The notes beneath the pieces were generated by a model. That model saw nothing but the letters and a program-made list of their open reading frames with translations. It had not been told where the DNA came from and made no database searches. The position numbers and the translations under genes are program-made. Below, one piece after another: positions 1 through 22,507 of a DNA stretch of 22,507 nt. Each line of letters starts with the position of its first letter. Within the stretch, counting starts at the first letter, position 1. The DNA is from a virus. The DNA lies in the IMG/VR virus record IMGVR_UViG_3300005178_000004, positions 1-22,507 of that record; one strand, given 5' to 3'.

Positions 1-86
1 GCGCTCCGATTGATCCGGCCGTGAGATTGCCGGAGTTGAAGACGCGGCTGGATGAGTTGAAGAGGGCTGTAAAGGCTATCAAATAA
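1..86 (+). CDS. C-terminal end of an unidentified phage protein (partial)
   Basis: An open frame enters from the left edge and ends with TAA at 84-86, giving 27 residues (APIDPAVRLPELKTRLDELK, then RAVKAIK). The tail is charged and has the leucine spacing of a short amphipathic or coiled-coil helix. The stop abuts the ATG of the next gene at 87, which suggests translational coupling and one plus-strand operon. Too little is visible to name a function; the assignment as a real gene rests on the tight junction and the helix-like composition. Confidence 0.55.
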   Translation, partial: APIDPAVRLPELKTRLDELKRAVKAIK

Positions 87-410
87 ATGGCAAAATATCG
101 AAAATGCCCCATCGTCATAGAAGCAGTTCAACTCACTTGGAATAACTGGTCCGAGGTCTGCGATTTTCTGGGTGATATTATCAGTCCTGAGAATTCTGCA
201 CGATCAGTCGAAACCTATTCCGATACTTGCGGTGAGCAAGGGCCTGGCTGGATTGAATTGACGATCCCGACATTGGAAGGCAACCATATTGCACGACATG
301 GTGACTGGATAATTAAAGGTGTAAATTCTGAGTTCTATCCATGTAAACCTGACATATTTGCGAAGACATATGAGTCGGTGGAAGAGCTTTGCGAAGCTGG
401 AAAGATGTAG
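87..410 (+). CDS. Small conserved phage protein (GDWIIKG family), 107 aa
   Basis: The protein opens with MAKYRKCPIVIEAVQLTW and later carries TLEGNHIARHGDWIIKGVNS followed by EFYPCKPDIFAKTYESV. From memory this pattern (MAKYRKKPVVIEAVQ at the start, then TLEG, GDWIIKG, EFYPCKPDIF) marks a small protein very common in tailed-phage genomes; no biochemical role is established that I can cite. The ATG directly follows the upstream stop with no spacer. A 60-residue gene follows 8 bases downstream. No signal peptide or membrane segment is visible. Confidence is high that it is a real gene of this family and low about function. Confidence 0.88.
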   Translation: MAKYRKCPIVIEAVQLTWNNWSEVCDFLGDIISPENSARSVETYSDTCGEQGPGWIELTIPTLEGNHIARHGDWIIKGVNSEFYPCKPDIFAKTYESVEELCEAGKM

Positions 411-418
411 TTTGGATT

Positions 419-601
419 ATGGCAAAACCGCGCAAGGTAATATTCAAATTCCCTGAGACCGACCCGAATTGGCAAGGTCCGCCTGACCTGCGTAAATACG
501 ATCCGCTGGTGGTAAAGAATCCTGAGACTGGTGAACAGCGGACATTCTGGATAATCAAGCGCGAATTCGCAGAGCCGGTTATCCTAAGATGTTTTGGCTA
601 G
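419..601 (+). CDS. Hypothetical protein, 60 aa
   Basis: The frame reads MAKPRKVIFKFPETDPNWQG and ends with PVILRCFG. The frame is open from an ATG at 389, inside the previous gene, but the ATG at 419 lies just after the previous stop and gives a typical phage-like N-terminus, so 419 is preferred. No strong Shine-Dalgarno sequence is visible, only GGAAAG about 12-17 bases upstream. The protein is basic at its N-terminus and rich in Pro and aromatic residues. I recognise no family. It closes the first small-gene group; 104 bases without a convincing gene follow, containing one 5-bp hairpin (618-622 with 629-633). Confidence 0.65.
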   Translation: MAKPRKVIFKFPETDPNWQGPPDLRKYDPLVVKNPETGEQRTFWIIKREFAEPVILRCFG

Positions 602-705
602 ATAAGAGTTAGATTAAGCCACCGATGAGTGGCAAAATTCAGGCAGCCCTAGCCTGGAATGTTGAAAGGATTACAATATCGGAATAGCAGAGGGGCTAAA
701 AGAGG

Positions 706-1212
706 GTGTCAGAAAATCTTGAGGGCTTGAAGGAACGAATGGCAAGACTCGAAACCGAAATACGGCAGGCGTTCCCCGCCACTTATGTAACAAAACCCGA
801 ATTACGGTTAATTGAAAATAGAGTCGGTGACGTGGAGGACGCAGTCAAGGATTGCGAAAAGTCCACCAATGTCCTGATGAGCCGGGTTGACATTAGCCGA
901 AATGAAATCCTTGACAGATTCGATAAGGCTGTGGTTCCATCGATCCGGCTGAATGACGAATTGGTCCGCGTCACCACTCTCTATCAAGAAACAAAAACGC
1001 AGCTTGCCCTTGCGTCAGTCCAGACCAAAACTCAAACCACGGAAACCACCGTTACCGTTACCCCAGTCCCAATCCCGCCATTTTGGACGATCATAAAATC
1101 CTGGGCATCTGGCATACAGGTCGTGGGCGGTGCATTCCTAACCCTGATTGCCATTGCTCTGGTTTTGCTAGCGTGGTGGATTTGGGGAGTCCAGCATACA
1201 CCGAGGCCTTAA
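706..1212 (+). CDS. Coiled-coil protein with C-terminal membrane anchor, 168 aa
   Basis: Start is GTG at 706, preceded by the purine run AAAGAGG. Residues 1-100 are charged and heptad-like (LEGLKERMARLETEIRQ, then further helices), suggesting a coiled coil. Residues 104-120 form a Thr/Val/Gln-rich linker ending in a proline-rich VPIPP stretch. Residues about 138-160 form one hydrophobic transmembrane helix ending in AWWIW, with only eight residues after it. The topology is that of a tail-anchored protein, somewhat like phage XhlA-type haemolysin/holin accessory proteins, but no sequence identity to that family is claimed. The next gene, a receiver-domain membrane protein, starts one base after this stop, so the two are probably co-translated and may act together at the membrane. 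Confidence 0.8.
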   Translation: MSENLEGLKERMARLETEIRQAFPATYVTKPELRLIENRVGDVEDAVKDCEKSTNVLMSRVDISRNEILDRFDKAVVPSIRLNDELVRVTTLYQETKTQLALASVQTKTQTTETTVTVTPVPIPPFWTIIKSWASGIQVVGGAFLTLIAIALVLLAWWIWGVQHTPRP

Positions 1213-1213
1213 T

Positions 1214-1927
1214 ATGGGCACACGATCCGATACAATCGCATTTTTTGATGATGACCCGGATATTATCGAAATCTATAAACGGATTTTTGAATTCGATGGC
1301 TTTAATTTTGTATCGGCGTCAAATCCAGAGACAGCCCTGAAGCTCTATAAGTCAATGAAGGACGATCCGCCACGATTTACAGTCGTTGATGTAATTTTCA
1401 AATCCTTCTCGACCGATAAGCCCAATGGCTTCGGATTATGTCGCCAACTTCGAGAGATTGACCCAGGTGGAATTTTTATTATCCTAACTGGATTAGATGA
1501 TTCCCTAACACGCTTGCGGCTGATAGACTCGAAAGCTGATGCAATTATGGAAAAGCCTAAGACTGATATTGAGATATTGGCGAAGGTGGCGAAGATCGAG
1601 CGGGAAAGGGCAGAGGCGCGCGCGAAACCGCAAACGCTCAGAGCCCCAGGACAAATGGGCGGCTCTTGGTTTAGCAATCGAGAACTGGCGGTCTATGCGA
1701 TCAACCTACTATTCTTTCTTGCCATTTCATGGTGTCTTGGAGCGATAGAAACGCATTATAGGGATCAAGCGGCTGGAATCTCCCGAATAGAAAACTCCCT
1801 CAAAACAGATATAGTTGAAATCAAGCATGACATTGCGGAGGAAAGGGATTCACGCGGGACCGCTTTCGCCACAGTTGATTCAAAGATTGCAAAGGTTCAA
1901 GGAACCTTGGACGCGCTCAAGAGATAG
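1214..1927 (+). CDS. Response-regulator receiver domain fused to a transmembrane helix and coiled coil, 237 aa
   Basis: Residues about 6-125 read as a complete two-component receiver domain: an acidic pair in FFDDD (Asp13/Asp14), a phospho-acceptor candidate Asp59 in TVVDVIF, the conserved Thr92 in IILTGLDD and Lys114 followed by Pro115 in IMEKPK. All residues needed for phosphorylation and switching are present. There is no DNA-binding output domain. Instead a charged linker (126-150) leads to one transmembrane helix at about 158-178 (LAVYAINLLFFLAISWCLGA) and then a charged heptad-like C-terminal helix to residue 237. The gene starts one base after the previous stop. A phosphorylatable receiver tethered to the membrane is unusual for a phage; it may sense or divert host signalling, but that is inference. 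Confidence 0.88.
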   Translation: MGTRSDTIAFFDDDPDIIEIYKRIFEFDGFNFVSASNPETALKLYKSMKDDPPRFTVVDVIFKSFSTDKPNGFGLCRQLREIDPGGIFIILTGLDDSLTRLRLIDSKADAIMEKPKTDIEILAKVAKIERERAEARAKPQTLRAPGQMGGSWFSNRELAVYAINLLFFLAISWCLGAIETHYRDQAAGISRIENSLKTDIVEIKHDIAEERDSRGTAFATVDSKIAKVQGTLDALKR

Positions 1928-1952
1928 GCGTCTTTGTCACTTTGGAGGCATT

Positions 1953-2336
1953 ATGTCCACTGAATTATGCGATAAGGTTTGTCAAAAGCTCTTACTCTGC
2001 TCTGGAATCCTAGCCGCGATGCTCCGGCTTCTCAGCGAGGCTCAGTCAAGATGGATCAACCAGGGTAACTCCCTTAGTCCGGCCTTCAACGTCCGTGATC
2101 TGGGACGCCGTCAGCGGATGCGAGTCCTGATTAACGAATGCTTCACTAGTATTGGTCACCCGGCAAAGCAAAGCCTAAATCTTCACGATCTCGGAATGGA
2201 TATGCTTATCATCTCGAAACAGCGCGGGCTTAGTGATGCTGAGATTGTGGGCTGTCTTGATAAGGTTCATCAGATACAGACGATTGCCACGGCGAATCAG
2301 AGCGATTACCTCAGCGAGATTGGCATATCTTCGTAG
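1953..2336 (+). CDS. Hypothetical protein, 127 aa
   Basis: The frame is open from 1815, inside the previous gene, but a GGAGG at 1944-1948 sits 4 bases before the ATG at 1953, which fixes the start (MSTELCDKVCQKLLLCSGIL). The N-terminal 30 residues are helical and moderately hydrophobic with three cysteines; the remainder is mixed and charged. No family is recognised. It is the last gene of the first plus-strand group and lies 26 bases after the receiver-domain gene, so it probably shares that transcript. Its stop at 2334-2336 is followed directly by a nested inverted repeat. Confidence 0.7.
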   Translation: MSTELCDKVCQKLLLCSGILAAMLRLLSEAQSRWINQGNSLSPAFNVRDLGRRQRMRVLINECFTSIGHPAKQSLNLHDLGMDMLIISKQRGLSDAEIVGCLDKVHQIQTIATANQSDYLSEIGISS

Positions 2337-2341
2337 AATTT

Positions 2342-2398
2342 GCGCGGTCATCAATCAGGACTCAGGAGAACAGTCCTGGATTAGACCGGTGACCGCGC
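2342..2398. other. Nested inverted repeat between convergent operons (possible bidirectional terminator or structured RNA)
   Basis: The outer arms GCGCGGTCA (2342-2350) and TGACCGCGC (2390-2398) are perfect 9-bp complements. Inside them AGGACT (2357-2362) pairs with AGTCCT (2372-2377), extended by AATC/GGATT with a one-base bulge. The element lies exactly between the end of the plus-strand gene at 2336 and the end of the minus-strand operon at 2417. Position suggests transcription termination in both directions, but neither side carries a clear T-run, so a classical Rho-independent terminator is not proven. Confidence 0.5.
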
Positions 2399-2416
2399 GA
2401 ACAGCTTCATTATCTG

Positions 2417-2593
2417 TTATTCCTTCGCTCGTTTCCGCCGCCGTTTCGCGGCCCGTTCAATCACTTCCGCATCCTCAGGCCGTTTCAGCGTTACCCACTT
2501 AACGAGAGTCCGCCTGGCGAGCATCCTGGCAGTTGCCTCACGGCATTGACGAGCGATTATTTCCAATCGGGCGCTGATGGAGTCAATTGTCAT
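2417..2593 (-). CDS. Small basic protein, 58 aa
   Basis: The minus-strand frame starts MTIDSISARLEIIARQCREA and ends ERAAKRRRKRAKE. The N-terminal half is helical; the C-terminal tail is strongly basic (RRRKRAK), as in proteins that bind nucleic acid. The ATG at 2593 overlaps the stop of the upstream gene (stop at 2585-2583) by 11 bases, the same overlap length as the two preceding junctions of this operon, which supports it as a real gene. It is the last gene of the leftward operon. No family recognised. Confidence 0.75.
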   Translation of the reverse strand: MTIDSISARLEIIARQCREATARMLARRTLVKWVTLKRPEDAEVIERAAKRRRKRAKE

Positions 2594-2792
2594 TGATGGC
2601 CTCCGTTATTCTATTCTGCGCGATTTGCAGTCCGATCAAGATACCTAACAGAATCTCATCTTTATGCCAGCCCTGACCTTTCCAATCATCCATAGTCTTA
2701 ATATGACCCCACTCTTCCATTTCCGGGACTTGTTTGCGCGCGACGGTGATTTCATTCGCGGTCGGCGGCTTGGGCTTCGCGTCAACTGGCAT
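2583..2792 (-). CDS. Hypothetical protein, 69 aa
   Basis: The frame reads MPVDAKPKPPTANEITVARK and continues through an aromatic, charged middle (EMEEWGHIKTMDDWKGQGWH) to a C-terminal helix (ILLGILIGLQIAQNRITEAI) that is amphipathic rather than clearly membrane-spanning. It overlaps its upstream neighbour by 11 bases and its downstream neighbour by 11 bases, indicating translational coupling. The function is unknown; Trp-rich acidic small proteins of this kind are frequent among phage accessory genes. Confidence 0.75.
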   Translation of the reverse strand: MPVDAKPKPPTANEITVARKQVPEMEEWGHIKTMDDWKGQGWHKDEILLGILIGLQIAQNRITEAINDN

Positions 2793-2964
2793 TAGGTGGC
2801 CTCCATATCCAGATCGTCACAATTACCGCAATCCCAATTTCGAGTTCTGCGATAATGAGCCGTGCGGGTAGGCTGGCAGGCGAGAGCAAGATTGCGATAT
2901 CCGGTATTATCGCCAGCAGCCAGACAAAGATTGTGCAGTAGGTCGCGAAGGATTTATGTGACAT
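2782..2964 (-). CDS. Small two-helix membrane protein, 60 aa
   Basis: The sequence has two hydrophobic stretches: about residues 7-27 (ATYCTIFVWLLAIIPDIAIL) and about 36-54 (LIIAELEIGIAVIVTIWIW), separated by a short Pro/Ser/Arg turn. Both ends are short and polar, so this is a hairpin-like inner-membrane protein. It overlaps both neighbouring genes by 11 bases. Holin-like size and topology are noted, but there is no endolysin beside it and no basis for calling it a holin. Confidence 0.75.
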   Translation of the reverse strand: MSHKSFATYCTIFVWLLAIIPDIAILLSPASLPARLIIAELEIGIAVIVTIWIWRPPNAS

Positions 2965-3517
2965 CTTTCAACTCCGATTGTATCGCGGCCCTGATTGCCT
3001 GACGCGCCGTTTTGTATTCGGCTGAATCGATATGGTTCGCCCTGAAAAACCATATAGGCCCTGAATAGCTTGTGACATGGGATAGATCGAACCTCTTTGA
3101 TTCAAGCGCATCCATCAACTGCGTGTCATCCATGATCTCAGGATCGGGCGCGAGACCACCCGCCGCGTCATCACACTGATCAATCTTCGCCATTATGTCG
3201 CTCAACACCAATTGCGTCTCGGCGCTGACAGCCGGAGAATAGTTCTTGACGATCCACCAGCAACGCTCCATCTCGGTTCTGATAGCTTCACGAGTGGTGG
3301 CCATTGGGTGCTGATTTACAACCGTCGCATATGCGATGTCGGCGCAACGGTCGATTGCCTTATTTGTGAGCCCACAGCCGTCGCTTGGATAATCCGTCAT
3401 GTTTGGATATTTATCAGGATCATCCTCGGCGATGGCCAATCGAATGGCGTCGCGCAATCCGTCCACAACTGGCGCGGCGTTGCGTATGTCGTCATATATC
3501 TCTGCTGCTTTATTCAT
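2954..3517 (-). CDS. Hypothetical protein, 187 aa
   Basis: The protein begins MNKAAEIYDDIRNAAPVVDG and is acidic and mostly helical, with an Asp/Pro-rich central part and a C-terminal charged helix (ARQAIRAAIQSELKDV). No catalytic motif, signal peptide or membrane segment is apparent. Its ATG overlaps the stop of the MazG-like gene in an ATGA junction (3517-3514), so the two are probably translated together. Function unknown. Confidence 0.8.
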   Translation of the reverse strand: MNKAAEIYDDIRNAAPVVDGLRDAIRLAIAEDDPDKYPNMTDYPSDGCGLTNKAIDRCADIAYATVVNQHPMATTREAIRTEMERCWWIVKNYSPAVSAETQLVLSDIMAKIDQCDDAAGGLAPDPEIMDDTQLMDALESKRFDLSHVTSYSGPIWFFRANHIDSAEYKTARQAIRAAIQSELKDVT

Positions 3518-3855
3518 CTGGCTTCTCGCTTTCTTTTATGCCCACCGTCTCTTGCAAAGCGCAATTTCTCAAGCTCATAGTCCATCTTGCTGAGCTTTTT
3601 CCCGCAATGGGTTCGTAATTCATCATCCGTTATTTTCAACTCTTGCCCTAGAAACTCTAGGCAGATGCAGAGGTCAGCTACTTCATCTAAGATAGCGGCC
3701 CGCGATCCCCTTCCGCGCCGATCTTTCATTAAAGCCTGTACCAACTCGGCGGATTCCTCGACCAGTTGATCGACATAGCGCTCCCTATGCTTTGAGCGAT
3801 GATAGGTTTTGTGGGTAGATAGCGCTGCCAAGAATCCATTTGTTTCAATTATCAT
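3514..3855 (-). CDS. MazG-like nucleotide pyrophosphohydrolase, 113 aa
   Basis: The helical core shows the MazG signature: VEESAEL (EExxE-type metal site) at about residues 32-38 and, 25 residues later, DEVADLC (ExxD-type site), followed by KKLSKMDYELEKLRF at the C-terminus. Enzymes of this family hydrolyse nucleoside triphosphates to the monophosphate and pyrophosphate with Mg2+. Phage MazG proteins clean nucleotide pools or lower host alarmone levels; which substrate applies here cannot be told. Length fits a single-domain phage MazG-like protein. The ATG directly follows the TAG of the upstream gene, and it overlaps the downstream gene by an ATGA. Confidence 0.82.
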   Translation of the reverse strand: MIIETNGFLAALSTHKTYHRSKHRERYVDQLVEESAELVQALMKDRRGRGSRAAILDEVADLCICLEFLGQELKITDDELRTHCGKKLSKMDYELEKLRFARDGGHKRKREAR

Positions 3856-4077
3856 CTAAATTTCCTTTCCCGTCACCGCGTGATAGCGTACCGGCTGCTC
3901 CGCCGAACCCACAACATACGAATTGCTGATTAGATTCGCTAGTGCTGCATAAACCTCATCAGCCGTCCGTGAATGCCTGAACGCGAACCTCAGATCGTCC
4001 CTTGTCGGCGCTTTCACGCTCTCCTGGATACAGCGGAGCATAAGTTGTTCAAGCGGCGTCAACTTATGATTGGGCAT
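3856..4077 (-). CDS. Winged-helix-like small protein, 73 aa
   Basis: The order of elements suggests a winged helix-turn-helix: a helix (LTPLEQLMLRCIQES), a short linker with PTRDDLRFAFRHS, a candidate recognition helix (TADEVYAALANLISNSYV) and a C-terminal strand pair (VRYHAVTG). This is a pattern-based call without a conserved family motif that I recognise. It would be a DNA-binding regulator inside the leftward operon. Its start overlaps the upstream stop by 14 bases, and its TAG abuts the ATG of the MazG-like gene. Confidence 0.68.
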   Translation of the reverse strand: MPNHKLTPLEQLMLRCIQESVKAPTRDDLRFAFRHSRTADEVYAALANLISNSYVVGSAEQPVRYHAVTGKEI

Positions 4078-4426
4078 AAAACCTCTTGCGGAACTCGGCT
4101 TGCGCGGCCTCCCATGTGTTCGCCTCGCTTATTGCGTCCAGCTTATTCGTGTTGAACTCCTCTGGATTGTTAATCGTTGCCTCACATTCCTGAATTTGCT
4201 CCGTCAGCCATTCATCGAAGCTGACAATCCTCGGATCGGCCGGTGGCTTGGCTTCGGCTGCCCCCGGCGTCTTCATTGCGGCGTTAACGATGTCGAGCGC
4301 CACAGAGATGTTCGGGTGAATCTGGCGCTCTCCATAGCTATCGTAGAATGCCAGCCCGGTACAGAGTGCATCCTTGATCGTTTGTAGGTCGGTAAATTCA
4401 ATCAGTCGCATTGCTTGATTTGGCAT
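4064..4426 (-). CDS. Hypothetical protein, 120 aa
   Basis: The sequence begins MPNQAMRLIEFTDLQTIKDA and has an Ala/Pro-rich linker (AAEAKPPADP) separating an N-terminal mixed alpha/beta-looking part from a C-terminal acidic helical part (EWLTEQIQECEATINN and EANTWEAAQAEFRKRF). No active-site motif is visible. The ATG follows the TAG of the previous gene with no spacer (TAG at 4429-4427). Function unknown. Confidence 0.75.
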   Translation of the reverse strand: MPNQAMRLIEFTDLQTIKDALCTGLAFYDSYGERQIHPNISVALDIVNAAMKTPGAAEAKPPADPRIVSFDEWLTEQIQECEATINNPEEFNTNKLDAISEANTWEAAQAEFRKRFYAQS

Positions 4427-4765
4427 CTATTCACCCTCCAGTAATTGAGCAAAACGACACCATTGCCCCCTCTCGTCGCTTTCAATGTTTCGCGAATGGC
4501 ACCTATCGGTTGCAGCGCTTCTCAGTTTGTGTTGCAGCACGTATGCGGTATGAAATTGGGCAAGCGATTTCAGAACGGAATCGGTATCCCATTTGTCATC
4601 GTGACGCAGCAGAACGGTGAACGTGGACGCGCCCCACTGCTCACCTTCCGCGCGAACCACCGCAAATGAATGGTTTCCCTCAATCTGCCAGCCAAGCGCC
4701 GTGTGCTCGTTTAGCTGGGTGTTAAATTCATCGGCACTGTACGCCACCAAAAGTTTGTGCTGCAT
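4427..4765 (-). CDS. Hypothetical protein with DUF1737/DUF4177-like N-terminus, 112 aa
   Basis: Residues 1-55 have the look of the small DUF1737/DUF4177 type fold: LLVAYSADEFNTQLNEHTAL, then GWQIEGNHSFAV and a strand TFTVLLRH. The match is by pattern only. The C-terminal half is more charged, with three cysteine/histidine residues, and is not recognised. A GGAG lies 8 bases before the ATG in the minus-strand sequence, supporting the start. It is the third gene of the leftward operon. Confidence 0.7.
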   Translation of the reverse strand: MQHKLLVAYSADEFNTQLNEHTALGWQIEGNHSFAVVRAEGEQWGASTFTVLLRHDDKWDTDSVLKSLAQFHTAYVLQHKLRSAATDRCHSRNIESDERGQWCRFAQLLEGE

Positions 4766-4804
4766 AACTCTACTCCATCCGCCGCGATGGCCGGCGGGGC
4801 TATT

Positions 4805-4939
4805 CTATCGTTGGCGCATCTGCTTATATTCGGCCTCGCAGTGACAGAACCGTTTCAAGTCCTTCACCGATTTAGTAAACGGATCAGCCCCTTGCCGTCT
4901 CAGCATCGCCCAGCCGTTCACCACAGCGATTACTCGCAT
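4805..4939 (-). CDS. Small basic protein, 44 aa
   Basis: The frame reads MRVIAVVNGWAMLRRQGADP and ends CHCEAEYKQMRQR. The sequence has a hydrophobic N-terminal strand or helix, a basic middle and a CHC motif. It fills most of the gap between two genes of the operon (44 bases after the upstream stop). The nearest GGAGG is 19 bases upstream, too far to be ideal, and no other start codon is in frame nearby, so the start is uncertain. Function unknown. Confidence 0.55.
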   Translation of the reverse strand: MRVIAVVNGWAMLRRQGADPFTKSVKDLKRFCHCEAEYKQMRQR

Positions 4940-4983
4940 CCAATTCGCGCCGTCGTGTCCTCCGGTTTCGGCTGAATGCCTGA

Positions 4984-5262
4984 CTAAGATACCTGCTCAA
5001 AATCGAATCCAGTACCGGCGATTCCGGGATTGGCGTCAACGACATCGAATACCGCGCCGTCACCATCTGAATTCCAATTTACTATCGTGAGCCAATAATG
5101 TCCGTGTTCATAGAATATCTCTCGCTGTTTTCGCGGAAACCTCGACCTCGCGGCTTTCTCAATCTTTCGGATCGTCCGTTCGTTCTGAACCTGCGATGGT
5201 AATTCCGGCCCTTGATCCTCGTCCAGCATCGACGTACCGTACATTTCGTTTTCTAAACGCAT
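4984..5262 (-). CDS. Conserved phage hypothetical protein, first gene of the leftward operon, 92 aa
   Basis: The protein starts MRLENEMYGTSMLDEDQGPE, has a basic helical middle (ERTIRKIEKAARSRFPRKQR), then YEHGHYWLTIVNW and a C-terminal VFDVVDANPG...GFDFEQVS. A basic helix followed by a HGHYW strand and an ending in FDFEQV occurs, as I recall, in small phage proteins of unknown function. It is promoter-proximal: a near-consensus promoter lies at 5345-5317, giving a leader of about 48 bases. A GGAG lies in the leader but about 26 bases from the ATG; ATGs at residues 7 and 12 are alternative starts. Confidence 0.75.
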   Translation of the reverse strand: MRLENEMYGTSMLDEDQGPELPSQVQNERTIRKIEKAARSRFPRKQREIFYEHGHYWLTIVNWNSDGDGAVFDVVDANPGIAGTGFDFEQVS

Positions 5263-5316
5263 ATCTGCAAATTGTCCGATTATGATTGCTCCTTCGATTG
5301 ATTGCTGACACGGGAG

Positions 5317-5345
5317 AATATATCAGCCTTAAATAGTGATGTCAA
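5317..5345 (-). promoter_or_regulatory. Leftward sigma70-type promoter
   Basis: On the minus strand TTGACA (complement of 5345-5340) is followed after exactly 17 bases by TATATT (complement of 5322-5317). The -35 box is a perfect consensus and the -10 matches at five of six positions. Predicted transcription begins near 5310 and runs into the ten-gene operon ending at 2417. It is back to back with the rightward promoter at 5376-5405. Confidence 0.75.
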
Positions 5346-5375
5346 TATAATTCCTTCGTTGACGTAATTATTTAT

Positions 5376-5405
5376 TTGACAACCGCACCAGTGTTAGATT
5401 ATAAG
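5376..5405 (+). promoter_or_regulatory. Rightward sigma70-type promoter giving a leaderless transcript
   Basis: TTGACA (5376-5381), an 18-base spacer and TATAAG (5400-5405) form a strong sigma70-like promoter. Seven bases downstream of the -10 lies position 5412, which is the A of the ATG of the HTH gene, and there is no Shine-Dalgarno sequence. The mRNA is therefore predicted to be leaderless. A TTGAC copy at 5359-5363 lies between this -35 box and the leftward -35 box and may be part of an operator. Confidence 0.72.
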
Positions 5406-5411
5406 ATAGCT

Positions 5412-5594
5412 ATGACGACATTTACAGCGGCGCAACGATTGGGCGTGAGCGAGGCACAGATAAGAAACCTGATTCGGCAAGGTCGATTGCCAGCGACGAA
5501 AGAGCGGAGGGAGTACGGGATCAAGGCTAAAGATTTGATCTTGGTGAAACATCGTCCGATTACTGGAAGGCCAAAGAAAGCAGAGGTTGTATGA
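5412..5594 (+). CDS. Excisionase/AlpA-like helix-turn-helix protein, 60 aa
   Basis: The protein reads MTTFTAAQRLGVSEAQIRNL, then IRQGRLPATKERREYGIKAK and a basic tail ITGRPKKAEVV. This is the HTH_17/MerR-type arrangement: helix-turn-helix at residues about 4-25, a wing at RLPATKERREYGI, then a DL helix and a GRPKK tail. Such proteins are excisionases or early regulators. The frame is open to a TTG at 5376, but that triplet belongs to the -35 box, so the ATG at 5412 is chosen. It heads the rightward operon divergent from the leftward one and could regulate both. Its stop overlaps the next ATG (ATGA). Confidence 0.85.
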   Translation: MTTFTAAQRLGVSEAQIRNLIRQGRLPATKERREYGIKAKDLILVKHRPITGRPKKAEVV

Positions 5595-5725
5595 TCTGGA
5601 TTATTTTCGCAATAGCAATGCCATTTGTATTGATGGCCATCGTCGGGCTGGTGCTCGGAATCTGGTTTACCCAGTCATTGGCCAGGCTCGACCTAGAGCA
5701 GTGGAACGACCGCGATAGGCACTAA
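5591..5725 (+). CDS. Single-span membrane microprotein, 44 aa
   Basis: The frame begins MIWIIFAIAMPFVLMAIVGL, continues VLGIWFTQSL and ends in a charged tail LEQWNDRDRH. Residues 2-28 form one transmembrane helix; the acidic-basic tail is 15 residues. The ATG at 5591 overlaps the stop of the HTH gene (ATGA), and AGAGG lies 5 bases upstream. Coupled membrane microproteins next to a regulator can be inhibitors, sensors or superinfection-exclusion factors, but nothing here decides between them. Confidence 0.75.
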   Translation: MIWIIFAIAMPFVLMAIVGLVLGIWFTQSLARLDLEQWNDRDRH

Positions 5726-5788
5726 AGCTTTCAGGGATACGTATATTGATTAGGTGCTGATTCTGATACGACTGATTTGGAGGGGAAC

Positions 5789-6178
5789 GTGGAAGATAAA
5801 GAGCAACTGAAAATCGAGACTGAGCTAATCGTTAAGCTGATGCGTGAAAAACAGGCTGACGGCTGGTTGTATACGACGAATATTAATGACGTGCCGGAAA
5901 CAATCGGACATTACGGGCTAGATGATGGACTGTCCGGCTGCGGCGGCGGTGTTACGCATAACATGAGGCAGTCGATAAAATTCATGTCCCGATATGAGAC
6001 CGCGAAACGCCCGATCTATTCTTATCTTCCCGATACAGATATTAATGGGGACGCCGGGCTATGGCTTGACGGCAAAGAAACCTGCTGGATATGCAAAGAC
6101 AACGTAGTCAGGAAAATCAGCGAGAGAGATCGGCATCTTCGAGATGTTCACGGAATAGGGATGAGCGATTCCGACTAA
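5789..6178 (+). CDS. Hypothetical protein with C-terminal C2H2-type zinc finger, 129 aa
   Basis: The frame is open from a TTG at 5777, but GGAGGGG at 5779-5785 overlaps that TTG and lies 3-5 bases before GTG at 5789, so GTG 5789 is the start. The N-terminal part is helical (KIETELIVKLMREKQADGW), the middle contains a Gly/Cys-rich GLSGCGGGVTHN segment, and the C-terminus shows CWIC, thirteen residues, then HLRDVH: a C-x2-C-x13-H-x4-H zinc finger. Such fingers bind DNA or protein. The full family is not recognised. Confidence 0.78.
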   Translation: MEDKEQLKIETELIVKLMREKQADGWLYTTNINDVPETIGHYGLDDGLSGCGGGVTHNMRQSIKFMSRYETAKRPIYSYLPDTDINGDAGLWLDGKETCWICKDNVVRKISERDRHLRDVHGIGMSDSD

Positions 6179-6208
6179 GCTCCAGCCGATAATGACGAGG
6201 GGGAATAG

Positions 6209-6436
6209 ATGAAACACTTAACGAATCTCTCAAAGAGCGGTGGCAGTGAAGAGTATGACGATTACCGAAAGCGCGTAATGGCTGACCCTGAGATTATCAT
6301 CGGGAAACCACAGGCCACGCAATCATATACAGCGGAGCAATTAGAATCGTTCGGGATTATCGGCGTTTATAAGCGTGACGAGGATTGGATTCCTGGCGAG
6401 TTTGAATTAGATGTGGAATTTAAACGACTCCCCTAA
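6209..6436 (+). CDS. Hypothetical acidic protein, 75 aa
   Basis: The sequence begins MKHLTNLSKSGGSEEYDDYR and contains ESFGIIGVYKRDEDWIPGEF near the C-terminus. A GAGGGGGAA purine run ends 3-4 bases before the ATG. It is acidic with no membrane segment or recognised domain. It lies 30 bases after the zinc-finger gene in the rightward operon and ends in TAAAGCTTTC, a ten-base string that also follows the stop of the microprotein gene at 5723. Confidence 0.7.
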   Translation: MKHLTNLSKSGGSEEYDDYRKRVMADPEIIIGKPQATQSYTAEQLESFGIIGVYKRDEDWIPGEFELDVEFKRLP

Positions 6437-6479
6437 AGCTTTCCGCGTCTCTGTCGATAGTCATGTCAGAGGCACAACA

Positions 6480-6662
6480 ATGTCAAAATTATCCGCAAAC
6501 AGAAACATCTTCAACGCAATGGAATTCGTGCACAACGCCCGTAAAACTTCGACGCATCCGAACGTAGTCAAGCTACTGAAGCGCGTATCGGCGCGGCTGC
6601 AAGGGCAATTGATACCGTGGGATGAATTGGGGGAACCACGTTTCGATCATTTGTGCAGATAA
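6480..6662 (+). CDS. Hypothetical basic protein, 60 aa
   Basis: The frame is open from 6411, within the preceding gene, but AGAGG 7 bases before the ATG at 6480 gives a better start (MSKLSANRNIFNAMEFVHNA). The protein is basic and helical (VVKLLKRVSARLQGQ) and ends GEPRFDHLCR. No family is recognised. It is the last gene of the rightward operon; its stop runs into the hairpin that terminates the opposing minus-strand operon. Confidence 0.65.
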   Translation: MSKLSANRNIFNAMEFVHNARKTSTHPNVVKLLKRVSARLQGQLIPWDELGEPRFDHLCR

Positions 6663-6686
6663 AAATAGGGCCGGATCGCCCGGCCC
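6661..6686 (-). terminator. Rho-independent terminator of the large leftward operon
   Basis: Reading the minus strand, GGGCCGG and CCGGCCC form a perfect 7-bp GC stem (6686-6680 with 6674-6668) around a 5-base loop, followed immediately by TATTTTT (6667-6661). This is a classical intrinsic terminator for leftward transcription coming from 6720. On the plus strand the same stem is not followed by a T-run, so it should act mainly leftward. Confidence 0.82.
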
Positions 6687-6719
6687 AGTGATGGAGTTTT
6701 CAAGCCAATCGAGAAAGTG

Positions 6720-6923
6720 TTAGGTGGCCGGTACTTTCGCCGCCGCTGCCAGCGCCGCAGTCTTTGCGTTAATCGCCTCGGTGATCTTGTCGATCTCCGG
6801 CTGATTGCTGGGCGGGGTCGCGCCGAGCTTCGCCACTAAATCATTAATCTCTGACACCGCATTGTCGATTGCGGTTGCATTATCCAATTGCGCCTGTTCA
6901 AGTTTTGAAAAATCGTCTGCCAT
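6720..6923 (-). CDS. Small coiled-coil phage protein, 67 aa
   Basis: From ATG 6923 the protein reads MADDFSKLEQAQLDNATAID, continues NAVSEINDLVAKL, has a short Pro/Ser turn and a second helix ending in an Ala-rich tail. Two heptad-like helices suggest a small coiled-coil hairpin of a type common in phages. The same frame is open upstream to GTG 7004 or TTG 7022 and would add a transmembrane helix (LFKIAVFTLLVYIAVITKEI); an AAGGAG lies about 12 bases and an AAGGAAA about 5 bases before ATG 6923, which favours the short form, but a membrane-anchored long form remains possible. It is the last gene before the terminator. Confidence 0.7.
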   Translation of the reverse strand: MADDFSKLEQAQLDNATAIDNAVSEINDLVAKLGATPPSNQPEIDKITEAINAKTAALAAAAKVPAT

Positions 6924-7040
6924 GGTTTTCCTTATCTCCTTGGTAATTACCGCGATGTAAACGAGTAGCGTAAACACCGCAATTTTGAACAATTGTTCGA
7001 ACACGGGATTTATATAGCACAAAACCTGCCAAAAACGCCA

Positions 7041-7205
7041 TCAATATTTCCCGAACAGATCCAGAAACAACAGTAGGCACAGTAGAACGAGGAATACGTT
7101 GCTTGCGTACAACCACGGACCATTAGGAGCGCGAAACGTACCCCACCCACCACAAAGCAACGACAGGACTGCGAGAATGAAATAGATCACAAGATGACTT
7201 GGCAT
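7041..7205 (-). CDS. Small two-helix membrane protein, 54 aa
   Basis: The frame reads MPSHLVIYFILAVLSLLCGG, a polar turn WGTFRAPNGPW, then LYASNVFLVLLCLLLFLDLF and GKY. Two transmembrane helices joined by a short Gly/Pro loop form a membrane hairpin. AGGGG lies 5 bases before the ATG; this site can pair with TCCCCT upstream in the leader, which would hide it (see the hairpin at 7210-7235). The region downstream, 7040-6924, is open in two frames but no separate gene is supported with confidence. Confidence 0.75.
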   Translation of the reverse strand: MPSHLVIYFILAVLSLLCGGWGTFRAPNGPWLYASNVFLVLLCLLLFLDLFGKY

Positions 7206-7383
7206 AGATTCCCCTATCAGAACAAATTGAGGGGAGTTTTTGAGCGACCAGCCAGCGAAGTTACGTTAGGTTGTCGATTACTGTCACTGTCAATGCCCGG
7301 CCGCTCTGGCGGGAGTATAACACCAAAAATAAGGAAAGGCCGCTTATGTTAAACAACGGCAAGGAAAGAATTGGGGCTAATAT
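7206..7383 (-). promoter_or_regulatory. Non-coding leader with RBS-masking hairpin
   Basis: This 178-base gap holds no convincing gene. In the minus-strand sequence TCCCCT (7235-7230) pairs with AGGGGA (7215-7210), a 6-bp stem with a 14-base loop, and AGGGG is the ribosome binding site of the gene starting at 7205. A TTGACA without a good -10 at standard spacing lies near 7295-7290 inside a TGACAG tandem repeat, and a CCGC/GCGG mini-hairpin lies near 7300. An internal promoter is possible but not demonstrated. Confidence 0.35.
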
Positions 7384-7500
7384 TTAAGTTATTTCCGGGC
7401 GTGTACCTGCAACATCAGCAAAGAACATCAGGTTATTGCGGTTAAGGAATATATCGGAGTTGACGCCGCCCTTTAATTGAGGTTTTAAACTACGCGCCAT
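7384..7500 (-). CDS. Small hypothetical protein, 38 aa
   Basis: The frame reads MARSLKPQLKGGVNSDIFLN, then RNNLMFFADVAGTRPEIT. GAAGGGG lies about 7 bases before the ATG, at the end of the upstream gene, and the ATG starts one base after that gene's TAA (TAAAATG). Junction and ribosome binding site support translation. The protein is short and basic at the N-terminus; no family is recognised. Confidence 0.6.
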   Translation of the reverse strand: MARSLKPQLKGGVNSDIFLNRNNLMFFADVAGTRPEIT

Positions 7501-7501
7501 T

Positions 7502-7672
7502 TTATTTCCCCTTCTTTCTCGGACCTTTCGGCCCCTTGTCTAACTTCGCATATCCCAGGCGGATACGGACTTCGTTGCTGACACTATGCTCCTCGCGTTT
7601 GGCCGTGGCTTCTATGTCGGCAACTTCGGGGTCTAGCAGCGTGACCTTGACTTGCTTTAGGGTTGTGGGCAT
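7502..7672 (-). CDS. Ribbon-helix-helix DNA-binding protein, 56 aa
   Basis: The protein reads MPTTLKQVKVTLLDPEVADI, then EATAKREEHSVSNEVRIRLG and a basic tail (LDKGPKGPRKKGK). An N-terminal strand (QVKVTLL) followed by helix A (DPEVADIEATAKREE), a Ser-rich turn and helix B (VSNEVRIRLGYAK) is the Arc/MetJ/CopG ribbon-helix-helix layout. Such proteins act as dimeric repressors, contacting DNA through the strand. AGGA lies 8 bases before the ATG at 7672. The start overlaps the previous gene by 16 bases. As a small repressor in the middle of the leftward operon it could control that operon. Confidence 0.75.
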   Translation of the reverse strand: MPTTLKQVKVTLLDPEVADIEATAKREEHSVSNEVRIRLGYAKLDKGPKGPRKKGK

Positions 7673-7863
7673 TCGTCTTCCTTTTGTTGAATCGTAATCA
7701 AAAGCTTATCGCCGCCTTTTAAACCGTGCATCAGGGCTTGCGGGATGGTCAAATCAATCGTATAGACCTGACCGAACGAATGCAGCGGGCGATAGATTTC
7801 ACATTTGATACCTTCATCGGTTCGCTTTGTTCCGTAGACTTCGGCCTCAATTTGGAGTTTCAT
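7657..7863 (-). CDS. Hypothetical beta-rich protein, 68 aa
   Basis: From ATG 7863 the protein reads MKLQIEAEVYGTKRTDEGIK and continues with strands such as VYTIDLTIPQALM and a terminal KLLITIQQKEDECPQP. The alternation suggests a small beta-barrel-like fold, but no family is recognised. The frame extends upstream to 7911; however the upstream gene ends in TAATG whose ATG is the one at 7863, and GGAG lies 11 bases before it, so 7863 is chosen. Confidence 0.75.
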   Translation of the reverse strand: MKLQIEAEVYGTKRTDEGIKCEIYRPLHSFGQVYTIDLTIPQALMHGLKGGDKLLITIQQKEDECPQP

Positions 7864-8021
7864 TAATAAGTAATCTCCGGGTCGCATCCGATTCGACCAC
7901 GAACCGAACAATGAATACAGCGCAGTTCGGCGGTTTTGCCGTCATTCCAATCACGCTTGAAGGCATGAATGCTAAGAAGCGACCAGTAATTTTTGTGAAA
8001 GAGTTGACACCAAATACCCAT
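7863..8021 (-). CDS. Small zinc-knuckle-like protein, 52 aa
   Basis: The frame reads MGIWCQLFHKNYWSLLSIHA, then FKRDWNDGKTAELRCIHCSV and RGRIGCDPEITY. A CIHC motif in a beta-turn context, with an early Cys and His residues, suggests a small zinc-binding fold. Both ends are TAATG junctions: its ATG (8021-8019) overlaps the TAA of the upstream gene, and its TAA (7865-7863) overlaps the next ATG. This arrangement strongly supports a real, coupled gene. Function unknown. Confidence 0.75.
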   Translation of the reverse strand: MGIWCQLFHKNYWSLLSIHAFKRDWNDGKTAELRCIHCSVRGRIGCDPEITY

Positions 8022-8230
8022 TAGAATTCTCCATAAATGCCGTCATCATAATCAATGCAAGTAAGCCTGTTCGGGTCAAACACCCGCCTACGTTTCGGAT
8101 TATCAACTTCGACACTGACGATATCCGCGTCGGTTATGTTTGGCGGATCCAAGTCTTCGTCGTGCTCAACAACCCGGAAAGCTTTACCGCTGTTCGTTGT
8201 AATCGTATCGCCTATTCGTGGTCTGCTCAT
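8021..8230 (-). CDS. Hypothetical acidic protein, 69 aa
   Basis: The sequence begins MSRPRIGDTITTNSGKAFRV and ends DPNRLTCIDYDDGIYGEF. The pattern IGDTITTNSGKAFRVVE resembles the first strands of a small SH3-like barrel, but this is a weak impression. A perfect GGAGG lies 5 bases before the ATG. Its TAA overlaps the following ATG (TAATG). Function unknown. Confidence 0.78.
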   Translation of the reverse strand: MSRPRIGDTITTNSGKAFRVVEHDEDLDPPNITDADIVSVEVDNPKRRRVFDPNRLTCIDYDDGIYGEF

Positions 8231-8244
8231 AAATACCTCCGTTT

Positions 8245-8778
8245 CTATAATCCCTCAATATCTTCGATCATTCGTTTTAAAAGCCTTTGCATTGCCTCTA
8301 ATTTGATCCGTCCGTGCGAGTTGCCGTAAGTTTTTTCCTGGCGTTCAAGTTCAGCCACGCGCAGAACGCACGCCGAATCAAAGGCATCAATTACAAATTC
8401 AGGTGATTCGTTTTGCAACCAATAGAGAATGGCTTCAGCGCAGCAAAGAGCATCCTCGCCCGTCAAGATTCCTTTTCTGAAATCCTTTAATCGATGCGCT
8501 GAAAGAATCTCGCAGTCCTTATTGTGGCCGGATAGGTCCTCTGTAGCCGTTAGTATTCCCTCGCAATGAAGGCACTGAATATGCTCAGGCGGATCCTCAA
8601 ATGTACAAGGCGAGTCGGAGCGCACGATAGGATTGGAAATATCGCTCACCTGTTTTTCGGTAACCAGGATCATCATCGGCGCGACCCGCTCTTCAGGCTT
8701 GAATATTTCTTCTGCCTTCGCATCGAAGTTACCCGATGCGAATTGAGTCATCAATCGATCTAACGGTTTATTTTCCAT
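8245..8778 (-). CDS. Hypothetical protein with CxxC...HxxxC zinc motif, 177 aa
   Basis: From ATG 8778 the protein reads MENKPLDRLMTQFASGNFDA. A central CLHCEGILTATEDLSGHNKD segment followed by C forms a C-x2-C-x14-H-x3-C zinc-binding motif at about residues 68-90. The C-terminal third is helical, with a charged end (KLEAMQRLLKRMIEDIEG). GGGAGAAGG ends 3 bases before ATG 8778, preferred over the in-frame ATGs at 8799 and 8844, which lie inside the preceding gene. It overlaps that gene by 11 bases. No known enzyme motif is seen. Confidence 0.75.
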   Translation of the reverse strand: MENKPLDRLMTQFASGNFDAKAEEIFKPEERVAPMMILVTEKQVSDISNPIVRSDSPCTFEDPPEHIQCLHCEGILTATEDLSGHNKDCEILSAHRLKDFRKGILTGEDALCCAEAILYWLQNESPEFVIDAFDSACVLRVAELERQEKTYGNSHGRIKLEAMQRLLKRMIEDIEGL

Positions 8779-9637
8779 TACCTTCTCCCTTGTCTTCATC
8801 GTCTTGAACCAAAGATGGGTTATCCCATTCGCCGGATGCGCCAAATCGCTGCTCTATATCGTTGCAGAATCTCTCAATATATATCTGATGATCCTCGACT
8901 CCTGCGTCCAACCCGCGATTGAACAGAAAATCAGTGATACGGTCCATTATATTGTCCGTGGTCGGACCCGCTTCCCATCCTTCCCGTTGTCGAGCCAGCT
9001 TCAATCTTACTAGCCAATATTTGGCAAGTTCTGCCTGTTTCAACCTTCCCCTCAGGCTATAGATATTCTCACGAAGCCTACTAATAAGTTCGGCGAAGTC
9101 GCCATGACGCGGTGCATCCAATGCCCTTGCGATTGCGGTCAACTTCTCCGTCATTTCCAGATTGTCCCTTTCGCGTAACGCCAGCCTTAGCCGTTCATCG
9201 TTGATCTTCTGAAATAGCTTGTCGTTATCACGCGATGCCATCCAGAGATCATAGGCGTACCGGGTGAGCGAGTCCGTATAAGGATTGACGGTTCGATTAT
9301 TGCCTTTCCTGGTCGGTCTATGCCGTAGCGAATCATCAGCGACAAGGTTGAACGGCTTGTCCGATGCCCAGGATTCAAACTCCGATTGTGATGCGGTATT
9401 CCATTCGTGCGAATCGAATAAAATATAGGTCATTGCATCGCCATATTCGTTATCTTCGCCCATCTGGCCTTGCACGACCAGAACCGTTCCCTTGGGGATG
9501 CTGGCAACCTGCCCGTCCGTACCGACGAAAGTCATATCATGCATCGTCTTCATTATTTGACCGGTTTCAACTGGCAATAGCGTAATGTCTTGTTGATCCT
9601 CTGCGTTCGCGCGTTTTAGATAAGTCATAAAGTCCAT
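8768..9637 (-). CDS. Large hypothetical protein, 289 aa
   Basis: The start is ATG 9637 (MDFMTYLKRANAEDQQDITL), fixed by a TAATG overlap with the upstream gene; the frame is open to 9706 but that extension overlaps a better gene. Residues about 20-110 appear beta-rich (GTVLVVQGQM, MTYILFDSHEW); residues about 130-250 are long charged helices (ERLRLALRERDNLEMTEKLT and LISRLRENIYSLRGRLKQAE) that may form a coiled coil; the C-terminus is acidic. No family is recognised. Confidence 0.78.
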   Translation of the reverse strand: MDFMTYLKRANAEDQQDITLLPVETGQIMKTMHDMTFVGTDGQVASIPKGTVLVVQGQMGEDNEYGDAMTYILFDSHEWNTASQSEFESWASDKPFNLVADDSLRHRPTRKGNNRTVNPYTDSLTRYAYDLWMASRDNDKLFQKINDERLRLALRERDNLEMTEKLTAIARALDAPRHGDFAELISRLRENIYSLRGRLKQAELAKYWLVRLKLARQREGWEAGPTTDNIMDRITDFLFNRGLDAGVEDHQIYIERFCNDIEQRFGASGEWDNPSLVQDDEDKGEGNGK

Positions 9638-9813
9638 TATTGTTTTACCGTCCTTCTCTTGTTGTCGGTGGTTGCCTGCTGTTTGCTCCATCCTTGCCGA
9701 TGACAATCATCGCGTGGGCATGATTTACATTCACCGCCACGCGAATAAATTGCCGCAGGGCACTCACGATCTTTTGTCGGCGGAGTTGCCGTTGAACAAA
9801 CTAAAGCTTTCAT
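9637..9813 (-). CDS. Small cysteine-rich protein, 58 aa
   Basis: The frame reads MKALVCSTATPPTKDRECPA, then AIYSRGGECKSCPRDDCHRQ and a basic tail. Five cysteines and a histidine (C6, C18, C29, C32, C37, H38) cluster in a segment with CKSCPRDDCH, consistent with a zinc knuckle. A GGAGG lies 5 bases before the ATG and its TAA overlaps the next ATG (TAATG). Function unknown. A 93-base gap upstream (9906-9814) holds only a 21-codon frame that is not supported. Confidence 0.75.
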   Translation of the reverse strand: MKALVCSTATPPTKDRECPAAIYSRGGECKSCPRDDCHRQGWSKQQATTDNKRRTVKQ

Positions 9814-9906
9814 TTATGCCTCCAATGGAATTTTCAGGCAATACGGCGATGACCTGATATTCGACAATGCCTCTCCCATGCTATACCGAGCCGTCCAATG
9901 CGAAAT

Positions 9907-10050
9907 CTAAATGGATTCATTCTGATTCTCCCCGCAAAGAAACATCGCCTTGCGTTCGATCTTTTGACCACATTTACGACATTGATAAATAGCGATACCG
10001 GTCTGTTCGTCAAAAGCAACGAGTTTGAGACTGTGTTTACGCGCTTTCAT
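9907..10050 (-). CDS. Small zinc-ribbon-like protein, 47 aa
   Basis: From ATG 10050 the protein reads MKARKHSLKLVAFDEQTGIA, then IYQCRKCGQKIERKAMFLCG. YQCRKCG is a typical zinc-ribbon knuckle; a further Cys lies 14 residues on but a fourth ligand is not obvious. The frame is open to 10155, but ATG 10050 overlaps the upstream stop as ATGA and carries GAGGAC upstream, so it is preferred. Probably a coupled small regulatory or accessory protein. Confidence 0.7.
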   Translation of the reverse strand: MKARKHSLKLVAFDEQTGIAIYQCRKCGQKIERKAMFLCGENQNESI

Positions 10051-10349
10051 TTCGGGTCCTCGTTCATCGGACTCAATCGCCATTGCCCAGCGGCGCGAGC
10101 CTCCGCAATTCTTGAGAAATTTGCCGCCAGTGATTCCTGAATAACGATATACCATTGACCATTGATTTCAGCTAAAAGCTCTACGCCGATATAGACGCCG
10201 GATTCACCACCGATGCGACGTAGCCATAAAGCGGATATCTCAACGACGGGATGCTTTACCGGATCCTGATTGGCATTATCGTCGGCGTCCGCTTCGGCCG
10301 AATATAGTGTTTCTCGCTCTTCATCATGCTCGATGCCACGGTTTCCCAT
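10047..10349 (-). CDS. Hypothetical protein, 100 aa
   Basis: The sequence begins MGNRGIEHDEERETLYSAEA, with an acidic N-terminal 35 residues, then a beta-rich core (VVEISALWLRRIGGESGVYI, EINGQWYIVIQ) and a helical Ala-rich end. The ATG at 10349 overlaps the TAA of the upstream gene (TAATG); GGAGTG lies 10 bases upstream. The gene ends in an ATGA overlap with the zinc-ribbon gene. No family recognised. Confidence 0.78.
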   Translation of the reverse strand: MGNRGIEHDEERETLYSAEADADDNANQDPVKHPVVEISALWLRRIGGESGVYIGVELLAEINGQWYIVIQESLAANFSRIAEARAAGQWRLSPMNEDPK

Positions 10350-11203
10350 TATTGTTTTGTCACTCCTGTTTCCAGCGCTTGAAGTCGCGCTAATTTTTCT
10401 TCGTATTCCTGTTTGGCCTTGTCGGCAGCGCCCTTGGCTATTCTCACGGTTTGGGCCTTCAAATGGCTGGATACCTCTTCCGGGACTTCAAGGCCAAGCT
10501 TTTCAGCGGCGTATGCAGCCGATTCAAGGTAGCCATCTTTTTTCTTGTCATCGTTCCATCGTGCAAAAACATCAGCAATGAGCGTGGCCGCCTTCTCGAC
10601 AGCGGATTCACGCGTGATAAAAGGATATACCTCCGTCCAGCTACCCGACCCGTCCTTATAATCGTTAATTTTCCACAATAGATCACCATTGGCACCACCG
10701 AACAGGCTCAGCAACTTGCGCTCATTCGTGACCCGATAGGCATAGTCGCTTTTGACCTGCAATAGCTCATCCTTGGAATGAACGGCGATTCTGCCACATT
10801 GATTGGTGGTGAACCATTCGATTTTGCCTTCAATGAAAGCCTCAAGATCGTGCAGCGCCTCATTCTGACTGATCTTTGTGATTAGCGCTTTCCTGTCCGC
10901 TTCCCGCCATTGCTGTTCAGTCTGTAACGCAGTAATTCGTTCACGCAAGAGCTTTACCTTGGCATCAAGCTCAAGAATCCGCCCATCAAAGACTTCGACC
11001 GGTGCGGTGCGAAAGATTGCATCGACCGTGATGACGCCGGATATGAATGTGTCGTCCTCGTCATCGCATTCTTCATCCCAGCCTTGTCGATGATAGACTG
11101 GGTTGACCACAAAGAAACCCGCCGATTCTGCCACATAAACAACCTTTTGCCCGTTCGCCGTGAAAACTTCATCTCCTGGCGTGAATTGATTTATCTCCGT
11201 CAT
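10349..11203 (-). CDS. Large hypothetical protein with central coiled coil, 284 aa
   Basis: AAGGAG lies 5 bases before the ATG (MTEINQFTPGDEVFTANGQK). Residues 1-75 look like a beta-rich small domain (KVVYVAESAGFFVVNPVYHR). Residues about 75-120 form a heptad helix (ILELDAKVKLLRERITALQT). A mixed alpha/beta middle follows (FFTNQ-like WFTTNQCGRIAV), and the last 60 residues are a charged helix (AADKAKQEYEEKLARLQALE). It overlaps both neighbours (ATGA and TAATG). It shares a beta-domain plus coiled-coil plan with the 289-residue protein at 8768, but direct homology is not shown. Function unknown. Confidence 0.8.
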   Translation of the reverse strand: MTEINQFTPGDEVFTANGQKVVYVAESAGFFVVNPVYHRQGWDEECDDEDDTFISGVITVDAIFRTAPVEVFDGRILELDAKVKLLRERITALQTEQQWREADRKALITKISQNEALHDLEAFIEGKIEWFTTNQCGRIAVHSKDELLQVKSDYAYRVTNERKLLSLFGGANGDLLWKINDYKDGSGSWTEVYPFITRESAVEKAATLIADVFARWNDDKKKDGYLESAAYAAEKLGLEVPEEVSSHLKAQTVRIAKGAADKAKQEYEEKLARLQALETGVTKQ

Positions 11204-11460
11204 GATTGCTCCTTTGTAAAATCTTTCACGATTGGCCAGTCTGGCTCGTTATTCATCTCAAGGAATTGCCGAAGGTTCTCGTACTCAACTTCGTTTTGCG
11301 TCCCTATCTGAATCGGCCCGCCGCCTGAATCAAGAGGGCCGGGCCATTGAATGGATGTGACGATGTTCGCGTACTTTTTGTCGTGGTTGGAATAGACGAC
11401 TCCGATTTGATCGATATTGATTGTCGCCTGCGATAACTTTATGAAAGTCGGAATACTCAT
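11200..11460 (-). CDS. Hypothetical protein, 86 aa
   Basis: From ATG 11460 the protein reads MSIPTFIKLSQATINIDQIG, then VVYSNHDKKYANIVTSIQWP. AAAGGAGC lies 4 bases before this ATG, so the longer frame from 11490 is rejected. It is beta-rich with a GGGP loop (DSGGGPIQIGTQNE) and a helical C-terminus (YENLRQFLEMNN). The style recalls small phage proteins that display a strand-turn-helix fold, but no family is recognised. Its stop overlaps the next ATG (ATGA). Confidence 0.75.
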   Translation of the reverse strand: MSIPTFIKLSQATINIDQIGVVYSNHDKKYANIVTSIQWPGPLDSGGGPIQIGTQNEVEYENLRQFLEMNNEPDWPIVKDFTKEQS

Positions 11461-11482
11461 TGTGCTCCTTTGTTTTGGCAAT

Positions 11483-11710
11483 TTAATCACCGTATCTACC
11501 TTCCAAAATTTCCAACGTCCGGCTGATCGCTATCGCTAAATTGCTAATCATTTCCATTGCTGGACCAGATAAACCGGTCGGACTCGGTTCGCCGTTCTGC
11601 GTAATCTGCTCAAGTTCGATTGCATCCCAGACGCTTTTCATATTCTGCTCAGCCATATAGATTTGAAATTGACGCGGATTCATGGCACTCAGGGGCAGGG
11701 ATTTATTCAT
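11483..11710 (-). CDS. Hypothetical helical protein, 75 aa
   Basis: The sequence begins MNKSLPLSAMNPRQFQIYMA and ends ISRTLEILEGRYGD. It is mostly helical with a Gly/Ser/Pro hinge (GEPSPTGLSGP). GGGAG lies 6 bases before ATG 11710, supporting that start over the internal Met at residue 10. It overlaps the stop of the upstream gene by 8 bases. Function unknown. Confidence 0.72.
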   Translation of the reverse strand: MNKSLPLSAMNPRQFQIYMAEQNMKSVWDAIELEQITQNGEPSPTGLSGPAMEMISNLAIAISRTLEILEGRYGD

Positions 11711-11966
11711 GACTAACTCCCTTTCTCCGAATCACTTCCGCTGTTACTGTATTAATCACTTGAACGTGAGCAGCATCCGTGAACCTCATCACATAGGGTA
11801 TGCCCAGAATCTTCGCAAACTTCCACAATTCAGGTAGCGCAAATGTCGAAATAAACGGACGCACCTTTGACGGTTCAAATGTCATCGCCTTATCAACCTG
11901 CGATTGCGCCATTGCATCAGTCAACAGCGTACCGCCCGGTCTGTGTTCTTGGAATCCGCTTTGCAT
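11703..11966 (-). CDS. Hypothetical protein, 87 aa
   Basis: The start ATG 11966 (MQSGFQEHRPGGTLLTDAMA) is preceded by GGGAG; the frame runs back to 12122 but that part is antiphase to the first gene of the operon, so it is rejected. The middle is beta-rich (KVRPFISTFALPELWKFAKI) and the end is basic (AEVIRRKGVSHE). No family is recognised. It lies 10 bases after the first gene. Confidence 0.72.
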   Translation of the reverse strand: MQSGFQEHRPGGTLLTDAMAQSQVDKAMTFEPSKVRPFISTFALPELWKFAKILGIPYVMRFTDAAHVQVINTVTAEVIRRKGVSHE

Positions 11967-11976
11967 ATCGATCTCC

Positions 11977-12174
11977 CTACATTTCCCAAACTTTGACTTC
12001 CGCGTAACCCGCCCGACCTTTGACGCCGGTGATTTTGTAGATTGCCATTGAATCGAGATTGGCTTCTTTGTTCTGCCCACGGGCAACGGACTTGGCTTGG
12101 TCAGCCGTCTTTGCCGTTTCAATCCAGCTTGTCGTTTCGGTTGCGCATCTGATTTCGTAGGTTTCGTTTGCCAT
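11977..12174 (-). CDS. Hypothetical protein, first gene of the large leftward operon, 65 aa
   Basis: From ATG 12174 the protein reads MANETYEIRCATETTSWIET, then AKTADQAKSVARGQNKEANL and a short strand ending VKVWEM. GGGAG lies 8 bases before the ATG. The frame continues upstream to 12411 but crosses the promoter at 12231-12204, so the long version is not believed. A promoter-proximal small protein in a divergent control region is often a regulator, but no HTH is visible. Confidence 0.75.
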   Translation of the reverse strand: MANETYEIRCATETTSWIETAKTADQAKSVARGQNKEANLDSMAIYKITGVKGRAGYAEVKVWEM

Positions 12175-12203
12175 CTCGCTTTCTCCCTTGCTGAACTGTC
12201 TAT

Positions 12204-12231
12204 ATAGTAGCCTACTTCTAGGACAAGTCAA
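12204..12231 (-). promoter_or_regulatory. Leftward promoter for the 12174-6720 operon
   Basis: On the minus strand TTGACT (complement of 12231-12226) is followed by TACTAT after 16 bases (12209-12204), or by TATATA after 19 bases (12206-12201). The -35 is five of six; the -10 is ambiguous. The transcript would start near 12197, giving a leader of about 23 bases that contains GGGAG. It diverges from the rightward promoter at 12329-12337. Confidence 0.6.
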
Positions 12232-12307
12232 GCCTAAAATGCAATAAATCTCGCAACGTCCAATTATTTTCCCACAGCGGCTATCAGGCGTGATTCGCGA
12301 GAAAAGA

Positions 12308-12326
12308 GGGCGGGGAAGGGGTGGGG
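12308..12326 (+). promoter_or_regulatory. G-quadruplex motif in the -35 region of the replication promoter
   Basis: The plus strand reads GGG-C-GGGG-AA-GGGG-T-GGGG: four G-runs of three or four with loops of one, two and one base. Short loops make this a strong quadruplex candidate by the standard pattern rule. It ends two bases before the TG of the extended -10 element, so it occupies the place of a -35 box, on the non-template strand. Confidence 0.7.
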
Positions 12327-12328
12327 TA

Positions 12329-12337
12329 TGATATAAT
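12329..12337 (+). promoter_or_regulatory. Extended -10 promoter for the replication initiator
   Basis: TG (12329-12330), one base, and a perfect TATAAT (12332-12337) make an extended -10 promoter, a class that can work without a -35 box; none is present because a G-run motif lies there. Predicted transcription starts near 12344, giving a leader of about 109 bases before GTG 12453. That leader contains one TTCGCGAGA copy and the pseudoknot. Confidence 0.68.
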
Positions 12338-12391
12338 TCATCTATCGCGCCTTCTGACTTCGCGAGAGTCGGTGGGAAAAATTGAGTTAGT

Positions 12392-12446
12392 CGGTGATCG
12401 CTTTCCTCCAATCGCGGTCACTGGCTGGCTCTAAACGATTGGAGGA
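12392..12446 (+). promoter_or_regulatory. Leader RNA pseudoknot that sequesters the ribosome binding site
   Basis: Stem 1: GTGATCGC (12394-12401) pairs with GCGGTCAC (12414-12421), with one G-T pair, extendable by two pairs. Stem 2: TCCTCCAATCG (12404-12414), located in the loop of stem 1, pairs perfectly over 11 bases with CGATTGGAGGA (12436-12446). Stem 2 contains the GGAGG ribosome binding site (12441-12445), 7 bases before GTG 12453. The two stems share one base at 12414 and otherwise form an H-type pseudoknot or a two-state switch. Either way the ribosome site is buried when stem 2 forms. Confidence 0.62.
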
Positions 12447-12452
12447 TTCTCG

Positions 12453-13454
12453 GTGATTTCTATCTTTAACGGCAAAACCCGCAATCTGGGCAAAGGCCCT
12501 AAACAAGACATATGCATCCAGGTATCGATTGACCTTCGCAAGCACCTACACCTGTTAAAAGGCGCAAGGTTAGGCGTTTTGACGTGCATCGCCTCGCATT
12601 CTGATAATGAGGGGTGGGCATTCCCAAGCGTTGACACTATCAAACGCGAAACGGGGTACAATGAACATACGATCTATAAAGCCCTTGACGAACTATGCAA
12701 ATTAATCCTTGACGGTTCTCGAATTCTTTTGCGTCACCAGAAGGTAAATATTGAGCGCGGATATTTCGAATCGAATCGATATTTACTTTTCCCATCACCG
12801 GAAGAGGTCGCAAAATGGGAAAAGAAACGTGATGGTCCGACTGCGCAAAATGTGCATACGGGTGAACCGTCTGCTAGTTTTCCGCAGTCGGTAAAACCGC
12901 ACGCGGCAAATGCGCAGTCTAACTATAACCAATCTCTTAACAAGAGCCATGTTAAACAAGAGACAGTTAAAGCAAGTGAGAGTGTGCTGCCCGACATCGC
13001 GCAAAAGCGCTTGTCGGCTACGCAATCCCGCTCTCAAAAGGTCGATTCCCGAATAAATGAGATCATCAAATATTGGCGACTCGTAATGAGAAAGCCTACC
13101 GCGAAAATCCCCGATGCCCATATCAGGGCCGTAGCGCTACGATTAAGCAGAGGCGCGACAACGCAGGAAATCAAACTGGCGATAGAGGGTTGTCGAGATT
13201 CTGAGTATCACCAAGGCGACAAAGACGCCGGAAGGCTACCGTTCAACGATTTGGTGATAATCTGTAACGATGAACTGAAATATGACCGATTTATTGAAGG
13301 CAGATGTGCAAGCGCTGGAAACTGGACAGTCAAATGCTGTAATGCCCCGCTTGATTTGCGAAAAGAGGCGTGCTCCAAATGCGGCGGCAAATGCGATTGC
13401 GACGACATAAGGCAACGTTGGCTTAAGGATCATAAATTAGAAGGTGCCGCATGA
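12453..13454 (+). CDS. Phage replication initiator (HTH_36-type replisome organiser), 333 aa
   Basis: Residues about 35-115 form a winged helix-turn-helix: LKGARLGVLTCIASHSDNEG, then FPSVDTIKRETGYNEHTIYK and ALDELCKLI, the pattern of HTH_36 domains in phage replication proteins. Residues 120-200 are a polar, low-complexity hinge. Residues about 198-282 (INEIIKYWRLVMRKPTAKIP, then helices ending FNDLVIICNDELKYDRFIEG) resemble the C-terminal, helicase-loading region of replisome organisers. The last part has Cys295, 296, 307, 310, 314 and 316, a zinc-ribbon-like cluster. Start is GTG 12453 with GGAGG 7 bases upstream inside a pseudoknot. The role, by analogy with lambda O, is to bind the origin and recruit helicase. 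It overlaps the next gene as ATGA. Confidence 0.8.
   Translation: MISIFNGKTRNLGKGPKQDICIQVSIDLRKHLHLLKGARLGVLTCIASHSDNEGWAFPSVDTIKRETGYNEHTIYKALDELCKLILDGSRILLRHQKVNIERGYFESNRYLLFPSPEEVAKWEKKRDGPTAQNVHTGEPSASFPQSVKPHAANAQSNYNQSLNKSHVKQETVKASESVLPDIAQKRLSATQSRSQKVDSRINEIIKYWRLVMRKPTAKIPDAHIRAVALRLSRGATTQEIKLAIEGCRDSEYHQGDKDAGRLPFNDLVIICNDELKYDRFIEGRCASAGNWTVKCCNAPLDLRKEACSKCGGKCDCDDIRQRWLKDHKLEGAA
12839..12981 (+). other. Candidate replication origin inside the initiator gene
   Basis: Within the hinge-coding part, GACTGCGCA (12839-12847) and TGCGCAGTC (12911-12919) are inverted copies, with another GCAGTC at 12884-12889. Directly after come three AT-rich units, TTAACAAGAG (12937), TTAAACAAGAG (12952) and TTAAAGCAAG (12967), spaced exactly 15 bases. 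Repeats in the hinge of the initiator gene followed by AT-rich DNA is the lambda ori layout. The code for a repetitive Lys/Ser/Val linker could also produce this pattern. Confidence 0.38.
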
Positions 13455-13747
13455 ACATCCCAATCTTCACAGCCCTCTCGCTACTCCCGGATGGTGAGCA
13501 ATTCACGATATACTTTAACCACCGCTCCGACCAGCCCGCACGAAAGCGCATGATTGGATTAGATGAACTGCACAATCTAACGAAGGACTTCGATACGCTG
13601 ATATTCGGCAACAGCGTCAAGCATAATCTGGGAAAGGTGCCGATGCTCACCGGACGATCAGAACGGATATGGATTAAGCCTGACAAGAAGAAGATTGCGG
13701 CGTTTATGAAAAGGTATGGCTTGAAGTTTAAGAGGAGGGCAGCATGA
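13451..13747 (+). CDS. Hypothetical basic protein, 98 aa
   Basis: The protein reads MNIPIFTALSLLPDGEQFTI, then YFNHRSDQPARKRMIGLDEL, and ends with a strongly basic KRYGLKFKRRAA. AGAAGG lies 8 bases before the ATG, which overlaps the stop of the initiator gene as ATGA. No motif is recognised; the basic tail and position next to the initiator suggest a nucleic-acid-related accessory role, which is inference only. Confidence 0.75.
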   Translation: MNIPIFTALSLLPDGEQFTIYFNHRSDQPARKRMIGLDELHNLTKDFDTLIFGNSVKHNLGKVPMLTGRSERIWIKPDKKKIAAFMKRYGLKFKRRAA

Positions 13748-13995
13748 GTAAGTTTATTGAAGATCACGAAATTAAAGAAGGGACGATGTGCTGGATTGGC
13801 GTTGATGATGGGTGGCTTGAAGTTATCGTCTTCCAGGCGGTTGGGTCGGAAATCAGAGCGTGGTTTCGGCAGCATAGGCAGACAAGTGCTGAGTTTCGAG
13901 CAAATGGATTTGCATTAAGCCCAATTGGATATCCCGTCCATTCACCCAGGGAAATATTATCGAAGGAAGCACAATGGGATCAGGAGGGGAGATAA
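13744..13995 (+). CDS. Hypothetical protein, 83 aa
   Basis: The protein reads MSKFIEDHEIKEGTMCWIGV, then a beta-rich core (WLEVIVFQAVGSEIRAWFRQ) and a Gly/Pro-rich end. AGGAGG lies 5 bases before the ATG, which overlaps the preceding stop (ATGA). It ends in a TAATG junction with the next gene. No family recognised. Confidence 0.75.
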   Translation: MSKFIEDHEIKEGTMCWIGVDDGWLEVIVFQAVGSEIRAWFRQHRQTSAEFRANGFALSPIGYPVHSPREILSKEAQWDQEGR

Positions 13996-14201
13996 TGCCG
14001 AAGACAATAAAGACCGTAGTGATCGGTGAAGCAATCATTGACGAGGGTAGCTTTGTTTTTATTCGCTATAAAAATGGCTCGATCAATATGCCGTTAAATC
14101 TATTGCCAGAGATTACCCAGAAGCAGATTAAAAACGGTGAAGAGATTCGCGTCAAGGCTACGTTTGAAGGGACAGTTGATGCAATAACAGAGGTTAAGTA
14201 G
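13995..14201 (+). CDS. Hypothetical beta-rich protein, 68 aa
   Basis: From ATG 13995 the protein reads MPKTIKTVVIGEAIIDEGSF, then VFIRYKNGSINMPLNLLPEI. It is a compact strand-rich protein ending in TFEGTVDAITEVK, like a small barrel, without a recognised family. The frame extends to 13974, but the TAATG overlap with the upstream stop and GGAGGGG 6 bases upstream select 13995. It is followed 2 bases after its stop by the next ATG. Confidence 0.75.
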   Translation: MPKTIKTVVIGEAIIDEGSFVFIRYKNGSINMPLNLLPEITQKQIKNGEEIRVKATFEGTVDAITEVK

Positions 14202-14203
14202 CA

Positions 14204-14557
14204 ATGACCAGATTCGACGCGGTAAAGCGCATTGGCGAGGACTATACGAGAGAACACGGAAGGATACGAATGAGAGAATATTTATTGAACTTATTGAAAC
14301 AACTGGAGATTGCGATAGCGCCACCCGAAGGATGTCATCATGCGATTATGCATTCCCAATATGGGAACGACGAAAGCGGATGGGAAGACAGGCTCGCGTT
14401 ACAGCTAAACTTAGACGGACAATTCGTCACGCTGTTCCTCGATGATGATGATTTTAATCTGACCTACACTGAGCTTGCGCGGAAGATCAAGGAATATCTT
14501 GAAGTTCAAACGGCTAAAGATCGTGACGGGCATCTGGTAATTGGCAATCCTGCATAA
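14204..14557 (+). CDS. Hypothetical protein, 117 aa
   Basis: The protein begins MTRFDAVKRIGEDYTREHGR, with a basic N-terminal helix, then LLNLLKQLEIAIAPPEGCHH and an acidic region (FVTLFLDDDDFNLTYTELAR). An AGAGG lies about 9 bases before the ATG. Acidic Asp-rich loops could bind metal, but no known motif is present. It is the last gene of the replication-linked group; a 73-base gap with a structured element separates it from the terminase genes. Confidence 0.72.
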   Translation: MTRFDAVKRIGEDYTREHGRIRMREYLLNLLKQLEIAIAPPEGCHHAIMHSQYGNDESGWEDRLALQLNLDGQFVTLFLDDDDFNLTYTELARKIKEYLEVQTAKDRDGHLVIGNPA

Positions 14558-14564
14558 TTCTGTG

Positions 14565-14623
14565 GTCAAAGTAACCCGAATGGGTTAGGATATAGTGTAT
14601 GTATATGATATACACTCTTTGAC
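14565..14623 (+). ncRNA. Three-way-junction RNA candidate before the terminase genes
   Basis: P1: GTCAAAG (14565-14571) pairs with CTTTGAC (14617-14623), 7 bp. P2: TAACCC (14572-14577) pairs with GGGTTA (14582-14587) around GAAT, starting at the very next base. P3: AGTGTAT (14594-14600) pairs with ATACACT (14610-14616), extendable by a G-T and a T-A pair, ending directly beside P1. Only GGATAT (14588-14593) is unpaired in the junction. All arms are perfect. The terminase small-subunit ATG lies 7 bases after P1 and has no ribosome binding site. Alternatively the palindromes are DNA operators or a packaging site overlapping an extended -10 (TG 14606-14607, TATACA 14609-14614). Confidence 0.5.
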
Positions 14624-14630
14624 GGTCTAA

Positions 14631-15272
14631 ATGAATAGAAAACCCTATGACGCTTGTGGCGCAAAGAAAAAGCAAGGTGAAGGCACTTGTACCCAGCCTG
14701 CCGGATGGGGAACGGACCATTTTGGGCAGGGTAAGTGTAAGCTTCACGGAGGTGCAACCCCAATCAAGTCAACGGGTAGATACTCCAAAATCAAGCGTCC
14801 AGCTTTACGCGAACGCATTGAACGATTTGAAGCTGACCCTGACCCGACGAACCTGCTACCGGAAGTCTCTCTATTACGCGCTTTCACTGAAGACCTCATG
14901 GAGCGATGGGATGATATTTACGGGCCCGATGGTGCTTTGCTGGCTTGGCATAGCTCATTTGGCAATCCCGAAAACGCGAATCCTAAACCACGCCAGATGC
15001 CCGATTTTAGTGCAATCACAACGGTTGTCAAAGAGGTCGGGGCAATGGTTGACCGTATCCAGAAATGGAAGTCTGAAGGATCGATCACAATGGAAACGTT
15101 TAACCGCGTGGTTCAAAGTTTCGGCTCTGAACTTGTGCTTGCTGTCAACGAGGCCGGACTAGATGAGCCTACGAGTACCCGTCTTCTCAATTCCATCGAA
15201 CAGCGGTGGGCCTCTATCCGGCTTGAACCTGTCAAGCCCGGCAATAAGAGGACTGAGGGAAACGAGGAGTAA
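14631..15272 (+). CDS. terS: Terminase small subunit with N-terminal zinc-binding HGGATP domain, 213 aa
   Basis: The N-terminus reads MNRKPYDACGAKKKQGEGTC, then TQPAGWGTDHFGQGKCKLHG and GATPIKSTGRYS. Cys9, Cys20, Cys36 and His39 are zinc-ligand candidates, and CKLHGGATP followed by GRYS is, as I recall, a frequent start of phage terminase small subunits. The rest is helical, with a central segment LLPEVSLLRAFTEDLMERWD and a C-terminal oligomerisation-like helix. The position directly before the large subunit supports the call. The protein would recognise the packaging site and load the motor. There is no Shine-Dalgarno sequence; a structured element ends 7 bases before the ATG. Confidence 0.8.
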   Translation: MNRKPYDACGAKKKQGEGTCTQPAGWGTDHFGQGKCKLHGGATPIKSTGRYSKIKRPALRERIERFEADPDPTNLLPEVSLLRAFTEDLMERWDDIYGPDGALLAWHSSFGNPENANPKPRQMPDFSAITTVVKEVGAMVDRIQKWKSEGSITMETFNRVVQSFGSELVLAVNEAGLDEPTSTRLLNSIEQRWASIRLEPVKPGNKRTEGNEE

Positions 15273-16647
15273 GACAAAGAATCGGGACTCAACCCGCCTC
15301 GCCTTTCGCGGTGCAAACCTTGAAATCCAATCCTATCGCGGCCGTGAATTCCTTCTCTCGGGCCCTGCCGAAACTGGCAAAACTGTGGCAGCATTATGGT
15401 TACTAGATTCTCTATTGCGCGAAACACCGAAAGCGCATGGCGTCCTTGCTCGTAAATTACATGTCTCAATTGCCGGTACTGTTCTTGTCACTTATAAGCG
15501 AATACAAGAGATTCGTGAAAAGATGGGGGAAAAGCAATCCATTCCATACGGTGGTGAAAAGCCGGAATTCTATACCTATTCAAATGGGGCAAAGTTATGG
15601 ATTGGCGGACTCGACAACCCGAATAAGATGCTTTCCGGTGAACGGGATTTTATCTACATCAACCAAGCGGAAGAGCTAAAGCTTGACGACTGGGAAATCC
15701 TTTTCACTCGCTGCACCGGCCGTGGCGCTGTCACGAAGACGCCAATGATTTTCGGTGATTGCAATCCCGGCGCGGAAGATCATTGGATATTGAAACGCCC
15801 CAGTCTAAAACTTTTCCACTCAAAGCATATCGATAATCCGTCGCTATATGATGAAAACGGAAACCTGACAGAGCAGGGCGTTCGCACGCTTGCCACGCTT
15901 CAAAGTCTGACAGGTATTCGCAAGTCGCGATTATGGGAAGGCAAATGGGTTGGCGCGGAAGGATTGTTTTTCGATGAATGGGACGATACTGTTCATACTT
16001 GCGAACCCTTTGCAATCCCCAAAGATTGGCCGGTTTGGGGCGCTCTGGATTATGGGCAGGTCCATAATACAGCGTTCGGGCTATTCACCGAGAACGAAGG
16101 AACGATTTATCTAATCGGTGAGCATATCCGGCATAGATGGCTTCCACCGATGCATTGCAAAGCAATAAGACGAATGATGGAGCGGAACGGTATCAATCCA
16201 GATAGCGTGAGACAGGTTGTCGCTGGGCATGATTGTTTTCAAGTGAAGGGCGATGCGAACGGCAGAACGATTGCGCAGCAATACCTTGACGCGCTAGACC
16301 CTGAAACACAATTACCGATTGGATTGAAGCTGGAAATGGCTAACGTAGCGCGAATTTCAGGCGCGGCTGAATTGCTCAATAGATTGGGTAATGCCGAAAT
16401 GAAGATAGCGCCGAAATTCAAAATCTTCAGAACTTGCCCGCGTTCAATTGCGGCAATGCCAAGAATGGTGCATGATCCGCGAGAGCCAAACGATGTGTTA
16501 AAAGTTGACGCGGATCAAAATGGCGATGGTGGAGATGACGAATATGATATGATTCGCTACGGAACAATGACAAGAGCGACAAGAGCCGCCGCCGTTTCCC
16601 CTGGCGGTGCAAAGCGAACAAGCCGATGGATACACGAAGGAATGTAG
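15163..16647 (+). CDS. terL: Terminase large subunit (packaging ATPase and nuclease), 494 aa
   Basis: Walker A GPAETGKT is at residues 67-74; the Walker B-type strand FIYINQAEEL is at 163-172 with Glu170/171 as catalytic acid; the coupling motif GDCNPG is at 198-203. The RNase H-like nuclease follows: Asp296 in ALDYG, Asp357 in GHDCF and the acidic DDEYDM at 458-463. It powers DNA translocation into the prohead and cuts the concatemer. The earliest start, ATG 15163, has GAGG 9 bases upstream but overlaps terS by 110 bases; TTG 15223 is the next option. No ATG, GTG or TTG lies between terS and the conserved region, so the true start is open. Confidence 0.92.
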   Translation: MSLRVPVFSIPSNSGGPLSGLNLSSPAIRGLRETRSKTKNRDSTRLAFRGANLEIQSYRGREFLLSGPAETGKTVAALWLLDSLLRETPKAHGVLARKLHVSIAGTVLVTYKRIQEIREKMGEKQSIPYGGEKPEFYTYSNGAKLWIGGLDNPNKMLSGERDFIYINQAEELKLDDWEILFTRCTGRGAVTKTPMIFGDCNPGAEDHWILKRPSLKLFHSKHIDNPSLYDENGNLTEQGVRTLATLQSLTGIRKSRLWEGKWVGAEGLFFDEWDDTVHTCEPFAIPKDWPVWGALDYGQVHNTAFGLFTENEGTIYLIGEHIRHRWLPPMHCKAIRRMMERNGINPDSVRQVVAGHDCFQVKGDANGRTIAQQYLDALDPETQLPIGLKLEMANVARISGAAELLNRLGNAEMKIAPKFKIFRTCPRSIAAMPRMVHDPREPNDVLKVDADQNGDGGDDEYDMIRYGTMTRATRAAAVSPGGAKRTSRWIHEGM

Positions 16648-16654
16648 CTAATAG

Positions 16655-17971
16655 ATGGCACAAAACAAAGAATATGGCGTAACTGGACTTATCCGCTTTG
16701 CGGGCGTGGTCTTTGAAGAGCAGCTTATTGAACTTCAGGGCTACCGCTGGCCGAAGATCGTCAAGTCCATGTCGGAAAGCTCGTCAATCGTTGGCGGGTT
16801 TTTGTATGCCATTGAAATGTTGTGTCGTCAAACCGATTGGCCGATTGTGCCCACTGATGAAACTAACGCCGATGATAAAGAGGCCGCCGCGTTCATTCAG
16901 GAATGTATTGACGATCTTGAATTGTCCTGGCAGGACACGCTTGCTGAGATATTGACGTTCCTGCCGTGGGGCTGGGCCGTAATGGAAAAGGTGTTAAAGA
17001 AACGTCCCGATGGTCAAATAGGATGGTTACGATGGGGATCGCGCGCGCAAGAGACTTTATTTCGATGGGAGTTCGATGATATTGGTACAGCCACGGCGAT
17101 GGTGCAATGGCCACCGCCTGATTACATACAGCGAACGATACCGCTAGATAAGTGTTTACATTTCCGCACAAAAAGCCACAAAGGAAACCCTGAAGGCAAA
17201 TCAATACTCAGGACAAGTTACCTTGATTGGTACAATTCAACGAACATCAAACGAATTGAGGCAATAGGTATTGAACGAGACTTGGCAGGATTTCCCGTTG
17301 CAAAGATACCGTCGTCGGTGATTACGGCTGGTGGAGACGTGCTGAAGAATTGGGAAGACTCCATGGCCAATATACGCCGTGATGAACAGGAATTTCTAAT
17401 CATCCCATCTGACACGGACGAGAAAGGTCATCCGCTATACGCCGTTGAACTGCTGGCATCCTCTGGTAAGCGTCAATTTGACACAGATAAGATTATCCGT
17501 CGCTATGAAACCCGAATGATGCAGGCTGTCCTTGCTGATTTTATGATGCTTGGACATGAGGGCGTCGGTAGCTATGCCCTATCGAGTGACAAGACGAAGC
17601 TATTCTCGGTATCTATTGGCGGATTCATGGACACGATCTGTCAGACGATTAATCGACACGGAATCGATGAGCTTTTGGCGATGAACGGCTACAAGGGCAA
17701 GTGCCAGATGACGCACGGCGATTTAGAGAAAGTACCGCTTGATTCGCTGGCCGCGATTTTCAACATGTACGATAAGCTCCAGATAGCGTTGACTGATGAG
17801 GAAAAAGCCTGGGTGAAGAGGCAATCGGGATTTCCAAAGTCGGATATAGCGCAGATTGATGATAATACGGATGGAACGGCGGGTCAGTTAGATAGAGATG
17901 GGAGCGATACCGACGTTGCACAACCCGCACCGCCAGTGCCAGACGTGAAAGCGCCGGTGATTAAGGAATAG
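16655..17971 (+). CDS. Portal protein, Mu Gp29-like (DUF935), 438 aa
   Basis: The N-terminal part contains KSMSESSSIVGGFLYAIEML and a Trp-rich FLPWGWAVMEKVLKKRPDG, as in DUF935/Mu Gp29 portals, followed by IPLDKCLHFRTKSHKGNPEG and KSILRTSYLDWY, the typical portal core. The C-terminus is an Asp/Pro-rich tail. Twelve copies form the head vertex through which TerL drives DNA and to which the neck is attached. It begins 8 bases after terL, with GAAGGA 13 bases upstream. Its end overlaps a minus-strand gene by 11 bases. Confidence 0.88.
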   Translation: MAQNKEYGVTGLIRFAGVVFEEQLIELQGYRWPKIVKSMSESSSIVGGFLYAIEMLCRQTDWPIVPTDETNADDKEAAAFIQECIDDLELSWQDTLAEILTFLPWGWAVMEKVLKKRPDGQIGWLRWGSRAQETLFRWEFDDIGTATAMVQWPPPDYIQRTIPLDKCLHFRTKSHKGNPEGKSILRTSYLDWYNSTNIKRIEAIGIERDLAGFPVAKIPSSVITAGGDVLKNWEDSMANIRRDEQEFLIIPSDTDEKGHPLYAVELLASSGKRQFDTDKIIRRYETRMMQAVLADFMMLGHEGVGSYALSSDKTKLFSVSIGGFMDTICQTINRHGIDELLAMNGYKGKCQMTHGDLEKVPLDSLAAIFNMYDKLQIALTDEEKAWVKRQSGFPKSDIAQIDDNTDGTAGQLDRDGSDTDVAQPAPPVPDVKAPVIKE

Positions 17972-18218
17972 TCTCAAGATGCTGGAAAAACCAGTTCACG
18001 CTGTTGAATTTATACGGGCCTGTTGCGCCGCGCACCCATTCCGGGAAGCGGTTATCCCCCTCCACGATCACTAAATCAATACCAAACTGATCGCCGTGAA
18101 ATCGCCGTGCGACAGATCGATGCACGACGCGCCAATACTCAGGGAATTTAGATTCATCGGCGGCTGGAAAGATTGCGCGGCGGCCTTCTGAGTTTTCGGC
18201 AAAGTTATCTACGGACAT
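17961..18218 (-). CDS. Hypothetical protein in an antisense cassette, 85 aa
   Basis: From ATG 18218 the protein reads MSVDNFAENSEGRRAIFPAA, then a basic core YWRVVHRSVARRFHGDQFGI and ends FFQHLETIP. AAGGAG lies 5 bases before this ATG, so the longer frame from 18260 is rejected. It is oriented against the head genes and follows an XRE-type regulator, separated from it by a hairpin with T-runs. Genes placed like this are often morons expressed independently of the late genes, with immunity or host-interaction roles. No family is recognised. Confidence 0.72.
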   Translation of the reverse strand: MSVDNFAENSEGRRAIFPAADESKFPEYWRVVHRSVARRFHGDQFGIDLVIVEGDNRFPEWVRGATGPYKFNSVNWFFQHLETIP

Positions 18219-18246
18219 TGCGTCTCCTTTGCGGAGAGAGAATACT

Positions 18247-18270
18247 AAAAAATGAGCCATCGGGCATTTT
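18247..18270 (-). terminator. Short bidirectional-looking hairpin terminator
   Basis: The minus strand reads AAAATG, a 10-base centre with a CC/GG or GCC/GGC core, then CATTTTTT: the outer 6 bp are perfect and the T-run follows. It lies between the XRE-type gene (ending at 18303) and the gene starting at 18218. The plus strand shows a shorter T-run. The core is weak, so partial attenuation is as likely as full termination. Confidence 0.4.
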
Positions 18271-18302
18271 CTTGCTTCCAGCCGGTAAGACTGGATACGG
18301 GT

Positions 18303-18524
18303 CTACTTCAGGCATATCTTCTCATACCTCTCTATCCATTCCCGCGTCCACGGTATGAATCCATTCTCTTTCCGTGACAGTGTTGTCTTATGACATTTAA
18401 GTCGTCGCGCCAATCCGGCAAGCGAATATTTAGCCTTTCGCCGTAGCGCTCGCATCTCGACCCCGATGTCATCCGGTATCTTTCCCGTACCCTCACATTT
18501 TGGACAATCTTTCTCTTTTGCCAT
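18303..18524 (-). CDS. XRE-type HTH regulator with N-terminal zinc knuckle, 73 aa
   Basis: Residues 1-20 carry CPKCEGTGKIP, one CxxCxGxG knuckle as in DnaJ repeats. Residues about 24-70 form a helix-turn-helix of the XRE/Cro type: MRALRRKAKYSLAGLARRLK, then CHKTTLSRKENGFIPWTREW and a closing helix IERYEKIC. A turn with SLAGLARRL and the recognition helix KTTLSRKENG fits the family. The mRNA is predicted to be nearly leaderless (promoter 18561-18533). It probably represses its own cassette and perhaps neighbouring late genes. The knuckle-HTH fusion is unusual. Confidence 0.82.
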   Translation of the reverse strand: MAKEKDCPKCEGTGKIPDDIGVEMRALRRKAKYSLAGLARRLKCHKTTLSRKENGFIPWTREWIERYEKICLK

Positions 18525-18532
18525 CGGTTTCC

Positions 18533-18561
18533 AGTATACGCAACTTTAAACGATATTTCAA
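18533..18561 (-). promoter_or_regulatory. Promoter of the XRE cassette, leaderless
   Basis: On the minus strand TTGAAA (complement of 18561-18556), a 17-base spacer and TATACT (complement of 18538-18533) form a good sigma70 promoter. Transcription is predicted near 18526, two bases before the ATG at 18524, with no ribosome binding site. An interrupted palindrome CCGTTGGAACGG at 18569-18580, just upstream of the -35 box, is a candidate operator. Confidence 0.68.
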
Positions 18562-18590
18562 TCATAAACCGTTGGAACGGCTATCGCTTG

Positions 18591-18620
18591 TTGACGCAGA
18601 GTTTATATGTGTGTTTGTAT
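18591..18620 (+). promoter_or_regulatory. Weak candidate rightward promoter
   Basis: TTGACG (18591-18596), an 18-base spacer and TTGTAT (18615-18620) would start transcription near 18627, which is the GTG of the following zinc-protein gene. The -10 matches the consensus at only three positions, so this may be chance. It is noted because that gene has no ribosome binding site and lies divergent from the XRE promoter. Confidence 0.25.
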
Positions 18621-18626
18621 GAAAAC

Positions 18627-18809
18627 GTGAGCATTACCCGGACGGAAAATTCACCCGATTGTTACCGCTGCCAAGGCATGGGCAAGAGCGGCGGATTCCA
18701 TTGCTGGGCGTGCGACAAGGGCCGGGCAATGATGGAGTTCGTCAAGAGATTGGAATCCGAACGATTCAGAATAGTGGCCATAACGATTCTTAACAGATGT
18801 GTCAATTAG
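18627..18809 (+). CDS. Small DnaJ-type zinc-knuckle protein, 60 aa
   Basis: The protein from GTG 18627 contains CYRCQGMGKSGGFHCWACDKG: two CxxC pairs with CxxCxGxG spacing, enough for one zinc site as in a single DnaJ-type repeat. The C-terminus is a basic helix (MMEFVKRLESERFRIVAITI). The frame is open to TTG 18588; neither start has a ribosome binding site. It overlaps the head gene at 18799 by 11 bases, so it may couple translation into that gene, which also lacks one. The paired zinc motifs of this gene and the divergent XRE gene are notable. Confidence 0.65.
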   Translation: MSITRTENSPDCYRCQGMGKSGGFHCWACDKGRAMMEFVKRLESERFRIVAITILNRCVN

Positions 18810-21441
18810 CAAGCAAGATTTCAGCAAGGCAAAACGACTCTGGCAGTCGGCTGTTACAGGGCCGGATGCATCGCTCTGGGATGATGATCTTGATTGGGAT
18901 GAAGACGAATTTGCGGATGATTCAGGCGATTCATTTGACCGAAAGAAATTACTTGCGCTTTTGCTCCTGCTGCTCGGGTGGGGTGAACGCCGGGCATCCG
19001 AGATCACCGATGATCTTGTCAGTGGACGCATCACGGAAGGCCCCTGGTCAAGCGCAATGTCCGATTTGGCCACATCGCTCGCAATCGCGGCTGGTGTGCT
19101 TGCGTATGGCGGTGTCGGCAATGTCACAGGCAGCAAAGATGCGACCGATTCAATTGAAAGCGTTATCTCGGCACAGCAAAAATATCTATCAGGCTTTATC
19201 GATGAAGTTAAGAGCGGGGATTCAACACTCGGGCCGGGAACGGTCAACAGGGCAAAACTCTACGGCTCGGCAACCTATTCAAGCTATTTCAACCTTGCGC
19301 GAAAGCGTGAAGAAGATGGCGGGATGGAATGGGAGCGCCGGATTATTGATTCCGGGAATCCTTGCGAAGATTGTATCGCGTATGCAAGTCAGGGCTGGCA
19401 GCCAATTGGAACGTTGCCCGATATTGGGGATAGCGAGTGTCAGGTAAATTGTAGGTGTGAATTTCAGTATGGAACAGGTCCAGCACCAGCGGTAATACAG
19501 GAATACAACGGACGCCTCTTCCATGTTCATAGCTACGGCGAGAAAGTAAATATGCCATACAGCGGACCATCAGACGCAAAGCTACCTGAGAACGTGAAGA
19601 AGCTGTCAAAGGCAAAGCGCACGCAATGGATAGCGATTTTCAACAAGGCCAAGACGGCCGGTAAAGAAGATGCGGCGGCGTTTCAGCTAGCCAATGGAGT
19701 TGTGATGGGTAAGAAAGCGGATGAACCGGACGATGCAATGGAAGGGGTTGACCCAAAAGCGAAGGTCGATCCGTCTGAGGATGACCCGAACGAAACCGAA
19801 CCGGATGATGATCCCGATGACAAGCAGGAAGCATCCGACCCTGGCGTCGATGCTGTTCACGTTGATGGACCATTGACCACGAAGAATCCCAAATCGCATA
19901 CAGCGGCCTATGTCCAGCATCTTACGGGTCAATTGAAAAAGAGCGGCCGGTTTACCGACGATGAGATGGCTACGATGATGAGAGCGGCCCGCGCGCACGC
20001 CGGTGGTAAGGGCAAGACGAAAGCCATGGCCGAAACAATCGGCAATGGTTCGTTATCGGCTAAAGTCAATATGGTCCAATCGGCTATTAACGCAGAGTTT
20101 AATAAGCCATCACCGTTCAGCGGTTATTCAGGATGGACATCGACCGAGGCTGTGTTTGATGATTATGCAATCATCCGCGCCGACGACGGACAGCTCTATC
20201 GATGTGATTATTCGATTGACGGGGATACGATTATCTTCGGTGACCCCGTGGAGGTTATCGAAACATATGTCGTGGCCACTGAGGTTGCCGACATTTGCGC
20301 AAACGGTAAATCTTATCGGCTGTTCAACGAATGCAACTTTGCAGAGCCGCCCGACTGGGTGCCATTCTTGCCTAAACCGGGTGAGTATAAACATCCCCAG
20401 TATGGCGATGTGAAGATTACTAAAAAGCGCAACAAGAATTTCATTGACAACTTTAAGGACGGTATCTATCAAAAGAACCTGCCAATTAACGTCGAACATC
20501 AGGCAAGTCTTTCCGGGGCTGTTGGCTGGGTAAAAGATTTGCGGATGAATGAAGATGAAGGCGTTGACGCGAAGGTCGAATGGAACGAACGCGGCAAGGC
20601 TTTGATCGAGGATGACCGTTATAAATACTTTTCGCCGGAATGGTTCGATAAATGGGAAGACCCCGCAACCGAAAAGACACACAGCGATATAGCCGTTGGG
20701 GGCGCAATCTGCGTCAGGCCATTCTTCAAAGAGGGATCATTGAAGCCGCTCGTAGCCAGCGAAAAGGGGCTATTCTTTGCAGAGAGCGATGCGGAAAACG
20801 AGTCAAAGGAACATTTCTATTTCTTCACGGCGGCAACGCCAATTTCCAATCCGAAGGGAGGCACTATGCCTGAAGTAGAAACGCCAGCCGCCGTTCAAGC
20901 GCCTGGAATGACAGAGGATCAGAATAAGCAGTTCACCGAGCTTCAGTCCAAAGTAACCGAACAGGATACTTTACTGAAAACCTTGAGTGAGCAGAAAGCC
21001 GCCGCCGACAATCAGGTCAAGGAAATGTCCGAGAAGGTCGCCAAGATCGAAAAGGAAGCGCAGGTCAAGCGGTTCAATGATGAGGTTAAGGGGCGCACCG
21101 AGGGCGGTATTCAATGGGTAGGCAAGTCTGACAAGCACGTAACAAAGCTTGAACAGATTGCGGACAAGTTCGGCGAGGATTCCGATTTCTTCAAAGAATA
21201 TATTGAGGAACAACGGACGCACAGTCGCCAGCTTGAACAGTCGCGCATGTTTGGCGAAGTCGGCAGCGATGCCGTAGAGGTCAATCAGTCCACGGCAACG
21301 GGTAAGCTTAAGGTTATGGCGGAGGCGATTCGCAAGGAAAACCCCAAGCTGTCAGCGGAGCAGGCGCAAGTCGAGGCCTTGACCCGTAACCCCGATCTTT
21401 ACAAACAATACAATAAAGAATTGCAAATGGGGGTAAACTAA
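18799..21441 (+). CDS. Fused Mu F-like head morphogenesis, ChaB-like, Mu I-like protease and scaffold protein, 880 aa
   Basis: Residues 1-230 end in the Mu F-type motif: NPCEDCIAYASQGWQPIGTL and, later, CQVNCRC (Cys189, 192, 218, 220). Residues about 252-303 (SDAKLPENVKKLSKAKRTQW, then NKAKTAGKEDAAAFQLAN) resemble a ChaB domain. A very acidic linker spans about 308-350. Residues about 440-655 match Mu I-like phage proteases: DDGQLYRCDYSIDGDTIIFG, LPINVEHQASLSGAVGWVKD (His567) and YKYFSPEW (Ser612) are catalytic candidates. Residues 690-880 are a coiled-coil scaffold with its own likely start. In Mu these are separate genes. GTG 18799 overlaps the previous gene and lacks a ribosome binding site. 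Confidence 0.85.
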   Translation: MSISKQDFSKAKRLWQSAVTGPDASLWDDDLDWDEDEFADDSGDSFDRKKLLALLLLLLGWGERRASEITDDLVSGRITEGPWSSAMSDLATSLAIAAGVLAYGGVGNVTGSKDATDSIESVISAQQKYLSGFIDEVKSGDSTLGPGTVNRAKLYGSATYSSYFNLARKREEDGGMEWERRIIDSGNPCEDCIAYASQGWQPIGTLPDIGDSECQVNCRCEFQYGTGPAPAVIQEYNGRLFHVHSYGEKVNMPYSGPSDAKLPENVKKLSKAKRTQWIAIFNKAKTAGKEDAAAFQLANGVVMGKKADEPDDAMEGVDPKAKVDPSEDDPNETEPDDDPDDKQEASDPGVDAVHVDGPLTTKNPKSHTAAYVQHLTGQLKKSGRFTDDEMATMMRAARAHAGGKGKTKAMAETIGNGSLSAKVNMVQSAINAEFNKPSPFSGYSGWTSTEAVFDDYAIIRADDGQLYRCDYSIDGDTIIFGDPVEVIETYVVATEVADICANGKSYRLFNECNFAEPPDWVPFLPKPGEYKHPQYGDVKITKKRNKNFIDNFKDGIYQKNLPINVEHQASLSGAVGWVKDLRMNEDEGVDAKVEWNERGKALIEDDRYKYFSPEWFDKWEDPATEKTHSDIAVGGAICVRPFFKEGSLKPLVASEKGLFFAESDAENESKEHFYFFTAATPISNPKGGTMPEVETPAAVQAPGMTEDQNKQFTELQSKVTEQDTLLKTLSEQKAAADNQVKEMSEKVAKIEKEAQVKRFNDEVKGRTEGGIQWVGKSDKHVTKLEQIADKFGEDSDFFKEYIEEQRTHSRQLEQSRMFGEVGSDAVEVNQSTATGKLKVMAEAIRKENPKLSAEQAQVEALTRNPDLYKQYNKELQMGVN
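20866..21441 (+). CDS. Internal in-frame scaffold gene (Mu Z-like), 191 aa
   Basis: Inside the fused gene AAGGGAGG (20854-20861) lies 4 bases before an in-frame ATG at 20866, residue 690. The product begins MPEVETPAAVQAPGMTEDQN, then long heptad helices (TELQSKVTEQDTLLKTLSEQ and beyond) and ends KQYNKELQMGVN. Mu I/Z and lambda C/Nu3 both make a scaffold from an internal start in the protease gene. The product would shape the prohead and be cleaved or expelled. The site is far stronger than that of the full-length gene, which fits the need for more scaffold than protease. Confidence 0.75.
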   Translation: MPEVETPAAVQAPGMTEDQNKQFTELQSKVTEQDTLLKTLSEQKAAADNQVKEMSEKVAKIEKEAQVKRFNDEVKGRTEGGIQWVGKSDKHVTKLEQIADKFGEDSDFFKEYIEEQRTHSRQLEQSRMFGEVGSDAVEVNQSTATGKLKVMAEAIRKENPKLSAEQAQVEALTRNPDLYKQYNKELQMGVN

Positions 21442-21443
21442 CA

Positions 21444-21842
21444 ATGTCGTTTGAACTTTTAGGACAAGATATCACCATGCCGCAGGGCGGTGATTTGACC
21501 GCGAACCAGTTTCTTTTCGTGAAGCTGAATTCGTCCGGCCAGGTTGTCGCAATGGCAGCGGCCACCGACATACCTTTCGGCATTCAACAAGACGTTCCGC
21601 GCACATCAACAACCGGTCTTGCCGTCACTGTTCGTATGTTTGGCGTGAGCAAATGCGTGGGCAATGGCAGTGTGACGGCCGGGAATCAGATTGAACCCGA
21701 TTCAACGGGCAAGGCCGCGCCAGGCGTTAACGGCACGGATACGACTCATTATATCGTGGGTCAGGCGCTTGAAACCAGTACAGTATCAGGTGAATTAGTG
21801 GCCGTTGCGTTCAATTGCCTGAATCCCGGACGTGGTGCATAA
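21444..21842 (+). CDS. Capsid decoration protein (DUF2190-like), 132 aa
   Basis: The protein begins MSFELLGQDITMPQGGDLTA and is Gly/Thr/Val-rich throughout, with PFGIQQDVPRTSTTGLAVTV and ALETSTVSGELVAVAF: beta-strand repeats typical of DUF2190 head-decoration proteins located just before the major capsid gene. These proteins sit on the capsid surface and stabilise it. It starts 2 bases after the scaffold stop, with a weak GGGGG upstream. Family assignment is by pattern and position. Confidence 0.78.
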   Translation: MSFELLGQDITMPQGGDLTANQFLFVKLNSSGQVVAMAAATDIPFGIQQDVPRTSTTGLAVTVRMFGVSKCVGNGSVTAGNQIEPDSTGKAAPGVNGTDTTHYIVGQALETSTVSGELVAVAFNCLNPGRGA

Positions 21843-21844
21843 GC

Positions 21845-22030
21845 ATGAACGGTTCAATTAAAAATGAGCCGAAAGAGATTCGCTGTCCGGCCACGAAGCA
21901 TCTGTTGTGTAAAATAACAGGCGAGATCGTGGGGACGATAGAGATCCGATGTAGGTGCGGTAGAACTGTGATGATTCCAGCCACAGGGATACCGCGAGTC
22001 GAAACCGAAATTGCCGCGCTAGCCAGCTAG
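21845..22030 (+). CDS. Com-like zinc-binding protein, 61 aa
   Basis: From ATG 21845 the protein reads MNGSIKNEPKEIRCPATKHL, then LCKITGEIVGTIEIRCRCGR and TVMIPATG. The IRC...HLL...IEIRCRC frame is that of Mu Com, a zinc-finger protein that activates translation of mom mRNA. The first knuckle is altered (CPATK instead of CPxC); four cysteines remain at 14, 22, 36 and 38. It lies between the decoration and capsid genes rather than before a DNA-modification gene, so its target is unknown. The 75 bases after it hold no gene. Confidence 0.7.
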   Translation: MNGSIKNEPKEIRCPATKHLLCKITGEIVGTIEIRCRCGRTVMIPATGIPRVETEIAALAS

Positions 22031-22105
22031 TCCATAAGGCGCGTATATCAGAGAGACCACAGCCCTTGAGAGGCGAGAGTCCTTTTAATCAAAGGAGATA
22101 GCCTC

Positions 22106-22507
22106 ATGGCCCAACCGACACTCAATCAGGTCCACGTAGACGCGATTCTGACAAACATTAGCGTGGCCTTTCTTCAGAACGCGGATAACTTCATCGCGCC
22201 GAAAGTCTTCCCGTTAATTCCGGTCGATAAAAAGTCAGACGTTTATTTCTTCTACACTCAGGAAGATTGGTTCCGGGATGAGGCCGATGATAGAAAAGAA
22301 GGCGCGGAATCAAAGGGGTCTGGCTACAACAACACAACTGATAGTTATGATTGCGCTGTCAAAGCAATCCATAAGGACATCGGCTATCAGACACGATTGA
22401 ACGCCGATAACCCGTTGAACCTGGACAGGGACGCAACGGAATTCGTAACCCAGCGTTTAATGCTACGACAGGAGCGTCAATGGGTAACGGATTTCTTCAC
22501 GACTTCA
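22106..22507 (+). CDS. Major capsid protein (partial, N-terminal 134 aa)
   Basis: The gene starts at ATG 22106 with AAAGGAG 8 bases upstream and runs off the window. The product reads MAQPTLNQVHVDAILTNISV, then AFLQNADNFIAPKVFPLIPV and DKKSDVYFFYTQEDWFRDEA, typical of the N-terminal arm and first strands of HK97-fold phage capsid proteins of the Mu-like module. The strong ribosome site and its place after scaffold and decoration genes support the call. The C-terminal part is outside the window. Confidence 0.85.
   Translation, partial: MAQPTLNQVHVDAILTNISVAFLQNADNFIAPKVFPLIPVDKKSDVYFFYTQEDWFRDEADDRKEGAESKGSGYNNTTDSYDCAVKAIHKDIGYQTRLNADNPLNLDRDATEFVTQRLMLRQERQWVTDFFTTS

Follow-up and report, generated by a model that had tools for sequence, protein, structure and literature searches.

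The window analysed here, the whole 22,507-base stretch of an IMG/VR virus record, carries a compact plus-strand run of genes that leads from the replication initiator gene rep (12453) through four small genes, terS (14631) and terL to a Mu-type portal gene. Between rep and portal, neighbouring genes overlap or are at most 7 nt apart, and the sole larger gap is the 73 nt before terS. This gap holds a 59-nt three-way-junction element (14565–14623). The question raised by the locus is what such an element does between two genes: whether it acts as RNA on the translation of terS, serves as a site on the DNA, or is a neutral structure that folds well by luck.

Results

Architecture of the terS gap

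The element consists of three perfect helices (P1, P2, and P3; 7, 6, and 7–9 bp) that are flush around one 6-nt joiner. The preliminary description had claimed this arrangement, and it was confirmed when every pair was read from the sequence. The helices are separated by 0 (P1/P2), 6 (joiner), and 0 (P3/P1) unpaired bases. The Watson-Crick core of P3 pairs 14594–14600 with 14610–14616, and on the plus strand G14601–U14609 and U14602–A14608 extend it to 9 bp. Exactly 7 nt separate the upstream stop codon from the element, and another 7 nt separate the element from the terS ATG. GGTC, a direct repeat of 4 nt, is read at both element edges (14564–14567 and 14624–14627).

Table 1. Coordinates of the junction element, the possible leader ORF, and the adjoining genes in the window.
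Feature	Position	Strand	Description
P1 5′ arm, GTCAAAG	14565–14571	+	pairs with 14617–14623, 7 bp
P2 5′ arm, TAACCC	14572–14577	+	flush on P1; 6 bp with 14582–14587
P2 loop, GAAT	14578–14581	+	
P2 3′ arm, GGGTTA	14582–14587	+	
Joiner J2/3, GGATAT	14588–14593	+	6 nt
P3 5′ arm	14594–14602	+	7 Watson-Crick pairs plus G-U and U-A
P3 3′ arm	14608–14616	+	flush on P1
P1 3′ arm, CTTTGAC	14617–14623	+	
Possible 7-codon leader ORF, ATG-TAT-ATG-ATA-TAC-ACT-CTT-TGA	14599–14622	+	stops 8 nt before terS ATG
Upstream gene	14204–14557	+	117 aa, unknown function; stop 7 nt before P1
terS	14631–15272	+	small terminase candidate; N-terminal Cys/His motif (CGAKKK...HGG); no SD
terL	15163–16647	+	large terminase, Terminase_3 / PBSX-like

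Folding strength and rarity

The 73-nt gap has a minimum free energy of −21.7 kcal/mol as plus-strand RNA and −18.8 kcal/mol as the minus strand; plus-strand RNA is favoured because the G-U pair lengthens P3. The pair probability is 0.97–0.99 for all three helices when the gap is folded in isolation. Across larger transcript contexts of 200 to about 1070 nt, it is 0.94–0.98 for P3, 0.74–0.97 for P2, and 0.43–0.99 for P1. The folding energy z-score of the element is −2.8 to −3.8, about ninth among the window loci, of which about eight outscore it. By folding energy, the element is good, not exceptional. A long hairpin with a 14-bp outer stem at 2325–2410 is one of the window's most stable folds. 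It sits after the leftmost plus-strand genes and before a minus-strand gene group and is probably a terminator-type structure.

A strict definition of the three-way shape admitted only Watson-Crick pairs, a P1 of at least 7 bp, arms of at least 6 bp, and no more than 6 unpaired bases at the junction. The window has a single site of this shape, the element itself, and none was found in 1.1 Mb of other loci. Dinucleotide shuffling of the window, repeated 1200 times, produced the shape once, or about 0.001 expected per window, an optimistic estimate of rarity because the definition was fitted after the site was seen, so that the real surprise is smaller. P1 by chance alone has a probability of about 4^-7.

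The terS start

The terS start at 14631 is well placed because an in-frame TAA stop directly precedes the ATG. The 20 nt upstream of terS form an anti-SD duplex of −3.0 kcal/mol compared to a window background median of −2.9 kcal/mol; most other window genes reach −5.6 to −12.5 kcal/mol. These data bear out the earlier statement that terS starts 7 bases beyond the junction with no ribosome binding site. The terS AUG is about 0.73–0.95 unpaired in predicted folds.

A scan of the gap detected no sigma-70-like promoter, and no promoter or terminator pair was found around the element. An intrinsic terminator (a GC-rich stem followed by a T run) was considered and rejected; the scan lists none, and CTTTGACGG comes after P3. 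A leader peptide was also considered. A14587 and the joiner form a weak AGGA located 8 nt before the ATG at 14599, and the possible ORF that begins there has a weak SD (−4.5 kcal/mol). Such a leader peptide is possible, yet expected by chance, and the 7-codon ORF is likely a chance occurrence.

A separate structure precedes rep, which starts with GTG. An 18-bp hairpin in 12384–12446 carries TCCTCCAATCG (12404–12414) in its loop, and this is an 11-nt perfect complement of CGATTGGAGGA (12436–12446), the rep ribosome-binding site. Their pairing is a putative pseudoknot that would mask the rep SD. A loop/SD complementarity of 10 nt was reached in 2 of 20000 shuffles.

Search for copies and relatives

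Rfam gave no match at the gathering threshold anywhere in the window, and the tRNA/tmRNA scan gave nothing. The exact P1 plus P2 arm pattern had 0 matches in 2.9 million viral contigs. A covariance model (R1) run over 93 sources recovered the window itself plus chance-level matches in L058 and L059 only. When 396 Acidobacteriota genomes were searched, the model produced two matches of 30.8 bits in which P3 is missing or shortened and the surroundings differ, and both were judged to be chance. The covariance approach put forward in the preliminary description hence came back without a copy of the element in related loci or in these genomes.

TerL matches Terminase_3 and PHROG terminase families, with phage_term_2 only below cut-off. 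Its relatives (up to 71% identity) have unrelated small subunits and different upstream genes, and scanning loci of phages with the same TerL with the covariance model turned up no element. The element is also absent from the portal relatives scanned. No viral relatives were found for the 880-aa head protein or the 117-aa upstream protein. The latter has a 44% relative in one genome (L144), beside which no terminase gene is evident.

A single-sequence search for TerS in viral contigs found none, and a search with a two-row alignment gave 13 matches, most in the N-terminal region only and none with a similar element. Among distant relatives of the TerS N-terminal domain in viral contigs, the genes mostly overlap or nearly abut, with no room for the element, and 6 of 12 have a 4-nt start/stop overlap. 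These overlaps and the tight junctions from rep to portal indicate that stop-start contact is common before terS. TerS relatives on Deinococcus plasmids differ in their long N-terminal extensions and clear SD-like sequences, and no motif like that of the element accompanies them. On the plasmid of Deinococcus psychrotolerans (L151), the terS homologue seems to shift frame after the N-terminal domain around 2501–2733, and the annotated gene begins only at 2733.

Near full-length TerS relatives are present in two Acidobacteriota loci, L128 (63% identity) and L146 (57%), whose TerL proteins have no tblastn similarity to the window TerL. A TerS that is 57–63% identical is thus paired with a dissimilar TerL, and relatives of the window TerL are paired with an unrelated TerS, a pattern that points to strong shuffling of the two terminase subunits. 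TerL relatives also occur in two Acidobacteria MAGs. The origin of these TerL and best TerS relatives in the same phylum makes an Acidobacteriota host likely for the virus.

The terS gap of L128, the closest TerS relative, has no significant fold (z −0.9). The 159-nt terS gap of L146 (4917–5075) contains two strong hairpins (z −5.75, matched by 0 of 300 shuffles), and the L146 terS has a weak SD. The helices of these hairpins include CTAACC/GGTTAG and CTAA/TTAG. In the hairpin with CTAACC/GGTTAG, a 6-nt spacer lies on the 3′ side between this helix and the closing outer 10-bp helix, an arrangement that resembles P1, P2, and the joiner of the element without P3. The sequence common to the L146 gap and the element is solely that of the P2 helix, TAACC/GGGTTAG. 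The window has a single GGGTTAG (14582) and the 14 kb of L146 contain two, each in the terS gap; the 7-mer was not found in L128. A shared 7-mer arises in 22% of paired shuffles, and one that is present twice in 0.03%. The two L146 copies may reflect a duplication. The spacing from TAACC to GGTTA varies (4, about 30, and about 35 nt). The three-way fold is kept in neither Acidobacteriota TerS relative with a readable gap (n = 2), leaving no homologous fold to align. The preliminary description had named loss of the arms in relatives with the same terminase as a ground for refutation. In these two relatives with the same TerS, P1 and P3 are not kept, and only the P2 sequence (TAACC/GGGTTA) recurs, in one of them.

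Comparison with known systems

The preliminary description had likened the element to the phi29 packaging RNA (pRNA), and the likeness lies in an RNA three-way junction tied to DNA packaging genes. The pRNA is longer, multimerises via complementary interlocking loops, and serves another type of motor. The comparison fails on each of these points. The element is 59 nt, much shorter than the pRNA; its loops, GAAU (14578–14581) and AUAUG (14603–14607), are not complementary and do not interlock; and a TerS-like gene precedes a Terminase_3-type TerL here, unlike the phi29-type ATPase without a TerS/TerL pair. The pac and cos sites bound by TerS near terS in tailed phages act as duplex DNA and need no flush three-way pairing. 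They are like the element in their place beside terS and in their repeated short motifs.

Intercistronic structure shortens the SD-AUG spacing at T4 genes 25 and 38, which have split ribosome-binding sites (PMC3014915). The shared feature is a phage mRNA structure that shortens the effective path of the ribosome to the start codon. The T4 structures are simple stems between SD and AUG (27 to 11 nt and 22 to 5 nt), whereas the element is a three-way junction between stop and AUG with no SD on its 5′ side. A true T4-type split ribosome-binding site was rejected, as 14540–14564, 5′ of P1, contains no SD. Staphylococcal phages make cabRNA, a structured RNA from terS/terL whose sequence varies between phages; it is about 400 nt or consists of hairpins below 50 nt and is sensed by host CBASS (PMC10686824). 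The element, if it acts as RNA, would likewise be a structured RNA of the terminase gene region, but cabRNA arises within terS/terL and the element lies before terS.

Discussion

The element is a real, well-formed but orphan structure, and a role as a translational leader is plausible. Our leading account, tentatively held, is that it is a cis-acting, phage-specific structured leader in a polycistronic mRNA that acts on translation of the SD-less terS. The flush helices, the G-U pair formed only by the plus strand in P3, the SD-less terS, and the exact filling of the gap favour this account. The flush closure together with the exact stop-to-start fit argues for a role as a single strand, most likely mRNA; two independent palindromes would not need such closure. 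The strongly folded L146 gap, with its weak SD and TAACC/GGGTTAG helix, also suggests a leader. The rarity of the strict shape, the high predicted pairing (in larger contexts that of P3), the largely unpaired terS AUG, the stop-start contact common before terS, and the T4 precedent count for it as well.

The polycistronic mRNA would cover the replication genes and continue into those for packaging. Closed P1 would bring the upstream stop, 7 nt away on one side, beside the terS AUG, 7 nt away on the other, and the junction would cut the path between them to about 14 nt. Translation of terS would then depend mainly on ribosomes passed on by the upstream gene, and it would be tuned when the junction opens or is bound. 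The effect may have either sign, and as a brake the junction would hold terS expression down. In a synthetic operon, according to a review (PMC12548453), coupling showed a negative correlation with structure directly after the upstream stop, and this disfavours the bridge and favours the brake. Several results count against a leader. The three-way fold recurs in no relative, which leaves no covariation, and the L128 gap has no significant fold; the P1 pair probability falls to its minimum of 0.43 in one context, and about eight window loci fold better. The preliminary description had named a riboswitch-like leader as an alternative, and a leader is the favoured reading here. An improbable extension is that the TAACC/GGGTTAG helix, common to the junction and the two L146 hairpins, is an RNA recognition element of this Cys/His-motif TerS family, whose members would bind their own mRNA leader and so control TerS synthesis or couple synthesis to packaging.

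That the structure is neutral or due to chance, an AT-rich remnant between genes which folds well by luck and was picked among many windows read, is unlikely, although it is to be taken seriously. The modest energy z-score, the lack of a homologue of the fold, and the strict definition set after the fact are consistent with it; the low expectation of the strict shape per window, the exact symmetric fit in the gap, and the SD missing precisely at terS are not. A DNA role is likewise unlikely as we weigh it. The element would be a TerS recognition site of the pac/cos type or a late-promoter operator, its inverted repeats being protein half-sites. The preliminary description had raised such a packaging or operator site, and it stays among the explanations, though a leader is favoured. 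The position at the boundary of replication and packaging genes directly before terS, the operator-sized palindromes P2 and P3, and the restriction of GGGTTAG to the terS gaps of the window and L146 point to a DNA site. However, duplex DNA has no need of flush P1 closure, the TAACC/GGTTA spacing is too variable for a rigid dimer site, the closest TerS relative lacks the motif, and the gap has no sigma-70-like promoter.

Insertion of a MITE- or hairpin-type DNA element, small and either mobile or palindromic, between two coupled genes, tolerated because it is folded away, would explain the perfect outer inverted repeat, GGTC at both edges as a possible target duplication, and the overlapping genes of distant relatives at the same place. 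This origin is improbable: the element is a single copy with none else in the window, the related loci, or the 396 Acidobacteriota genomes apart from the two weak chance-level matches, and the GGTC repeat, which overlaps an arm, may have arisen by chance. The least probable of these explanations is a separately made small structured RNA, either a packaging RNA of the phi29 type or another kind. The junction does adjoin the terminase genes, and some of the structured RNAs that staphylococcal phages make from terS/terL are under 50 nt (PMC10686824), but the missing Rfam match, the short length, the non-complementary loops, the two-subunit terminase, and the lack of a promoter or terminator pair all speak against it.

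As known so far, the element is one orphan structure. If it works as proposed here, ribosomes would pass between genes over a 73-nt gap by way of an intercistronic three-way junction, beyond the simple stems of T4, in the setting of phages of the poorly studied Acidobacteriota of soil and groundwater. Should GGGTTAG turn out to be a site for TerS, one could test directly whether small terminases read the hairpins next to their own gene as RNA or as DNA.
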